From contig DASYCE010000017.1 of NCBI GenBank assembly GCA_036500345.1, positions 74,071 to 138,070 of the forward strand: a DNA stretch of 64,000 bases. The letters run 5' to 3'. The DNA is from Gemmatimonadales bacterium. GTDB lineage: Bacteria > Gemmatimonadota > Gemmatimonadetes > Gemmatimonadales > GWC2-71-9. Below are positions 1 to 64,000 of the stretch, in pieces. The translations under genes were made by a program, and so were the position numbers. The notes below the pieces were generated by a model. It saw only the letters and a list, made by a program, of their open reading frames with translations. It searched no databases and was not told the origin of the DNA. How positions within the stretch are numbered: the stretch's first letter is position 1; the number at the start of each line of letters is the position of its first letter.

Positions 1-2
1 TC

Positions 3-326
3 ATCTTTATGGTGGTCATCGCCATGGGACGCACGGCGGTGGAGATCACCATTCCGCCGCCGGACACGGCGACCCGCAGCACGGCACAGTCGGACCAGAT
101 CGTCCTCGAGTTGCGTGACGACGGGACGTACTGGATCAACGGGACGCAGTACAGCAAGGCCGATCTCGGCCCCGGAATCAAGACGATCTTTGATCCGCGG
201 CCGGCCAAGCTGATGTTCATCAAGCCGGGCCAGAATCGTATCTACGCCGACGTGATCTCAGCGGTCGACGTGGCGAAAGGATCGGGCGTCGAAGTCGTGG
301 GTGTCACGCCGATCGAGGCGAACTGA
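3..326 (+). CDS. exbD: ExbD-type biopolymer transport protein (5' truncated by window edge)
   Basis: The reading frame is already open at the first base, so the true start lies upstream. The visible part begins inside a hydrophobic segment (IFMVV) and continues with a periplasmic domain containing IVLELRDDGTYWINGTQ and a late RIYADVISAVDVAKGSGV stretch, which is the usual ExbD/TolR C-terminal domain. ExbD works with ExbB in the inner membrane, using proton flow to energise TonB. The following gene, 14 bp downstream, is a TonB-like protein, which supports the call. ExbB is expected just upstream, outside the window. The first true codons cannot be seen. Confidence 0.88.
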   Translation: MFMVVIAMGRTAVEITIPPPDTATRSTAQSDQIVLELRDDGTYWINGTQYSKADLGPGIKTIFDPRPAKLMFIKPGQNRIYADVISAVDVAKGSGVEVVGVTPIEAN

Positions 327-340
327 CGAAAGGGCCGCGC

Positions 341-1153
341 ATGCCGGCCGACCTCGACAACACGGACGCGGGCGCTTCCAAGGGAAGTGTCCGCGTCCAT
401 GCTTCACTCCCCGGCAACGACCGGCGCTCACGTCTCGCGCCGGTCATCTCTTTTCTCGTGCATGCGTTGTTGATCTATCTGGCGCTCCGGGTCACCGCCG
501 CCGTCGTCCTCCCGGCACACAGCGCTGTCGGCGACGCCATCCAGCTCGTGATCGGTGGTGGCGGGGGAGGGGGAGGCCAGCGCGGCAGTGCCTTCCACGC
601 GTCGACTCCGCCACCGCCACCGGTTACCCCGCCCGTGGTACCGCCTCCACCCCTGCCGCCACCTCCGGTGCCGACGGTGATCCCGCCCCCGCCGCCAGTG
701 CAACAGCAGGTCGCACCGCCGCCCGCTGCGCCCGCACCGGCGTCAGACCCGGGCGCCGCTGCCGCCGGAGCGGGGACTGGCACGGGCGGTGGCACCGGCA
801 GCGGCATTGGAACCGGAAACGGGAGCGGTGAAGGCCCCGGCTCGGGGAGCGGGAAGGGCGGGGGCAACGGCGGCGGTACCGGTGGTTTTCCGCCCGAGCC
901 GAAGCAGATGATCCTCCCGCCATTCGACAACACGCCGAAACAGCTGCGGGGCAAGCCGATCAACGTGACGTTCACCGTGTCTGCCGACGGACAGGTCACC
1001 GACCTCGTGATCTCGCCGGCGATCGAGAACAAGGATTTCGCAAAGCATTTCGACGAAATCATGCGCAAGTACCGCTTCAAGCCCGCCCGCGACGCGTCGG
1101 GGAAGGCGGTTCCGGGCGTTGTAACCATCTCCGTCACGCTATCTTACAAGTAG
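341..1153 (+). CDS. tonB: TonB-family energy transducer
   Basis: This 270-residue protein has a cytoplasmic N-terminus, one membrane segment near residues 30-55 (VISFLVHALLIYLALRV), a proline-rich stretch near 88-135, a glycine-rich stretch near 142-185, and a C-terminal TonB domain near 195-270 that ends in VTISVTLSYK. TonB proteins link the ExbB/ExbD motor to outer-membrane receptors, and the preceding gene is exbD. The linker is unusual because the normal Pro-rich spacer is followed by about 45 residues made almost only of Gly, Ser, Thr and a few charged residues. The APC permease starts on the base after this stop codon, so the genes are probably co-transcribed. Confidence 0.88.
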   Translation: MPADLDNTDAGASKGSVRVHASLPGNDRRSRLAPVISFLVHALLIYLALRVTAAVVLPAHSAVGDAIQLVIGGGGGGGGQRGSAFHASTPPPPPVTPPVVPPPPLPPPPVPTVIPPPPPVQQQVAPPPAAPAPASDPGAAAAGAGTGTGGGTGSGIGTGNGSGEGPGSGSGKGGGNGGGTGGFPPEPKQMILPPFDNTPKQLRGKPINVTFTVSADGQVTDLVISPAIENKDFAKHFDEIMRKYRFKPARDASGKAVPGVVTISVTLSYK

Positions 1154-2647
1154 ATGACCCTCTTTCAGCGAAAGCCGATCGCCGCCGAAAGCGACCGGGG
1201 TTTGATCCGAACACTTGGTTCGGGCGACCTGATCATGCTCGCCATCGGCGCGGTGATCGGCGCCGGCATCTTCGGGTCGATCGGTTCCGCCGCCGCAGGC
1301 CAGGTTGACGCCGCCGGTCACGTGATTCGGGTGGGCGCCGGACCGGCGCTGGTCCTTTCCTTCCTCCTGCTCGGTGCGGCGTGCGCACTCGCCGGACTCT
1401 GCTACGCCGAACTTGCCGCGATGATTCCGCAGGCGGGGAGCGCGTATGCCTATTCGTATGCGACGCTCGGCGAAATCGTCGCGTGGATCATCGGGTGGGA
1501 CCTGATCCTCGAATACGCCGTCGGCAACGTCGCGGTCGCCATCTCATGGGGCGACTACTTCAAGTCGCTGACCGGAGACTGGCTGCACCTGCCGGCGTGG
1601 CTCACGACCGGTTATCGAACGGCGCTGCTTTCGTCAGATCCCGCGGTGCACGGGCTGCTGCAGTCGGCGCCGCACATCGCCGGACTCGCGATCCTGATCA
1701 ACATCCCGGCCTTCGCGATCGTGATGCTGATCACCTGGCTGCTGCTGATGGGGGTGCGGGAGAGCGCCCGCGCCAACAACATCATGGTCGGCATCAAGCT
1801 GCTCGTGCTGGCCCTCTTCATCGTGATGGGGATGCAGCACATCAACCCGGCCAACTACCACCCGTTTGCTCCCAACGGCTTCCGCGGCATCCATCAGGGC
1901 GCGGCGATCGTCTTCTTTGCCTACATCGGTTTCGATGCGATCTCGACCGCCGCCGAAGAGACCAGGAATCCGCAACGCAACCTGCCGATCGGGATCATGG
2001 GCGGACTGGCGATCTGCACCGTGATCTACATCATCATCGGCAGGGTCCTCACCGGGATGGTCCCGTCGAGCCAGCTCGCCACCACCGCCGACCCGCTGTC
2101 GTACGCGCTCGCGGCGACCGGCCTCACCAGCATCTCCAAGATCGTCGCTCTCGGCGCGATCTTCTCGATGTCGGCTGTGCTGCTCGTCTTCCAGTACGGC
2201 CAGCCGCGCATCTTCTTCTCGATGGCGCGCGACGGCCTCCTGCCGAAGTGGGCGGCGAAGATTCATCCGAAGCACCGCGTTCCGCACGTGACGACGCTGG
2301 TGACCGGACTGTTCGTTGCCGGGTGGGCGCTGATCGGTGACGCCGGCGAAACGTACGATCTCACCAACATCGGAACGCTCTTCGCGTTCGTACTGGTCTG
2401 TCTCGGTGTTATCGCGCTCCGCCACCTCGAGCCCGAGCGGCCCCGCCCGTTCCGCGTGCCGTTCGTGCATGGGGTCGGGATCCTCGGCGCGGTGCTCTGC
2501 ATCATCACGATGTTCGGGCTTCCGCACCTGGCGTGGGTCCGGTTCGGCTGGTGGCTCGCCATCGGATTGCTGCTGTACATTGCCTACGGGTACCGGCATT
2601 CCGTGCTGCGCACCGGTAAACAGGTCATCACCGACACGCTCGACTGA
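1154..2647 (+). CDS. APC-family (CAT-type) amino acid permease
   Basis: A 497-residue, highly hydrophobic protein with about 12 or more membrane segments. Residues 32-40 read GAVIGAGIF, the glycine-rich unwound helix 1 motif of APC carriers, and the middle carries FFAYIGFDAISTAAEETRNP, typical of the cationic amino acid transporter (CAT) subfamily. It should import amino acids across the inner membrane; the substrate cannot be read from sequence. ATG follows the tonB stop directly with no gap, so translation may be coupled. The long loop near residues 60-75 and the length agree with bacterial CAT homologues. Confidence 0.9.
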   Translation: MTLFQRKPIAAESDRGLIRTLGSGDLIMLAIGAVIGAGIFGSIGSAAAGQVDAAGHVIRVGAGPALVLSFLLLGAACALAGLCYAELAAMIPQAGSAYAYSYATLGEIVAWIIGWDLILEYAVGNVAVAISWGDYFKSLTGDWLHLPAWLTTGYRTALLSSDPAVHGLLQSAPHIAGLAILINIPAFAIVMLITWLLLMGVRESARANNIMVGIKLLVLALFIVMGMQHINPANYHPFAPNGFRGIHQGAAIVFFAYIGFDAISTAAEETRNPQRNLPIGIMGGLAICTVIYIIIGRVLTGMVPSSQLATTADPLSYALAATGLTSISKIVALGAIFSMSAVLLVFQYGQPRIFFSMARDGLLPKWAAKIHPKHRVPHVTTLVTGLFVAGWALIGDAGETYDLTNIGTLFAFVLVCLGVIALRHLEPERPRPFRVPFVHGVGILGAVLCIITMFGLPHLAWVRFGWWLAIGLLLYIAYGYRHSVLRTGKQVITDTLD

Positions 2648-2662
2648 TCGGAACGGCACGTT

Positions 2663-3331
2663 ATGCGAGTCCTGCTGGTCGAAGACGATCCTGAACTCTC
2701 TGCCGCAATCGCCGCAGGGCTGCGGGAGCACGATGCCCCTGTCCGATGTGCGGCGACGTACGATGACGGAGCGCGGCTGGCGCGCGAGGGAGAATTCGAC
2801 GTCATCATCCTCGACGTCATGCTCCCCGGCGGTTCCGGATTCGAGCTCTGTCGTGAACTGCGGGCCGAAGGAATCGCGACGCCGATTCTGATGCTCACCG
2901 CGCGCGACGCCGTCGACGACCGGGTGGAGGGCCTCGACGTCGGCGCCGACGACTATCTCACCAAGCCGTACGCCTTCCCCGAGTTGCTCGCTCGTGTGCG
3001 TGCGCTGGCCCGCCGCCGGCGCGACCTCGAACCCGAGACGGTCGAGATCGCCGATCTCGTCGTCGACCTCCGGACCCGTCGCGTGGCCCGCGCGGGGCAC
3101 TCGATCGAACTGACGGCGAAGGAATTCGCCCTGCTCGCCTGTTTCGTGGAGCATCGCGACCGGGTGATCGATCGTGCCGCCATCACGACGTATGTCTGGG
3201 ACGAGAACCACGATCCGTTCACCAACGTGCTCGAAGTCCTCGTCAAGCGTCTCCGCCGCAAGATCGACGACGGCTTCGAGCCGAAGCTGATTCATACTTT
3301 CCGCGGCGCGGGTTACCGCCTCGGAGTCTAG
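2663..3331 (+). CDS. OmpR/PhoB-type response regulator
   Basis: A 222-residue two-domain regulator. The receiver domain (about 1-115) has the acidic pair D8-D9, phospho-acceptor D51, T79 and K101. The C-terminal winged-helix domain (about 125-222) ends with KRLRRKIDDG and the usual HTFRGAGYRLGV strand. Phosphorylation by the histidine kinase encoded 8 bp downstream should control DNA binding. The RND efflux operon begins about 1.4 kb downstream on the same strand, so that pump is the most likely target, as in many CusRS/CzcRS-like arrangements. This is inferred from position. Confidence 0.95.
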   Translation: MRVLLVEDDPELSAAIAAGLREHDAPVRCAATYDDGARLAREGEFDVIILDVMLPGGSGFELCRELRAEGIATPILMLTARDAVDDRVEGLDVGADDYLTKPYAFPELLARVRALARRRRDLEPETVEIADLVVDLRTRRVARAGHSIELTAKEFALLACFVEHRDRVIDRAAITTYVWDENHDPFTNVLEVLVKRLRRKIDDGFEPKLIHTFRGAGYRLGV

Positions 3332-3339
3332 GGCCGCCG

Positions 3340-4641
3340 ATGCCAACTGCGTCGCTGGGCCAGCTCCGCCTGCGGCTCACCCTCTGGTATCTCTCCACCC
3401 TTTGCGGCATCCTCCTCCTGCTCGGTCTCGGCCTCTTCCTCACCATCCGGCATCAGATCAGCGATCAACGCGAGGCGTCACTGCGTCAGGCGGTGGCGCT
3501 GGTGGAGCGAGCCGCCCGGACGCGCGAACGAGAATCGGGGGCGCAGGGACCGGTCACGGACGCGGTGCAGGAACTCCGGATCCCGGGGCGGACGCTCTAC
3601 CTGCTCGACACCGCCGGCGTTCCGATCGTGCCGCAGAACGCGCCGGATTGGGTTCGCGAAACGGCACAGCGGGCCGCGGTGCGCGGCGCCGCCGACATCA
3701 TCCGTCACGTCCAGAACGAGGGGATGCGTGATCTCTACGCCGAACGCTTCACGCTCCCCGGCGGAGGCTCGATGGTCGCCGCCGCGGCGGGTGACCTCGT
3801 GGAGCTCGAGGAGCGATACGCGTCGCTCATCGCGGCGTTCGGTGGCGCGGCCGTGGTGGCGCTCCTCCTCGTGCTGTTCGGAGGATGGCTGCTGGTGCGC
3901 AAGTCGACCGACCCGATCGAGCAGGCGATGCAGCAGATGCGTCAGTTCATGGCCGACGCGGCCCACGAACTGCGCACGCCGATCGCCGTGCTGCGGACCC
4001 GTGCCGATGTCGCCCTGCAGCGTGACCGCGATCCCGCGGCGTACGTGACGGCGCTGCACGGCATCGAGGCGGAGAGCCGCCGCATGAGCCGCATCGTGGA
4101 CGACCTCCTGACCCTGGCGCGCGCCGATTCCGGTGAACGCACGATCGCGCATGACCGCGTCTTTCTCGACGACGTCGTGGCCGACGCCGCGAGTGCGGCG
4201 GAGGCGATCGCTACCGCCCGCGGCATCACGGTCACGCTCGCGGAATTCGACGAGGCGCCGGTCAGCGGCGACGCCGAACTCCTGCGACAGTTGATCATGA
4301 TCTTCCTCGACAATGCCATCAAGTTCACTCCCCCCGGCGGGCGGATCGAAGTGCGCGTGGGCCGCCAGGAAGACCACGCCGTCGTCACCGTTGCCGACAC
4401 CGGTCCGGGTATCGCGGCCGACCAGGTACCGCACATCTTCGAACGGTTCTACCGTGCCGATCCGGCGCGTCCGCGCGATGCCTCCCCGGCGGCGGGCGGC
4501 GCCGGACTCGGGCTCGCCATCGCCAAATGGATCGCGGAGGCGCATCGCGGCACCATCGACGTGGACTCACAGATCGGTCACGGAACCGCAATCAGTCTCC
4601 ATCTCCCCGTGATGGAGCCGGCCTCGTCGGTGTCATCGTGA
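3340..4641 (+). CDS. Sensor histidine kinase (EnvZ/CusS-like class)
   Basis: A 433-residue inner-membrane kinase. There are membrane segments near 14-32 and 162-186 with a periplasmic sensor region of about 130 residues between them. The H box is HELRTP with H209, the N box is FLDNAIKF with N325, followed by DTGPGIA and a GAGLGLAIAKW G2 box. There is almost no HAMP spacer: the H box follows the second membrane helix by only about 22 residues, which is short for this class. It is the partner of the response regulator ending 8 bp upstream. The signal is unknown; adjacency to an efflux operon suggests envelope stress or a metal or toxic compound. Confidence 0.93.
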   Translation: MPTASLGQLRLRLTLWYLSTLCGILLLLGLGLFLTIRHQISDQREASLRQAVALVERAARTRERESGAQGPVTDAVQELRIPGRTLYLLDTAGVPIVPQNAPDWVRETAQRAAVRGAADIIRHVQNEGMRDLYAERFTLPGGGSMVAAAAGDLVELEERYASLIAAFGGAAVVALLLVLFGGWLLVRKSTDPIEQAMQQMRQFMADAAHELRTPIAVLRTRADVALQRDRDPAAYVTALHGIEAESRRMSRIVDDLLTLARADSGERTIAHDRVFLDDVVADAASAAEAIATARGITVTLAEFDEAPVSGDAELLRQLIMIFLDNAIKFTPPGGRIEVRVGRQEDHAVVTVADTGPGIAADQVPHIFERFYRADPARPRDASPAAGGAGLGLAIAKWIAEAHRGTIDVDSQIGHGTAISLHLPVMEPASSVSS

Positions 4642-4677
4642 TAACAGGTGAGCGTCACTAGGCTGGGAACCACACGC

Positions 4678-4693
4678 CCGGGGTCGACCCCGG
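4678..4693. repeat. 16-bp perfect palindrome between sensor kinase and efflux operon
   Basis: CCGGGGTCGACCCCGG reads the same on both strands and lies 26 bp ahead of the tolC-like start codon. A smaller inverted repeat, GTGA-GCG-TCAC, sits upstream at about 4649-4659. Either could be an operator or RNA hairpin that sets expression of the pump apart from the two-component genes. There is no T-run, so it is not a standard intrinsic terminator. Confidence 0.5.
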
Positions 4694-4718
4694 CTCCACT
4701 GTCACCGCCGTCGAGGAT

Positions 4719-5942
4719 ATGCAACGGAGCAACTTCTGGAGTGTCGCGCTCGCGTGCACAGTGGCGCAAACCGCGGCAGCGCAGCAGCAACCGATGGTGA
4801 CTCGCACGGCCGCGATCGGTCGCGCGGTTGCGCAGAATCCGCGCGTCGCCGCGGCGATCGCTGATACCGTTGCGGCGGTTGCGCGTCTCGGCACCGCGCG
4901 CGCACTCCCCGATCCGACACTGTCGGCGAGCTACACCAAGGACATTCCGCGCTATCATGTCGCCGCCGAGATGCCGGTGGACCAGCTGTGGAATCGCGGT
5001 CCGCGCGTCGCGGCCGCGGCGGCCGATCTGCAATCGACCCGATACAAGTTGCGATACGAGGTGGCGTCGGTCACGCTCGACGTCGACTCGTCGTACACTC
5101 ACGCCCTCGCGGCGATGGCGCATTCTCGGTTGTCGGCACGCGACGCCTCCGACGCCGATTCACTGCGCAAGATGGCCGCGGAACGCCGCGACGCCGGCGA
5201 TGCCAGTGATCTCGACGTCGAACTGGCGGCGCTTGCCGCGGGGCAGGCGGCCAATACCGCGGCCTCCGATTCACTGGAAGTGACGGCGTCGCTTCTCGAA
5301 CTGCAGGGTCTCCTCGGCAGCGCCGCCGAGACCGTATCGATTGCGCTGGCCGACTCGCTCCAGCCAACGGATACGGCCGGGGTAGCCGCCATGGGAACGG
5401 GCGCGCCGCCGTTGCTGGTGGCGAGCGGCGCGTCGGAGGTCGAGGCCGCAGCGGCGAATATCCGCCTGCAGCATCATCTCGTGCTTGGCAGTCCGGCGCT
5501 GACCGCGGGGTTTGATACCGGCGATCCGACCGGCGATGAACCCGGTATCCTCCCCACCTTTGGTGTGTCGATTCCGCTGCCGATCTTCAATCGCAATCGG
5601 GGACCGATTGCCGAAGCGAATGCCGCGCGCGATCGCGCCGTCGCGGATCTCGCCACTGCCCGTCTCGAGAGCACCCTCGGCATTCGGCGGGCGCAAGCCA
5701 CCTTTCTCGCGGCAATCCAGCGAATCGGCCGCGACAGGATCACGCTGCAGAGTGCCGCCCGCGTGGTGTCGATGTCGCTCACGGCGTACCGTGAGGGCGC
5801 GACGCCAGTCGCCAATGTGCTCGAAGCGCAACGGACCGCTCGCGAAGTGGAAGGCAAGTACATCGACGACGTTGCCGCTGCGGCGATCGCTGCGGCGACC
5901 CTCAGATTGCTGACGCTCACCCCATCCACGGCTACGCCATGA
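4719..5942 (+). CDS. TolC/CzcC-type outer-membrane efflux protein
   Basis: A 407-residue protein with a signal peptide near 1-21 (cut after TAAA) and two halves rich in alternating Ala/Asp/Arg heptads, the pattern of the TolC coiled-coil barrel. SIPLPIFNRNRGPI near residue 285 is the characteristic second-half motif (PLxxxxRN) of outer-membrane efflux proteins. It should form the outer-membrane channel of the tripartite pump encoded by the next two genes. GAGG eight bases ahead supports the ATG. The gene overlaps the adaptor gene by 4 bp (ATGA), showing coupled translation. Confidence 0.92.
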   Translation: MQRSNFWSVALACTVAQTAAAQQQPMVTRTAAIGRAVAQNPRVAAAIADTVAAVARLGTARALPDPTLSASYTKDIPRYHVAAEMPVDQLWNRGPRVAAAAADLQSTRYKLRYEVASVTLDVDSSYTHALAAMAHSRLSARDASDADSLRKMAAERRDAGDASDLDVELAALAAGQAANTAASDSLEVTASLLELQGLLGSAAETVSIALADSLQPTDTAGVAAMGTGAPPLLVASGASEVEAAAANIRLQHHLVLGSPALTAGFDTGDPTGDEPGILPTFGVSIPLPIFNRNRGPIAEANAARDRAVADLATARLESTLGIRRAQATFLAAIQRIGRDRITLQSAARVVSMSLTAYREGATPVANVLEAQRTAREVEGKYIDDVAAAAIAAATLRLLTLTPSTATP

Positions 5943-7000
5943 TCTCCTTTCGTCGATCGCGCCGCGCGCTTCTGCTGGCCGTGGCCGCCGCGCTCGCCGC
6001 CTGCGGGCGCCATTCCGCGGATGAGTCCGACGACTCGACGGCGGCGGTGGTGGGCGCCACGATTGCACCGGTCACCCAGGGCCCGTTTGCGGAAACCGTT
6101 GGCGCCCTCGGCCAGGTGGCGCCGCGATCGGGTCACGTTGCCACGCTGAGCGCCCCTGCGCCCACGCGCGTCAACGCCGTGAGTGTGTCGATCGGCCAGC
6201 ACGTCAAGGCTGGCGACGAGTTGATCGTCTTTGACCAATCGGCGTTCCGGGCCGCCACCCAGAGTGCCGACGCCGCGACCGCGGCGGCGCGAAAGACCTA
6301 CGACCGCACCCGGCGACTCGTCGACGAAGGAATCAGTGCGCGCAAGGATCTCGATCAGGCGAGTGCCGAGCTTGCCAAGGCGCAGTCCGACAGCGTCGTT
6401 GCCCACCGGATCGAGCAACTCTCCATCCTCCGCGCGCCGATCACCGGCGTCGTGACCCGGCTCGACGCGGCGATCGGTCAGGCCGTCGATGTCGGGCAGC
6501 CGCTCGTCGAGATCGCCGATCCATCTGCCGTCGACGTCATCCTCACCGTGACCCAGTCCGACGCAGCACGGATGCACGCCGGCGACTCGACCGCGCTGAC
6601 CTCGGGGGCGTCCCGAAGCGGATCGCGGGTCGCGACCGGCATCGTCGCCGATGTGGCCGGAGCAGTCGATTCGGTGACCCACGGCGTCACGGTGCGTGTC
6701 GCGGTGGGAAAGTCGACGCGTGAGCTGCGGATCGGTGAGTCGCTTTCGGCAGTCGTGACCGTGGCCATCCACCAGAAGGCCCTCACCGTTCCGATTGCAG
6801 CACTTGTCCCGGAGGGAGACGGATTCCAGGTCTTCGTGGTCGATTCTGCCTCGGTCGCTCATGCGCAGGCGGTCACTGTTGGCGGCAAGACCGGTACTTC
6901 CGCCGAGATCACCACGGGGCTCTCTGCCGGGCAGCGTGTCGTTGCCAACGGTGCCTTCGGCGTCGAGGACGGGGCGAAGATCGCTCCGGCCAAGCCGTGA
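5939..7000 (+). CDS. RND efflux periplasmic adaptor (membrane fusion lipoprotein)
   Basis: A 353-residue protein with a lipobox LAAC ending at C22, so it is probably anchored to the inner membrane by lipid. The order of domains is the usual one: first biotinyl-lipoyl half near 75-105, a helical hairpin near 110-160 (YDRTRRLVDEGISARKDLDQ), second lipoyl half (LRAPITGVVTRLD, near 165), then beta-barrel and membrane-proximal parts. It bridges the RND pump and the TolC-like channel. It overlaps both neighbours by 4 bp (ATGA in front, GTGA behind), a tight operon. Hairpin size suits HAE-type pumps. Confidence 0.93.
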   Translation: MISFRRSRRALLLAVAAALAACGRHSADESDDSTAAVVGATIAPVTQGPFAETVGALGQVAPRSGHVATLSAPAPTRVNAVSVSIGQHVKAGDELIVFDQSAFRAATQSADAATAAARKTYDRTRRLVDEGISARKDLDQASAELAKAQSDSVVAHRIEQLSILRAPITGVVTRLDAAIGQAVDVGQPLVEIADPSAVDVILTVTQSDAARMHAGDSTALTSGASRSGSRVATGIVADVAGAVDSVTHGVTVRVAVGKSTRELRIGESLSAVVTVAIHQKALTVPIAALVPEGDGFQVFVVDSASVAHAQAVTVGGKTGTSAEITTGLSAGQRVVANGAFGVEDGAKIAPAKP

Positions 7001-10000
7001 CCGAGGAGCGATCGCTCTTTGCGGCGCTGGCCTCCCAGCGCCGCTTCGTCTACCTCGTCGTCACCCTCCTCTCCCTCGGCGGGATCTGGGCCGGCTTGCG
7101 CCTCCCCTCGGCGATCTATCCGGAGCTGCAGTTTTCCCGCGTCACGATCGTCACGCAGGGCGGTGCGCTCGGCGCCCGTCAGACGATGTTCAGTGTGACG
7201 CGACCGATCGAAGAGGCGGTCTCCGTCGTCCCCGGCGTGACACGCGTCCAGTCGCGGTCGATCCGCGGCGGAAGCGAAACCAACGTCACGTTCGCGGCCA
7301 ATGTCGACATGACCGTCGCGCTGCAGCAGGTGCAGGCACGGGTGAATCAGGTCAAGACCGATCTCCCCCCCGATCTCGACGTCCAGATCGAGCGGCTGAT
7401 GCCATCGCTCTTCCCGATCCTGTCGTACAATCTCGAAGGTGGCGATCCCGCCACGCTCTACGACATCGGCCAGTACCAGATCCGGCCGCTTTTCTCGAGA
7501 GTGCCGGGCGTGGCACGCGTCGAGGTGATGAGCTCGCTGCAACGAGAGATCGAGGTGATCGCCGATCCGGTCCTGCTGGCGGCACATCAACTCACCTACG
7601 ACTCCCTCGCCGAGATCATCAAGCAGTCGACGACGCCGTACGCAGTGGGCCGCATGACGGCGGACTACCGCCAGTATCTCATCGTCACGGCCACCGAGGC
7701 GCAATCGGCGGACGACATCGGCGCCATTGTCGTGGCGCCGAACCTCCGCGTTCGCGACATCGCCACCGTGGTCCCGTCGACCGAAGATCGGACCCGGGTC
7801 ATCGCCGGCGACGGGAAACCTGCCGCGTCGATCACGGTGAGCCGGCAGATCGGCGGGAACTCCCTGACAATCGCCGACAGTATCGCATCAATCTCCAGGA
7901 CACTCAAGCTGCCGCCGGGAGTGCATCTCAAGCCGCTCTACGATCAGGCACTCCTGGTGCGAGAGGCGGTGCGGTCGGTTCGCGACGCCATGCTGATCGG
8001 TGCGGCACTCGCCGTCATCATCCTGCTCCTCTTCCTGCAGCACGGGCGGATCACCGCGATCAGCGCCTCGTCGATTCCGTTGACGCTCACGATCACGGTG
8101 CTGGTGATGAGCCTCGTCGGTCAGAGCTTCAACCTGATGACCCTCGGTGCCATGGCGATCGCCATCGGCCTCGTCATCGACGACGCCGTCGTGATCACCG
8201 AGAACATCGTGCGGCATATGCAGCTCGAATCGAACGCCAGTCGCGCCGAGGCGATCCACCACGCGGTGCAGGAGCTGATCTGGCCGGTGACCACGTCGAC
8301 CATCACCACGGTCGTCGTCTTCCTGCCCCTCGGCCTGCTCACCGGAGTCGAAGGGCAGTTTTTCCACGCCCTGTCGATTACGCTGACGATCGCCGTACTC
8401 GTCTCGCTCTTCCTCGCGTTGACGCTGATACCGCTGCTCGCCTCACAATTTCTCGTCGAGGGCCACGCCGCGGAGCAGAAGCCCGGGATCACGGCGCGAC
8501 TCTTCGGATGGCTGAGCCGCGGCGTCGATTCGCTGGCGGAGTGGTACGGGCGGCGCCTCAACAGCGCGCTTCGCCATCCCTGGATCGCCATCGTCGGCGC
8601 CATCGTCCTCGTTGCCGGTGGCGTCCTTGCCTACCGATTTGTCGGGACGGGATTCCTCCCCGAAATGGACGAAGGCGCCTTCGTCCTCGACTATTTCACT
8701 CCGGGTGGCACGTCGCTCGACGAGACTGACCGGATCGTGCACATCGCGGAGAAGATCCTCGCGTCGACACCGGAGGTCGAGGGGACGTCGCGGCGCACCG
8801 GTGCCGAGCTTGGCCTCTTTGCCACCGAAGTGAACAGCGGCGATATCATCGTTCGCCTCAAGCCGCAGGGTGAGCGCGATCGCTCCGCCGACGACGTGAT
8901 TGATGAGGTCCGCCCCAAGATCAATGCTGCGGCGCCAAAGCTCCACATCGAGTTCGTGCAGATCCTCTCCGACGTGGTGAACGACCTCGCCGGCAATCCG
9001 TCGCCCGTGGAGATCAAACTCTTCGGTGCCGACCTCGATGCCCTCGAGAGCTACGGGCGCAAGCTCCAACCGCAACTCGAGAAGGTCGACGGCGTCGAGG
9101 ATCTCTTCAACGGCGTGAGCGAGCCAGGTGCGGAGATGTCGATGTCGATCGACGAGGCGAAGGCGAGCCAGGCCGGTTTGACGGTGGGTGATCTCAGCAC
9201 CCAGGTGAGCAGCGCGCTGCTCGGCGCCGAGGCCGGCGATGTCCGCCTCCAGGACCGCTCGATCGGGGTGCGCGTGCGCGCACCGGATTCAGTGCGCTAC
9301 GACCCGCTTCTTCTCGCTGCGCTCCCGATCGTGGCGGGTGGAAACCGCGCTCCGCTCGGCGCCTTCGCAACCTTCAAGAGCGGCGAGACCCGCGCCGAAC
9401 TGCGCCGCGAGAATCAGCAACAGCTGATCGATATCACCGCCGACATCAGTGGTCGCTCGCTCGGCGGCATCATGCGCGATGTGAAGACGGTCCTTCGCAA
9501 CAATCCGGCGCCCTCGGGAATCCGGGTGGAGGTCGCCGGGCAGTACGCCAGTCAGCAACGGGCGTTCCGCGCGCTTCTCGCAGTCCTCGCGCTCGCGTCG
9601 CTCAGCGTTGTGGCGATCATGGTCCTGCAATTCCGGTCGTTCATCGAACCGCTGGTGATCCTCCTCGCCGCACCGCTCTCGTTCGTCGGCGCGCTGATCC
9701 TCCTGCTGATCACGGGCACGCCGCTTAACGTCGCGAGCTTCATGGGATTGATCCTGCTGGTGGGGCTGATCGTGAAGAACGGCATCATCCTGCTCGACTT
9801 CACGCATCGACGGCTGCGGGAAGGCGCGTCGTTGCCGGAGGCGCTCGAAGAGGCAGGGAAGATCCGCCTGAGGCCGATCCTGATGACGACGCTCTGCACG
9901 CTCTTCGGGCTGCTGCCGCTGGCGCTCGCCCTCGGCGCCGGGTCACAGTTGCAGCAGCCGCTTGCGCTGGCCGTGATCGGCGGGCTCGCACTCTCCACGC

Positions 10001-10092
10001 CGATCACTCTGTTCATCGTTCCCACACTCCTCGTCGCGATTCGCGGCAAGGATTACCGCGAGACGCCCGAACACCCAGCAACTAGTGTTTGA
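6997..10092 (+). CDS. RND-type efflux pump, inner-membrane transporter
   Basis: A 1031-residue protein of normal AcrB-family length with 12 expected membrane helices and two large periplasmic loops. In helix 4, the proton-relay pair D395-D396 is present (IGLVIDDAVVITEN), as in hydrophobe/amphiphile (HAE) pumps; the heavy-metal (CzcA) form of this motif is different. The start is GTG, overlapping the adaptor stop by 4 bp. It pumps substrates from periplasm or membrane through the TolC-like channel using proton influx. Substrate is unknown. The 3' end overlaps the convergent beta-propeller gene by 11 bp. Confidence 0.94.
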   Translation: MTEERSLFAALASQRRFVYLVVTLLSLGGIWAGLRLPSAIYPELQFSRVTIVTQGGALGARQTMFSVTRPIEEAVSVVPGVTRVQSRSIRGGSETNVTFAANVDMTVALQQVQARVNQVKTDLPPDLDVQIERLMPSLFPILSYNLEGGDPATLYDIGQYQIRPLFSRVPGVARVEVMSSLQREIEVIADPVLLAAHQLTYDSLAEIIKQSTTPYAVGRMTADYRQYLIVTATEAQSADDIGAIVVAPNLRVRDIATVVPSTEDRTRVIAGDGKPAASITVSRQIGGNSLTIADSIASISRTLKLPPGVHLKPLYDQALLVREAVRSVRDAMLIGAALAVIILLLFLQHGRITAISASSIPLTLTITVLVMSLVGQSFNLMTLGAMAIAIGLVIDDAVVITENIVRHMQLESNASRAEAIHHAVQELIWPVTTSTITTVVVFLPLGLLTGVEGQFFHALSITLTIAVLVSLFLALTLIPLLASQFLVEGHAAEQKPGITARLFGWLSRGVDSLAEWYGRRLNSALRHPWIAIVGAIVLVAGGVLAYRFVGTGFLPEMDEGAFVLDYFTPGGTSLDETDRIVHIAEKILASTPEVEGTSRRTGAELGLFATEVNSGDIIVRLKPQGERDRSADDVIDEVRPKINAAAPKLHIEFVQILSDVVNDLAGNPSPVEIKLFGADLDALESYGRKLQPQLEKVDGVEDLFNGVSEPGAEMSMSIDEAKASQAGLTVGDLSTQVSSALLGAEAGDVRLQDRSIGVRVRAPDSVRYDPLLLAALPIVAGGNRAPLGAFATFKSGETRAELRRENQQQLIDITADISGRSLGGIMRDVKTVLRNNPAPSGIRVEVAGQYASQQRAFRALLAVLALASLSVVAIMVLQFRSFIEPLVILLAAPLSFVGALILLLITGTPLNVASFMGLILLVGLIVKNGIILLDFTHRRLREGASLPEALEEAGKIRLRPILMTTLCTLFGLLPLALALGAGSQLQQPLALAVIGGLALSTPITLFIVPTLLVAIRGKDYRETPEHPATSV

Positions 10093-11146
10093 TCGCGAAG
10101 AACCAGGCGCCGATCATCGGTCCCTGCGGTCCACGACCGCGGCCGCCCGCACCGGCCGGCGGCGGAGTGGCTCCGGCCGGTGGCGGCCCGTACTCCGGTT
10201 GGAAGAGATACGCCATGTGCTTGTCCGGATCGACGGCGATCGTCTTGGCCCCGGGTGTCGTGTTCACCGTTCCGACGACCGTGTACTTGTCCGGCGAATC
10301 CTCATGCACGATCGTCACCGTGCCGTTGCTCGAACCGCGCGCTCCGCGCGCCGGGATATAGATCAGCTTCTGTGATTGATCCCAGCCAAGCGCGTCGACG
10401 CCTTCGCCGTTGGTGATCGTCGCGACAACCTTCCCCGACTTCGCATCAACGACCACCGAGGTGCCGCCGCAACCGGAAAAGATCCGGTCGGTCGTACGGT
10501 CGATCGCGATCCCCGTTGGTCCGTCACACGGCGCGATCGGCCAGATCGCGACCGACTTCATCGCCTTCACATCGACGACCTGAATCTCCGATTTCCCTTC
10601 GAGATTGACGTAGAGCGTCCCTTTGCCATCGCTCGCCGCTCCTTCCGGGCCATTGTCGTCGAGCGGGATCGTGCCGACGATGTCGCCGTTCTTCGCGCCG
10701 AGGACAACGACGGTTCCAGGGCGGCTGTGATTGGTGAGAATGATCCGGTCGAGATAGTCGTCGTACATGATCCCGTCCTGACCGCCCTGCGGAATGTGGA
10801 TCTTCTTGATCGTCGCGAGCGTCTTGAGGTCGAACATCGTGACGGTCGAGTCGCCGCCGTTCGAGATGAAGCCGTGTCCCGACTTCTCCGACAGCGCGAT
10901 CCCGTGCATCCGCGGCGTGTCAGGAATGTCCCCGAGCACCTTGCCGGTCGGGCCGTCGACGACCATGACATGATTGCCCCGCGACACAAAGACGCGGCCG
11001 GTTCCCGCCTCGGCGGTGAGATAGTCGGTCCCGCCCTCGCCGCCGATGTTGGTGCGGTCGATCTTGAACGACTGCGCATGACTCTTCATTGGCAGCAGCG
11101 CCACCACTGCCAGCGAGACGACCGCCCCCGTTTTCCAGCCGATCAT
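10082..11146 (-). CDS. Secreted YVTN/NHL-like beta-propeller protein
   Basis: A 354-residue protein with an N-terminal signal sequence (SLAVVALLPMKSHAQ, cut near residue 25) and repeating blades such as GRVFVSRGNHVMVVDGPTG and LDRIILTNHSRPGTVVVLG, each about 42 residues, which is the pattern of YVTN beta-propellers. The tail is Pro/Gly/Arg-rich. I chose the ATG at 11146 because GGAGG lies 5 bp upstream (11152-11156); an upstream TTG at 11158 would sit inside that ribosome site. Function is not known; such proteins often bind ligands or act in cell-surface complexes. It is convergent with the RND gene. Confidence 0.85.
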   Translation of the reverse strand: MIGWKTGAVVSLAVVALLPMKSHAQSFKIDRTNIGGEGGTDYLTAEAGTGRVFVSRGNHVMVVDGPTGKVLGDIPDTPRMHGIALSEKSGHGFISNGGDSTVTMFDLKTLATIKKIHIPQGGQDGIMYDDYLDRIILTNHSRPGTVVVLGAKNGDIVGTIPLDDNGPEGAASDGKGTLYVNLEGKSEIQVVDVKAMKSVAIWPIAPCDGPTGIAIDRTTDRIFSGCGGTSVVVDAKSGKVVATITNGEGVDALGWDQSQKLIYIPARGARGSSNGTVTIVHEDSPDKYTVVGTVNTTPGAKTIAVDPDKHMAYLFQPEYGPPPAGATPPPAGAGGRGRGPQGPMIGAWFFAIKH

Positions 11147-11234
11147 GACGACCTCCAAATAGGATGAACCCGATGGTACGTGATTGCGCCCGATGCGCCG
11201 GACGTGCAGCCGTCGCGGAACACCAGAATCGACG

Positions 11235-11240
11235 AGTATA
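11235..11240 (-). promoter_or_regulatory. Candidate -10 box of the beta-propeller gene
   Basis: TATACT on the minus strand, about 90 bp ahead of the start codon, in the gap between the kinase-like gene and the beta-propeller gene. No good -35 hexamer is visible at 16-18 bp, so this is a weak call. Confidence 0.3.
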
Positions 11241-11271
11241 CCGGCAAGACCTTACACCGACGTGACAGCTG

Positions 11272-12156
11272 TTACGCCCCCTGAGGGATCCTGGCGAAAA
11301 CGACCGCTCCGCGACACGGATCGATCGCACGCCTCATGACCACCGCGCCGTGGCGTGTTTCCAGCGTGCTCGCCACCGCCTCGTGCAGCGGTCCGTCCGG
11401 CGCAATCAGCCCCCCCGAGAGCGCCACGGGAAGCTTCGCGGCGCCGGCCGACACGGCGAGGGAGACGAGCGCTTCGACCGCCTGATTCCGGATGCTGACC
11501 GCCACGGGGTCGCCGCGATCGGCGCACGCGAGGACCGCCGGCCCGAGTGCAGCGACCTCGGTCGGCGTCGCCGTGGCCGACCACCGTGCCAGCGCCGCCA
11601 TCCCGGCCACCCGGGCGCCGGCGCACATCGCTTCGGCGAGGTGCGTCACGCGGCCAAGGCCGTCATGCATCGCGCCGACGCCTTCAAGCGCCTGCGCTGC
11701 GAGCCAGTACGCCGATCCCTGATCTCCCATCCGCCACCCCAGGCCGCCGACCCGCCGCGTTCCACCCCGCTCGTCGCGTGCGACCGCGATGCTTCCGGTC
11801 CCCGCGATCAGCAAGACGCCTGGGCCTCCCTCGAACGCAGCGGCCCGGGCAAGTTCCGCGTCGGTGGTAACCACCACGCGCCACGCCAGCCGCTGCTGCT
11901 CCAGCGCCGATTGCAGCTCGACGCGCTCGATCTCGCGTCCTGCGCCGGCGGCCCCGACCACCAGCGCGTCCGCTCTGACCGTGCGAGTCTGGAGCAAAAG
12001 CGGACGGGCGAGCTCTGCGAGCGCGGCGGCGAGTGGCGCACCCTCGCCGCTTCGCATCGGGCGGCCGGCACCATGGGCGTGGCCGCGCGACACGTCGCCG
12101 TCGAAGACGCGCACCCGCATCGACGTCCCGCCCAGATCGGCACCGAGAATGATCAT
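11272..12156 (-). CDS. BadF/BadG-type sugar kinase (N-acetylglucosamine/MurNAc kinase-like)
   Basis: A 294-residue ASKHA-fold kinase. The first phosphate loop is at the N-terminus (LGADLGGTSMRVRVFDGD, residues 4-21), the second is LIAGTGSIAVARDE near residue 120, and the late GGL motif is ALSGGLIAPDG. This pattern matches the BadF/BadG/N-acetylglucosamine kinase family, which includes NagK and the MurNAc/GlcNAc kinase MurK. The ATG at 12156 is chosen because the ATP-binding strand begins right after it. It follows the symporter gene by 13 bp, so imported sugar may be its substrate; together with NagZ, NamZ and AmiE nearby this suggests amino-sugar salvage (inference). Confidence 0.82.
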   Translation of the reverse strand: MIILGADLGGTSMRVRVFDGDVSRGHAHGAGRPMRSGEGAPLAAALAELARPLLLQTRTVRADALVVGAAGAGREIERVELQSALEQQRLAWRVVVTTDAELARAAAFEGGPGVLLIAGTGSIAVARDERGGTRRVGGLGWRMGDQGSAYWLAAQALEGVGAMHDGLGRVTHLAEAMCAGARVAGMAALARWSATATPTEVAALGPAVLACADRGDPVAVSIRNQAVEALVSLAVSAGAAKLPVALSGGLIAPDGPLHEAVASTLETRHGAVVMRRAIDPCRGAVVFARIPQGA

Positions 12157-12169
12157 TCGTGGGCCGCCG

Positions 12170-13648
12170 TCACGAAGCAGTCCGCTGCCGCGGCAACGCG
12201 ACACTCGATGCACCGGCGGCGAGCAACGTCAGCACCATCCCCATCGGCACGTACCATGGGAACGACAACCTCCCGAGCGGTGCCAGCCAGGTGATCCCCG
12301 CAGCGGCGAGCCGCGCCGCAAAGATCGTCACCAGCATCACCGCCATCGCAATCGATGTTCCGGCGATCACGTCTCGCCCTTCGAATCGTCTCCCCGCGCC
12401 GCTCAGAATGTACGCTCCGAGCAGCGCGCCATACGTCACCGAGGCGATCGACAGTGCGAGGACCACCACCGGCGTGTTCGTATCGGCGGTCCAGCGGTTG
12501 ACGCCGATGGCTGCGACGATGAGCGCGGTCCCCCAGACGAACGACACGATGCGGCCCACGCGCAGGAGTTTGTCGGGATCCCGCTCCCCGGTCCACGACG
12601 CGTACTGATCGTAAGTCAGCGACGACGCCAGAGCGCTGATGGCCGACGAATGCGACCCCATCGCAGCAGCAAGAATTCCCGCGATCACGAGCCCGGAGAG
12701 TCCGACCGGCAAGTGATGGAGCACGAATTCGGCGAAGAGCTTGTCCGGTCCGACGCCGACCGGTGCGTTCCCCGACGCCCAGAGCGCCACACCAACCAGG
12801 AGGAAGAGGAGAAACTGGCCGATCACGAGGACGCCCGATCCGATAATGGCCACCCGCGCGTCTCGCAGCGATTTCGTCGCGAGGAGGCGCTGCACGATCA
12901 GGTGGTCGGTGCCGTGCGATGCCGCCGACAGGAGCGCGCCGCCGAGCACGCCGCCGAGGAAGGTGTACGGTGCGGTGAGCGAGAGATGAAAGTCGAAGAC
13001 CCGCAGCTTGCCCGCGGCACTTGCCAGCGACCAGGCGTGCGCCGGGCCCCCGGCGAGATGCGTGGCGATCATCAGCGAGGCGATGCCGCCCGCAACGTAG
13101 ACGCACAACTGGATCACGTCGGCCCAGATCACCGCCTTGATCCCGCCGATCCAGGTATAGAGCAGCGTGATCGCCCCCATCGCGAGGATCGACGCCGGGA
13201 TGCTCCATCCGGTCAGGAGCGCGAGCGGAATCGCGCCGGCAAAGACCCGCACGCCGTCCGCCAGGAAGCGCGTCACCAGGAAGACCAGCGAGAGCATCCG
13301 TCGCGTCGGAGCGCCGAAGCGAGTTTCCAGCCGCGCGTACGCGGTCTCCTGCTCGCCGCGGAAGTACCCCGGGAGGAGCCAGAGTGCGATGCCGATCCGG
13401 CCGAAGAGATACCCGATCGGCAGCTGGAGGAAGGTGAGGTCGCTCGTGGCACCGATCGCCGGCACCGAGATTACCGTCAGCGCCGACGTCTCGGTGGCGA
13501 CGATCGACAGCATCACGCTCCACGCAGGGAGATTGCGTGCTCCGAGGAAATAGTCGGTCGCCGATCGCTGGCCCCGCGCCATCCGGAGCCCGACGCCGAG
13601 CGTGATGACGAAATAGACGACGATGACCGCGAGATCGATCGGGTTCAG
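12170..13648 (-). CDS. Sodium:solute symporter (SSS family), probable CTG start
   Basis: A membrane protein of about 492 residues with the SSS signature around helix 1-2 (GQRSATDYFLGARNLPAW) and many membrane segments. The first ATG in frame (13582) would remove helix 1, yet the 21 codons before it encode NPIDLAVIVVYFVITLGVGL, the standard SSS first helix. Between the upstream in-frame TAA (about 13701) and 13582 there is no ATG, GTG or TTG; a CTG at 13648 has GGAG 5 bp upstream. I therefore place the start there. It lies 13 bp before the kinase gene. Related carriers move sialic acid, sugars or similar solutes with Na+. Confidence 0.82.
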   Translation of the reverse strand: MNPIDLAVIVVYFVITLGVGLRMARGQRSATDYFLGARNLPAWSVMLSIVATETSALTVISVPAIGATSDLTFLQLPIGYLFGRIGIALWLLPGYFRGEQETAYARLETRFGAPTRRMLSLVFLVTRFLADGVRVFAGAIPLALLTGWSIPASILAMGAITLLYTWIGGIKAVIWADVIQLCVYVAGGIASLMIATHLAGGPAHAWSLASAAGKLRVFDFHLSLTAPYTFLGGVLGGALLSAASHGTDHLIVQRLLATKSLRDARVAIIGSGVLVIGQFLLFLLVGVALWASGNAPVGVGPDKLFAEFVLHHLPVGLSGLVIAGILAAAMGSHSSAISALASSLTYDQYASWTGERDPDKLLRVGRIVSFVWGTALIVAAIGVNRWTADTNTPVVVLALSIASVTYGALLGAYILSGAGRRFEGRDVIAGTSIAMAVMLVTIFAARLAAAGITWLAPLGRLSFPWYVPMGMVLTLLAAGASSVALPRQRTAS

Positions 13649-13701
13649 TGCTGCTCCACGTCGTTCGGGGGGGCATTCGCCCGCGGGACCGGGAGAAGGG
13701 C

Positions 13702-13711
13702 ATTATATACT
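13702..13711. promoter_or_regulatory. Overlapping divergent -10 boxes (symporter / AIM24)
   Basis: TATAAT on the minus strand (13702-13707) and TATACT on the plus strand (13706-13711) overlap by two bases. The first would drive the symporter-kinase pair, the second the AIM24 gene. Clear -35 hexamers are missing on both sides, which is also true of other likely promoters in the window. Confidence 0.45.
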
Positions 13712-13733
13712 GGTCAACCCTCATGCCGGAGCA

Positions 13734-14501
13734 ATGATGGAGCGGCCGTACCTGCTGGCCACCAGCAAGACCGAGCAGATCCACGCCGGTATCACCTATC
13801 ATCTCGATGGCGAGCTCGTCCCCGCGCTCACGGTCGAGCTCGACGCCGGACAGTCGATCTTCTTCGAGCACCACATCCTCCTCTGGAAGCATCCCGCGCT
13901 GCAGATCACGGTGCGGCCGATGAAGGGGGCGCTCAAGCGGATGATCGCCGGGATGCAGATCTTCATCACCGAAGCGACCGGGCCCGGGCAGATCGCCTTC
14001 TCGCGCGACGGCGTCGGTCACATCGCCGCCATTCACATGGGGAGCGGCAGCGAAGTGCACGTCCGCGAACATCAGTTTCTCGCCGCGACCGGCAACGTCG
14101 ACTACACCTTCGAGCGGGTGAAGGGGATCGCCAACATGCTCGTCGGCGGCACCGGCTTCTTCATCGACAAATTCCATCTCACGCGCGGCGAGGGAATCCT
14201 CTGGCTGCACGGGTACGGCAACATTTTCGAGAAGAATCTTGAGCCGGGGGAGGCGATCGATGTTGAACCAGGTGGCTGGCTCTACAAGGATCCGAGCGTG
14301 CGGATGGAAACGGTGATGCAGCGGCTCTCGACCGGCCTCCTCGCCGGCGCGAATATCGTGATGAACCGGTTCACCGGTCCCGGTCGCGTGGCGCTGCAAT
14401 CGATGTACGTGCATTACGGCGAAGGCGGCGGTGACTCCTCCCCAAACGTCGGGCTCGCCGGACTCGCCGGCGGGATCATCGGCGCATTGAGTCGCGACTG
14501 A
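13734..14501 (+). CDS. AIM24 / TIGR00266-like protein
   Basis: A 255-residue soluble protein with no signal peptide or membrane span. It carries the AIM24 pattern of repeated beta-strands with glycine-rich turns, for example HIAAIHMGSGSEVHVREHQF and GTGFFIDKFHLTRGEG, and ends with a Gly/Ala-rich tail. Bacterial members form beta-prism-like trimers; their biochemical role is unclear, though the yeast member is mitochondrial. There are two adjacent ATG codons (13734 and 13737); GGAG at 13727-13730 fits the second slightly better. It faces away from the symporter gene and shares a short divergent promoter region. Confidence 0.85.
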   Translation: MMERPYLLATSKTEQIHAGITYHLDGELVPALTVELDAGQSIFFEHHILLWKHPALQITVRPMKGALKRMIAGMQIFITEATGPGQIAFSRDGVGHIAAIHMGSGSEVHVREHQFLAATGNVDYTFERVKGIANMLVGGTGFFIDKFHLTRGEGILWLHGYGNIFEKNLEPGEAIDVEPGGWLYKDPSVRMETVMQRLSTGLLAGANIVMNRFTGPGRVALQSMYVHYGEGGGDSSPNVGLAGLAGGIIGALSRD

Positions 14502-14526
14502 TTCGACCGCCAGGGGGAAAACCAAA

Positions 14527-14552
14527 GGGGAGCTCGACAGAGCTCCCCTTTT
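14527..14552. terminator. Bidirectional intrinsic terminator between AIM24 and erpA-like genes
   Basis: A perfect 9-bp stem GGGGAGCTC / GAGCTCCCC with loop GACA is followed by TTTT and preceded by AAA, so it can end transcripts from both convergent genes. Confidence 0.88.
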
Positions 14553-14577
14553 CCTTCGTGTCACCGATTCTCAGCGG

Positions 14578-14952
14578 TCAGGCGGTGAAGCTGCTCCCGC
14601 ACCCGCAGCCACCGGTCGCATTGGGATTGCTGAAGGTAAATCCGCTCCCTTGCATCGCCGTGACGTAATCGATCGTCACGCCCGCGAGATACTGCGCCGA
14701 GAACGCGTCGACGAAGACTCGCACCCCGTTGAGCTCCGCCGTCATGTCGTCGTCGGCGCTCTTGTCCTCGATGTTGAGCGAGTACTTGAACCCCGAACAG
14801 CCGCCCGGGAGTACCGAAATCCTGAGGCCACCGGTTTCGGCGGGGACCTTTTCGGCAACGATGAACTTCTGCACCTCGGCCGCGGCGGCGTCGGTCAAGT
14901 TCAGGACGAAGCCATCGGGAAGCGCCTGGACGGTCAGTGCCGTGTCACTCAT
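14578..14952 (-). CDS. A-type iron-sulfur carrier (ErpA/IscA family)
   Basis: A 124-residue protein of normal HesB/IscA length. The three conserved cysteines are C52 (in LPGGCSGFKYS) and C116 and C118 (GGCGCGSSF), which hold an Fe-S cluster for delivery to target apo-proteins. The ATG at 14952 is picked because GGAG lies 6 bp upstream; the adjacent ATG at 14955 would leave only 3 bp. It is a single-gene unit with its own promoter and a shared downstream terminator. ErpA rather than IscA cannot be decided from sequence alone. Confidence 0.93.
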   Translation of the reverse strand: MSDTALTVQALPDGFVLNLTDAAAAEVQKFIVAEKVPAETGGLRISVLPGGCSGFKYSLNIEDKSADDDMTAELNGVRVFVDAFSAQYLAGVTIDYVTAMQGSGFTFSNPNATGGCGCGSSFTA

Positions 14953-14981
14953 CATCAACTCCCACAAGGAGATACCCAAGC

Positions 14982-15011
14982 AAGATAGGCCGGACCCACA
15001 ACCACGGTCAA
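14982..15011 (-). promoter_or_regulatory. Promoter of the erpA-like gene
   Basis: On the minus strand TTGACC (plus 15006-15011) and TATCTT (plus 14982-14987) are separated by 18 bp, about 30 bp ahead of the start codon. This is the best sigma-70-like match on this side of the window. Confidence 0.6.
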
Positions 15012-15061
15012 TCTGCGAACGCCTCCGGAGGCGCCGCTGTTCCCGGGCGCGGAACGGCCAC

Positions 15062-16261
15062 CTATCGCGGCTGGATATCGGGAAAGAGCGATCGCATCAC
15101 CGCATCGGCCACCACTCCACGAATCTGGCCGAATTTCGGCGTATTCCGCGTCGGATTCACCCGATTGGTCAGCAGGACGATCACGACCTGGTGCTCCGGG
15201 TCGATCCAGATCGACGTCCCGGTGAACCCGGTGTGGCCGAAGCTCCGCGCCGACATGTAGTGACCAGCCGACGAAATCCCCGAGGGCGTGTCCCACCCGA
15301 TCGCCCGGGACGATCCCGCTGGCTGGTTCTGCCGGACCGTCCAGCTGGCAAACTCCGCCGGCGGCTGCAGCGTGCCCGTGACATGCTCGCCGAGGGAGCC
15401 GGCCAGCGCCCACTCACCAAAGCGCAGCGCGTCGTCGGCGTCGCTGAAGAGTCCGGCGTGACCGGAGACTCCGTCGAGCCACCAGGCGTTCTCGTCATGC
15501 ACCGTTCCGCGAAGCGCCGAGTCGCCGCGAAATGGCAACTTCTCGATCTCGGTCGGCGCGATGTTGTCGCGCCACGCTCCCGGCGGGAGAAATCGCATCC
15601 GCGGCAGTCCCAGCGGACCGGTCACCCGCTCGGCGAAGAGCCGGTCGAGCCGTTCGTGATACACCGACTCGAGAATGGCCGCGAGCGTGATCGCGCTGAG
15701 ATCGGAGTAGACGTATCTCGCTCCCGGTACCGTATCGAGGTTTGCCGCGAGCGCCCGCGCGATCGCTCCATCTCGGCCGCGCGGACCCATCCAGAGCGGT
15801 GGGACAGGGTCCGCGGGAAACCCGGCATCGTGCAGCAGCAGATTGCGCACTGTGACGGCGCGCTTCTCTCCCTTTCCCAGTGCGAATGCAGGGAGGTAGT
15901 GCACCACTGGCGAATCAAGCGCGATGCGATGCTCTTCGACTGCCATCATTGCCAGCGTCGTGGTCGCGATCACCTTGGTCAGCGATGCCATGTCGTACAG
16001 GGTGCGTCCATCCGGCGGACGTGGGTCATCCACTCCGAGCTGCCCGATCGCGTGCTCGAAATGCGCGCCGCGATACGACACGGCGAGCACCGCTCCCGGC
16101 GCCGCACCCGCGGCAATCGCCGAATCGAGCGTCCGGGCCGCCGGCTCGAGCTCGGCCGCGAGCGACGCGCTGACCGGAATCGGATCGGTTCGGGGAAGCG
16201 GGGTCGCGCGGCCACACGCACCGGCCGCCAGCACCAGCGGCAGCAGGCGGTTTCGGGTCAC
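15062..16261 (-). CDS. Serine hydrolase of the beta-lactamase/AmiE class
   Basis: A 399-residue protein with an N-terminal secretion signal ending near C16 (LAAGAC; a weak lipobox). The nucleophile motif SxxK is S93-L-T-K96, a Y-S-D motif follows (YVYSDLSAI), and HTG is in FGHTGFTGTSIW: the class C beta-lactamase fold. The start is GTG at 16261, overlapping the NagZ stop by 4 bp. In Bacillus subtilis the amidase AmiE, of this same family, lies beside NagZ and NamZ and cleaves the peptide from MurNAc. The same three-gene company here makes an AmiE-like role the best guess, but esterase or beta-lactamase activity cannot be excluded. Confidence 0.85.
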   Translation of the reverse strand: MTRNRLLPLVLAAGACGRATPLPRTDPIPVSASLAAELEPAARTLDSAIAAGAAPGAVLAVSYRGAHFEHAIGQLGVDDPRPPDGRTLYDMASLTKVIATTTLAMMAVEEHRIALDSPVVHYLPAFALGKGEKRAVTVRNLLLHDAGFPADPVPPLWMGPRGRDGAIARALAANLDTVPGARYVYSDLSAITLAAILESVYHERLDRLFAERVTGPLGLPRMRFLPPGAWRDNIAPTEIEKLPFRGDSALRGTVHDENAWWLDGVSGHAGLFSDADDALRFGEWALAGSLGEHVTGTLQPPAEFASWTVRQNQPAGSSRAIGWDTPSGISSAGHYMSARSFGHTGFTGTSIWIDPEHQVVIVLLTNRVNPTRNTPKFGQIRGVVADAVMRSLFPDIQPR

Positions 16262-18024
16262 GGCGCGCCGCGCTGCACGCCGGTACCGATCGGCCACGAC
16301 GGCGGGATCACGATCGGCGATTTTCCGCTGATCGGTGCCTGTCCGGTGAGCGCGCGTGCGACCGCCATTTCGCTGGTCGGGTTCGCGGTCCACGCCAGCA
16401 GGTACGCCTGCACCGCCGGGACCTGCGAGATCAGGTACGGTGACCCGAACGAAATCAGCAGCGTCGGATGATGCGCGGCGATGGTGTCGATCGTCTGCGC
16501 TGCACCCTCGGGAAGCGCGATCGTCCCCTTGCCCGATGTGACCTTGACCGCCGCGGCGATGACCACCGTGGTCGATTGATTCACCAGGCGGAGCACCGAA
16601 TCGCGCGTCGCCGAGTCGGCGAGGAGCGGCAGCGTGACGCCGCGGACAGTGAAGCCCTTGCGTCGCAACTCGGTCGTCAGTGTTGCGCCGAGGGCGACAC
16701 CGTTGTCCGCCATGCTCACGAGGCAGATCGATTGCGCGGCGCCGCGCATCGCATCCACCATCCCGAGCGAATCCTTGAGCAATGTGATTGACCGCTGCGT
16801 CACTGCTTCGCCCGTGGCGCGGAATTCGGCCCGGTCAACGACTGACGAGACATGGTTGAGATCGACCTCGCGCTGTTCGAAGAGCCCGAGGCGCGCCTTC
16901 ATTTCGAGCACCCGGCGCGCCGATTCATTGATCCGGCTCATCGGGATCCGTCCGCTGTTGACCGCACGTTCCATCGAGCTGATCGCGCGGCCCACGTCGG
17001 ACGGCATCAGCAGCAGATCGGAGCCGGCGAGGAAGGCGAGGACCGGCGCTTCATCGGCGCCGACTTCCTTCACGATCGCCCCCATGTTGAGCGCGTCGGT
17101 GGTGACGAGGCCGTTGAAGTGCAGCGAGTCGCGGAGAATTCCGGTGAGGATCGGCGGCGCGAGCGTCCCCGGTCGATGCTCGCCGGGGTCGAGCGCGGGG
17201 AGCGCGATGTGCGCCGACATCACCGCGTCGACGCCAGCCGCGATCGCCGCGCGGAACGGCACCAGCTCCAGTGTGTCGAACCGCGTCCACCCGGCGGTGA
17301 TCGTCGGGAGGGAGAGATGCGAATCGGTCTCGGTGTCGCCATGCCCGGGGAAATGCTTGGCGGTGGCGAACATGCCGTTGTCGCGGATCCCGCGGATCGT
17401 CGCGGCGACAAAGCGGGCGACCATCTTCGGGTCGCCGCCGAACGATCGCGTGTTGATGATCGGATTGTCGGGATTGCTGTTGACGTCGGCCACCGGCGCG
17501 AACGCCACGTGAATCCCAACCGCACGCCCCTCCAGGGCGGTGATCCGCCCCATCTGATACGCGTCGTCCTCCCGGCCGCCGGCACCGACGCCCATCTGGG
17601 TCGGGAACGGCGTCCCGCCCACGAACCGGAGCGTCGTCCCCCCTTCGAGATCGCTTGCGACCAGGAGGGGGAGTGGCGCGGCGCGCTGCAAGGCATTCAA
17701 CTTCGCTGCAATCTCGGTGGGCGATCCGACCGACATGATGGTCCCGCCCACGTGCAGCGAGTCGACCCACATGAGCGCCTGCTTCATCTCGGCACCGTCG
17801 ATCGGCTCGTAGGTGCCGGTGATCCACGGCATCACCAGCTGGGCGATCTTGTCGCGCAGCGGGAGTGAGTCGAGCAGATGCTGGACGCGCGCTTCGTCCG
17901 TGGGCGATGCGGCGGCACGCAGGACCGGACTCGGCACGGCCGGTGCCGGAGCGACGGCGGGTGCCGGGTGCCCGCACGATACGATCAGCGACGCCAGCCC
18001 AATGAGGATGAGAGATCGATGCAT
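16258..18024 (-). CDS. nagZ: Glycoside hydrolase family 3 beta-N-acetylglucosaminidase, NagZ-type lipoprotein
   Basis: A 588-residue exported lipoprotein (lipobox IVSC, C17). The GH3 barrel carries the NagZ signature KHFPGHGDTETDSH starting at K223, which supplies the His-Asp general acid pair, and the nucleophile Asp in VTTDALNMGAI. A C-terminal GH3 domain follows (about 400-588), as in B. subtilis NagZ (YbbD) but not in the short E. coli enzyme. It should remove GlcNAc from peptidoglycan fragments outside the cytoplasm. Its ATG at 18024 abuts the start codon of the divergent namZ. The serine hydrolase behind it overlaps by 4 bp, so the two are co-translated. Confidence 0.93.
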   Translation of the reverse strand: MHRSLILIGLASLIVSCGHPAPAVAPAPAVPSPVLRAAASPTDEARVQHLLDSLPLRDKIAQLVMPWITGTYEPIDGAEMKQALMWVDSLHVGGTIMSVGSPTEIAAKLNALQRAAPLPLLVASDLEGGTTLRFVGGTPFPTQMGVGAGGREDDAYQMGRITALEGRAVGIHVAFAPVADVNSNPDNPIINTRSFGGDPKMVARFVAATIRGIRDNGMFATAKHFPGHGDTETDSHLSLPTITAGWTRFDTLELVPFRAAIAAGVDAVMSAHIALPALDPGEHRPGTLAPPILTGILRDSLHFNGLVTTDALNMGAIVKEVGADEAPVLAFLAGSDLLLMPSDVGRAISSMERAVNSGRIPMSRINESARRVLEMKARLGLFEQREVDLNHVSSVVDRAEFRATGEAVTQRSITLLKDSLGMVDAMRGAAQSICLVSMADNGVALGATLTTELRRKGFTVRGVTLPLLADSATRDSVLRLVNQSTTVVIAAAVKVTSGKGTIALPEGAAQTIDTIAAHHPTLLISFGSPYLISQVPAVQAYLLAWTANPTSEMAVARALTGQAPISGKSPIVIPPSWPIGTGVQRGAP

Positions 18025-19272
18025 TGCACTCGCTTCAGGCACTTCGGGTGGTTGGTCATTGCCGCGCTCGCCGGATGCGGTCCGTCCGCCAGCGCGGCGC
18101 CGGTGCCGCAGCATCCTGCGGTGCGCCCCGGAATCGACGTCCTCCTCACCGACTCGTTGCACCTCGTCCGCGGCAAGCGATTGGGCCTGGTCACCAACGT
18201 CGCCGCGGTCGACGCGCGCGGCGTGAGCGACATCAGCCGCATCCGGGGCGCCGGACTCACGCTGGTTGCCCTCTTTGCCCCCGAGCATGGGCTGACTGAA
18301 TCCGCGGCGCCAGGGGCCCGCGTCAACTCGCAGACCGACTCCGGCACCGGCACGCCAATTTACTCACTCTACGGTCGGACCACCGCGCCCACCGACTCGA
18401 TGCTGCGCGGCATTGATCTCCTCCTTGTCGACCTCCCCGACGTCGGCGCTCGCTACTACAGCTACCTTGCGACCACCGTCGGCGTGTTGCAAGCCGCGGC
18501 GGCGCATCACATTCCCGTCGTGATACTCGATCGCCCCAATCCGCTGGGCGATGTCATTGAGGGCAACATTCTCGATACCGCCTTTGCCTCCATGGTGGGC
18601 CGGATCGCCGTGCCGATCCGCCATGGCCTGACGCTCGGCGAGGAGTCGCGGCTCGCAATGTCTGATCTTCATGTACCCGCAGCGCTAACCGTCGTTCCCG
18701 TGGCTGGGTGGCGCCGATCAATCGGCTTCGACGAGACCGGTCTTCCGTTTCGCGCGCCGAGCCCCAACCTGCAGACTCTCATGGCGGTGCGAGCGTATCC
18801 CGGGCTCTGTCTCGTTGAAGGGACGTCGCTCTCCGTGGGGCGGGGAACTGACGCGGCCTTTCTCCAGTTCGGCGCCCCATGGCTCGATACCGCTGTCGTT
18901 CTGGGCGCGATCCGGAACGTGCATCTCGCCGGCGTCGAGTTTCGCGGCGTCGTGTTTCGGCCGCATGCGCCGGGCGATGGCAAGTTTGCCGAAACAGAAG
19001 TCAACGGCATTCGGCTCGTCATCACCGATCCGAAGACGTTCCGGCCGGTGACGGCGATAGTCAACCTCCTGGCGATTCTCGAGCGAGTTTATCCTGACAA
19101 GGTCGCGATTGGCGGATCATTCGATCGGCTCGCCGGTGGCCCCACGCTCCGCCAGGCGCTCCTCCGCGGTGAGTCGGCCCAGGCGATTATCGCCTCCTGG
19201 CGGGAGGGGCTCACCGCGTATCGCCACCGTGCGGCGCCGTTCCTTCTCTACCCGGGCGAACTGCAGGAATAG
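18019..19272 (+). CDS. namZ: Exo-beta-N-acetylmuramidase NamZ-like lipoprotein (DUF1343)
   Basis: A 417-residue lipoprotein (lipobox LAGC, C20) with the DUF1343 pattern: RLGLVTNVAAVD near residue 55, LFAPEHGL near 90, DLPDVGARYYSY near 145 and LDRPNPLGD near 175. The founding member, B. subtilis NamZ (YbbC), removes MurNAc from the non-reducing end of glycan chains and works with NagZ and AmiE. The divergent nagZ-amiE-like operon begins at the very next base after the start codon, so the three products most likely act in series on wall fragments. A GAGAG at 18011-18015 may serve as ribosome site. Confidence 0.9.
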   Translation: MHCTRFRHFGWLVIAALAGCGPSASAAPVPQHPAVRPGIDVLLTDSLHLVRGKRLGLVTNVAAVDARGVSDISRIRGAGLTLVALFAPEHGLTESAAPGARVNSQTDSGTGTPIYSLYGRTTAPTDSMLRGIDLLLVDLPDVGARYYSYLATTVGVLQAAAAHHIPVVILDRPNPLGDVIEGNILDTAFASMVGRIAVPIRHGLTLGEESRLAMSDLHVPAALTVVPVAGWRRSIGFDETGLPFRAPSPNLQTLMAVRAYPGLCLVEGTSLSVGRGTDAAFLQFGAPWLDTAVVLGAIRNVHLAGVEFRGVVFRPHAPGDGKFAETEVNGIRLVITDPKTFRPVTAIVNLLAILERVYPDKVAIGGSFDRLAGGPTLRQALLRGESAQAIIASWREGLTAYRHRAAPFLLYPGELQE

Positions 19273-19301
19273 GTTGCTGTAGTAGCCAATACCATAGGGC
19301 C

Positions 19302-19646
19302 TCAGCCCTCTTCTTCCATCGTCACGAACCGTCGCAGCAGGATTCCTGCGCCGGTACCGATTGCCGCGGGGATCAACGCCACGAAGGCGCCGGCGTTGAA
19401 TGGCTGAGGCGTTGCGAGGAGCCCGAGCCGCGGCAGGACGTAATCGCCGATCGGAATCATGAGCCCCAGGATCAAGGCCCGCCGCCACGCGCCCCGGGGC
19501 CACCCCAAGCCAAGGACGAACGAGCTCACCACCAGCACGAGGACGGTGGCCTGGACCTCGTCGTTATGGAGATCCACCGACACCGCAAAGACGCCGATAC
19601 CGAGCGCGAGGATCGACGGAACGACAGCGGGGGCGAATGATTTCAT
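19302..19646 (-). CDS. Small membrane protein of unknown function
   Basis: A 114-residue protein with three hydrophobic segments near 5-25, 33-50 and 80-102, a positive loop (PRGAWRRAL) and an acidic C-terminus (TMEEEG). GGGAGG directly touches the ATG with no spacer, which is closer than normal. I do not recognise the family. It is convergent with namZ and lies alone; length and composition look like a real membrane protein rather than a chance frame. Confidence 0.6.
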   Translation of the reverse strand: MKSFAPAVVPSILALGIGVFAVSVDLHNDEVQATVLVLVVSSFVLGLGWPRGAWRRALILGLMIPIGDYVLPRLGLLATPQPFNAGAFVALIPAAIGTGAGILLRRFVTMEEEG

Positions 19647-19721
19647 CCTCCCATCGACGAATTCCCGCCGGCGACTGTTTCGCGCGGCCCGCGCCGCCGG
19701 TCAAACTGACACGCTTTCACG

Positions 19722-19750
19722 TTGCCCCACCCCCCTCCGGCGGTTAGTTT
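19722..19750 (+). promoter_or_regulatory. Promoter of the inositol-lipid operon
   Basis: TTGCCC (19722-19727) and TAGTTT (19745-19750) are 17 bp apart and precede the phosphatidyltransferase GTG by about 66 bp. Confidence 0.5.
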
Positions 19751-19816
19751 TTCGGCTCCTTCCCGCTGCCTTGGCGAGCCCTCGGGCCCCGCGCAGCAAC
19801 CACCTGTAGGGGGCGC

Positions 19817-20446
19817 GTGACAGAACTGGTCAGCGGGGCGATCAGCGCATATCACCGCGGGACGGCGCCGCTGGTGCGGGCACTGCTGCGCAGCGGGATT
19901 ACCCCCAATTCCATCACCACCGTTGGCGCCCTGCTGATCGCGCTCTCCGCAGTGGCCTACGGTTATGGACACATGCACTGGGGCGGGGGACTGCTCCTCG
20001 CCTCCGGGATCCTCGACACTCTCGACGGATCAGTCGCCAGGCTCGGTCAGCGAACGACCAAGTGGGGGGCGTTCTACGACTCCACCCTCGATCGGATGGG
20101 TGACGGGGCGCTCTTCGTCGGCCTGGCGTCGTGGATGATCTATGCGCGCGACATCTCGCTGCGCGAGCTCTCGATCATCGCCTGTCTCCTCGGGATTCTC
20201 TCGTCGCTGCTGGTGTCCTACATGCGGGCGCGGGCGGAGAGCCTCGGCATGGATGGCAAGGTCGGGATCGCGCAACGGGCCGAGCGCATCCTGGGACTGG
20301 GTCTGACCACGATCGTCTTCGGCTCCAATTGGCACGCAGTTCCGATTACTGTGGTGCTCACTATCCTGACCGTGCTGTCGCTGGTGACGGTCGTTCAACG
20401 ATTCGTGCACGTGCGCCGGCAGGCGATCGCGGCCGATATCACGTAA
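19817..20446 (+). CDS. CDP-alcohol phosphatidyltransferase, probable phosphatidylinositol-phosphate synthase
   Basis: A 209-residue inner-membrane enzyme with about six helices. The full family motif is present: D67-x2-D70-G71-x2-A74-R75, then G84, D88 and D92, which binds the metal and CDP-diacylglycerol. The segment after the motif (DRMGDGALFVGLASW) resembles actinobacterial PIP synthase more than PgsA or PssA. The next gene, 12 bp downstream, makes myo-inositol-3-phosphate, exactly the acceptor of PIP synthase, so context and sequence agree. Start is GTG with AGGGGG just upstream. PgsA-type glycerol-phosphate transfer remains possible. Confidence 0.85.
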   Translation: MTELVSGAISAYHRGTAPLVRALLRSGITPNSITTVGALLIALSAVAYGYGHMHWGGGLLLASGILDTLDGSVARLGQRTTKWGAFYDSTLDRMGDGALFVGLASWMIYARDISLRELSIIACLLGILSSLLVSYMRARAESLGMDGKVGIAQRAERILGLGLTTIVFGSNWHAVPITVVLTILTVLSLVTVVQRFVHVRRQAIAADIT

Positions 20447-20458
20447 CTGGGAGTACCT

Positions 20459-21790
20459 GTGGGGAATTCTGAACGTCGGACGGTTGCAGCTGCGAATGGC
20501 AAGCTCGGTGTCATGTGCGTCGGCCTCGGCGCCGTGGCCTCCACCTTCATCGCCGGGGTCGAACTCACGCGGCGCGGCCTCGCGAAACCGTACGGTTCGC
20601 TCACGCAGATGGCGACGATTCGCCTCGGCAAGCGCACCGACAACCGCGCGCCGCTGATTCGTGACTTCGTCCCGCTCGCCAAGCTGGACGATCTGGTGTT
20701 TGCGGCGTGGGATCCGGTTCCTGATGACGCATATCGCTCGTGCCTGCACTGCGGCGTCTTCGACAAGCACGATCATGTCGAGCCGATTCGGGCGTTCCTC
20801 GAGGGGATCAAACCGATGCCCGCGGCGTTCGATCAGGCGTACGTCAAGCGCCTTGAGGGAACCAACGTCAAGAAGGGCAAGAACAAGCGCGACCTCGCCG
20901 AACAACTGCGCAAGGACATCCGCGACTTCAAGGAGAAGAGCGGCGTGTCGCGCTGCGTCATGGTCTGGTGCGCCTCGACCGAGATCTTCATCGTCCCAGG
21001 CGCGACCCATGAAACGCTGGCTGCGTTCGAAGCGGCGATGGAGGCCAACGATCCGTCGATCGCGCCTTCAATGCTCTACGCCTGGGCCGCGCTGATGGAA
21101 GGGGTGCCGTTCGCCAACGGCGCGCCCAATCTCACCTGCGACATCGGGGCGATCACCCAACTGGCGCGCGACAAGGGGCTCGCCATCGGCGGGAAGGATT
21201 TCAAGACCGGCCAGACGATGATCAAGACCGTGCTCGCGCCGATGTTCAAGGCGCGGATGCTCGGCGTCGCCGGCTGGTACTCCACCAACATTCTCGGCAA
21301 TCGCGACGGCGAAGTCCTCGACGATCCCGAGTCGTTCAAGACCAAGGAAGAGTCCAAGCTCGGCGTCCTCGAGTTCATCCTGCAGCCGAAGCTTCATCCC
21401 GAACTGTACGGCAATCTCTTCCACAAGGTGCGGATCAACTACTATCCGCCGCGCGGCGACAACAAGGAGGGATGGGACAACATCGACATCTTCGGGTGGT
21501 GCGGCTACCCGATGCAGATCAAGGTCGATTTCCTCTGTCGCGATTCGATCCTCGCCGCGCCGCTGGTCCTCGATCTTGCGCTCTTCTTCGACCTGGCGCA
21601 GCGCGCCGGGATGAGCGGTGTGCAGGAGTGGCTGTCGTTCTACTTCAAGAGTCCGCAGGCGACGCCCGGCCTCTATCCCGAACACGACCTCTTCATCCAG
21701 CAGACCAAGCTCAAGAACACGCTGCGCTGGATGATGGGTGAGGATGTCATCACCCATCTCGGCCAGGACTACCCGCAGGACGCCGAGTAG
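20459..21790 (+). CDS. ino1: myo-Inositol-1(3)-phosphate synthase
   Basis: A 443-residue cytoplasmic enzyme turning glucose 6-phosphate into inositol phosphate with NAD+. The N-terminus holds a Rossmann turn (VMCVGLGAVASTFIAG, near 18-33), and the mid-region has the family stretches GKDFKTGQTMIKT and STNILGNRDG, with NYYPPRGDNKEGWDNIDIFGW near 320. GTG start with GGGAG 5 bp upstream. It is in an operon with the phosphatidyltransferase ahead and a small unknown protein behind, giving a short route to inositol phospholipid. Such enzymes are rare outside Actinobacteria and a few other phyla. Confidence 0.95.
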   Translation: MGNSERRTVAAANGKLGVMCVGLGAVASTFIAGVELTRRGLAKPYGSLTQMATIRLGKRTDNRAPLIRDFVPLAKLDDLVFAAWDPVPDDAYRSCLHCGVFDKHDHVEPIRAFLEGIKPMPAAFDQAYVKRLEGTNVKKGKNKRDLAEQLRKDIRDFKEKSGVSRCVMVWCASTEIFIVPGATHETLAAFEAAMEANDPSIAPSMLYAWAALMEGVPFANGAPNLTCDIGAITQLARDKGLAIGGKDFKTGQTMIKTVLAPMFKARMLGVAGWYSTNILGNRDGEVLDDPESFKTKEESKLGVLEFILQPKLHPELYGNLFHKVRINYYPPRGDNKEGWDNIDIFGWCGYPMQIKVDFLCRDSILAAPLVLDLALFFDLAQRAGMSGVQEWLSFYFKSPQATPGLYPEHDLFIQQTKLKNTLRWMMGEDVITHLGQDYPQDAE

Positions 21791-21804
21791 GAAGGGAGCG
21801 GTTG

Positions 21805-22095
21805 ATGAAATACTTCCATCGGGCGCATGCTGCGCCCGATCTCGTGATGGCGAAGGCCGCGTCGTGGTTTGGCGCGCGCCTCACGCCGTCGGGGGAAGCG
21901 CCCCGGCACCGGGCGTTCGCCGGCTCGCTCGGCAGCGTGACGGTGACGGCGCGGCCCGAAGGCGGCCACTACACGCTGGTCACGGTGGCCACCGATCAGC
22001 CCGGTGAGAGTGAGCTCGACAAGTACGCCAAGCATTTCCTCGGGACCGTGCACGTCGTCGACGAGCCGACGCACGAACTCCGCGGCGACTACTGA
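21805..22095 (+). CDS. Small conserved-looking protein of unknown function
   Basis: A 96-residue soluble protein without signal peptide or membrane segment. I do not recognise it. It has a beta-rich middle (AFAGSLGSVTVTARPEGGHYTLVTVATD) and acidic C-terminus. The ATG at 21805 has GGGAG 6 bp upstream. It sits 14 bp after the inositol-phosphate synthase and 15 bp before the phosphate transport regulator, so it is inside a run of same-strand genes and may be co-expressed with either set. Confidence 0.7.
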   Translation: MKYFHRAHAAPDLVMAKAASWFGARLTPSGEAPRHRAFAGSLGSVTVTARPEGGHYTLVTVATDQPGESELDKYAKHFLGTVHVVDEPTHELRGDY

Positions 22096-22110
22096 TCGTC
22101 CGGAGACATC

Positions 22111-22737
22111 ATGGCCCTTCGACTCCTTCCGCGCGATGAACGCTTCTTCGACCTCTTCACGTCACTGGCGAAGACGTCGGTGGACGGGTCGCGTCACCTC
22201 GCCGAACTCTTCCGGCGTGAAGACGACGATCGCTGGCAACTGGTGGAGGCGATCAAGCGCGTCGAACACGACGCCGACGATATCACCCATTCAATCGTCA
22301 CCCGTCTCGACCGCACCTTCATCACGCCGTTCGATCCCGAGGATATCCATCTCCTCGCCTCCCGCCTCGATGACATCATGGATCGGATCGACAGCACGGC
22401 ACGCCTCACGCGGATCTTCCGCGTGGCCGAGGTGCCCGAGGGAGCGCTGCTGATGTGCGATGCGATTCACCGTACCACGCAGAAGGTGCTCATCGCGGTC
22501 GAGGCGCTCAAGGATGGGTCGTCCGATACGGTGCTCGCGGCGTGCCGTGAGATCAAGAAGTTCGAAGAGGAAGGCGACGCGCTCTACTATCTCTGGCTCG
22601 GCCGACTTTTCGAAGACCGGCACGATCCGATCACGGTGATCACCTGGAAGGAGTTGTACGACACGCTCGAGAAGACGCTCGACAGCGCCGAAGACGCCGC
22701 CAACGTCCTCGAGTCGGTCACCATCAAGCATGGGTGA
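22111..22737 (+). CDS. DUF47/PhoU-like phosphate transport regulator
   Basis: A 208-residue all-helical protein with the DUF47 pattern: RFFDLFTSLA near 11, a HDADDITHSIVTRLDRTFITPFDPEDI block near 52-75, and RLDDIMDRIDSTAR. Members act with PiT transporters, a pairing known as Pap-Pit. The PiT gene starts 3 bp downstream of its stop, which confirms the partnership. It is cytoplasmic and probably controls the carrier; the mechanism is not established. Confidence 0.93.
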   Translation: MALRLLPRDERFFDLFTSLAKTSVDGSRHLAELFRREDDDRWQLVEAIKRVEHDADDITHSIVTRLDRTFITPFDPEDIHLLASRLDDIMDRIDSTARLTRIFRVAEVPEGALLMCDAIHRTTQKVLIAVEALKDGSSDTVLAACREIKKFEEEGDALYYLWLGRLFEDRHDPITVITWKELYDTLEKTLDSAEDAANVLESVTIKHG

Positions 22738-22740
22738 CCG

Positions 22741-23772
22741 ATGGATCACAACCTGACCTTCGTCCTGCTGGTCATCGTTGTGGCGCTCCTCTTCGATTTC
22801 AGCAACGGTTTCCACGACAGCGCCAACTCGATCGCCACCGTCGTCGCCACGCGCGTGCTGTCGCCGAGGTGGGCGGTACTCTGGGCCGCGACGTTCAACT
22901 TTCTGGCCGCATTCGTTGTCGGGACCGCCGTGGCGCAGACGTTCGCTCACGGCCTGATCAACCCGAACATCGTCTCTCCGACGCTGGTGTTCTCGGCCCT
23001 CCTCGGCGCGATCGGATGGAACCTCATCACCTGGTGGCTCGGCCTGCCGAGCTCGTCATCGCACGCGCTCATGGGGGGCTACGCCGGCGCCGCGCTCGCC
23101 AAGGCCGGCTTCAGCGCGATCATCGTCGCCGGATGGATCAAGCCGATCCTCGGGATCGTCGTCTCGCCGCTGCTCGGCATGGTCCTCGGACTGACGCTCT
23201 CCATCGTGCTGTCATGGTCGCTCTGGAAGCAGAACGGCCGGAAGATGGAGCATCTCTTCCGCAGGCTGCAGCTCCTCTCGGCGGGACTCTATTCGTTCAG
23301 CCACGGCTCCAACGACGCGCAGAAGACGATGGGGATCATCGTCGGACTTCTGGTCGCATCGCAGGAACTCTTCGTGGGTCAGCGCGGCGTGTTGCACAAG
23401 CTGCATGTCACCAATTCCGACGGCATACCGGTCTGGGTCGTGGTGATCTGCTATGGTGCCATCGCGGCGGGGACGGCGATGGGCGGTTGGCGCATCGTGC
23501 GGACGATGGGGACGCGGATTACCAAGCTTCGTCCCTTCGACGGATTCTGCGCGGAAACTGGCGGTGCAGCGACGGTGCTCTTCGCCTCGCATTTGGGCGT
23601 GCCCGTAAGCACCACGCACACCATCACCGGCGCGATCGTCGGCGTCGGGGCGTCGAAGCGCGCCGCGGCCGTCCGGTGGAATGTGGCGAGTCAGATCGTC
23701 TGGGCGTGGATTCTCACGATCCCTGCCGCCGCTCTGATCGCGGCGATCGTCTTCGAGATCCTGCCGAAATAA
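22741..23772 (+). CDS. pit: PiT-family inorganic phosphate transporter
   Basis: A 343-residue membrane protein with about ten helices and both PiT signature repeats: FDFSNGFHDSANSIATVVATRVLSP near 19 and the second GSNDAQKTMG near 193. The mid-region PSSSSHALMGG and the late PVSTTHTITGAIVGVG are also PiT landmarks. It imports phosphate with H+ or Na+. The DUF47 gene directly upstream is its usual partner. Phosphate supply is also relevant to the preceding phospholipid genes, but that link is only positional. Confidence 0.95.
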   Translation: MDHNLTFVLLVIVVALLFDFSNGFHDSANSIATVVATRVLSPRWAVLWAATFNFLAAFVVGTAVAQTFAHGLINPNIVSPTLVFSALLGAIGWNLITWWLGLPSSSSHALMGGYAGAALAKAGFSAIIVAGWIKPILGIVVSPLLGMVLGLTLSIVLSWSLWKQNGRKMEHLFRRLQLLSAGLYSFSHGSNDAQKTMGIIVGLLVASQELFVGQRGVLHKLHVTNSDGIPVWVVVICYGAIAAGTAMGGWRIVRTMGTRITKLRPFDGFCAETGGAATVLFASHLGVPVSTTHTITGAIVGVGASKRAAAVRWNVASQIVWAWILTIPAAALIAAIVFEILPK

Positions 23773-23800
23773 CCGTCGTTGCGTGGCGGACGTCTGGATG

Positions 23801-25417
23801 CTACGCGGCGGCTTCCTCGACCCACATCTCCGCGGTTCCCATCGTCTCGGCCGCGCGCATGAACGCCTGATAGACGTCCGGGCGCCAATGCCCCTGGCTC
23901 TTCGCCATGATCCCGAGCGCCGTCTCCCGATCGAGCGCCGGGCGATAGCTGCGCGCCGACGTGAGCGCGTCCCACACATCGGCGACGCCGACGATCTGCG
24001 CCGTCACCGGAATGTTGTCGCCTTCGAGGCGGTCGGGATAGCCGGTGCCATCGTACTTCTCATGATGCCAGCGGATGATCGGCTTGATGTCCCAGGGGAA
24101 TTCGACTTCTTCGAGCATCTCGATCCCCCACACGGGGTGCATCGCGATGATCTTGAATTCCGAACGGCTCAGCTGCCCCGGCTTGTTGAGGATTTCATGC
24201 GGGACCTTCACCTTGCCGACGTCGTGCAGGTACGCGCCGAGCCGGATCGTTGTCTGCTGCACGTCGTCGAGGCCAAGCGCCCGAGCCACGGCGGTCGCAT
24301 AGGTCGCGACGCGCTCGCAATGACCGTATGTGTAGGTGTCGGCTGATTCGATCGACTGGCCCCAGTTGCGAAGCACCTGGAGATAGGTGTTTTCCAGTTC
24401 CTCGCGCTTGCCGTTGACGTCGACCGCGTCGGTGCGCGCATTGAGGCGCGAAAAGAGCTGATGCGCCGCGTGCAGCTGCGTCAGTGCTTCGATGTTGCGG
24501 TTCTGCGCCTGGCAGAGCACCGCCATCTCACGCGTGGCTTCCGCCTCGCTCAGGACCGACCCGGTACGCCGCGCCAGATCGAGTGCTGCCTGAAGCCGCG
24601 CTTCGGCGAGGACCGGCCGCCCCGTTTCGCGATACATGACGCCGAGCATCCGGTACGCGTCAGCCTTGTCGAGTTCCGCTTCGACCTTGTCGAAGAGCTT
24701 GAGCGCCGCTTCGGCGCTGGTCTTCGCGTCGTCGTACAGGCATCGGGCGAGATGCACCTCGGCATGATTGAGGAGGCAGAGCCCCTGCAGGTGGACGTCA
24801 TCGGTCCGTTGAGCGAGGTCGAAGCTCTGCCGGAAATGACCGTCGGCCGTGTCCCATTGCTTTCGGTCGGCGTTGAGCATCCCGAGGTTGTGATGCGCCA
24901 GCGCACGTCCGTTCTCATCCCCCGCCCGCTGGTACGCGTCGAGTGAGTGCTCGTAATGCGTCAATGCGCTGGCGTAGTCACCTTCGATGTTGTTGAGGAT
25001 GCCGAGATTCTGCTCGATCCGAGCCACGAGGGCGGAATCGCCGCTGCCGGCGGCAAGCGCGTCCGCGTACCAGGTGCGCGCGTCCGCCATGTCGCCGTTC
25101 TCGAAGGCCATGCTGGCCCGGGCATTCAGCGCCTGCGCCACGAGGAGCTGATTGCCGAGTTGCGCGGCAAGCTTGTGACTCGCCTGGCAGAGCGACCGGG
25201 CGAGTGCCGGCTGGTTGCGGCGGTGATGCAGGACGCTCAGGCACCGATAGGCTTCGGCCACGATCTCGAGTTCGCCGCTCTCCTGCCCGACCCGGATGAC
25301 GGAATCGTACCCACGGATTGCTTCCGTCACCCGGCCGGCACGGTCGTGTCCCTTGGCGTCGCGGAGAAGATCCGCCGCCGATCCTGCAGGGCGCGCCGCC
25401 GTGCCTATGAGCCGCAT
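23801..25417 (-). CDS. TPR-domain HD-GYP cyclic-di-GMP phosphodiesterase
   Basis: A 538-residue cytoplasmic protein. Residues about 20-330 are tetratricopeptide-like helical repeats (for example ALAHHNLGMLNADRKQWDTA). Residues about 345-520 are an HD-GYP domain with the H398-D399 pair in HDVGKVKVP, then HHEKYDGTGYPDRLEGD with a true GYP motif, so hydrolysis of c-di-GMP is likely. I place the start at ATG 25417, 4 bp after the stop of the lipoprotein gene ahead; the longer frame upstream overlaps that gene and is low-quality. HD-GYP proteins usually have a receiver domain; here TPRs probably bring in partners instead. Confidence 0.9.
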   Translation of the reverse strand: MRLIGTAARPAGSAADLLRDAKGHDRAGRVTEAIRGYDSVIRVGQESGELEIVAEAYRCLSVLHHRRNQPALARSLCQASHKLAAQLGNQLLVAQALNARASMAFENGDMADARTWYADALAAGSGDSALVARIEQNLGILNNIEGDYASALTHYEHSLDAYQRAGDENGRALAHHNLGMLNADRKQWDTADGHFRQSFDLAQRTDDVHLQGLCLLNHAEVHLARCLYDDAKTSAEAALKLFDKVEAELDKADAYRMLGVMYRETGRPVLAEARLQAALDLARRTGSVLSEAEATREMAVLCQAQNRNIEALTQLHAAHQLFSRLNARTDAVDVNGKREELENTYLQVLRNWGQSIESADTYTYGHCERVATYATAVARALGLDDVQQTTIRLGAYLHDVGKVKVPHEILNKPGQLSRSEFKIIAMHPVWGIEMLEEVEFPWDIKPIIRWHHEKYDGTGYPDRLEGDNIPVTAQIVGVADVWDALTSARSYRPALDRETALGIMAKSQGHWRPDVYQAFMRAAETMGTAEMWVEEAAA

Positions 25418-25421
25418 TCCG

Positions 25422-25976
25422 TTACCAGGCCACCGCGTAGCGCGAGAAGTGATGGATCTGGGCCGAAATGGTGTGCGAGGTCCGCGAGGTCGGGAGCCGC
25501 TCGAGGATGTTGCCGAAATCGTCGGTGTAGACGACCTGCGCATTCGCCGGGTTGCCGAGACAGTCGGTGTTGAACGTCAGTGTCGGCGGTGCGTCCGAGG
25601 CGAATTTCAGTCCTTCAGGGAAGTACTGGACGGTGATCGTCTTCCCGATGAGCGAGGGAAGGGCGACGATGTGCGTCAGCTGCGACAGGGCGTGCTTCGG
25701 GATGACGAGCGACGTCGCGCCGAGCGTGACGGTGCCACCGTTCGGCCCGATGTCGACACTGATGCTGCCCGACAGCGCGCATCCCAGCGACGTGAGCGGC
25801 CCGGGGAGGTGCAGCGTCGGCAGCGGCAGCGAGAGCGTCAGGTTCTCGCTCGGCTTCGGAGCCGTGGTGGTGGTCTGCGATTCGGGCGCGGACGGCGCCG
25901 TCGGCAGCGAGCCGCCGCAGCCGGCCAACATCACGGCGGCGAGTGCAGTCGCGAAACGAACGGGGGTGCGGAACAT
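25422..25976 (-). CDS. Lipoprotein with ZU5-like domain
   Basis: A 184-residue lipoprotein (lipobox LAGC, C20) with a Thr/Pro/Ser-rich spacer near 25-50 and a beta-rich domain with the ZU5-like run GPNGGTVTLGATSLVIPKHAL, then a C-terminal HHFSRYAVAW typical of extracytoplasmic ZU5-type domains. The ATG at 25976 follows GGAG by 7 bp. It is the first gene after a 150-nt leader that resembles a c-di-GMP riboswitch, and the HD-GYP gene follows 4 bp after its stop. A role at the cell surface under c-di-GMP control is a reasonable guess; function is not known. Confidence 0.8.
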   Translation of the reverse strand: MFRTPVRFATALAAVMLAGCGGSLPTAPSAPESQTTTTAPKPSENLTLSLPLPTLHLPGPLTSLGCALSGSISVDIGPNGGTVTLGATSLVIPKHALSQLTHIVALPSLIGKTITVQYFPEGLKFASDAPPTLTFNTDCLGNPANAQVVYTDDFGNILERLPTSRTSHTISAQIHHFSRYAVAW

Positions 25977-26101
25977 CGACCTGCTCCTTCCACTTGTGGT
26001 TAGTCGTGACCAGTCAGACTTCCGAGGCATCGCGCTCCGTGTCTCCTGCTCGCCGACTCCACGACGCAGAAACGCGGTACCTCCACTCCGAGAACCGAGG
26101 G

Positions 26102-26117
26102 GAGACACCGCTGTCTC
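26102..26117 (-). promoter_or_regulatory. Hairpin directly after the riboswitch-like leader
   Basis: GAGACA / TGTCTC with a 4-nt loop lies about 11 nt downstream of the aptamer-like fold in the mRNA. There is no T-run behind it. Its 5' arm is part of a sequence that can instead pair with the aptamer, so it may belong to the expression platform. Confidence 0.4.
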
Positions 26118-26127
26118 GCGACCCTGG

Positions 26128-26222
26128 TCCACCTTCGGCACCTAGCCATCTCGCCTTCCGCCCGTGGCGGTGCGAGACCTTCGGTTTTGCGACCCCGGAT
26201 CACTCCGGGTGTGCTGTATCGA
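26128..26222 (-). promoter_or_regulatory. Candidate c-di-GMP-I (GEMM) type riboswitch
   Basis: Read on the minus strand, the leader holds a stem CCCGGA/TCCGGG closed by a GNRA loop (GTGA, plus 26200-26203), then GTCGCAAAACC, then GGTCTCGC, a long hairpin, GCGAGATGGCTAGG and TGCCGA. In order and spacing this follows the GEMM-I pattern GACGCAAAGCC - GG..CU - AG..AGCCGGG - UUGCCGA. The GNRA stem and the GCAAA joint are the parts that fold onto the second stem in known aptamers. The 5' GGGCAAACC strand is poorly kept (ACAGCACACC), so it may be a variant. The operon behind ends in an HD-GYP gene, which fits. Confidence 0.5.
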
Positions 26223-26479
26223 GTGAATCAGTTTTGACCACTTGCCCGCAATTCAGGCGATCGAAAGGAGAGGCAAAGGGTATGCCGCGGCTTCGTCCTG
26301 GTCTCTTGATGAGATCAACTGTCGAGAAAGTATTGACGTTTTGGTGCAAAGTGCTACGAAAAAGTCTCTATTCGAGAGCGTAATTGCAGATCAACTGCAA
26401 CGCTGCAGCAACCATTTGATGGACGACGGCAACAAAGTGTGGCGGCTCGGCATCGTTTGTGCCCATCAGGTTACATACC
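26223..26479. other. Low-GC divergent intergenic region
   Basis: Between the riboswitch-like leader and the ABC substrate-binding gene there is no convincing gene. The stretch near 26300-26420 is visibly poorer in G+C than all its surroundings. It holds a direct repeat AGATCAACTG (26312-26321 and 26388-26397), an inverted repeat TTGCAG-ATCAA-CTGCAA (26384-26400), and a TTGACG at 26333. A frame of about 110 codons that crosses it continues into the ABC gene in another phase and has no family features. Confidence 0.5.
26333..26360 (+). promoter_or_regulatory. Weak candidate promoter for the ABC transporter operon
   Basis: TTGACG (26333-26338) is followed after 16 bp by TACGAA (26355-26360). 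The -35 is good and the -10 poor. It lies between the two AGATCAACTG repeats, which might bind a regulator. Confidence 0.3.
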
Positions 26480-28153
26480 ATGCCCAATCGTCGCTACCCG
26501 ATCTGTTGGTCTGCAAGACTGTCGATGATTTGCACAGTTGTCGTCTCGTCATGCGCGCCGCACGCCCGCGAAACGTGTAGCGGAGACTACTGCGGGACCC
26601 TGGTCATCGCGGCACCGGGAGAGCCGACGACTCTCCTTCCGGTCATGACTGATGAGGCGCTAGACCGCGACATTTTTGATCAACTCTTTCTCAAATTGGC
26701 GGAGATCGGACCCGACGGTAATACGGTCAGTGACCACGGCTTTCAACCAGCTCTCGCTGCACGGTGGGAATGGCTGACTCCCGTCACGATCGCGTTCCAC
26801 CTCGATCCCCGCGCTCACTGGACTGACGGCCCTCGCGTCTCTGCGGCGGACGTCGCCTTCACCTTTGCGGGCTACGCTGACAGTGCGGTCGACTCGCCGT
26901 ATCGCGAAGGTCTCTCGCACATTCGTTCGGTCCAGGCCCGCGACTCGGCGACGGCGGTCTTCACCTTCGACCATCCGTATCCCGAGATGTTTTTCGACGC
27001 CGTCTACCAGATGCGGATCCTGCCGAAGCACGTCCTCGATTCGATCCCGCGAGCGAACTGGCGTTCAACCTGGTTCGGCCGCGCACCAATTGGCGACGGA
27101 CCGTATCGGCTGGCGCACTGGACTACGGGGCAGAGCGTTGAACTCGTCGCGGACTCCACCTTCTATCTCGGCCGGCCGCATCTGCGCCGGCTGATCTGGC
27201 GCTTCACTCCCGATCTCTCCGTCGCCGTCACCCAGGTCGTCGCCGGTGACGCTGATGCGATTCAGGTCCTCGCCACGCCCGACAACATCGCTCGCGCAGA
27301 GGCGGCGAACCAGTTGAAGCTGTACCCGTATCCGGGGTCGGTCTACTCGCTGATGACGTTCAACCTTCGAGCCAACGGCGATCGGACGCGACCGCACCCG
27401 ATTCTTGGCGATCCGGTCGTCCGGCGCGCGCTGGTTCTTGCCACCGACCGGACCCGGATGGCCGAGAACATCTTCCGCGGCCACGCGCGAGTGCCGCCAG
27501 GGCCGCTGTCGGAGATGTGGAAGGACCTCTGGTTCGACGATCTCCCGGTCCCTCCCTTCGACACGGCGCAGGCGGACCGCATGCTCGAGAGTCGGGGATG
27601 GATCACCGGACCAGACGGGATCCGAGTCCGCAATGGCACCCGCCTCGCGATCCACCTCGCCGTGCCGAGTTCGAGCGGGATGCGGAAGGCATACGCGCAG
27701 TTGATCCAGGAGGAGTTGAGCGTCGTGGGAGTCGACGTCGCGATCGACCAGATGGAGGCCGCGACGATGCAGGATCGGGAACGATCGGGTCACTTCGACG
27801 CGGCGATCGAATCGTGGAACACTGATCCGAGCCCGACCTCCAACCTCGCCGATGCGTGGGTGACCGGCGGTCCCGGCAACTTCGGCGGTTACAGCAATCC
27901 CGCATTCGATCGTGCGGTGGCGCGGGCGCGCGCGGCGATGTCGCCCGATAGTTCCCGCGCCGCCTGGCACGATGCGCTGACGCTGCTGGCGACGGATGCG
28001 CCGGCCGTGATGTTGGCGGCGCTCGACAACGTCGCCGCGGTGGATGGCCGCGTCACCAACGTCTCGCTGCGGCCCGACTACTGGGGCGGCGACCTGCGCC
28101 ACTGGGAGATCCCGCCCGCTCGCCTCACAGCCCGCGATCGCGCGGAGCAGTGA
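26480..28153 (+). CDS. ABC transporter substrate-binding lipoprotein, peptide/nickel type (family 5)
   Basis: A protein of about 557 residues with a signal peptide and lipobox-like VSSC, so probably lipid-anchored in the periplasm. Family 5 features are clear: GEPTTLLPVMTDEALDRDIFDQLF near 45, HLDPRAHWTDGPRVSAADVAFTF near 110, GDGPYRLAHW near 200 and the C-terminal segment with FGGYSNPAFDRAVARARA. The ATG at 26480 is chosen since it gives a compact signal sequence; a GTG 21 bp earlier is possible. The stop overlaps the first permease start (TGATG). Ligand is unknown: peptide, opine or nickel. Confidence 0.88.
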   Translation: MPNRRYPICWSARLSMICTVVVSSCAPHARETCSGDYCGTLVIAAPGEPTTLLPVMTDEALDRDIFDQLFLKLAEIGPDGNTVSDHGFQPALAARWEWLTPVTIAFHLDPRAHWTDGPRVSAADVAFTFAGYADSAVDSPYREGLSHIRSVQARDSATAVFTFDHPYPEMFFDAVYQMRILPKHVLDSIPRANWRSTWFGRAPIGDGPYRLAHWTTGQSVELVADSTFYLGRPHLRRLIWRFTPDLSVAVTQVVAGDADAIQVLATPDNIARAEAANQLKLYPYPGSVYSLMTFNLRANGDRTRPHPILGDPVVRRALVLATDRTRMAENIFRGHARVPPGPLSEMWKDLWFDDLPVPPFDTAQADRMLESRGWITGPDGIRVRNGTRLAIHLAVPSSSGMRKAYAQLIQEELSVVGVDVAIDQMEAATMQDRERSGHFDAAIESWNTDPSPTSNLADAWVTGGPGNFGGYSNPAFDRAVARARAAMSPDSSRAAWHDALTLLATDAPAVMLAALDNVAAVDGRVTNVSLRPDYWGGDLRHWEIPPARLTARDRAEQ

Positions 28154-29130
28154 TGCCGCACTGGCTGGCGCGGCGGATCGTCTCGGCCGCGGCCACGCTG
28201 CTTGCCGTGCTGACGCTGGTCTTCACCGCGGTCCATCTCGCGCCGGGCACCCCGTTCATGCCGCGGGGCGATCGCCCCCCGCTCGATGCAGCGGCGGTGG
28301 CGCGCTTGCAGGCTCGCTTCGGACTCGATCAGCCGATCCCGGTGCAATACGGTCGGTATCTCGCCGCGCTGGCGCACGGTGAACTTGGCGAATCGTTCAG
28401 CGCCAGACGGCCGGTTGCGGCGATGCTCGTTGACGCCATTCCCAACACGCTGCTCCTCGCCGGCGCGGCACTGGCGATCGAATTCATCCTCGGTCTTGTC
28501 CTCAGTGTCTATCAGGGGACCCACGCCGGCTCGGCGCGCGATCGTGCGTTGACGCAGGTGACGCTCCTGTTCTATTCGATGCCGACCTTCTGGCTCGGCC
28601 TCGTCCTCCTCCTCGTCTTTGGCGAGCGGCTGCACTGGCTGCCGGTGGGCGGCATCGTCGACCCCGCGATGCACGCGTCGTTCGGCGCCGTCGGCCGAAT
28701 CGTCGATCGGCTCCGGCATCTCCTCCTGCCGGCACTGACGCTCGGCCTGATCGGTGCGGCAGCGACCGCGCGCTTCGAGCGACCCGCCGTGATCGCCGCG
28801 ACGCGAGCGGAGTTTGTCCAAAGTGCGCGAGCCCAGGGCGTCCGGCCTCACCGAATCCTCTGGGCCCATGTGATCCGCAATGCATTGCTTCCGTACATCA
28901 CGCTCGCGGGATTGGCATTCCCGGTGCTGCTCACCGGCGCCGTTGTCGTTGAATCGGTCTTCGCGTGGCCGGGGATGGGAAAGCTTGCTGCCGACGCGAT
29001 CGCGACCCGTGACTATCCGGTGGTCATGGCGGCGACACTGCTCGCCACCGTGATGGTCGTTGTCGGCAACCTCATGGCGGATTGCTGCTACGCTGTCGCC
29101 GATCCGCGAATCCGCGACGCGACCGCATGA
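28153..29130 (+). CDS. ABC transporter permease, DppB/OppB type
   Basis: A 325-residue inner-membrane protein with six helices. N-terminal FTAVHLAPGTPF, then FGLDQPIPVQYGRYL are standard DppB landmarks, and the coupling (EAA-like) loop is near residue 218, TRAEFVQSARAQGVRP. It is the first of two permeases that form the channel with the binding protein upstream. Start ATG overlaps the previous stop in TGATG, and its own stop overlaps the next ATG (ATGA). No ATPase gene is present in the cluster. Confidence 0.93.
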   Translation: MPHWLARRIVSAAATLLAVLTLVFTAVHLAPGTPFMPRGDRPPLDAAAVARLQARFGLDQPIPVQYGRYLAALAHGELGESFSARRPVAAMLVDAIPNTLLLAGAALAIEFILGLVLSVYQGTHAGSARDRALTQVTLLFYSMPTFWLGLVLLLVFGERLHWLPVGGIVDPAMHASFGAVGRIVDRLRHLLLPALTLGLIGAAATARFERPAVIAATRAEFVQSARAQGVRPHRILWAHVIRNALLPYITLAGLAFPVLLTGAVVVESVFAWPGMGKLAADAIATRDYPVVMAATLLATVMVVVGNLMADCCYAVADPRIRDATA

Positions 29131-30062
29131 CGCTTGCGCACTGGGTCGCGCTCGCCGTGGTCCTGCTTTTCGCGACGGGTGTCGTCGAACGCTGCCGCCG
29201 CCGCGGGAACGCAGCGGTACGGCACTGCCTCTCGGACGCGATGACGCGGGTCGCGGTGCGTTGGCTGGTGATCCTCGCGGTCGCGGCGATCGTGGCGCCG
29301 TGGCTGGCGCCGTTTCGACCCTCGCGGCAACTCGATATTGTCGCGCTGGTCAATCAGGCGCCGTCATGGACGCATCCATTCGGTACCGATTCCTATTCGC
29401 GAGACGTGTACAGCCGGATGCTCTACGGCGCCCGGGTATCGCTTGGAGTCGGCGTCTTCGCGATGGTAGTCGCGGTGATCGCCGGCGGGACCATTGGCGT
29501 GGTGGCCGGCTACTTCCGGCGCGGCATCGACGGTGTCCTGATGCGGCTCGTCGATGTCGGGCTCGCCGTCCCGCGGATCTTTCTGGTGCTGGTCGTCACG
29601 GCGCTGTGGAGCGGCCTGGCGCTCGGGCCGCTGGTGCTGCTGCTCGGACTGACCGGCTGGTTCGCGACCTCTCGCCTGGTGCGATCCGAGGTCCTTGCCC
29701 TGCGCGACGCGCCGTTCGTGGAGGCGTCGCGCGCCGCGGGGGCGTCGCCGCTCCGGGTGATGTTGCGCGACGTCACCCCCAACGCTGCCGCGCCGATGAT
29801 CGTCTCGGCAGCGCTGGGGATCGGCAACGTGATGCTGCTCGAAGCGGCCCTGTCGTTCCTTGGCGTCGGCGTGCAGCCGCCCGCCGCGAGCTGGGGCAAC
29901 CTGATCGCCGACGGACGCGATCAGCTCATGATCGCACCGTGGACTACCCTCATTCCCGGAATCGCCGTGGCGTTGTCGGTCATGGCCTTCAACACGGTCG
30001 GCGATGCGCTGGAGCAGGCGCTCGACCCGCGGCGGAGTGATCCCTCCGGATCGATCGGCTAG
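29127..30062 (+). CDS. ABC transporter permease, DppC/OppC type
   Basis: A 311-residue inner-membrane protein. THPFGTDSYSRDVYSRMLYGARVSL near 88 and the coupling loop RDAPFVEASRAAGASPLRVMLRDVTPN near 190 are DppC signatures. It has an extra hydrophobic segment at the very N-terminus (LAHWVALAVVLLFATGVV) ahead of the normal first helix, so the N-terminus may lie outside the usual place. ATG overlaps the DppB stop by 4 bp. The 3' end overlaps the convergent NTF2-like gene by 4 bp, so the operon ends here without DppD or DppF. Confidence 0.92.
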   Translation: MTLAHWVALAVVLLFATGVVERCRRRGNAAVRHCLSDAMTRVAVRWLVILAVAAIVAPWLAPFRPSRQLDIVALVNQAPSWTHPFGTDSYSRDVYSRMLYGARVSLGVGVFAMVVAVIAGGTIGVVAGYFRRGIDGVLMRLVDVGLAVPRIFLVLVVTALWSGLALGPLVLLLGLTGWFATSRLVRSEVLALRDAPFVEASRAAGASPLRVMLRDVTPNAAAPMIVSAALGIGNVMLLEAALSFLGVGVQPPAASWGNLIADGRDQLMIAPWTTLIPGIAVALSVMAFNTVGDALEQALDPRRSDPSGSIG

Positions 30063-30523
30063 CGGGTCGCTGCGGGAGCGGACCGGAGCTCCCAGAGCAC
30101 GTTGACGATCTTCCATTCTCCGTTCCACCGGGCCAGCTGCAGGAAGTCCACCCAGGTCGACGCGTCGACCCGCGCCACCGCCGCGCCGTTGTAGATGTCG
30201 AGGATGTGGAAGTCCTTCCGTTGTGCGGCCGCCGGGGTCGCTGATCCGCCACCCGCCCGGGTGTTGTTGATCAGCGTCATCGCGCTCATCTGATTGAGCA
30301 TGCTGTGGCCGGTTTTCGCGTCGGTCATGACCATCCGCTTGGCGAGTTCGGGGTGCAGCGCCCGCGCCATGCGGTCGGCATCGCCGCTATACCATCCTTC
30401 GATATAGTTCATCGCGGCCGCGTGGATGCCGGCGCTGTCGGTGGCGCTCTGGGCCATCACCGGCCGCGCGGTGACGACGGCAGTGCAGGCGATGGCAATG
30501 ATGGAAAGGCGAACGAGGTGCAT
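30059..30523 (-). CDS. Secreted NTF2-like protein (lumazine-binding-like family)
   Basis: A 154-residue protein with a signal peptide cut near residue 25 (RPVMAQS). The body is a cone-shaped NTF2 fold: helix with AAAMNYIEGWYSGDADRMARALHPEL near 35-60 and late strands STWVDFLQLARWNGEWKIVNVLW. This matches the small periplasmic group annotated as putative lumazine-binding or nuclear-transport-factor-2-like. The fold often binds small molecules or protects enzymes, but no activity can be assigned. It is convergent with the ABC permease and divergent from the LytS-type kinase. Confidence 0.85.
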   Translation of the reverse strand: MHLVRLSIIAIACTAVVTARPVMAQSATDSAGIHAAAMNYIEGWYSGDADRMARALHPELAKRMVMTDAKTGHSMLNQMSAMTLINNTRAGGGSATPAAAQRKDFHILDIYNGAAVARVDASTWVDFLQLARWNGEWKIVNVLWELRSAPAATR

Positions 30524-30641
30524 CGGGCATCCTGGAAGAGGTTGCCCCCACGATCACGAACGTGCCGGAGCCGAACAAGGCCGGAGGGACGAATGCAACG
30601 CGCCGCGGGACGAACCCGAGGAAACGAGGCGATCCGCGCCC

Positions 30642-30647
30642 TATATT
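30642..30647 (+). promoter_or_regulatory. -10 box of the LytS-type kinase gene (leaderless type)
   Basis: TATATT ends 8 nt before the ATG at 30656. A normal 6-8 nt spacing to the start site puts +1 on or beside the start codon, so the mRNA may have no leader. No Shine-Dalgarno sequence is seen between. Confidence 0.5.
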
Positions 30648-30655
30648 CTCGTCGC

Positions 30656-31771
30656 ATGAATGTTCCGATCGGTGAGGCGCGACCCGTCGCGACCGGCTGG
30701 CGAACCACGCGAGTGGTGCTCACCGTGCTGCTGATCTGGACCGCGCTCGCCGGCCTTTCGATCGTGCAGGCGGCGCTGACGATGCCGCCCGGTGCACCGG
30801 CGATGCCATGGGGACGCCTTGTCGTCCTGCGGCTGGCGGACTGGTACACCTGTGCGCTTTTCATCCCGGCATTCGTGTGGCTGAGCCGGCGCGTGCCGGT
30901 GACGGCGACGCGATGGGGCGGTGCAGTGGCGCTGCTCTTTGCCGCCAGCGCAGTCTTCGTGGTGCTCAAGTACCTGCTCTTCATGCCGATCGCGCAGTGG
31001 ATCGTCCCGGGCACGTCGACGTCGTTCGCGCATCTCCTCGCCGGCAATGCCCTGATCGAGTTGATCATCTTCTGGGCGGTGATCGCGGTGATCCAGGCGA
31101 CCGAGTTCAGGCGTCGCCTGCAGCAGCAGGAATACCAGCACATGGCGCTGCAGGCGCAGCTGACGGAGCGGCGGCTCGAAGCGCTTGGTGCGCAGCTGCA
31201 GCCGCATTTTCTCTTCAACGCGCTCAACGCCGTCGCCACGTTGATGCACCGCGACGTCGCCGCCGCCGATCGGATGATCATCCAGCTCGGCGACCTGCTG
31301 CGCGAATCGCTGCGCCGCGACAACGCCTGGGAAACCACCCTCGACGACGAGCTCACGCTGACCGCGCGTTACCTCGAGCTGATGCTGGCGCGTTTCAGCG
31401 ACCGGCTCACGATCGTGGTGGAGGCCGACGCCGAGGCGCGTCGCGGCCTGGTGCCCCGGCTGATCCTGCAGCCGCTGGTGGAAAACGCGCTCGAACACGG
31501 GATCGCGCACCGGCGCGGCGACGGCTCGGTGACGATCTCGGCAACTCGGCGTGGCGACGTACTCGAACTGACGGTGCGGGATGACGGCCCGGGCGCCGCG
31601 GGCGGTCCGACCAACGGCACCGGCGTCGGTCTGCGGAATACCAGGGCACGGCTCGAACAATTGTACGGGGCATCGCAGGCATTGACGCTCGAGCGCTCGG
31701 CCGATGGCACGATCGCCCGCGTTGTCCTGCCGTGGCACGATCAGCCTGTGCTGCTCCCCGGTGGGCGATGA
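30656..31771 (+). CDS. LytS/YehU-type sensor histidine kinase
   Basis: A 371-residue protein. Four hydrophobic segments fill residues 20-155, then a short coiled coil (RRRLQQQEYQHMALQAQLTERR), the histidine motif LQPHFLFNALNAV with H184, and a GHKL ATPase domain with LVENALEHG and GTGVGLRNTRARL. This is the His_kinase class that pairs with LytTR regulators, and such a gene follows with a 4-bp overlap. The short membrane-embedded sensor suggests it detects a signal in or near the membrane. ATG at 30656 is chosen because the upstream extension is a charged, unlikely sequence. Confidence 0.93.
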   Translation: MNVPIGEARPVATGWRTTRVVLTVLLIWTALAGLSIVQAALTMPPGAPAMPWGRLVVLRLADWYTCALFIPAFVWLSRRVPVTATRWGGAVALLFAASAVFVVLKYLLFMPIAQWIVPGTSTSFAHLLAGNALIELIIFWAVIAVIQATEFRRRLQQQEYQHMALQAQLTERRLEALGAQLQPHFLFNALNAVATLMHRDVAAADRMIIQLGDLLRESLRRDNAWETTLDDELTLTARYLELMLARFSDRLTIVVEADAEARRGLVPRLILQPLVENALEHGIAHRRGDGSVTISATRRGDVLELTVRDDGPGAAGGPTNGTGVGLRNTRARLEQLYGASQALTLERSADGTIARVVLPWHDQPVLLPGGR

Positions 31772-32511
31772 CGCTCCGTCTCGTGGTGGCTGACGATGAA
31801 CCGCTGGCGCGTGAGCGGATCCGGTCGCTTCTCGCCGCGCGGACCGATTGTGTCATCGTCGCTGAATGCCGGGACGGTGTGGAGGCGGCGCTGGCGATTG
31901 CGCAGCACGCCCCTGACGTGGTGCTGCTCGACATCAGGATGCCGGAACTCGACGGCTTCGACGTACTGGCGGCGCTCGAAGCAGAGGACCATCTCCCGGC
32001 GGTGATTTTCGTCACCGCGTTCGGTGATCATGCCGTGCGCGCGTTCGAGGTCGGTGCCGTGGACTACCTGATGAAACCGTTCGACGCCGACCGGCTTGGT
32101 CAGGCGATCGATCGTGCCGCGAGCCGCCACCTCGCGCTCTCCGACGTGCGCGCGATCCTCGCTGCGCTTCATCCTGATCGCCGGTATCCCGAACGATTCC
32201 TGGTGCGGGCGCCCGGACACATGTACTTCGTGCCGGCAGGCGATGTCGAATGGGTCGACGCTGCGTCGAACTATGTCCGCCTGCATGCGGGCGGCCGCCT
32301 GCACCTGGTGCGCGACACGATGACCGCCCTGGAATCCAGACTCCCGGCTGATCGTTTTGTCCGGATCCACCGGTCAGTGATCGTGCGCATCGATCGCATC
32401 GCCCGGATCGAGCCGACGGAGCGGGGAGAATATCGGCTGATCTTGCACGACGGGACGAAGCTGACCTCCAGCCAGACCTATTCTCCGAGAGTCCGCGCGC
32501 TCCTCCGGTGA
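31768..32511 (+). CDS. LytTR-family response regulator
   Basis: A 247-residue regulator. The receiver domain (about 1-120) has D9-D10, acceptor D55 (VVLLDIRMPELDG), the TAF switch motif and K in DYLMKPF. The C-terminal LytTR DNA-binding domain (about 145-247) contains VEWVDAASNYVRLHAGGRLHLVRDTM and FVRIHRSVIVRIDRI. ATG overlaps the kinase stop by 4 bp. LytTR proteins bind short repeated sites near promoters; no target gene is evident close by. Confidence 0.94.
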   Translation: MTLRLVVADDEPLARERIRSLLAARTDCVIVAECRDGVEAALAIAQHAPDVVLLDIRMPELDGFDVLAALEAEDHLPAVIFVTAFGDHAVRAFEVGAVDYLMKPFDADRLGQAIDRAASRHLALSDVRAILAALHPDRRYPERFLVRAPGHMYFVPAGDVEWVDAASNYVRLHAGGRLHLVRDTMTALESRLPADRFVRIHRSVIVRIDRIARIEPTERGEYRLILHDGTKLTSSQTYSPRVRALLR

Positions 32512-32523
32512 CAGGGTCGCAAC

Positions 32524-32577
32524 CGTTCGCGGAGCGCGTCGACGCGCCGAACGTGCCTCACCGCGGGAATGCCGCGG
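32524..32577. terminator. GC-rich hairpins in the convergent gap
   Basis: The 68-bp space between the LytTR gene and the first ADOP permease holds a palindrome GCGCGTCGACGCGC (32534-32547) flanked by CGTTCG/CGAACG arms, and a second hairpin CCGCGG-GAATG-CCGCGG (32561-32577). Neither has a T-run, so termination by these is likely but not certain. Confidence 0.4.
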
Positions 32578-32579
32578 AT

Positions 32580-35237
32580 TCATTCCCCCCGCAGCGACTC
32601 GATCGGATCGACAGCTGACGCCCGCCGCGCCGGCAGATAGCTCGCAACGATGCCGACGCCGATCAGGAGTGCCGACATCCCGGCAAACGTCGTCACGTCG
32701 ATCGCGGTCACGCCGAACAGCAATGAGCGGAGCGCCTGTGTCGAGAGCGCCGCGCCGAGCAGCCCGAGGACGATGCCGGCGCCGACCACGCGCGCCCCCT
32801 GCGCGACGACCATCCGCCTGACCTGCGCGGCGTCGGCACCGAGCGCCATGCGCACGCCGATCTCGCGGGTGCGTTGCGCCACCACGTAGGAGAGCACGCC
32901 GTACAGGCCGACAATGCCGAGGATCAACGCGAGCACGGCGGCGATCGCCAGCGTGAGCATCGTGAACGAGAGATCGACCATCGACCGCTGCGCGAGTCCC
33001 GCCATGGTATAGATGCGGTACATCGGCGCCTCGGGGGCGATGTCATGGACGATCGCGCGGACTTCCGGTGCGATCTTCTCCGCGCGCGTGGTCCGGATCA
33101 CGTACCCCGGCGACGATTCCGCCCAGCTGGTATCGGTGGGACCGACGATCGGGAAGTACACCACCGGATTCGGCCGCTGCCGGAAATCGTCCTGCATCAC
33201 GTCGGCGACCACGCCGATCACCGTGAACCAGGTGGTGTCGCCGCCCATCTGCAGTCGCCGTCCGATCGGATTGAGCCCCGGCCAGAGCGCTGTGGCGGCC
33301 GCCCGGCTCACCATCGCATTCCCGCGCCACGTCAGGCTCTCGTCGTCGGTGAACGATCGCCCCGAGAGCACCTTGATCTTCATTGTCTTGAAATAGTCGC
33401 CGGCGGTGAAGTTGTAATGAAGCTCGGCCGAAGCCTCCGCGCTGCGGTCGGAGCGGAATCGCGTTTCGTCGGTGTTCTCGTCAAGCGGAACGTTTTCGAT
33501 CAGACCGACCGATTGCACGCCGGGGAGCGCGCGCAGTCGATCCATGAAGGCGAGGTCGAACCGCGCGAAGGTGGGACCGTCCTTAAGCGACGGGCGGTCC
33601 GGCGCGATCTGGAAGGTGAAGGTGTCGTGGGTGTCGTATCCGGGATTGACGCGCCGCAACCGCTCGAAGCTCCGCAGCAGGAGCCCGGACCCGATCAGCA
33701 GCACGAGCGCCAGCGCCGTCTGCGCCACAACGAGGCCGTCACGCACCCACGGCCGCTGATGCGTCGATCCTCGTCCGCCCTGGCGCAGGCGCCGCAGGTC
33801 GGGCGCGGACCCGCGAATCGCCGGGATCAGTCCGCACGCAATTGCCGTGATGAAGGTGACTGCCACGACGAACCCGACCACCACCACGCCGAGTCCTGCA
33901 TCGCCGAGCCGGGGGACGTCGGCGGGAGCCGCGCGCACAAAGAGCGGTAGCGAGACTTTCGCAAGCGTGGCTGCAACGCCTCCCGCGACGATCGCGATCA
34001 CCACGGCCTCGGCCATCTGCATCCGGATCAACTGTCCACGGCGGGCGCCGATGGCACGACGGACAGCCAGCTCGCGCAGCCGCCCTTCGGCGCGCACGGT
34101 GAATAGATTCGCCACATTGGCACACGCGATCAGCAGCACGATTCCCACGGCACCAAAGAGGACCAGCAGCGGCGTCTCGATGCCGCCGACAAGTTGATCA
34201 CGCAAGGTGCGCACGACTGCCCGGTGCCGCGCGATGGTCCGGGCGTAGTTGGCGGATCCGCCGAAGCGCTGCGGGAGGCCTTGCGCCAAGGTGTTGAGTT
34301 CGTTCGTCAGCGCGGCGGTGGTGACGCCGGGCTTCATCCGCGCGACCATCCCCTCGCCGAAGTGTCCGGGGTCGACGTCGGCCAGTCCGGGCGCGCTTGA
34401 GATCCACAGCATCGTACCGTCGACGGGGAACCGGAAGTCCGGGCCCATCACGCCGATGATCGTGCGCATCCCTCCGCCGACTTCGTACGACCGGCCGATG
34501 ACGCTCCGATCGCCGCCGAACCACGACTGCCAGAGCGCGTACGAGATCACGAAGACCCGCGACTCATCGTCCGCGACCGGAAGCCGGCCGAGAATCGGTT
34601 TCACGCCGAGCGTGGAAAACAAGGTGTAGGTGGGCCACGACATGCGGACGCGCTCCACCCGGTCGCCGACGCGAAGTGAGTTCGTGAAGGAATTGTAGAG
34701 CGCGACATCCTGGAGGAGATGGGATCGTTCGCGATACTGGAGATAGAACTCGCGGCTGACGCCGAATTCGGCGGGCATCTCCGTTCCCGGCGCCGAGGCC
34801 GCGACATACACCAGGCGATCGGGGTGCGGGTACGGCAACGACCGCAACAGGACCGCGTCAACGACGCTGAACATCCCCGCGTTGACGCCGATGGCGAGCC
34901 CGAGCGTGGCGATCGCGACGACCGCAAACCCCGGCGACCGCCGGAGAGAACGCGCGGCATGGCGGAGGTCGCCGGTCCATTCGCTGAGCATGTGTTGCAC
35001 TCCTTCTCTCTCGGGATCGACGATGGCGTGCGCCGTGACTGTCGGGTTCCATCGCTCGGCAACGGACGTTCCGATCAGGTCACCAATGGCGGACATGGTG
35101 TAACGGGCGGTGGCGAACGGCCCGCGGCGCCGGGCGGCGTCGAAGTCGCGTTCGAGCTGGTCGATGATCTCCGCACCGAACTCCCGCCTGAACCAGGCGG
35201 GGAGGATCCGGCTGCACCAGCTCAGCACTCGTTTCAC
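32580..35237 (-). CDS. ADOP-type FtsX/MacB-like ABC permease (module 1)
   Basis: An 885-residue inner-membrane protein with the ADOP (acidobacterial duplicated orphan permease) build: a cytoplasmic N-terminal region (about 1-95), a first helix with RRSPGFAVVAIATLGLAIGVNAGMFSVVDAVLLR, a large periplasmic MacB_PCD domain, three FtsX helices, then a second copy of periplasmic domain plus helices ending in REIGVRMALGADAAQVRRMV. No ATPase is adjacent. The GTG start overlaps the padR stop by 4 bp (GTGA). Such pairs are typical of Acidobacteriota and Gemmatimonadota; the substrate is unknown. Confidence 0.93.
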   Translation of the reverse strand: MKRVLSWCSRILPAWFRREFGAEIIDQLERDFDAARRRGPFATARYTMSAIGDLIGTSVAERWNPTVTAHAIVDPEREGVQHMLSEWTGDLRHAARSLRRSPGFAVVAIATLGLAIGVNAGMFSVVDAVLLRSLPYPHPDRLVYVAASAPGTEMPAEFGVSREFYLQYRERSHLLQDVALYNSFTNSLRVGDRVERVRMSWPTYTLFSTLGVKPILGRLPVADDESRVFVISYALWQSWFGGDRSVIGRSYEVGGGMRTIIGVMGPDFRFPVDGTMLWISSAPGLADVDPGHFGEGMVARMKPGVTTAALTNELNTLAQGLPQRFGGSANYARTIARHRAVVRTLRDQLVGGIETPLLVLFGAVGIVLLIACANVANLFTVRAEGRLRELAVRRAIGARRGQLIRMQMAEAVVIAIVAGGVAATLAKVSLPLFVRAAPADVPRLGDAGLGVVVVGFVVAVTFITAIACGLIPAIRGSAPDLRRLRQGGRGSTHQRPWVRDGLVVAQTALALVLLIGSGLLLRSFERLRRVNPGYDTHDTFTFQIAPDRPSLKDGPTFARFDLAFMDRLRALPGVQSVGLIENVPLDENTDETRFRSDRSAEASAELHYNFTAGDYFKTMKIKVLSGRSFTDDESLTWRGNAMVSRAAATALWPGLNPIGRRLQMGGDTTWFTVIGVVADVMQDDFRQRPNPVVYFPIVGPTDTSWAESSPGYVIRTTRAEKIAPEVRAIVHDIAPEAPMYRIYTMAGLAQRSMVDLSFTMLTLAIAAVLALILGIVGLYGVLSYVVAQRTREIGVRMALGADAAQVRRMVVAQGARVVGAGIVLGLLGAALSTQALRSLLFGVTAIDVTTFAGMSALLIGVGIVASYLPARRASAVDPIESLRGE

Positions 35238-35587
35238 GACCGGTCCGGCACGATCCGCAACCGCTTCTCGGCGACGAGCGCCGCATGCCTGAGCCGATGC
35301 GCTTCGGTCGCCAGTGCCCGGCGACCGGTCGCGGTCAGCGTATAGTACTTTCGCGGCAGCCCGGGGTGCCGCGGCACATCTGTATCCTCGGCCGTTTCGC
35401 GCACGAATCCGTTCCCCATCAGCCGCCCGATCACACGGTACAGCGAGCCGGCCGGCGGGTTGAGCGTTCCCGACGACTCGTCCGCCACGGCGGTCCGGAT
35501 CGCGTAGCCGTAGAGCGGCGCCCCGGCGAGCGCCAGGAGGACGTGGAATTCGAGGGGGCTCAGTTCGGGAACGCGCGGCCGGTGCAC
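35234..35587 (-). CDS. PadR-family transcriptional regulator (module 1)
   Basis: A 117-residue winged-helix regulator with the PadR pattern: LEFHVLLALAGAPLYGYAIRTAV, then GSLYRVIGRLMGNGFV and the basic wing GLPRKYYTLTATGRRAL. It probably represses its own operon, including the ADOP permease that starts within its stop codon. GTG start at 35587 has GGAG 5 bp upstream. Compared with the second PadR at 55.5 kb, the N-terminal helix differs, so the two likely read different operators. Confidence 0.93.
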   Translation of the reverse strand: MHRPRVPELSPLEFHVLLALAGAPLYGYAIRTAVADESSGTLNPPAGSLYRVIGRLMGNGFVRETAEDTDVPRHPGLPRKYYTLTATGRRALATEAHRLRHAALVAEKRLRIVPDRS

Positions 35588-35615
35588 GATGACTCCAGGG
35601 TAATTGCTCCTTGAG

Positions 35616-35621
35616 AGTATA
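35616..35621 (-). promoter_or_regulatory. Candidate -10 of padR/ADOP module 1
   Basis: TATACT on the minus strand lies about 29 bp ahead of the GTG. No clear -35 is present. The surrounding GAGAGTATATAGAC is partly symmetric and may be part of an operator. Confidence 0.35.
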
Positions 35622-35650
35622 TAGACACCGCCGCCACCGGGAAGGTTGCC

Positions 35651-35666
35651 ACCGGCGGTCGCCGGT
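35651..35666. repeat. Inverted repeat between padR and the E1alpha gene
   Basis: ACCGGCG-GT-CGCCGGT, perfect 7-bp arms, in the divergent 157-bp gap. Followed on the plus strand by TTGACC at about 35676, a possible -35 for the dehydrogenase operon. It could be an operator. Confidence 0.35.
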
Positions 35667-35744
35667 CCGCCGTGCTTGACCTAAATCGGTGCCACACCGA
35701 AGTTTCCGCCCCTGCTCGATTCCACTGCGAGGCGCGCTTTCAGC

Positions 35745-36845
35745 ATGGCAGTTCGGACCTCTTCCCGCGACACCGCGCCACCTGCCGGCCTTTCCCGTGC
35801 ACAGCTGCTGGAGCTCTATCGCTGGATGCGGCTTACCCGCACGCTTGAGGAGCGTCTGGTCGCCCTCTACCGGCAGACCAAGGTGGTCGGCGGGCTCTTC
35901 CGGTCACTCGGCCAGGAGGCGTGCGCCGTCGGCTCCGCCTTCGCGCTGGAGCGTCGCGACGTTCTCTCGCCGCTGATTCGCAATCTCGGATCGATGCTGG
36001 TGAAGGGCGCGGAGCCGCTGGAGATCCTGCGCCAGTACATGGCCAAGGGGAATTCGCCGACGCGCGGCCGGGAGCTCAACATCCATTTCGGCGACGTGGT
36101 CGACCGCAACTTCGTGGGCCAGATCTCGCATCTCGGCGACATGGTCCCGGTGATGGCCGGGGTGACGCTCACCTTCAAGATGCGGAACGAACCGCGCGTC
36201 GGCCTGGTCTATGTTGGCGACGGCGCGACGAGCACCGGTGCATTTCACGAAGGAATCAACTTCGCCGCAGTGCAGCGCTGTCCACTCGTCGTCGTGGTCG
36301 AGAACAACGGCTACGCCTACTCCACGCCGACGAACAGGCAGACCGCCGCCGATCGTCTTGTCGACAAGGCCGCGGGATACGGCGTGCCGGGCGTGCGCGC
36401 CGACGGAAACGACGTCCTCGAGGTCTATCGCGTCACCCGCGCCGCGGTCGACAACGCTCGCGCCGGTGGCGGCGTGACACTCCTCGAGTTGATGACGTAC
36501 CGCCGGAAGGGGCATGCGGAGCATGACTCCCAGAGCTACGTCCCGCCCGGCGAAATCGAGACATGGGCGGCGACCAACGATCCGGTCGATCGCTATGTGG
36601 CGCGCCTCGCCGACGAATTCGGTTTCGACGCATCCGAACTCGCGGCGATTGATGACGAGGTGCGCGCGACCGTCGACGCCGTGACGGACGAAGCGGAGTC
36701 CGCCCCGCCGTGCGACGGCCCCGATGCGCTCCGCGGCGTGTACGCCGATCCGGGGGAGATGCCCGTGCTCTGGTATCGCGGAGAGGCGTCGAGTGCGGTG
36801 ACCGCGCACGAGCGCCCGGTCTCGTGGGGGACGCACGATGGCTGA
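35745..36845 (+). CDS. 2-oxo acid dehydrogenase E1 component, alpha subunit
   Basis: A 366-residue cytoplasmic protein. The thiamine diphosphate motif is GDGATSTGAFHEGINFAAVQ (GDG near 157) with the closing ENNGYAYS near 186. Substrate-side helix ELYRWMRLTRTLEERL at the N-terminus is common to pyruvate and branched-chain E1alpha. The subunit pairs with E1beta, whose ATG starts 8 bp before this stop. Whether it works on pyruvate or branched-chain 2-oxo acids cannot be told; the N-terminal sequence looks closer to the branched-chain group. Confidence 0.92.
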   Translation: MAVRTSSRDTAPPAGLSRAQLLELYRWMRLTRTLEERLVALYRQTKVVGGLFRSLGQEACAVGSAFALERRDVLSPLIRNLGSMLVKGAEPLEILRQYMAKGNSPTRGRELNIHFGDVVDRNFVGQISHLGDMVPVMAGVTLTFKMRNEPRVGLVYVGDGATSTGAFHEGINFAAVQRCPLVVVVENNGYAYSTPTNRQTAADRLVDKAAGYGVPGVRADGNDVLEVYRVTRAAVDNARAGGGVTLLELMTYRRKGHAEHDSQSYVPPGEIETWAATNDPVDRYVARLADEFGFDASELAAIDDEVRATVDAVTDEAESAPPCDGPDALRGVYADPGEMPVLWYRGEASSAVTAHERPVSWGTHDG

Positions 36846-37815
36846 GATCACCTTTGTCGAGGCGATTCGCGAGGGATTGCTGGAAGAGATGGAACGCGAC
36901 CCGAACGTCTTCTGTCTCGGCGAGGACATCGGCCGGTACGGCGGCGCGTTCAAGGCGACCGACGGACTCCTCGACCGGTTTGGCGAGGGACGCGTGATCG
37001 ACGCGCCGATTTCGGAAGCCGCGATCGTCGGCGCTGCCGCGGGCGCCGCGCACTACGGCATGCGACCGGTCTGCGAGATGCAGTTCATCGATTTCATCTC
37101 ATGCGCATACGACATGCTGACCAACTACGTCGCGACCGCGCGCTACCGAGCGATGTTGCCCTGCCCGATCGTCGTGCGCGGTCCGTCGGGTGGCTACGTC
37201 CGGGGCGGGCCGTTCCACTCGCAGAATCCCGAAGCGGCGTTTCTGCACACTCCCGGTCTCAAGATCGCCTATCCGTCGACCGCCGAAGACGCCAAGGGAA
37301 TGTTGAAGGCGGCGATCCGCGACGACGATCCCGTGCTCTTCTTCGAGCACAAGTATCTCTATCGACGGATCAAGGGGACGATGCCGTCCGGCGATCATGT
37401 CGTGCCGCTCGGGAAGGCCCGCGTCGCCCGCGAAGGGCGCGATCTGTCGATCATCACCTACGCGGCGACGGTCTGGAAGGCGCTGGAAGCAGCGGAGGAA
37501 CTGGAGCGGTCGGACGGCCTGTCGGTCGAGGTAATCGATCTGCGCTCCTTGCTGCCGCTCGATGACGATGCCATCGTTGCCACGGTGCGGAAGACCAATC
37601 GAGTGCTCGTGGTGCATGAGGACACGGTGACCGGCGGCATCGCCGGCGAAATCACTGCGCGGATCAACGAGCTCTGCTTCGAGTGGCTCGACGCGCCGGT
37701 GCGGCGTGTCGCCGCGCACGACGTGCCGTTGCCGTACGCGCCCCCGCTCGAGGATTTCGTCCTCCCGCAAACATCGGATATTGTGCGCGCGAGCCGCTGG
37801 CTCGCCGCCTACTGA
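36838..37815 (+). CDS. 2-oxo acid dehydrogenase E1 component, beta subunit
   Basis: A 325-residue protein of the transketolase-like E1beta family. LGEDIGRYGGAFKATDGLLDRFG near 25-48, then DAPISEAAIVGAAAGAAHYGMRPVCEMQFIDF, and the C-terminal transketolase domain (DLRSLLPLDDDAIVATVRKTNRVLVVHED) are all present. It joins with E1alpha as an alpha2beta2 tetramer that decarboxylates the 2-oxo acid and passes the acyl group to E2. The start overlaps E1alpha by 8 bp. Confidence 0.95.
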   Translation: MAEITFVEAIREGLLEEMERDPNVFCLGEDIGRYGGAFKATDGLLDRFGEGRVIDAPISEAAIVGAAAGAAHYGMRPVCEMQFIDFISCAYDMLTNYVATARYRAMLPCPIVVRGPSGGYVRGGPFHSQNPEAAFLHTPGLKIAYPSTAEDAKGMLKAAIRDDDPVLFFEHKYLYRRIKGTMPSGDHVVPLGKARVAREGRDLSIITYAATVWKALEAAEELERSDGLSVEVIDLRSLLPLDDDAIVATVRKTNRVLVVHEDTVTGGIAGEITARINELCFEWLDAPVRRVAAHDVPLPYAPPLEDFVLPQTSDIVRASRWLAAY

Positions 37816-37837
37816 ACGCAGTCGAACAGGAGTCAAC

Positions 37838-39229
37838 GTGGCGCGAATTGATGTCATCATGCCGCAAATGGGCGAATCGATCGCCGAAGGAACGATGTCG
37901 AAGTGGCTCAAGAAGGTCGGTGACGCCGTGAAGCGCGACGAGCCGATCTTCGAGATCTCCACCGACAAGGTCGACGCAGAGATTCCTGCGCCGAACGGCG
38001 GCGTGCTGACCGAAGTCCTGGTCACCGAGGGGCAGACCGTCGCGGTGGGGACGATCGTCGGGCGGATCGAGACCGAAGCTGGCGCGGCGGCCGCGGCCTC
38101 CGCGCCGGCGACGAGTGCACCGGCTCCCGCCGCACCGCCGGCGAAGGCGCCGGAACCGGCACCGGCAAGGGCAGCGACACCGGTACCGGCCGCGAAGCCG
38201 GCACCCGCACCGGCAGCATCGAGCGCGCCAGAACCAGCCGCGGGGACCGAGTCGGCGGAGGATCGCCTCAAGCGGAAATCAACGCCGCTGGTGCGCAAGA
38301 TGGTCGAAGAGCATCACCTCGATCTCGGGGCGATTCCCGGAAGCGGATCGGCGGGTCGGGTGACCAAACAGGATGTCCTGAGCTATCTCGAGTCGGGTGC
38401 GCCCGCTCCGGAGCCATCGCGTGCTGCCGACCTGGCACCCGCGGCGATGAGCACGTCGTCGGTGGCACCGGCCGCCCCCTCGGCACCGGTCTCCGTCCCG
38501 GCCAGCGCGACCGTGGCGGCGTGGGAGGGCGATCGCGTCGAACCGTGGAGCAGGATTCGCAAGCTCACCGCCGACCACATGGTGATGTCGCGCCGGGTGT
38601 CCGCGCACGTCAATTCGCTGATCGAAATCGACTTCACGCACGTGGCCCAGGTCCGCAAGCGGTATCGCGACGTCTACGCCGAGCGCGGCGTCAACCTGAC
38701 GTTCCTGGCATTCATCGCCAAGGCGATCGCGGAGAATCTCCGCAAGCATCCGATCGTCAACGCCGCGGTGTCCGGCGACAATACCATCTATCGCCGCGAC
38801 ATCAATCTCGGCATCGCCGTGGCGCTCGACTGGGGCCTGATCGTCCCGGTGGTTCGCCACGCGGACGAGTTGTCGCTGCTCGGCATCGCGCGCGCGGTAC
38901 AGGATCTGGCCGAGCGCGCCCGGGGCAAGCGGCTCAATCCCGACGACGTGCAGAAGGGGACATTCACCATCACCAATCCGGGTGGCTTCGGCACCTACGT
39001 CGGCACGCCGGTGATCAACCAGCCGCAGGTCGCGATTCTCGCCGTCGGTGCGATCGAGAAGCGGCCGTCGGTGGTGACCCTTCCCGACGGCAGCGACACG
39101 ATCGGCGTACGCACCAAGGGAATGTTCTGCCTTGCGTACGATCATCGCGTGGTCGACGGTGCGGATGCCGACCGATTCCTCGCGGATGTTCGCAAGACGT
39201 TGCACACCTTCCCGGAGCATCAGGGGTAG
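37838..39229 (+). CDS. Dihydrolipoamide acyltransferase (E2) of the 2-oxo acid dehydrogenase complex
   Basis: A 463-residue protein with one lipoyl domain (about 1-78) whose lipoylated lysine is K44 in STDKVDAE, an Ala/Pro-rich flexible linker (about 80-135), a peripheral-subunit-binding domain (about 147-185, STPLVRKMVEEHHLDLG), a second linker, and the catalytic domain (about 235-463) with the active-site motif DHRVVDGADADRF. The start is GTG at 37838 with AGGAG 5 bp upstream. E1 genes are just upstream. No dihydrolipoamide dehydrogenase (E3) lies in the window, so E3 must come from elsewhere. Confidence 0.95.
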   Translation: MARIDVIMPQMGESIAEGTMSKWLKKVGDAVKRDEPIFEISTDKVDAEIPAPNGGVLTEVLVTEGQTVAVGTIVGRIETEAGAAAAASAPATSAPAPAAPPAKAPEPAPARAATPVPAAKPAPAPAASSAPEPAAGTESAEDRLKRKSTPLVRKMVEEHHLDLGAIPGSGSAGRVTKQDVLSYLESGAPAPEPSRAADLAPAAMSTSSVAPAAPSAPVSVPASATVAAWEGDRVEPWSRIRKLTADHMVMSRRVSAHVNSLIEIDFTHVAQVRKRYRDVYAERGVNLTFLAFIAKAIAENLRKHPIVNAAVSGDNTIYRRDINLGIAVALDWGLIVPVVRHADELSLLGIARAVQDLAERARGKRLNPDDVQKGTFTITNPGGFGTYVGTPVINQPQVAILAVGAIEKRPSVVTLPDGSDTIGVRTKGMFCLAYDHRVVDGADADRFLADVRKTLHTFPEHQG

Positions 39230-39287
39230 CTGGCGCGGTGCAGGTGAGGCAGGTCGCACGACGCGGTGGCGTCATCAAGGAGGTACT

Positions 39288-39557
39288 GTGGCGCGGCAGA
39301 TACGGGATGCAGCGGGGGCGATCTGGGAAGTGGTGCCCAGTGGTCGCCGGACGCAGTACGGCGCCGACGAGTCGTCGCTGGAATTCCAGCGAATCGGCGG
39401 CAACGGTGAACTTCGTTTCGCCCGCTATTCTCCCCGCGGCGCCAAGGCGCTGGAGATTGCGCTTGAAGAGGCGACGGACCAGGCGCTGCAAACGCTGTTG
39501 TCGCAATCGCAGCCGGCGTGGACATCGCCGGACGGGAGCTACGGCCGCCTGACGTGA
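39288..39557 (+). CDS. Small protein of unknown function
   Basis: An 89-residue soluble protein. GTG at 39288 has a very strong ribosome site AAGGAGGT 4 bp upstream, which argues for real translation. The sequence contains IWEVVPSGRRTQYG and FQRIGGNGELRFARY, an all-beta start followed by an amphipathic helix (ALEIALEEATDQALQTLL). I do not recognise the family. Its stop overlaps the GTG of the PHP gene by 4 bp, so both are made together. Confidence 0.75.
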   Translation: MARQIRDAAGAIWEVVPSGRRTQYGADESSLEFQRIGGNGELRFARYSPRGAKALEIALEEATDQALQTLLSQSQPAWTSPDGSYGRLT

Positions 39558-40390
39558 TCGATCTCCACTGCCATTCGACGGCATCGGACGGTCTTCTCTC
39601 GCCCGCCGACGTTGTCGCTGCCGCGGCGGCGGCCGGACTCATGGCGGTGGCCCTGACCGACCACGACACCCTCGCCGGCCTTCCCGAGGCGCGCGTCACC
39701 GCCGCGAGGCTCGGCGTCGAACTGATCGGTGGATGCGAATTCTCCGTCGGCGTCACGTGGGGAGAGATGCATCTACTGGCGTACTTCCTCGAGCCCGGAA
39801 CTGTGGCGGTCGAAGCCGCCCTCGCCGACGCGCGCGCCGATCGGTCGCGCCGCGCCTCCGCCATGGTGACACAACTCTCCCGCCTCGGCGTCCCGCTGAC
39901 ACTCGATGATGTCCGGACCGAGGCGAATGGTGGCGCGATGGGTCGACCCCATGTTGCTCGCGCGTTGCATCGGCGTGGCCACGTCCCGTCGGTGCAGGCG
40001 GCGTTCGATCGATACATCGGCCGCGGTCGCCCGGCGTTCGTCGAGAAGGAACTTCCGGCGTTCAGTGCGATCGCCGAGCTGGTTCACCGGTGCGGCGGAA
40101 TCGTGTCGGCGGCGCACCTCAAGGGGTACGGCACCAGGAACAACCTCGAGCGGCTGAAGCACGAGGGGCTCGACGCCGTCGAAACGCGGCACCCCAGTCA
40201 TCACGGCGACACCCTCGCGACGATCACCGAGGCTGCGTTGTCGCTCGACCTCGCGCGCACCGGAGGGTCGGACTGGCACGGCGAAACGGACCCGAGCGGA
40301 ACCCACGCCACGCTCGGTTCGCAGCATGTACCCGACGAATGGCTCGTCGCGTTGCGGGCGCGGGCCGCAGCACGCGCCGGGAACGGTTGA
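39554..40390 (+). CDS. PHP-domain phosphoesterase (YciV/TrpH-like)
   Basis: A 278-residue cytoplasmic protein. Metal-binding HxH is at H5 and H7 (LHCHSTASDG), a TDHDTLAG follows near 36, and later H and D ligands are in GGIVSAAHLKG and TGGSDWHGE. This is the YciV/TrpH (RNase AM) type of PHP protein, whose members act on nucleoside 3',5'-bisphosphates or trim RNA 5' ends. The start is GTG overlapping the small gene ahead by 4 bp; the SDR gene starts directly after its stop. Specific substrate is inferred from family only. Confidence 0.9.
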   Translation: MIDLHCHSTASDGLLSPADVVAAAAAAGLMAVALTDHDTLAGLPEARVTAARLGVELIGGCEFSVGVTWGEMHLLAYFLEPGTVAVEAALADARADRSRRASAMVTQLSRLGVPLTLDDVRTEANGGAMGRPHVARALHRRGHVPSVQAAFDRYIGRGRPAFVEKELPAFSAIAELVHRCGGIVSAAHLKGYGTRNNLERLKHEGLDAVETRHPSHHGDTLATITEAALSLDLARTGGSDWHGETDPSGTHATLGSQHVPDEWLVALRARAAARAGNG

Positions 40391-41125
40391 ATGGAACTCG
40401 ACGGGCGAGTGGCACTCGTGACCGGCGGGGCTGTCCGGCTCGGTCGCGCGTTCGCCGAGGCGCTGGCGGGGCGCGGGATGCGCGTCGCCGTGCATTACGG
40501 TTCGTCGAGCAGGGAAGCCGACGAAGTGGTGGCGGCGCTGCGATCACGCGGCGCCGATGCGGCTGCGTTCGGTGCCGATCTTCGTGACGTGTCGGCGGCG
40601 CTGAAGCTGGTCGATGATGTGGTGCAGCACTTCGGACAGCTTGACCTGCTGCTCAATTCGGCCGCGGTGATGGAACGGATCGGTGTTGCGGATACATCGG
40701 CCGAGCAGTGGGACGATGTCCTCAATCTCAATCTTCGCGCCCCGTTCTTTCTCGCACAGCGTGCCGCTCCGCATCTCGCGAAAACCCACGGCACGATCAT
40801 CAACATGGCCGACCTCGGCGGACTCGAGCCGTGGCCCGGCTACGCTGCCCATTCAATCAGCAAGGCGGGAGTGGTGATGTTGACCAAGGTCCTCGCCACG
40901 GCGCTCGCCCCGGATGTCCGCGTCAACGCGCTCGCGCCCGGGACCGTCATGGTGCCGGATGACTTCGACAAGGCGAAGCGGGACTTTCTCTCGGCAACCA
41001 CGCCGATGCAGCGCCTCGGGACGCCCGAGGATGCCGTGCAGGCGATGCTCTTCCTCGCCGAGCGGGCAGATTTCATCACGGGAGAGATCCTCGTGGTTGA
41101 CGGCGGGCGAGTATTGCGCCGATGA
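40391..41125 (+). CDS. SDR-family oxidoreductase, pteridine-reductase-like, with a changed active site
   Basis: A 244-residue Rossmann enzyme with the cofactor turn TGGAVRLGRAFAEAL near 11 and NSAAV near 90. Asp in INMADLGG replaces the classical SDR serine, as in pteridine reductases (PTR1, FolM). The YxxxK site reads H-S-I-S-K, so the tyrosine is replaced by histidine, while another tyrosine (GYAAHS) is three residues earlier. A real catalytic shift or an inactive fold are both possible. It starts on the base after the PHP stop and overlaps the next gene by 4 bp. Confidence 0.85.
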   Translation: MELDGRVALVTGGAVRLGRAFAEALAGRGMRVAVHYGSSSREADEVVAALRSRGADAAAFGADLRDVSAALKLVDDVVQHFGQLDLLLNSAAVMERIGVADTSAEQWDDVLNLNLRAPFFLAQRAAPHLAKTHGTIINMADLGGLEPWPGYAAHSISKAGVVMLTKVLATALAPDVRVNALAPGTVMVPDDFDKAKRDFLSATTPMQRLGTPEDAVQAMLFLAERADFITGEILVVDGGRVLRR

Positions 41126-41871
41126 TCGCGCTCGGTGACGTGGCGATCATGGGCGGCGGCTGCTATGGCACCTTCTATCTCGAACAGCTGGAATCGGCAC
41201 GCGCCAGGGGCGCGGCGACGATTCGCCAGGTCCTGGTCGTCGATCACGATGCGGGATGCCAAGCGGCGCCCGCGATCGGGGCGGGGAGTACGCTCGTCGT
41301 TGCCGACTGGGGTGATTTTCTCGACCGCTGGCTCGGCGACCAGTCGCGCGATCGCGATGGCCTCGCCGACACAATTGTCCCAACGCCGCTCATGCCGCAC
41401 CTTCTGGCGCAGTGGCTGGAGCGGGCGGCGCGAAACCGGTGGCCCGACCGTGACGTCGCCCTCGTGGCCGCCGACGAACCACTCGGAACACCGTTCGACC
41501 GACTCGGCGCGGATGGCGTGCGGTACGTGTCGTTCGCGGACTGGATCTGCCCGATGCACTGCGTCGAACCGCTCATCTGCCCGATGATCAAGGCGCCGCG
41601 CACCTGGGAGATGGAAGACTCGGTAACCGACTGGACGACACGACACGGTGCATCCCGACCGACAGCCGGCCCGGCACTCTTCACCTGCCGGCACGCCGTG
41701 TATGGCGTCGGCATGTATCCTGCCCGTATCGCGACCGAGGCGTTCGAGGCCTTTGTTCCGGTGGCCAGCGCCGACACAGGTGGCGACCTCGTGATCGGGT
41801 CGATCTCCGCATGCCACGGCGCGATCGCGTTGCTGCGGGTTGGTCCCGCAGTGCGAGCGGTCGCGGCGTGA
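41122..41871 (+). CDS. Unknown protein with Rossmann-like start and paired cysteines
   Basis: A 249-residue soluble protein I cannot assign. It begins with VAIMGGGCYGTFYLEQL, a GxGxxG-like turn, then a strand QVLVVDHDAGC as in NAD(P)-binding folds. A middle segment CPMHCVEPLICPM has three cysteines in 11 residues, able to bind metal or a cluster, and a late CRHAVYGVGMYPAR. ATG overlaps the SDR stop by 4 bp, so the product is made together with the SDR, PHP and small protein. The four may form one pathway or stress response, but no known scheme fits. Confidence 0.75.
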   Translation: MIALGDVAIMGGGCYGTFYLEQLESARARGAATIRQVLVVDHDAGCQAAPAIGAGSTLVVADWGDFLDRWLGDQSRDRDGLADTIVPTPLMPHLLAQWLERAARNRWPDRDVALVAADEPLGTPFDRLGADGVRYVSFADWICPMHCVEPLICPMIKAPRTWEMEDSVTDWTTRHGASRPTAGPALFTCRHAVYGVGMYPARIATEAFEAFVPVASADTGGDLVIGSISACHGAIALLRVGPAVRAVAA

Positions 41872-41903
41872 TCCTCCCCGCGGAGGGGAACCGTCGGTTG
41901 TTC

Positions 41904-41909
41904 TATATT
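41904..41909 (+). promoter_or_regulatory. Candidate -10 box of trxB
   Basis: TATATT, 48 bp before the trxB start, in the same CTATATTC context as the box ahead of the LytS-type kinase gene. Confidence 0.4.
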
Positions 41910-41957
41910 CGCACGGCACAGATGCGGTGAACCATTGACCTCCGGTGACGATTCGCG

Positions 41958-42935
41958 ATGACCGACCCCTTTGCTCCGCCCCCTGACGAAATCGGCACTG
42001 AATTCGACGTGATCATCATCGGCGCCGGCCCCGCGGGGCTCTGCGCCGCGATGTACTCCGGCCGCGGCATGCTCCGGGCGGTCGTGCTCGAGCGCGGCAT
42101 CCCCGGCGGCGAGCTTCTCAATACCGAGAAGGTCGAGGACTACCCGGGATTCGTCTCGATTCTCGGTCCCGATCTGGCCGAGAAGATGACCGTGCACGCC
42201 AAGGAGTTCGGCGCCGACATCCGGATGGAGGAAGCGACGTCAATCGTCCGGCGCGACGACGGGATCTTCGAGGTCACTACGATGAGCGGTGCCGTCTTCA
42301 CCGCACCGGCGGTGATCCTCACGGCCGGCGGCACGCCAAACAAGCTCGGTGTCCCGGGCGAAGCAGAGTACGCGGGGAAGGGCGTCTCCTACTGCGCGGT
42401 ATGTGACGGCGCATTCTTCAAGGGCGAGACGATCGCGGTGATCGGTGGTGGCGATGCCGCGGTCGAAGAGGCCGACTATCTCACTCGCTATGCGGCGAAG
42501 GTGTACATCGTGCATCGGCGCGAGGAATTCCGCGCCGCTCGCGTGCTGCAGGAACGGGCGTTCTTCAATCCGAAGATCGAGGTCCTCTGGAACCGGAAGG
42601 TGCTGGAGATGCTCGGGGACGGTCGCGGATTGCAGCGGCTGACGATGGAAGACACGACCAGCGGCGAAGTGTCCGAACTCCCGGTGACCGGCGCCTTCGT
42701 GTTCATCGGCTTCACCCCGAACTCCGGGCTCGTGAAGCAGCACATCGAGCACGATCCCGCCGGGTACCTGATCACCAATGACCGGATGGAAACGTCGATT
42801 CCCGGCCTCTTCGCCGCGGGCGATCTCCGGGTGCAGCTCACCCGCCAGGTCACGACTGCCGTTGGTGATGCCACGACCGCCGCGATTGCCGTCGAGAAGT
42901 TCCTCGCGGCCCGGAAAGAGGTCAATCCGGTCTGA
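41958..42935 (+). CDS. trxB: Thioredoxin-disulfide reductase
   Basis: A 325-residue flavoenzyme. FAD site IIIGAGPAGLCAAMY near 17, active disulfide CAVC in SYCAVCDGAFF near 148, NADPH site VIGGGDAAVEEADYL near 168, and the closing FAD motif AAGDLRVQLTRQVTTAVGDATTAAI near 285 are all seen. It passes electrons from NADPH to thioredoxin. Upstream lies a short leader with its own -10; the aspartase gene follows after 26 bp. Confidence 0.96.
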   Translation: MTDPFAPPPDEIGTEFDVIIIGAGPAGLCAAMYSGRGMLRAVVLERGIPGGELLNTEKVEDYPGFVSILGPDLAEKMTVHAKEFGADIRMEEATSIVRRDDGIFEVTTMSGAVFTAPAVILTAGGTPNKLGVPGEAEYAGKGVSYCAVCDGAFFKGETIAVIGGGDAAVEEADYLTRYAAKVYIVHRREEFRAARVLQERAFFNPKIEVLWNRKVLEMLGDGRGLQRLTMEDTTSGEVSELPVTGAFVFIGFTPNSGLVKQHIEHDPAGYLITNDRMETSIPGLFAAGDLRVQLTRQVTTAVGDATTAAIAVEKFLAARKEVNPV

Positions 42936-42948
42936 CCGGAGTGCCGTA

Positions 42949-42954
42949 TACATT
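42949..42954 (+). promoter_or_regulatory. Candidate -10 of aspA (leaderless type)
   Basis: TACATT ends 7 nt before the ATG at 42962. There is no Shine-Dalgarno sequence between the box and the start. Confidence 0.4.
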
Positions 42955-42961
42955 TCCCGGC

Positions 42962-44380
42962 ATGACGACCCGCACCGAAAAAGATCCGCTCGGCGAGAAG
43001 CAGGTGCCCGCCGACGCCCTGTACGGCATCCAGACCCTTCGCGCCGCCGAGAACTTCCCCATCTCCGGGCTCCCACCGCTCCCCGCGTTTGTCGACGCGG
43101 TCGTGATGATCAAGCGGTCCGCCGCCGAAACCCATCGCGAAACGGGACGCCTCGACGCGAAATACGCCGACGCGATCATCCGCGCCGCCGACGAGATTCT
43201 CGCCGGGCAACATCGCGAGCAGTTCATCGTCGATCCGTATCAGGCCGGTGCCGGCACGTCGCACAACATGAACGTGAACGAGGTCCTCGCCAATCGCGCC
43301 AACGAACTGCTCGGCGCGCCGCGCGGCAAGTACTCGCCGATTCATCCCAACGATCACGTCAACATGGCGCAGTCGACCAACGACGTGATTCCGACGGCGA
43401 TGCGCCTCGCCACGTTGCGCACGCTCCCCGCGCTCCTCGCCGCGATGGAAGGACTCGAGCACTCGTTTCTCGCCAAGGGGAAGGAATTCGACGGGGTGAT
43501 GAAATCGGGGCGCACGCACCTGCAGGATGCGACGCCGATCCGCCTCGGGCAGGAGTTCACCGCGTACGGGCACACGGTATCACGACACCGGCAGAAGCTC
43601 TCCGAGGCGTCGCACTGGCTGCGAGCGATGAACATCGGCGGGACCGCGGTGGGCACCGGAATCAACGCCGAGAAGACCTATCCGGGATTGATGGTGAAGT
43701 ACCTCAAGGCACTCACCGGCCTCGAGCTCGAGGAGTCGACCGATCGCATCCAGTTGATGCAATCGATGGGCGACATCGCGACCTTCAGCGGTGCGGTGCG
43801 CGCCTTTGTCCTCGATCTCGGCAAGATCGCCGACGACATCCGGCTCCTCGCATCGGGACCGCGCACCGGACTCGCGGAGATTCTCCTCCCGGCGGTGCAG
43901 CCGGGGTCGAGCATCATGCCGGGGAAGGTCAACCCGTCGATCGCGGAGATGGTGAATCAGGTCTGCTACCAGGTGATCGGCCTCGACACCACGGTCGCGA
44001 TGGCGTCGAAGGCGGGCCAGCTCGAACTCAACGTGATGATGCCGGTGATCACGCACAACATCGTCTTTGCGCTGATGATTCTCGCGCGCGCAGTTGAGAC
44101 CTTCGACGAGCGATGCATTCGCGGCATCGAGGCCGATGCCGCGCAGTGTGCCTACTGGCTCGAACGGAGTCCCGCGCTGGTGACCGCGCTCGCGCCGAAG
44201 ATCGGCTACGCAGAGGCCGCCAAGCTCGCCAAGGAAGCGATCGCGACCGGGCTCACCGTGAAGCAGCTGGTGGTCGAGAAGAAGATTCTCGAAGGACGCG
44301 AACTCGATGAGGTGCTTGACCTGCACGCCATGACCGAGCTGGGCGTGCCCGGCGGTAAGGGCCTCCCGGGCGGCGGATGA
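42962..44380 (+). CDS. aspA: Aspartate ammonia-lyase
   Basis: A 472-residue member of the fumarase/aspartase superfamily. The signature GSSIMPGKVNPSIAEMVNQVC near 320 and AGQLELNVMMPVI near 352 follow the aspartase rather than the fumarase C form. Early residues GAGTSHNMNVNEV and QSTNDVIPTAMR are the other conserved blocks. The enzyme converts aspartate to fumarate and ammonia. The ATG at 42962 is preferred because family homology begins there (TRTEKDPLGEKQVP). The MFS gene overlaps by 4 bp, suggesting linked transport. Confidence 0.92.
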   Translation: MTTRTEKDPLGEKQVPADALYGIQTLRAAENFPISGLPPLPAFVDAVVMIKRSAAETHRETGRLDAKYADAIIRAADEILAGQHREQFIVDPYQAGAGTSHNMNVNEVLANRANELLGAPRGKYSPIHPNDHVNMAQSTNDVIPTAMRLATLRTLPALLAAMEGLEHSFLAKGKEFDGVMKSGRTHLQDATPIRLGQEFTAYGHTVSRHRQKLSEASHWLRAMNIGGTAVGTGINAEKTYPGLMVKYLKALTGLELEESTDRIQLMQSMGDIATFSGAVRAFVLDLGKIADDIRLLASGPRTGLAEILLPAVQPGSSIMPGKVNPSIAEMVNQVCYQVIGLDTTVAMASKAGQLELNVMMPVITHNIVFALMILARAVETFDERCIRGIEADAAQCAYWLERSPALVTALAPKIGYAEAAKLAKEAIATGLTVKQLVVEKKILEGRELDEVLDLHAMTELGVPGGKGLPGGG

Positions 44381-45546
44381 CCATCGGCACGCAGCGCTGG
44401 CGGCAGCTGGCGCTCCTTGCCGTCGCAGAATTGCTCGGCATGTCGGTCTGGTTCGCCGGGACCGCGGTTGCTCCAGCGCTGCGCGTCACACTCTCCCTCT
44501 CCGCCAGTCAATCGGCGTGGCTCACGTCGGCGGTCCAGCTCGGCTTTGTAGCGGGCACGCTGGTCGCCGCCGTGCTCAATCTCTCCGACATCATTCCGTT
44601 GCGCTGGTACGTCGCGGCGGCAGCCGTGCTCGCCGCGCTGGCGAACGCCGCGCTGATTCCATCGCACACCTTTGCTGTTGCGGTCGCCACCCGCGCGCTC
44701 ACGGGGATGGCGCTCGCCGGCGTCTACCCTCCAGCGATGAAGATGGCCGCGACGTGGTTTCGAGCCGAACGGGGGCTGGCGATCGGCGCGGTGGTCGGCG
44801 CGCTCACCATGGGAAAGGCGACGCCGTACCTCCTCGAAGGCGGCAATCATCTTCCGTTTCGCGCCGTCGTGCTCGTTCCGTCGGTCGCCGCACTCGTTGC
44901 CGCACTCCTGATCGCTCGGTGGTACCGCGACGGTCCCCACGCGTTTCCCGCGCGACCCTTTTCCTGGGGACTGATCGGTGAGGTGGCACGCCAGCCGATC
45001 CTCCGCGAAGTCACCGGCGGGTACCTCGGTCACATGTGGGAACTGTACGCTTTCTGGGCCTGGATCCCGGCGTATCTGGCCGCGTCGTTCGCTGCCGCCG
45101 GCGGAAGCCGCGACGTCGGCGCGTGGGCTTATTGCTGTGTCGCGATCGGCGCAGTGGGATGCATCTGGGGTGGCATTTCCGCCGATCGCGTGGGCCGGCC
45201 CCGCGTGGTGCGCGTGGCGATGGTTGTCAGCGGATGCTGCTGTGTTGCGAGCGCACTGATCTTCGGCGGCCCGCGGTGGCTCGTGTTGCTTGTCTGCCTT
45301 CTCTGGGGCGTCGCCGTGATCGCCGACTCGGCGCAGTTTTCGGCCATGGTCACCGAACATGCGCCGGCGCACGCGGTTGGCACGGCGCTCACCCTGCAGA
45401 CCTCGCTCGGCTTTCTCCTGACGGCGGCGAGTATCCAGCTGGTGCCGGCGGTCGCCGGTGCGCTGGGATGGCGCTGGGCGCTGGTTGCGCTGTCGCTTGG
45501 TCCCGCCGCCGGTATCGCCAGCGTCCGCCGGTTGGGGCGCGCATAG
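44377..45546 (+). CDS. Major facilitator superfamily transporter
   Basis: A 389-residue membrane protein with about 12 helices. It has LLGMSVWFAGTAVAP in helix 1, RALTGMALAGVYPPAMKM in helix 4-5 and SADRVGRPRVVR in the loop between helix 8 and 9, a clear MFS motif. The ATG overlaps the aspartase stop by 4 bp, so an amino acid or dicarboxylate substrate is a fair guess, but family alone does not show it. It ends 25 bp from the convergent Nramp-type gene. Confidence 0.88.
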   Translation: MTIGTQRWRQLALLAVAELLGMSVWFAGTAVAPALRVTLSLSASQSAWLTSAVQLGFVAGTLVAAVLNLSDIIPLRWYVAAAAVLAALANAALIPSHTFAVAVATRALTGMALAGVYPPAMKMAATWFRAERGLAIGAVVGALTMGKATPYLLEGGNHLPFRAVVLVPSVAALVAALLIARWYRDGPHAFPARPFSWGLIGEVARQPILREVTGGYLGHMWELYAFWAWIPAYLAASFAAAGGSRDVGAWAYCCVAIGAVGCIWGGISADRVGRPRVVRVAMVVSGCCCVASALIFGGPRWLVLLVCLLWGVAVIADSAQFSAMVTEHAPAHAVGTALTLQTSLGFLLTAASIQLVPAVAGALGWRWALVALSLGPAAGIASVRRLGRA

Positions 45547-45571
45547 CCATGTCGACCGCGAAGCACTCGGC

Positions 45572-46873
45572 CTAGAAGACCACCATCCCGATAATGGCGC
45601 CAAACATGATCACTGTAGTAATCGCTACTACAGTGAGTCCGAGCCGCGAGCTCGGCTGGCCCTGCATCAGCTCGCTGTCCGATGCCGCGATCAGGATGCC
45701 GAGGAGGAGGAACGGCGCCAGGATCCCGTTGATCACCGCGGTCCAGTACAACGCCTTGATCGGCGTCACGTTGGCAAAGTCGAACCCCGTTCCCGCGGCC
45801 ACCGCGATCAGCACCACGGCGTAGAACGCCGGCGCGCCGCGGAAGTGTTCGTCGATCCCCTGCTGCCATCCGAACAGTTCGGCGAAGGCGTACGCCGCGG
45901 ACCCGGCGAGCGTGGGAATCGCGAGTGCGCCGGTGCCGACCAGGCCGACGGTGTACAACACGGCGGCAAAGCGGCCGGCCAGCGGGCGCAGCGCTTCGGC
46001 CACATCCCGGCTGCTCTCCAGCTGCGTCAACCCGTGGACATGCAGCGTGAGCGCGGTGGTGAGGATGATGAAGAACATCGCGGCGTTCGAGAAGAACGTC
46101 CCGATCCCGACGTCGATCTTCCGCCGCGAAATCTCGTCGCCCGTCGCGTTGCGCCGCGCCACCAGCGAATGGCGGCCGAGCGCCTTCTCCTCCTCCACTT
46201 CCTGCGATGCCTGCCAGAAGAAGAGGTACGGCGAAATGGTGGTGCCGAGAATGGCGACGACGGTAGCCCACGGCGCATTCCCGCGCGGCATCGACGGGAG
46301 CAGTGTGTCGTGGAGGACCGCTCCCCAGTGTGGTCCGACCTTCAACGCCGCGATCACGTAGGCAAAGAGCACCAGTGCCAGCCACTTCAGCACATTGGCG
46401 ACCATCGCGTAGCGCAACCGCACCGTCGCCCATCCGATGATGGCGCCGAAGACAATCACCCAGATGTGCGAGTCGACGTTGGACAACATCTCGGCCGCAT
46501 CGGCCATCGCCGAGAGGTCGGCGCCGATGTTGGCCGTATTCGCGATCAACAGCGCGAGGCAGGCGACCGCAAGGACCATCCGGGGGAACTTGAGTCGCAG
46601 CGCGGCCATCAACCCTTCGCCGGTGACCATGCCGATCCGGGCGCACATCGCCTGCACCGCTGCCATCAATGGCCAGGTGAGCGGCGCCAGCCAGAGGAGC
46701 GACGTCCCGAACTGCGCGCCGGTGATCGAATACGTTGCGATCCCGGAGGGATCGTCATCGGCGGCGCCCGTGATCACCCCGGGCCCGAGCGCGCTCCAGA
46801 ACTGGCGCACAAGGCGGATAGCCCGGCCTGGTTGCTTGGCGGCCGAGCGGGCGAGCGAACGTGCCGATGGCAT
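45572..46873 (-). CDS. Nramp-family metal transporter with altered metal-site motifs
   Basis: A 433-residue membrane protein of 11 or so helices. Helix 1 has GPGVITGAADDDPSGIATY: the Nramp Asp and Pro are present but DPGN is changed to DPSG. In helix 6 the usual MPH motif is replaced by TTISPYLFFWQ, so the methionine that selects soft metals is absent. It belongs to the divergent branch that includes proteins shown or thought to move Mg or other metals. The start at 46873 has a -10 7 nt upstream. The 3' end carries an exact 10-bp inverted repeat. Confidence 0.85.
   Translation of the reverse strand: MPSARSLARSAAKQPGRAIRLVRQFWSALGPGVITGAADDDPSGIATYSITGAQFGTSLLWLAPLTWPLMAAVQAMCARIGMVTGEGLMAALRLKFPRMVLAVACLALLIANTANIGADLSAMADAAEMLSNVDSHIWVIVFGAIIGWATVRLRYAMVANVLKWLALVLFAYVIAALKVGPHWGAVLHDTLLPSMPRGNAPWATVVAILGTTISPYLFFWQASQEVEEEKALGRHSLVARRNATGDEISRRKIDVGIGTFFSNAAMFFIILTTALTLHVHGLTQLESSRDVAEALRPLAGRFAAVLYTVGLVGTGALAIPTLAGSAAYAFAELFGWQQGIDEHFRGAPAFYAVVLIAVAAGTGFDFANVTPIKALYWTAVINGILAPFLLLGILIAASDSELMQGQPSSRLGLTVVAITTVIMFGAIIGMVVF
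45611..45635. repeat. Perfect 10-bp inverted repeat in the Nramp coding end
   Basis: CACTGTAGTA-ATCGC-TACTACAGTG, symmetric arms of 10 bp with a 5-bp centre, within the last 60 bp of the gene. Without a T-run it is not a normal terminator. It encodes part of VVAITTV in the last helix. It may act as an mRNA 3' stem or a binding site. Confidence 0.6.
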
Positions 46874-46880
46874 GAAGCCA

Positions 46881-46900
46881 ATAGTAGCAACGACTATGAT
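46881..46900. promoter_or_regulatory. Divergent leaderless promoters of nramp and moeB
   Basis: On the minus strand TACTAT (46881-46886) lies 7 nt before the Nramp ATG. On the plus strand TATGAT (46895-46900) lies 7 nt before the moeB ATG at 46908. The two boxes form an imperfect inverted repeat (ATAGT ... ACTAT) with 7 bp between. No ribosome site exists on either side. Confidence 0.5.
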
Positions 46901-46907
46901 TCGAGAC

Positions 46908-48056
46908 ATGCCCTCGACACCGTCGCTCTCCCCCGACGAACTCCTTCGCTACGCGCGCCACCTCACGCTCGCCGAAGTCGGCGTCGCGGGTCAGGAGAAG
47001 CTCAAGGGCGCGCGCGTCCTGCTCATCGGAGTGGGCGGACTCGGATCACCGGCGGCGCTCTATCTCGCGGCGGCCGGTGTCGGGACGCTCGGAATCGTGG
47101 ACAGCGACATCGTCGATCCGTCGAACCTGCAGCGCCAGGTCCTGCACGACACGCACTCGATCGGGGAAGAGAAGACCGCATCGGCGCATCGCAAGCTCGA
47201 CGCCCTCAACCCCAACGTGCACGTCGAACTCTTTGCCGAGCGAATCACCGCGGCGAACGCACGGGAGATCGTCCGGCAGTTCGACGTCGTGATTGACGGC
47301 AGCGACAATTTCCCGACACGCTACCTGGTGAACGATGCCTGCGTGCTGGAGCGGCGGCCGCTGGTGTATGGCAGCATCCTGCGCTTCGAAGGGCAGCTGT
47401 CGCTGTTCGTCACACCGGGCGGCCCGTGCTATCGCTGCCTCTTCTCCGAGCCGCCGCCCGCGGAGTTGGTCCCCAGCTGCGCCGACGCCGGTGTCCTCGG
47501 CGTACTTCCCGGAATCATCGGCACGCTGCAAGCGCTCGAGGCGATCAAATGGATCGTGGGGATCGGCCAATCTGCGCGCGGCCGGCTCCTGCTGTTCGAC
47601 GCACTGGCGCTGTCGTTCCGTGAAATCGCCGTTCATCGTGATCCCGACTGCGCCGTCTGCGGTGATCATCCGACGGTCACAGCGCTGATCGATTACGAGG
47701 AGTTCTGCAACGTGGGGGAGATGCGGATGATCGATGATGCGGCCGAAATCGGCCCGGGAGAGCTGGCGCGTCGGATGAAGGAGCCGAATCCTCCGTTCGT
47801 CCTCGATGTGCGCGAGGAGTGGGAATTTGCACTGGCCCACCTCGAAGGAACCCGGCTGATTCCACTCGGCCTCCTTCCCGGCAGGCTCGCCGAGCTCCCG
47901 CGTGGCCGCGATCTGGTCACCCTTTGCCATCACGGCACCCGATCACTCCGGGCACGCGACCTGTTGATCCGCGCCGGCTTCGGCCGGGTGCAATCCCTCG
48001 AAGGCGGGATTGACGCCTGGGCCGTCCAAGTCGATCCGGCACTTCGGCGGTATTAG
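46908..48056 (+). CDS. moeB: MoeB/ThiF-type adenylyltransferase fused to a rhodanese domain
   Basis: A 382-residue cytoplasmic protein. The E1-like domain (about 1-265) has the ATP-binding LIGVGGLGSPAALYL, R in SNLQRQVLHD, and zinc cysteines CYRC and CAVC. The C-terminal rhodanese domain (about 285-380) carries C340 in CHHGTRS, the sulfur-carrying residue. Such fusions (MoeZ, MOCS3-like) activate and sulfurate carriers such as MoaD, ThiS or CysO. Two possible starts are 12 bp apart (46896 and 46908); the second fits the leaderless promoter and homology. Confidence 0.92.
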   Translation: MPSTPSLSPDELLRYARHLTLAEVGVAGQEKLKGARVLLIGVGGLGSPAALYLAAAGVGTLGIVDSDIVDPSNLQRQVLHDTHSIGEEKTASAHRKLDALNPNVHVELFAERITAANAREIVRQFDVVIDGSDNFPTRYLVNDACVLERRPLVYGSILRFEGQLSLFVTPGGPCYRCLFSEPPPAELVPSCADAGVLGVLPGIIGTLQALEAIKWIVGIGQSARGRLLLFDALALSFREIAVHRDPDCAVCGDHPTVTALIDYEEFCNVGEMRMIDDAAEIGPGELARRMKEPNPPFVLDVREEWEFALAHLEGTRLIPLGLLPGRLAELPRGRDLVTLCHHGTRSLRARDLLIRAGFGRVQSLEGGIDAWAVQVDPALRRY

Positions 48057-48080
48057 CGCGAGAATTGCGGGAGGGGAAAG

Positions 48081-48164
48081 TGCCGAAGGGGGGACTCGAA
48101 CCCCCACGGGCTTGCGCCCACTGCGCCCTGAACGCAGCGCGTCTACCAGTTCCACCACTTCGGC
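48081..48164 (-). tRNA. tRNA-Leu (CAG anticodon)
   Basis: Read on the minus strand, the 84-nt gene starts GCCGAAGTGG and ends in the paired CTTCGGC plus discriminator A. The anticodon stem CTGCG/CGCAG holds a loop TTCAGGG with anticodon CAG. A long variable arm follows (GTGGGCGCAAGCCC), as in class II tRNA-Leu, then the T-arm with GTTCGAGTC. The 3' CCA is not encoded. Confidence 0.95.
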
Positions 48165-48224
48165 GAGGGCGCAAACGTAGTGCTCGCAACGACCTGACGT
48201 CAAGCAGAGGGCCCCATCGACCGT

Positions 48225-48230
48225 TACTTT
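48225..48230 (+). promoter_or_regulatory. Candidate -10 of the smpB operon (leaderless type)
   Basis: TACTTT ends 8 nt before the smpB ATG at 48239, with no ribosome site between. Confidence 0.4.
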
Positions 48231-48238
48231 GAAGCACT

Positions 48239-48736
48239 ATGCCGGGCCACGCAGAGCCAGCCCAACCACCGGTCCCGGGCGCGCGAGAAAGTATTGCGCG
48301 AAACCCCAAGGCGACCCACGACTTCCACATCCTCGACACACTGGAAGCCGGAATCGTGCTGACCGGAACCGAGGTCAAGTCGCTCCGTCGGCGGGGCGCC
48401 TCGATCAAGGAGGCGTTCGGACGGATTTCCCGGGGCGAGGTATGGATCGAAAATCTCAATATCACGCCATACGAGCAGGGGAACCGCTACAACCATGACC
48501 CGATCCGCGGCCGGAAGCTCCTGCTGCATCGGCGCGAGATCGAGAAACTGGTCGGCGCCGTGGAGCGCCAGGGTCTGGCGTTGATTCCGCTCGAACTCTA
48601 CTTCGTCCGCGGTCGCGCCAAGCTGCAACTCGCCCTCGGCCGGGGGAAGAAGGCGCACGACAAGCGCGAGGACCTGAAGCGCCGCGAAGCCGACCGCGAG
48701 GTCGCCCGGGCGATGGCGTGGAAGGGGCGCGGATGA
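48239..48736 (+). CDS. smpB: SsrA-binding protein SmpB
   Basis: A 165-residue RNA-binding protein. The core KATHDFHILDTLEAGIVLTGTEVKSLRRRGASIKEAFGRI is diagnostic, followed by ENLNITPYEQGN and the C-terminal basic tail KKAHDKREDLKRREADREVARAM. It brings tmRNA to stalled ribosomes. It has a longer N-terminus than usual (about 22 extra residues, Pro/Ala-rich). It is the first gene of an operon whose members all overlap: amidase, a lipoprotein, pyrD and pyrF. Confidence 0.96.
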   Translation: MPGHAEPAQPPVPGARESIARNPKATHDFHILDTLEAGIVLTGTEVKSLRRRGASIKEAFGRISRGEVWIENLNITPYEQGNRYNHDPIRGRKLLLHRREIEKLVGAVERQGLALIPLELYFVRGRAKLQLALGRGKKAHDKREDLKRREADREVARAMAWKGRG

Positions 48737-49944
48737 TCGCACTCCTCGCCGCCCTGGCGGTGTCCCGGGCTGCGCCGACGCTGCTCCATGTGAACCGCAC
48801 CGGCAACGCGTCCTACGACATTCGCCTGGTCCAGCGACCGGGCGAGGGGCCGCTCGTTCCGCTCGCTCCCCTCGCCGAGGCTCTTGGTGGGCAGGTGCAG
48901 CGCCAGGGGCTCTGGATCGTACTGAGCACCACCAGCGGGAACTTCCGCTTTCTCCCCGGCACGCCCGTGGTTGAATACGGCAGCACCGTTCGCGGTCTCC
49001 CGGGCGTCTCGCACGTGCGTGGCGATTCGCTCGATGTGCCGCTGGCCTTCGTCGCCGAGGTCCTGGCCGATCCTCACCGGCAGGCATGGAACTGGACCCC
49101 ATCGACGGCAGTGCTGAGTGAGGGTGCGGCACCGCCGCCGCTCACGATCAGGCCATCGCGCACCACGATCGCGAACGACGCGCGGAGTCGCTCACCCAGC
49201 GGGTTCCGTCGCTCGCATCTCGTCACCATCGATCCCGGTCACGGTGGCACCGATCCCGGCAACCCGGGAATGTTCTTTCCGCGCGGCCTCAGGGAGAAGG
49301 ACGTCACCCTCGCCGTCAGTCTGCTGGTACGGGATGAATTGGTGGCGCGCGGCGTGAAGGTCCGGATGACCAGGATCATCGACACACTGATCAACCTGGG
49401 TCAGCGTGCCCCGAAGTTCTGCACCTCCGATTGTGACCTCTTCGTGTCGATCCACGTGAATTCGTTGAATCCGCGGCCGGGGTACACCTCCATTCGCGGA
49501 TTCGAGACGTATTTTCTCTCCGAGGCGCGCTCGGCCGATGCCGCTCGCGTGGCGCGGATGGAGAACGAAGCGGTCCGGTATGATTCGCCGGACAGTGATC
49601 CGGCGCCGTCGGGCGGACTCGATTTCATGTTCAAGGATCTCCAGAGCGGCGCGATGCTTCGGCAGTCGCAGGAGGCTGCCTCGCTGATCCAGACGTACCT
49701 GAGCGAGGTGCACGACGGTACTGATCAGGGCGTCAAGCAGGCTGGCTTCGCGGTGCTGAACACGGCGCGCCGTCCCTCTGTTCTGGTAGAAATGGGATAT
49801 GCCACCAATCGTCAGGACGCGGCACTGATGACCAGCTCCGACGGGCAGCGCAAGCTGGCCGCCAACATCGCCCGCGCGATCATCACCTACCTCCGGCAGA
49901 ACGAGGCGGAGACGATCGATTCCTCGGAGAGCGCCAGCCCGTGA
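48733..49944 (+). CDS. N-acetylmuramoyl-L-alanine amidase (Amidase_3 family)
   Basis: A 403-residue exported enzyme. The N-terminus is a short signal peptide (LLAALAVSRAAPT), followed by an AMIN-like or SH3-like region (about 20-120). The Amidase_3 domain (about 160-395) has the first zinc His in TIDPGHGGTDPG, VSIHVNS, and the ending VEMGYATNRQDAALM, with the catalytic glutamate. It cleaves the peptide from the glycan during cell separation. ATG overlaps smpB by 4 bp. Confidence 0.93.
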   Translation: MIALLAALAVSRAAPTLLHVNRTGNASYDIRLVQRPGEGPLVPLAPLAEALGGQVQRQGLWIVLSTTSGNFRFLPGTPVVEYGSTVRGLPGVSHVRGDSLDVPLAFVAEVLADPHRQAWNWTPSTAVLSEGAAPPPLTIRPSRTTIANDARSRSPSGFRRSHLVTIDPGHGGTDPGNPGMFFPRGLREKDVTLAVSLLVRDELVARGVKVRMTRIIDTLINLGQRAPKFCTSDCDLFVSIHVNSLNPRPGYTSIRGFETYFLSEARSADAARVARMENEAVRYDSPDSDPAPSGGLDFMFKDLQSGAMLRQSQEAASLIQTYLSEVHDGTDQGVKQAGFAVLNTARRPSVLVEMGYATNRQDAALMTSSDGQRKLAANIARAIITYLRQNEAETIDSSESASP

Positions 49945-51329
49945 AGCGCGGCACCATCGCGGTGGTGGTCCTCCTCGCCGCGTGCTCGTGGTCCAATTCA
50001 CTCTACCAGGCCCGGCAACTCACCGCCTCCGCTGAACGTGCCGAGCGCGAACGGCGATTGGGCGAAGCGCAGACGACCTGGGGCCAGGTCATCGTCAAGG
50101 CCGAATCGTCCTATGCCCGATCGCCACGCGGAAAGCGCGGGGCCGAAGCGCTCTGGCTCGCGGGACAAGCCGAGTCACGAGCCAACGATTGTGATCGCGC
50201 CGTGCCGACCCTGCAGGCGGCGTTCTTCGCATCCCCGTACGCCGTTTGGCGTCAGCACTTGCTGCTCGCGCTGGGGCTCTGCGCCGAGGCGTCGAACCGC
50301 CCGACTGCCATGGCGACATACGCCATGCTGCTCAGCTCGCATCCCGACTCGGCCACTCGCCGGATCGCATCGCTGCATCAGGGACATGTCCTCGCGCTGC
50401 AGGGCGAATGGGCCCGTGCGGATTCGGCGCTCGCGGGTGACGACACCTTTCCCGCGCGTCTCGACCGGGCCACGGCACTGGCGCATCTCGGCCGCGCCCA
50501 TGACGCCCTCGTCAATCTCGATCCATTGATCCAGGCCGGCGACACGACGGTGCGCTGGATCGATTACGTCGAGGAACTGGCGCGCCACGATCCCGCCGTC
50601 GCCGATACACTGCTGCAACACCTCCAGCGCTTCAGTCACGACTCGGTCCTGGTGCGGGGCAGGATGCAGCCGCTGGCGACCGAGGAGCAGCAATCGGCGT
50701 GGCTCATCGCGGCGGCGCGGGCTGCGGCACAGCTTCATCCCGCCGCAACCGATCGTTGGCTGGCGGAGCTCGCCACGCGACCGGCTTCGCAGGCTGTATC
50801 GGATGGGAGGTACCTCTCTGCGCAGCTCCACATCCTTCGGTCAGGCTCGGTGGCTGAGCTGAACCAGGCGATCAGCGCATTTGGCACCGGAACACCGGAA
50901 GGATCGCTCGGTGCATACCAGCTTGCCGATGTGCTGGTCTACAGCCGGTGGATCGCGGCCCGGGACTCTTCCGTCCGCCGTGGCGCGCCGTCCGGGGACA
51001 TGGCGATGTTCGCACTCGGTGAACTGGCCGGCGATTCGCTCGGCGCGCCGCGATTGAGTGCCTGGTTCTTCGCGGAAGTCGAACGGGACTGGCCGCAGTC
51101 GCCGTACGTTCCCAAATCGATCCTTGCCCGCGTTCCGCTCGAGCCCGACTCTGCAGACGCGCTCCTCGCGCGGGCACGGACCTACACCGGGAACCCCTAC
51201 ATCGCGGCAGCCAACGGCGACGTGGCGGCGCAAGTGCAGGTCTCCCGGCTTGAGTATGCGCTGGGACAGTTCATCGACGGCTGGTCCCGGGCGCCGCACG
51301 CCCCGCGCATGACGGAGGCGCGCGAGTGA
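49941..51329 (+). CDS. Lipoprotein with TPR-like helical repeats, unknown role
   Basis: A 462-residue protein whose N-terminus ends with LLAAC (lipobox, C15), so it is lipid-anchored. The rest is almost only helices with repeated A/L/W positions, for example AEALWLAGQAESRANDCDRAVPTLQAAF and IASLHQGHVLALQGEWARAD, as in tetratricopeptide lipoproteins. Start GTG overlaps the amidase by 4 bp and the stop overlaps pyrD by 4 bp. It may help the amidase, since TPR lipoproteins often guide wall enzymes, but there is no direct evidence. Confidence 0.85.
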   Translation: MKRGTIAVVVLLAACSWSNSLYQARQLTASAERAERERRLGEAQTTWGQVIVKAESSYARSPRGKRGAEALWLAGQAESRANDCDRAVPTLQAAFFASPYAVWRQHLLLALGLCAEASNRPTAMATYAMLLSSHPDSATRRIASLHQGHVLALQGEWARADSALAGDDTFPARLDRATALAHLGRAHDALVNLDPLIQAGDTTVRWIDYVEELARHDPAVADTLLQHLQRFSHDSVLVRGRMQPLATEEQQSAWLIAAARAAAQLHPAATDRWLAELATRPASQAVSDGRYLSAQLHILRSGSVAELNQAISAFGTGTPEGSLGAYQLADVLVYSRWIAARDSSVRRGAPSGDMAMFALGELAGDSLGAPRLSAWFFAEVERDWPQSPYVPKSILARVPLEPDSADALLARARTYTGNPYIAAANGDVAAQVQVSRLEYALGQFIDGWSRAPHAPRMTEARE

Positions 51330-52189
51330 CCATTGCCCGCACGGTTGCGGGGATCAGCTTCCGCAATCCAGTGCTGCTCGCGTCCGGGACGGCGGGCTTC
51401 GGGCGCGAACTCGACGGCGTGATCGATCTCGATCGGATCGGCGGCCTGGTCACCAAGGCGGTGTCGATCGCTGCGCGCCATGGCAATCGCGCGCCGCGCG
51501 TCGCGGAATTCGCCGGCGGGATGCTCAATTCGATCGGGCTCGCGAATCCCGGAGTCGCCGTCGTCGTCGACGCGTCGCTGCCGTGGCTCGCGTTGCATCA
51601 TCCACAGCTGCCGGTACTGATGAACGTGGTCGGATTCGAGGTCGAGGAATACGCGGCCGTCATCCAGCGCACCGAGACCGGGCCGGGACCCGCGGCGTTC
51701 GAGCTCAATCTCTCCTGTCCCAACACCGCTGCGGGCGGCCTCGAGTTCGGCGCGGATGCGCACGCGATGCGCGCCGTGGTCGCCAGCTGCCGCGCAGCAA
51801 CGCGCCGCCCGATCTTCGTCAAGTTGTCGCCGACCCTTCCCGATATTGCGTCGATGGCCCGAACCGCGCGCGACGCCGGCGCCGATGGTGTGACGCTGGT
51901 CAACACGATGCCGGGGTATCTCGCCGAAGGTGGCGTCCCGGCGCTCGGCAACGGCAATGGCGGTGTGAGCGGTCCGGCGCTGCGACCGGTCGGGCTGCTC
52001 GCCGTGCGTCGCACCGCGGCGGCACTTCCTGGGTTTCCGATCATCGGCGTCGGTGGGATCGCGACGGCGGCGCATGTCCGCGAGTATCTCGATGCCGGCG
52101 CGTCACTGGTCGAGATCGGAACCGCAGCGCTCGCCGATCCGAGAGTGCCCGAACGATTGATCCGCGACCTGGAGCGACACGGTGGCTGA
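51326..52189 (+). CDS. pyrD: Dihydroorotate dehydrogenase, class 1
   Basis: A 287-residue FMN enzyme of pyrimidine synthesis. The early RNPVLLASGTAGFG (near 14), the base-position cysteine in NLSCPNTAAGG near 130, KLSPTLPDI near 167 and GVGGIATAAHVREYLDAGAS near 235 are class 1 marks; cysteine at the active site fits class 1B rather than class 2 (serine). GTG start with GTGA overlap. A class 1B enzyme needs PyrK; no pyrK is seen here. It is followed by pyrF with 8 bp overlap. Confidence 0.93.
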   Translation: MTIARTVAGISFRNPVLLASGTAGFGRELDGVIDLDRIGGLVTKAVSIAARHGNRAPRVAEFAGGMLNSIGLANPGVAVVVDASLPWLALHHPQLPVLMNVVGFEVEEYAAVIQRTETGPGPAAFELNLSCPNTAAGGLEFGADAHAMRAVVASCRAATRRPIFVKLSPTLPDIASMARTARDAGADGVTLVNTMPGYLAEGGVPALGNGNGGVSGPALRPVGLLAVRRTAAALPGFPIIGVGGIATAAHVREYLDAGASLVEIGTAALADPRVPERLIRDLERHGG

Positions 52190-52859
52190 ACTGCTCGTGG
52201 CGCTGGATCACGCCGATCCGGCCGATGCGATTGCATTGCTCGACCTGCTTCCCGAACGCGCACCGGTCAAGGTCGGCGCCGTACTCTTGGCGCGAGCCGG
52301 CATCGGCTTCGTTCGCGGACTCGTCGGCGAAGGTCATCCGGTCTTCCTCGACCCCAAATGGCATGACATCCCCAACACCGTCTCCGGTGCTGTCTCCGCC
52401 GCCGCGGAACTCGGCGTCGACATGGTCACGGTCCACGCCCTGGGCGGCGACGCGATGTTGCGGGCGGCGGTCGAAGCGGCGGCGGGGCGAACGCGCATCA
52501 TCGCCGTCACGATGCTCACCTCCCACAGCGCAGCGGAGTTTGCAGCGGTGACCGGCAGACCTCGCGTCGATCCGGAGCAGGAGGTCGCCCGCCTCGCCGG
52601 TATCGCGGCCGCAGCGGGGGTGGCCGGCGTCGTCTGCTCGCCGCAGGAGATCGCGGTGGTGCGCGGAGTTGCGGCGTTCGAGCGGATCGTGGTGCCCGGG
52701 ATCCGCCGCGATGGCGACGCCGTCGGCGACCAGCAGCGGACCGCATCGCCTGCCATCGCGATCGCGGCGGGCGCGACGCACCTGGTCGTGGGGAGGCCGA
52801 TTACCTCGGCCGCTGCGCCCGCGGAAGCCTACGCCGAGTTCGTGGCAGCGATGGGCTGA
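52182..52859 (+). CDS. pyrF: Orotidine 5'-phosphate decarboxylase
   Basis: A 225-residue TIM-barrel enzyme giving UMP. The signature Asp-x-Lys-x-x-Asp is in FLDPKWHDIPNTV near 55, and the phosphate-binding end is VVGRPITSAAAPAEAY near 201. GTG start overlaps pyrD by 8 bp. It ends the smpB operon. The pathway continues with carB at 61.3 kb, so three pyrimidine genes sit within 13 kb. Confidence 0.95.
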   Translation: MAELLVALDHADPADAIALLDLLPERAPVKVGAVLLARAGIGFVRGLVGEGHPVFLDPKWHDIPNTVSGAVSAAAELGVDMVTVHALGGDAMLRAAVEAAAGRTRIIAVTMLTSHSAAEFAAVTGRPRVDPEQEVARLAGIAAAAGVAGVVCSPQEIAVVRGVAAFERIVVPGIRRDGDAVGDQQRTASPAIAIAAGATHLVVGRPITSAAAPAEAYAEFVAAMG

Positions 52860-52862
52860 TCG

Positions 52863-55532
52863 CTATTCCGCCTGGATCGCCGCGAGCGGATCAATCGCCG
52901 CCGCTCGCCGACCCGGGAGATAGCATGCCAGCAGCGCGGCGGCGACCAGCACGCAGACGCTGATGACGAACGACAGCGGGTCGGTCGACGACACACCGAA
53001 GAGCAGGGACCGGATGGTGCGGGTCAGGGCCAGCGCACCGCCGATCCCGAGCAATGCACCAATCACCACCGTGCCCATCCCCTGATACACGACCAGCGCC
53101 AGGACGCTGCGCCGCGTTGCACCGAGCGCCATCCGGACGCCGATCTCGCGGCGGCGGCGGGTCACGGCATACGACAGCAACCCGTACAGGGAGAGCCCCG
53201 CGAGAAAGAGCGCAAAGCCGCTGAAGCCGCTCATCACGTACATCACGAACCGGCGGTTGGCCACCGACTGGTCCATCGTGGCTTGGAGGGTCGAGATCAC
53301 CGACGGGACGTCGGGGTCGACGCCAGCGAGAACACGACGGATCCGATCGAGCAGCGCGGTACTCGAATGGCGCGTGCTGAGGACCAGCGTCATTCCCTCG
53401 AGCGAACGCTCGGGCCGCTGCGCGTAGTCGACATACACGGCCATGCCGGGGGAGTCGTCGCCGAGCTCGCTCTTGGTATCTGCCACGACCCCGACAATCG
53501 TGAGCCACTCATCGTGATTGTCGAACTGCGGCGTCCACTTGATGCGATGCCCGATTGGATCCTTTCCGGACCAGTAGTGTTGCGCCAGCGATTGGGTGAT
53601 GACCGTCACTGGCGCCGTCCCGGCGCGGTCCCCGGCGACAAACGCGCGGCCGCGCAAGACCGGGATATGCAGCGCGTCGAAATACCCGGCGCTCACCAGC
53701 CGGTAGAATGGCACCGTGCCGCGCTCCGAACTTCCCTCATCGTCGGTGATGATCGAACCATTGATGCCGCCACCACCGGTGTACGGCACGCTGACACTGT
53801 TGAGCAGGGCGGCGCGATCGACGCCAGGCAACGCGCTGATCGCCGGAAGGAGCTGGTCGAAGTAGGCGCGCTGCCGGCTGCTGTCGGCGTAACGGTTTTC
53901 CGGGAGTGACAGCGCCACCGTGGTGACATTCCGGGCGTCGAAGCCGGGATTGTCCGCCAGCAGCGTCGACAGGCTCCGGATCAGCAGCGACGCGCCGACC
54001 ACGAGCATGATCGCCAGCGCGACCTGTACCACGACAAGCGCCTGTTGCGGCAGACTGCGATTCGCGGTGGCGCCGCGTCCGCCGTTGGAGAGACCGCTGC
54101 GCAGATCGACCGTCGTTGCGCGCCACGCGGGGAACACGCCGATCAGCGAGCCGCACGCCAGCGCCAGCGTCAGGGCGACGGCGAGCGCCGGAAGATCGAG
54201 CGTGACTTCACGCATCCTCGGAATACCGGTGACTCCCGGTCCGAGCGTGACCAGGACGCGCGTCAGCGCCCACGCGATTGCGACGCCGAATGCACCGCCG
54301 GAGACTGCACGGGCAACATTTTCGGTCAGCAGCTGGCGAATCAGCCGGCCGTGGCTCGCACCGAGGGTGGCGCGAACGATCAGTTCGCGCTGTCGCGCTT
54401 CGGTCCGGGCGACGGTGGCGCCGGCGATGCTGACGCACGCGATCAGCAGTACGAGTGCCACGGCGCCGAGCATGAGGAGGAGCGGCGTGCGGCTGTTCCC
54501 GGTCACGGCCTGCTGCATCGAGACGGTCGCGATGCCGTCGGGGCCGCTGCCGAATTGATGGCGGATGCGGGCGATGATGGCATCGAGATCCTGTTGTGCT
54601 GCTCCGAGCGCGATGCCGGGTCGCAGCCGGCCAACGGCATGCCACAGGCCGGCGTTGCGCATGCCATCGTATTTCCCGTACACCGATCCGATCCAGAGCC
54701 GCGCGCTCGCAGGATACTGAAACCCGGGCGGCATGACGCCGACCACGGCGTAGTTGCGTCCGTGCAGGTCGAGATGGAGCTGATCGAGGCGGGCGTTGGC
54801 ACCCAGGTGATCCCGCCAGAAGTCGTACGACACGACGGCAACCGGCTCCGCCGTTGCACCGGTCTCATCGGGCCGCAAGGTGCGGCCGAGAAATGGCGTC
54901 AGACCGACCGCACCAAAGAAATCGCCGATCACCGACGCGGTCATGGCGAGTTGCGGCTCATCACCTCCGATGACCGTGGTCTCGTTGGGAAGCGACGCTC
55001 CGAGGGCGCGATAGCTGCGGTTGTCGCGGATCAGATCGAGGACCGTCGGAGTCGACAGCGAACCGCCGCCGCCGGTGGGCCCGTATCGGGCCGAGACGAG
55101 CACGAGGCGATCGGGGTCCGGGTAGGGGAGCGGGCGAAGGAGGACATCGTGCACCACGCTGTACGCTGCCGTCGTGACGCCAATTCCCGCCGCGAGCGTC
55201 AGCAATGTTGCCAGCGTGAAGGCGGGAGTCCGAAGGGCATCCCGCATCGAGAACTGCAGGTCGTGTCGGATATCCGACCAGATCGACATCTGGCGACTCC
55301 TCTGGAGGTGATGCAGTTCGTGCTGGACGCAATCGTGCCGGAGATCCTCGACGCGGCCGAAGCGTTCACGCGCGATGCGGCGCGCGTCGTCGGCACCGAC
55401 GCCGCGTTCGCGGATCTGCCGGGCACGCATCTCGAGATGAAAGGCGAACTCTTCGTCGACGGCATCGGCTGCGCGTCGTGGCGTCGTCGGCCATCGAAAG
55501 GCGCGGGCCAGCCGGCGGAAGTCGAGACTCAC
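52863..55532 (-). CDS. ADOP-type FtsX/MacB-like ABC permease (module 2)
   Basis: An 889-residue permease with the same build as module 1 but with a longer cytoplasmic N-terminal domain: about 80 residues including AVDEEFAFHLEMRARQIRERGVGADDARRIARERFG, the ADOP N-terminal helix pattern. The two MacB_PCD periplasmic domains and helices follow, and the end is REIGVRMALGATRRSVLALV. GTG at 55532 overlaps the padR stop by 4 bp; the longer frame upstream crosses padR and is not used. No ATPase gene is adjacent. Confidence 0.92.
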   Translation of the reverse strand: MSLDFRRLARAFRWPTTPRRAADAVDEEFAFHLEMRARQIRERGVGADDARRIARERFGRVEDLRHDCVQHELHHLQRSRQMSIWSDIRHDLQFSMRDALRTPAFTLATLLTLAAGIGVTTAAYSVVHDVLLRPLPYPDPDRLVLVSARYGPTGGGGSLSTPTVLDLIRDNRSYRALGASLPNETTVIGGDEPQLAMTASVIGDFFGAVGLTPFLGRTLRPDETGATAEPVAVVSYDFWRDHLGANARLDQLHLDLHGRNYAVVGVMPPGFQYPASARLWIGSVYGKYDGMRNAGLWHAVGRLRPGIALGAAQQDLDAIIARIRHQFGSGPDGIATVSMQQAVTGNSRTPLLLMLGAVALVLLIACVSIAGATVARTEARQRELIVRATLGASHGRLIRQLLTENVARAVSGGAFGVAIAWALTRVLVTLGPGVTGIPRMREVTLDLPALAVALTLALACGSLIGVFPAWRATTVDLRSGLSNGGRGATANRSLPQQALVVVQVALAIMLVVGASLLIRSLSTLLADNPGFDARNVTTVALSLPENRYADSSRQRAYFDQLLPAISALPGVDRAALLNSVSVPYTGGGGINGSIITDDEGSSERGTVPFYRLVSAGYFDALHIPVLRGRAFVAGDRAGTAPVTVITQSLAQHYWSGKDPIGHRIKWTPQFDNHDEWLTIVGVVADTKSELGDDSPGMAVYVDYAQRPERSLEGMTLVLSTRHSSTALLDRIRRVLAGVDPDVPSVISTLQATMDQSVANRRFVMYVMSGFSGFALFLAGLSLYGLLSYAVTRRRREIGVRMALGATRRSVLALVVYQGMGTVVIGALLGIGGALALTRTIRSLLFGVSSTDPLSFVISVCVLVAAALLACYLPGRRAAAIDPLAAIQAE

Positions 55533-55873
55533 GGCGCACCGGGTGCCGGCCGGCGCAATGCGGTGGCGATCGCCTGGACATAGCGATCCCAACGAGGCGC
55601 CTGCTGCGCGAGATGGGTGCGGCCCTGCGGGGTCAGGGCGTAGAACCTGGCACGCCGCCCAAGATCCGATTTCCCCCACTCCGATTCGACCCAGCCGCGG
55701 TCGGCGAGTCGATAGAGGGCAGGATAGAGCGTTCCCTCCTCGACGAGGAGTTCGGCAGCAGTCGAATGTTCGATCCATTCCGCGATGGCGTAGCCATGCT
55801 TCGGTCCCCAGCTCAGGGCCTGCAGGATGAGCAATTCGAGGCTTTCGCGGAGCAGATTCAGGTCGGTTGGCAT
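55529..55873 (-). CDS. PadR-family transcriptional regulator (module 2)
   Basis: A 114-residue winged-helix regulator: LRESLELLILQALSWGPKHGYAIAEWIEH, then EGTLYPALYRLADRGWV and a basic wing KSDLGRRARFYALTPQGRTHL. It is the standard PadR/ADOP partner. Its promoter region carries two nearly identical 15-bp palindromes that cover -35 and the leader, so it likely represses itself and the permease. ATG at 55873 with AAGGGG a few bases upstream. Confidence 0.94.
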   Translation of the reverse strand: MPTDLNLLRESLELLILQALSWGPKHGYAIAEWIEHSTAAELLVEEGTLYPALYRLADRGWVESEWGKSDLGRRARFYALTPQGRTHLAQQAPRWDRYVQAIATALRRPAPGAP

Positions 55874-55879
55874 GGTTCC

Positions 55880-55927
55880 CCTTGGCAGACATGGGGAACC
55901 TATTTCGCGTTGCCTTGTCAGACAAGG
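55880..55927. promoter_or_regulatory. Promoter of padR module 2 with two palindromic operator candidates
   Basis: Minus-strand TTGTCT (plus 55920-55925) and TAGGTT (plus 55897-55902) are 17 bp apart. Two matching sites lie on them: CCTTGTCAGACAAGG (55913-55927, perfect palindrome) on the -35, and CCTTGGCAGACATGG (55880-55894, 13 of 15 the same) just behind the -10. Their centres are 33 bp apart, close to three helical turns. Confidence 0.6.
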
Positions 55928-55982
55928 GGAGCATGGAGCGCTGGGGTGATTTCTGCGCCGGAACTCGCTGTCAGTGGCCCGG

Positions 55983-56011
55983 TTGCGTCAGTTTCGTGGC
56001 AGCGCTATCTT
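55983..56011 (+). promoter_or_regulatory. Promoter of the rpmJ-rplQ operon
   Basis: TTGCGT (55983-55988) and TATCTT (56006-56011) with 17 bp between, about 42 bp ahead of the rpmJ GTG. Confidence 0.6.
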
Positions 56012-56052
56012 GCCGTGCTGTTCCGTAAACCGGTTTCCGGGAGACCAACGCT

Positions 56053-56169
56053 GTGAAGGTTCGTTCGAGTGTCAAGCCGATCTGCGAAAGCTGCCGTGTC
56101 GTGAAGCGTCGCGGCGTGGTGCGCGTCATCTGCAGCCGGACCGCCAAGCACAAGCAGCGGCAGGGCTGA
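56053..56169 (+). CDS. rpmJ: 50S ribosomal protein L36
   Basis: A 38-residue protein: [14 protein letters not shown] at the start and [14 protein letters not shown] at the end. It has C11, C14 and C27 as zinc ligands, with a His late in the chain (H33). The start codon is GTG; GGGAG lies upstream. It is the first gene of the ribosomal alpha operon and ends 1 bp before rpsM. Its length and sequence are those of L36. Confidence 0.95.
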
Positions 56170-56170
56170 T

Positions 56171-56551
56171 ATGGCGCGTATCGCTGGGGTAGATCTTCCG
56201 CGCGAAAAGCGCGTTGAAATCGGACTCACCTACATCTTCGGGATCGGACGGGTCACCAGCCGCAAGCTGCTGGCCGAGACCGGCATCAATCCCGATACCC
56301 GGGTGCGTGATCTCTCCGACGCCGAAGTGGGGCGTCTGCGGCAGATCATCGAACGGAGCGTCAAGACCGAGGGCGCGCTGCGCACCGAGGTCGCGATGAA
56401 TATCAAGCGGCTGATGGACATCGGCACCTATCGCGGCATTCGACATCGCCGTGGCCTGCCGGTGCGCGGTCAGCGCACGCATACCAACGCCCGGACCAAG
56501 AAGGGCCCCCGTCGGGCCATCGCCGGCAAGAAGAAGGTGACGAAGAAGTAA
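56171..56551 (+). CDS. rpsM: 30S ribosomal protein S13
   Basis: A 126-residue ribosomal protein: [26 protein letters not shown] at the start is diagnostic; the C-terminal tail [19 protein letters not shown] is the conserved part that reaches the tRNA region of the head. It lies between rpmJ and rpsK in the usual order of the alpha operon, with 1 and 3 bp spacing. Confidence 0.97.
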
Positions 56552-56554
56552 TCC

Positions 56555-56956
56555 ATGACAGCGCCTGCCACCGCACCGAAGCCGAGCGCCAAGCGCTCCA
56601 AGAAGTTGGTCGAATCCGAGGGGGTCGTGCACATCTCAGCGACGTTCAACAACGTCCTGATCACGATCACCGATCTCCGTGGCAACACGGTGGCATGGGG
56701 CACGGCGGGGAAGGCCGGCTTCAAGGGATCGAAGAAGTCCACCCCGTTTGCGGCGACCGTCGCCGGCGAGAACTGCGCCCGCGAGGCGCTCAACCTCGGC
56801 ATGCGCAAGGTCCACGTGCGGGTGCAGGGTCCGGGAAGCGGCCGCGAGTCGGCGATCCAGGCGCTCGCGTCGGTCGGCCTCAAGGTCGCGTCGATTCGCG
56901 ACGTGACGCCGATTCCGCACAACGGTTGCCGTCCACCCAAGAAGCGGCGGGTCTGA
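56555..56956 (+). CDS. rpsK: 30S ribosomal protein S11
   Basis: A 133-residue protein of the small-subunit platform. [33 protein letters not shown] and the end [19 protein letters not shown] are the standard S11 features. The N-terminus is Lys/Ala-rich. It is 3 bp after rpsM and 3 bp before rpsD. Confidence 0.97.
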
Positions 56957-56959
56957 TCC

Positions 56960-57595
56960 ATGTCACGTTATACCGGACCACAATGCCGCCTCTGCCGGCG
57001 CGAAGGGACCAAGCTCTTCCTCAAGGGAAGCCGCTGTCTCACCGAGAAGTGCGCCATCGAACGCCGCCAGTACGCCCCGGGCCAGCACGGCCAGCAGGGC
57101 GGGCGCGGCCGGAAGATGTCGGAGTACGCCAAGCAGCTGCGCGAGAAGCAGAAGGTGAAGCGGATGTACGGCCTCACTGAATCGCAGTTCCGAAATACCT
57201 ACGCTGGTGCGTCGCGCCTGCCGGGGGTCAAGGGCACCAACCTGCTCGTTGCCCTCGAAACGCGGCTCGACAACATCGTCTACCGGATGGGCTTTGCGTC
57301 GTCGCGCCGCGGCGCGCGCCAGCTGGTCCGGCACGGCCACGTCGAGGTCAACGGCCGCAAGGTCGACATCCCGTCGTACCACGTGGTTCCGGGGCAGGAA
57401 GTCCGGGTCACGCCGGCCGATCGTGAGCAGCTCAGCGTCAAGCTGTCGCAGGAGCATGCGTCGCGCGGCGCCGCGGTGTCGTGGTTGTCGATCGACGCGG
57501 AGAAGGCCGCTGGCCGCCTCGTCGAACTGCCGACTCGCGACGGGATTCCGGTGAACGCGCAAGAGCAGCTCATCGTCGAGCTCTACTCGAAGTAA
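56960..57595 (+). CDS. rpsD: 30S ribosomal protein S4
   Basis: A 211-residue protein. The N-terminus carries four cysteines (CRLC near 9-12, then SRCLTEKC), so it is the zinc-binding C+ form of S4. The S4 RNA-binding domain starts near residue 97 (TRLDNIVYRMGFASSRRGARQLVRHGHVEVNGRKVD). S4 starts assembly of the 30S body, and often represses its own operon; no such site is looked for here. It lies in order between rpsK and rpoA. Confidence 0.97.
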   Translation: MSRYTGPQCRLCRREGTKLFLKGSRCLTEKCAIERRQYAPGQHGQQGGRGRKMSEYAKQLREKQKVKRMYGLTESQFRNTYAGASRLPGVKGTNLLVALETRLDNIVYRMGFASSRRGARQLVRHGHVEVNGRKVDIPSYHVVPGQEVRVTPADREQLSVKLSQEHASRGAAVSWLSIDAEKAAGRLVELPTRDGIPVNAQEQLIVELYSK

Positions 57596-57612
57596 CCGAA
57601 GGACACGAACCG

Positions 57613-58662
57613 ATGGCTATCGATCTCACCGGACTCGTCCGGCCGCAAGTCGTCGAAATGACGAAGCGGGACGACAATCCGAACATCGCCGAATTCCGGC
57701 TGCAGCCGCTGGAACGCGGCTTCGGCCACACGCTGGGCAATTCGCTGCGGCGCCTCCTTCTGTCGTCGCTGCCGGGCAGCGCGGTCTGGGGCTTCCGCCT
57801 CGACGGCGTCGTGCACGAGCACCAGACGGTGCAGGGCGTCCTCGAGGACGTGCACCAGATCGTCCAGCGCCTCAAGTCGCTCACCCTCGTTCTCGACGAG
57901 GCGGTGCCCGAGGCGATCCTGCGCATCAGCAAGCAGGGACCCGGCCCGGTCTATGCCCGCGATATCCAGGACTCCGGTCAGGGGCGCGTGGTCAATCCCG
58001 ACCACCTCCTCTTCACGGTGCAGGACGATCGCGAAGTGAACTGCGAGCTCTACGTCAACAAGGGCCGTGGCTACGTCGAATCCGAAATGCACCCCGCCGA
58101 TCGGTCGTACCCGGTCGACCTGGTGCGGATCGACGCGATCTACAATCCGGTCCGCCGCGCCAACTTCACCGTCGCCGAAACCCGCGTCGGTCAGCGCACT
58201 GACTACGACCGGCTTGCCGTGTCGATCGAGACCAACGGAACGATCGCCCCGGAAGACGCGCTGTCGTACGCCGCCGCGCTCGCCCAGGAGCATTTCCGCT
58301 ACTTCGTCGAATTCGGCAAGACCCCCGCGTACACCGCGCCGTCGGGTGAGCTGTCGGCTCCCGCCACCGGTCTCGCCGGGAAGCTCGCCAAGCCGATCGA
58401 CGATCTCGGCATGTCGGTCCGGACCGTCAACTCGCTCAAGAACTCCAACATCCGCACCTTGCGCGATCTTGCCGAGTTCTCGATCAAGGACTTGAAGGAA
58501 GTGAAGAACATCGGCGACAAGGCGCTGCAGGAGATTGCCGATGTCCTCAATGGTGAGGAACTCAACGCCGAGATGGAGTTCGAGGAAGTCGGCGGCGAGC
58601 TCAAGGTGTCGAATCCTGGCGTGCCGCCGTATGTGCCGGTGAGCCAGGGAGAGGAAGCCTAA
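57613..58662 (+). CDS. rpoA: RNA polymerase alpha subunit
   Basis: A 349-residue subunit. The N-terminal assembly domain includes LERGFGHTLGNSLRRLLLSSLPGSAVW near 38, and the alpha-CTD has GMSVRTVNSLKNSNIRTLRDLAEFSIKDLKEVKNIGDKALQEI near 272. A 35-residue acidic tail beyond the CTD (about 315-349, EELNAEMEFEEVGGELK) is longer than in E. coli. ATG at 57613 is chosen from homology. It is followed 3 bp later by rplQ. Confidence 0.97.
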   Translation: MAIDLTGLVRPQVVEMTKRDDNPNIAEFRLQPLERGFGHTLGNSLRRLLLSSLPGSAVWGFRLDGVVHEHQTVQGVLEDVHQIVQRLKSLTLVLDEAVPEAILRISKQGPGPVYARDIQDSGQGRVVNPDHLLFTVQDDREVNCELYVNKGRGYVESEMHPADRSYPVDLVRIDAIYNPVRRANFTVAETRVGQRTDYDRLAVSIETNGTIAPEDALSYAAALAQEHFRYFVEFGKTPAYTAPSGELSAPATGLAGKLAKPIDDLGMSVRTVNSLKNSNIRTLRDLAEFSIKDLKEVKNIGDKALQEIADVLNGEELNAEMEFEEVGGELKVSNPGVPPYVPVSQGEEA

Positions 58663-58665
58663 GCC

Positions 58666-59022
58666 ATGCGTCATCGTGCCAAGGGTCGCCAGCTCTCGCG
58701 CACCGCGAGCCACCGGCGCGCGTTGCTGCGCAACATGGCGGCGTCGCTCTTCGAGCATGAAGGGATCAACACGACGATCGCCAAGGCGAAGGAGCTTCGT
58801 CCCTACGCCGAGAAGCTCGTGACGCTCGCGCGTCGCGGTGATCTGCACGCCATTCGTCAGGTGGAGCAGAAGATCCCCAATCGCGCCGTGCTCACCAAGC
58901 TCTTCAAGACGATCGGCCCGCGCTTCGCATCGCGGCCCGGTGGCTACACCCGGATTCTCAAGCTCGGGCACCGCCCGGGTGACGGCGCCGAGATGGCGCG
59001 CATCGAACTTCTTTCCGAGTAG
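58666..59022 (+). CDS. rplQ: 50S ribosomal protein L17
   Basis: A 118-residue protein beginning MRHRAKGRQLSRTASHRRALLRNMAASLFEHE, the L17 hallmark, with GGYTRILKLGHRPGDGAEMARIEL at the end. It closes the normal alpha operon. Here it is followed 9 bp downstream by rpmB instead of a terminator. Confidence 0.97.
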   Translation: MRHRAKGRQLSRTASHRRALLRNMAASLFEHEGINTTIAKAKELRPYAEKLVTLARRGDLHAIRQVEQKIPNRAVLTKLFKTIGPRFASRPGGYTRILKLGHRPGDGAEMARIELLSE

Positions 59023-59031
59023 GCGGGACCG

Positions 59032-59238
59032 ATGGCACGAGTCTGTACTACCTGTGGCAAGGGGCCGACCACCGGCAACCATGTGAGCCACGCCAACAAT
59101 CGCCGCAAGCGCCGGTGGTTTCCCAATCTGCAGACGGTGCGGGTGATGCGGGATGGCATGCCGCGGCGCGTGCGGGTATGCACCCAATGCCTCAAGGGCG
59201 GCAAGGTGGTCAAGGCGTCGGTAGCACCGGCGGCGTAG
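59032..59238 (+). CDS. rpmB: 50S ribosomal protein L28, zinc-binding form
   Basis: A 68-residue protein. It begins [38 protein letters not shown]; the two CxxC pairs (CTTC and CTQC) mark the zinc-binding L28 type. It is short compared with E. coli L28 (78) because the extended C-terminal tail is missing. Its place directly behind rplQ is unusual, as rpmB normally sits with rpmG; it shares the operon's single terminator. Confidence 0.95.
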
Positions 59239-59263
59239 CGCCGCGACGTACCTGATGGTCTGA

Positions 59264-61342
<2,079 letters not shown>

Positions 61343-61359
<17 letters not shown>

Positions 61360-64000
61360 CCTCTCCTCGATTCTCATCATCGGTTCGGGCCCGATCGTCA
61401 TCGGTCAGGGGGCGGAATTCGACTACTCCGGCACGCAGGCGGTTCGCGCGCTCAAGGAGGAGGGATACCGCGTCATCCTGGTGAACTCGAATCCCGCGAC
61501 GATCATGACCGATCCCGAGATCGCCGATCGGACCTACATCGAACCGGTGACGCCGGAATGGGTCACGAAGGTCATCGAGCGCGAGCGACCCGACGCGCTG
61601 CTGCCGACCATGGGCGGACAGACGGCGCTCAACGTGGCGATGGCGCTGGTTCGCGACGGGACCCTCGAGAAGTACGGCGTCGAGCTGATCGGCGCGAACG
61701 AGCGCGCCATCCGCATCGCCGAAGACCGCGCCGAGTTCGCAGCGGCGATGGTGCGGATCGGCCTGGCGACGCCCGCGGGCACCGTGGTCTCGACGGTTGA
61801 AGAGGGACTCGCCGGCGTGGAGCGCACCGGGTATCCCGCGATCCTCCGTCCGTCATTCACGCTCGGCGGCTCGGGCGGCGGGATCGCCTACAACCGTGAG
61901 GAATTCGAGACGCTGCTCCGGCGCGGCCTTGAACTCTCGCCGGTGCACTCGGTGCTGGTGGAGCGCAGCATCATCGGGTGGAAGGAGTTCGAGCTCGAGG
62001 TCATGCGTGACGGCGCCGACAATGTCGTCATCGTCTGCTCGATCGAGAATCTCGATCCGATGGGCGTGCACACCGGCGACTCGATCACGGTGGCGCCCGC
62101 GATGACGCTCACCGATCGCGAATACCAGCAGATGCGCGACGCATCGATCGCGATCATTCGCGAGGTCGGCGTCGCCGCTGGTGGATGCAACATCCAGTTC
62201 GCCGTCGACCCGGTCAGCGGTCAGCAACTGGTGATCGAGATGAATCCCCGCGTGTCGCGATCGTCTGCGCTGGCAAGCAAGGCGACCGGATTCCCGATCG
62301 CACGGATCGGCACCAAGGTCGCCGTCGGCTACACGCTCGACGAGCTTCCCAACGACATCACGCGGACCACGCCGGCGTCGTTCGAACCGGTGCTCGACTA
62401 CGTCGTCGTCAAGGTGCCACGCTTCGCCTTCGAGAAATTCCCCGCCGCCGAGCCGTTCCTCACCACCCAGATGAAGTCGGTCGGCGAGGCGATGGCGATC
62501 GGCCGGACGTTCAAGGAAGCGCTCCAGAAGGGATTCCGCGGCCTCGAAACCGGACGCGCCGGCTGGGTGATCGGCGCCGGACCGATCGACGACCGCTTGA
62601 GTGACATCGACCGTGCGACACTGCTCGCCGCGATCCGCGTCCCGACACCGGAGCGTTTGTTCCAGGTGAAGCGCGCGCTCGTCTCTGGTGTGACCATCGA
62701 CGACCTCCACGAAGCCTCGGGGATCGATCGCTGGTTCCTCCATCAGCTCGACGAGCTGGTGCGGATGGAAGACGAGTGGATCGCCTATCCCTTCGGAACG
62801 GATGACGCCGCCGATCGCGCGACGCTCCTCCGCCTCAAACGGGCCGGGTTCTCCGACTGGCAGCTTGCCGACCTCAAGCAGCTCCAGGAGTCGGAGATCC
62901 GCGACACGCGGCATCGCCTCGCCCTGCGGCCGGTGTACAAGACCGTGGATACCTGTGCCGGAGAGTTTCCGTCGAGCACGCCGTACCTCTATTCCTGCTG
63001 GGATGAGGAGAACGAAGCGTCGCACGACGGCCGGCCGACCGTGATCATTCTCGGCTCGGGGCCCAACCGGATCGGACAGGGCGTCGAATTCGACTATTGC
63101 TGCGTCCGGGCGACCCTCGCCTTCCGCGAACTTGGCTACCGCACCGTGATGGTCAATTCGAATCCGGAAACAGTCTCCACCGATTTCGACATCTCGGACG
63201 TCCTCTACTTCGAGCCGCTCACGCTGGAGCACGTCCTCGAGATCGTGAACGTCGAGCATCCGATCGGCGTGGTCGTACAACTCGGCGGCCAGACGCCGCT
63301 CAAGCTCGCCAAGGCACTGCAGGCCGCCGGTGTGCCGATCCTCGGCACGTCGCCCGACGCCATCGACGCCGCGGAAGACCGCAAGCAGTTCGAAGCGCTG
63401 GTGCGACAATTGGGGATCCGTCAGCCGCCCAATGGGACTGCCGACACGGTGGAGATGGCGCTCGAGGTGGCGGAGCGGATCGGCTATCCGGTGCTGGTGC
63501 GGCCGAGCTACGTCCTCGGCGGACGCGCGATGCGCATCGTCTACGATGCCGAGGAGCTTCACGGATTCTTCGACGAAGCGGCCCGCGTGGCACCTGGGCA
63601 TCCGGTGCTGATCGACTCATTCCTCGAGGATGCGTTCGAAGCCGACGTCGACGCGATCTGCGACGGGACCAACGTGGTGATCGGTGGCGTGATGCAGCAC
63701 ATCGAGGACGCCGGCATTCATTCCGGCGACTCCGCGTGCGTCCTCCCGCCGTACCTCATCACCGAGGACCAGGTCGAGCAGATGCGCGAGCACACCCGCG
63801 CCTTTGCCAGGGCACTCGGCGTGGTCGGGCTGATCAACGCACAATACGCGATCAAGGATGGCGTCGTCTATTGCCTCGAGGTCAATCCGCGGGCGTCGCG
63901 CACCATCCCATTCGTGTCGAAGACCACCGGGGTGCCGCTTGCGTCGCTTGCCGCGGCGGTGATGACCGGGAAGGCGCTCGATTCGCTCGGCCTCACCGAC
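61343..64000 (+). CDS. carB: Carbamoyl-phosphate synthase large subunit (3' truncated by window edge)
   Basis: The gene starts with ATG at 61343, within the end of rmd, and stays open to the last base (886 codons of about 1070 expected). The first half has [35 protein letters not shown] and the ATP-grasp [13 protein letters not shown]; the second repeats it as [19 protein letters not shown] near residue 570 and [17 protein letters not shown] near 720. It makes carbamoyl phosphate for pyrimidine and arginine synthesis. carA is not next to it. Last domain (allosteric) lies outside. Confidence 0.96.

Follow-up and report, generated by a model that had tools for sequence, protein, structure and literature searches.

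The minus strand of the window, the whole 64,000-nucleotide stretch of Gemmatimonadales DNA analysed here, carries a structured leader followed by a two-gene operon (Table 1). The first gene encodes a lipoprotein for which no Pfam family was matched. The second starts 4 nt past the stop codon of the first and encodes a predicted phosphodiesterase in which the HD residues and the HHExxDGxGYP motif of the HD-GYP family are intact, in agreement with the first-pass annotation, which had placed the leader ahead of a lipoprotein/HD-GYP operon. The HD_5 domain and this motif are shared with HD-GYP phosphodiesterases, whereas the N-terminal TPR repeats set the protein apart from them; its putative substrate is c-di-GMP or cGAMP. 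Homologues of the lipoprotein and of the enzyme occur in 40 and 42, respectively, of 102 genomes of the Gemmatimonadaceae, the family to which the window's genome belongs. Close full-length homologues in named public records are all from Gemmatimonadetes, several of them from Gemmatimonadaceae. A phage search with the HD-GYP protein returned weak partial matches only, and a plasmid search with the lipoprotein returned no match.

Table 1. Features of the leader and operon, with a candidate cyclase gene located elsewhere in the same genome. Pocket positions follow Vc2 numbering.
Feature	Position	Strand	Basis
P1 5' strand	26220..26227	minus	covariation with 26128-26137
GEMM-I (c-di-GMP-I class) riboswitch aptamer	26134..26225	minus	RF01051 36.9 bits; subclass model R3 89.8 bits
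A20, specificity position (G in c-di-GMP-type, A in cGAMP-type)	26215	minus	alignments A3, A4; 35/35 subclass members
P2 with GUGA (GNRA) tetraloop	26189..26214	minus	sequence, alignment
A47	26188	minus	alignment; invariant in subclass
P3, including P3b (26177-26172 with 26154-26149)	26140..26187	minus	folding, covariation
C92	26138	minus	alignment; invariant in subclass
P1 3' strand, conserved AA bulge at 26135-26134	26128..26137	minus	covariation
Downstream hairpin and strand of the alternative pairing; no support as a switch	26102..26119	minus	folding, shuffles
TTCTCGGAGTGGAGG, similar to the pre-Shine-Dalgarno motif TTATCGGGCGTGGGAGG found in related leaders; role here uncertain	26080..26094	minus	sequence likeness
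GGAAGGAG, likely ribosome-binding site of the lipoprotein gene	25984..25991	minus	sequence
Lipoprotein gene, 184 aa, lipobox LAGC	25422..25976	minus	ORF; alternative in-frame start at 26030 possible
TPR-HD-GYP phosphodiesterase gene (predicted), 538 aa	23801..25417	minus	Pfam HD_5 131.9 bits, TPR repeats, HHEKYDGTGYP
GGDEF fusion gene L177, in the window's genome	L177:1495-3192 (G000:C16:46617-48314)	minus	

The leader is a genuine GEMM-I aptamer, beyond a chance match. It scores 36.9 bits with the Rfam covariance model RF01051 (gathering score 35), with an E value of 0.0014 when the 64 kb are compared with all Rfam families and of 1.7e-5 when the whole genome is searched with RF01051. The order of its parts on the minus strand is the GEMM-I order that had been claimed for it: a GUGA-capped P2, GTCGCAAAACC, GGTCTCGC ... 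GCGAGATGGCTAGG, TGCCGA. The characteristic P1/P2/P3 junction, with a GNRA loop on P2, is supported by covariation, and the P1 flanks reach to about 26227 and 26128, outside the scored aptamer (26225-26134). Of the two models that the first-pass annotation had named for checking, only c-di-GMP-I matches: a permissive scan gave no Rfam match of the leader to c-di-GMP-II. The c-di-GMP-I-UAU model (RF03168) gave 38.7 bits in a close scan against a cut-off of 65.9. Besides the leader, Rfam matched just one element in the window, a tRNA (48081-48164, minus).

Related aptamers define a coherent subclass. A model built from seven similar aptamers (R2) and run on the family genomes returned 35 full matches of at least 96 bits, the next match dropping to 71 bits. 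The members are marked by GCACACC, in most cases by GCAAAAC, and by CCGAAGG, which gives the AA bulge in P1; P3 is mostly one nucleotide shorter on its 3' side. Covariation among relatives, to which the first-pass annotation had tied its claim, is present: in the subclass it lies above slid controls and exceeds all 500 shuffles on every measure. The alignment of the 35 members that gave the latter result was fitted to the structure, but the MAFFT alignments A3 and A6, which are independent of it, show the same. A further model (R3), made from 23 members without the three leaders of lipoprotein/TPR type (those of the window, G050 and G064), scores these three at 89.8, 110.3 and 62.5 bits, respectively. 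In the window, P1 pairing is kept despite letters that differ from those of relatives. The idea of an altered GEMM-I variant holds, with a variant pocket in a coherent subclass. The segment GGGCAAACC, previously described as degenerate, is changed but is not degenerate: it departs from the class by a defined set of differences (G20 to A, A24 to C, one nucleotide less in J1/2 and one less in P3), most of which define the conserved subclass.

The models RF03168 and RF03167 (c-di-GMP-I-GGC) are often the best-scoring Rfam models for the subclass, all scores seen being below the gathering cut-offs; members reach 44-48 bits with RF03167, against 59. The pockets of these two families are U/A/U and G/G/C. 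The subclass has A20 and C92 in place of the U20 and U92 of the former, and A20 and A47 in place of the G20 and G47 of the latter. A description of the subclass was not found in the literature searched, the coverage of which is incomplete. What is new here is the subclass, its phylum and a possible cGAMP pathway; the class and its way of sensing are already known. Among weaker matches in other families of the phylum, 20 were read, and most of these likewise have an A ahead of G21.

What follows subclass members is mostly a STAS-domain gene with a response regulator, or genes for small lipoproteins that carry an HExxH-like motif, and most operons homologous to that of the window are without an aptamer match. 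In G064 the order is riboswitch, TPR-HD-GYP gene and lipoprotein gene. In G050 the riboswitch is followed by the lipoprotein gene and a TPR protein without HD-GYP, and the TPR-HD-GYP gene is divergent. The enzyme itself is thus under the aptamer only in the window and in G064.

The pocket consists of A18, C19, A20, G21, A47 and C92 in Vc2 numbering. A18, A20, A47 and C92 are found in 35/35 members, and G21 is likewise invariant. The base directly 5' of G21 is A under any placement of the one-nucleotide J1/2 deletion. The RNA therefore has the A47 and C92 of GEMM-I and the A20 of cGAMP-specific GEMM-Ib, not the G20 of c-di-GMP-specific GEMM-Ia. We take A47 (26188) to stack between the two bases of the ligand and C92 (26138) to be the partner of the ligand G, as in known structures. 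Since C92 and A47 read guanine in those structures and both are invariant here, a ligand without G is unlikely. In the structurally characterised cGAMP aptamer the residues used are A14, A41 and C75 (PMC6274999), and in Desulfobacca a variant with A at position 20 gains affinity for c-AMP-GMP (PMC9481103). A20 points to cGAMP or mixed specificity. It has been described as a selectivity factor and not a filter (PMC9262584), so that the RNA may still bind c-di-GMP.

A GEMM-I match is present in 80 of the 102 family genomes. Position 20 of the 148 aptamers examined is A in 82, G in 62 and a gap in 4. A48 accompanies every G20, whereas 69 of the 82 A20 aptamers have G48. In alignment A1, the covariation of which lies far above shuffles and slid controls, 8 of 33 RNAs have G-C in place of A-U at the 48-90 pair. 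Being linked to A20 (alignments A1 and A2) and adjacent to A47, G48 may be a second specificity determinant. The second confident GEMM-I match of the window's genome (L001:1501-1595, G000:C2:135362-135456; 41.5 bits) likewise has A20, with G48, and precedes a small putative lipoprotein gene. A third match (L003, 27 bits) is below the cut-off and was taken as chance. Some leaders carry two or three GEMM-I aptamers in tandem (L237, L239, L243, L231, L219 and L217); some of these mix G20 and A20 in one leader, and such arrays could possibly act as two-signal gates. Four other GEMM-I leaders (L275, L279, L298 and L316), from genus g1 and one other genus, lack one nucleotide around position 20 (ACAGGCACACC) and precede similar putative lipoprotein genes.

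Candidate sources of cGAMP can be sought among GGDEF proteins. Hypr GGDEFs have Ser at position 347 of GacA, a GGDEF rather than GGEEF motif, and, at the cross-dimer site 303/304, Tyr in place of Arg (PMC6456294). The published Hypr residue at 347 is Ser or Thr, and such cyclases are rare, at 0.17% of GGDEF domains (PMC9140294). A Ser347 GGDEF occurs in 30 of the 102 family genomes, with Tyr at residue 303 in 20 of the 30 and His in 7. Twenty-seven of the 30 group together, sharing a hydrophobic N-terminal region that by eye looks MASE1-like; this group, with Hypr marks, spans 27/102 genomes (L187-L211, L214 and L215; for example L193, G009:C48:215394-215495). Among the aptamers listed, which go down to a score limit, A20/G48 types are present in 23 of these 27 genomes versus 10 of 35 others, a co-occurrence with a genus-level p of 0.004 when kinship is ignored. 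None of the seven GGDEFs in the window's genome has Ser347 or Thr347, a trait of the genome and not of the RNA. Several are canonical diguanylate cyclases with Asp347 and Arg303. L177 is a ferredoxin/Fe-hydrogenase-like domain fused to a GGDEF with Asn347 and Tyr303. Its homologues occur in 78/102 family genomes, and all 23 that are readable have Asn347 with Tyr or Phe at 303. L177 is a candidate, putative source of cGAMP; that cGAMP would be the product of an Asn347 GGDEF is a guess.

As to how the aptamer might control expression, the first-pass annotation had proposed that the 5' strand of P3b chooses between two exclusive partners. The strands exist: GUCUCGC (26178-26172) pairs within the fold with GCGAGA (26154-26149), and is complementary over 7 bp to GCGAGAC (26119-26113), with which pairing would break the hairpin at 26102-26117. 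As an expression platform, however, the arrangement is not supported. Forcing the 7-bp alternative costs 7.3 kcal/mol for aptamer plus hairpin and 8.7 kcal/mol for the whole leader, and its ensemble probability is 0.00, versus 0.95-1.00 for P3b. When the 74 nt downstream are shuffled with dinucleotides preserved, 40% of the shuffles contain 7 bp of complementarity to somewhere in the aptamer, and 3.4% to the P3b strand itself. The complement is not repeated in the homologous leaders G050 and G064, read directly, and the usual route of action of GEMM-I switches is through P1. The switch was therefore rejected on grounds of energy, chance frequency and conservation, and we regard it as extremely improbable. 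No intrinsic terminator is predicted in the leader, and full-leader folding of three operon homologues gave no shared competing structure. The P1 5' strand of the window can also form a duplex of -15.5 kcal/mol with sequence further downstream, but this was rejected, since 14 of 200 shuffles equal it. Two arrangements are seen in relatives. In most genus-14 members the Shine-Dalgarno sequence GGAGG lies within the P1 3' strand, with the ATG 13 nt after C93, so that P1 formation would mask it. A TTATCGGGCGTGGGAGG-like segment complementary to the P1 5' strand and J1/2 is present in 18 of 34 members (against a mean of 2.8 and a maximum of 6 in shuffles) and lies mostly directly ahead of the start site. 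Since this strand would pair with the P1 5' strand and J1/2 before the start, P1 formation would free the start site. The two arrangements are predicted from the sequences to work in opposite directions. In relatives P1 competes with sequence at the ribosome-binding site of the leader; the most likely point of action is therefore translation, and by analogy this points to translational control of the window operon. In the window, TTCTCGGAGTGGAGG would form a weak duplex with P1 (-9.7 kcal/mol) and lies roughly 100 nt ahead of the likely start codon.

The leader belongs to a Gemmatimonadota subclass of GEMM-I with an A20/A47/C92 pocket, and we hold with modest confidence that it responds to 3',3'-cGAMP, perhaps together with c-di-GMP, and acts as a translational switch. 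Ligand preference and mode of action are both what we infer: ligand binding would fix P1, the helix that closes the pocket, and the switch would govern how the two operon genes, for the lipoprotein and the TPR-HD-GYP enzyme, are translated. Alternatively, this could be a c-di-GMP riboswitch that merely carries A20, c-di-GMP regulating in a feedback loop the HD-GYP enzyme that degrades it. The match to RF01051, the HD-GYP gene in the operon and the canonical Asp347/Arg303 GGDEF proteins of the genome are in line with this, as is the ability of A20 aptamers still to bind c-di-GMP (PMC9481103, PMC9262584). However, every subclass member has A20 in a family where G20 aptamers are common, and in tested systems A20 shifts preference to cGAMP (PMC9481103); the alternative seems possible but doubtful. 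That both signals are sensed about equally, or that the ligand is another cyclic dinucleotide such as c-di-AMP, agrees with A20 being only a selectivity factor (PMC9262584) and with the Asn347 of the candidate cyclase, outside the published Ser/Thr, but is at odds with the invariance of the guanine-reading C92 and A47, and appears improbable. It is still less probable that the aptamer is a decayed remnant without function. Its score is barely above the Rfam cut-off, its platform motif is distant from the start codon and most homologous operons are without it; against this, every pocket letter is kept, P1 still pairs with letters unlike those of relatives and the subclass model gives 89.8 bits.

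More tentatively, Gemmatimonadota may possess a cGAMP or mixed cyclic dinucleotide pathway with A20 GEMM-I receptors, including the translational subclass, Ser347 or Asn347/Tyr303 GGDEFs as sources and, at this locus, feedback through the HD-GYP enzyme. In some lineages the source would be a Ser347 GGDEF of the membrane; here it would be an Asn347/Tyr303 GGDEF fused to a hydrogenase-like Fe-S protein. So far, cGAMP riboswitches have been described chiefly in Geobacter and a small number of other bacteria. If this pathway exists, A20 aptamers and cyclases with Hypr residues would extend bacterial cGAMP signalling to Gemmatimonadota, and the aptamers would be ready-made reporters for it. With its hydrogenase-like domain, the Asn347 cyclase would represent a novel type of synthase, one that might be tied to redox or hydrogen sensing.

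In comparison with c-di-GMP-I riboswitches such as Vc2 of Vibrio cholerae, the window RNA shares the fold, A47, C92 and a score over the RF01051 gathering value, and has A20 where Vc2 has G20. With GEMM-Ib of Geobacter it has in common the P1-P2-P3 architecture, the GNRA loop, A20, A47 and C92. It differs in its phylum, in C24, the shortened P3 and the AA-bulged P1, and in being without a predicted intrinsic terminator; it would be of cGAMP type by sequence in a genome that has no Ser347 cyclase. Geobacter GEMM-Ib controls cytochrome and pili genes, whereas HD-GYP, STAS/response-regulator and lipoprotein genes are found here. Four A20/A48 aptamers of the family (L009, L014, L015 and L249) lie ahead of genes with a pilin-like N-terminus (by eye), a context that recalls the control of pili by cGAMP in Geobacter.
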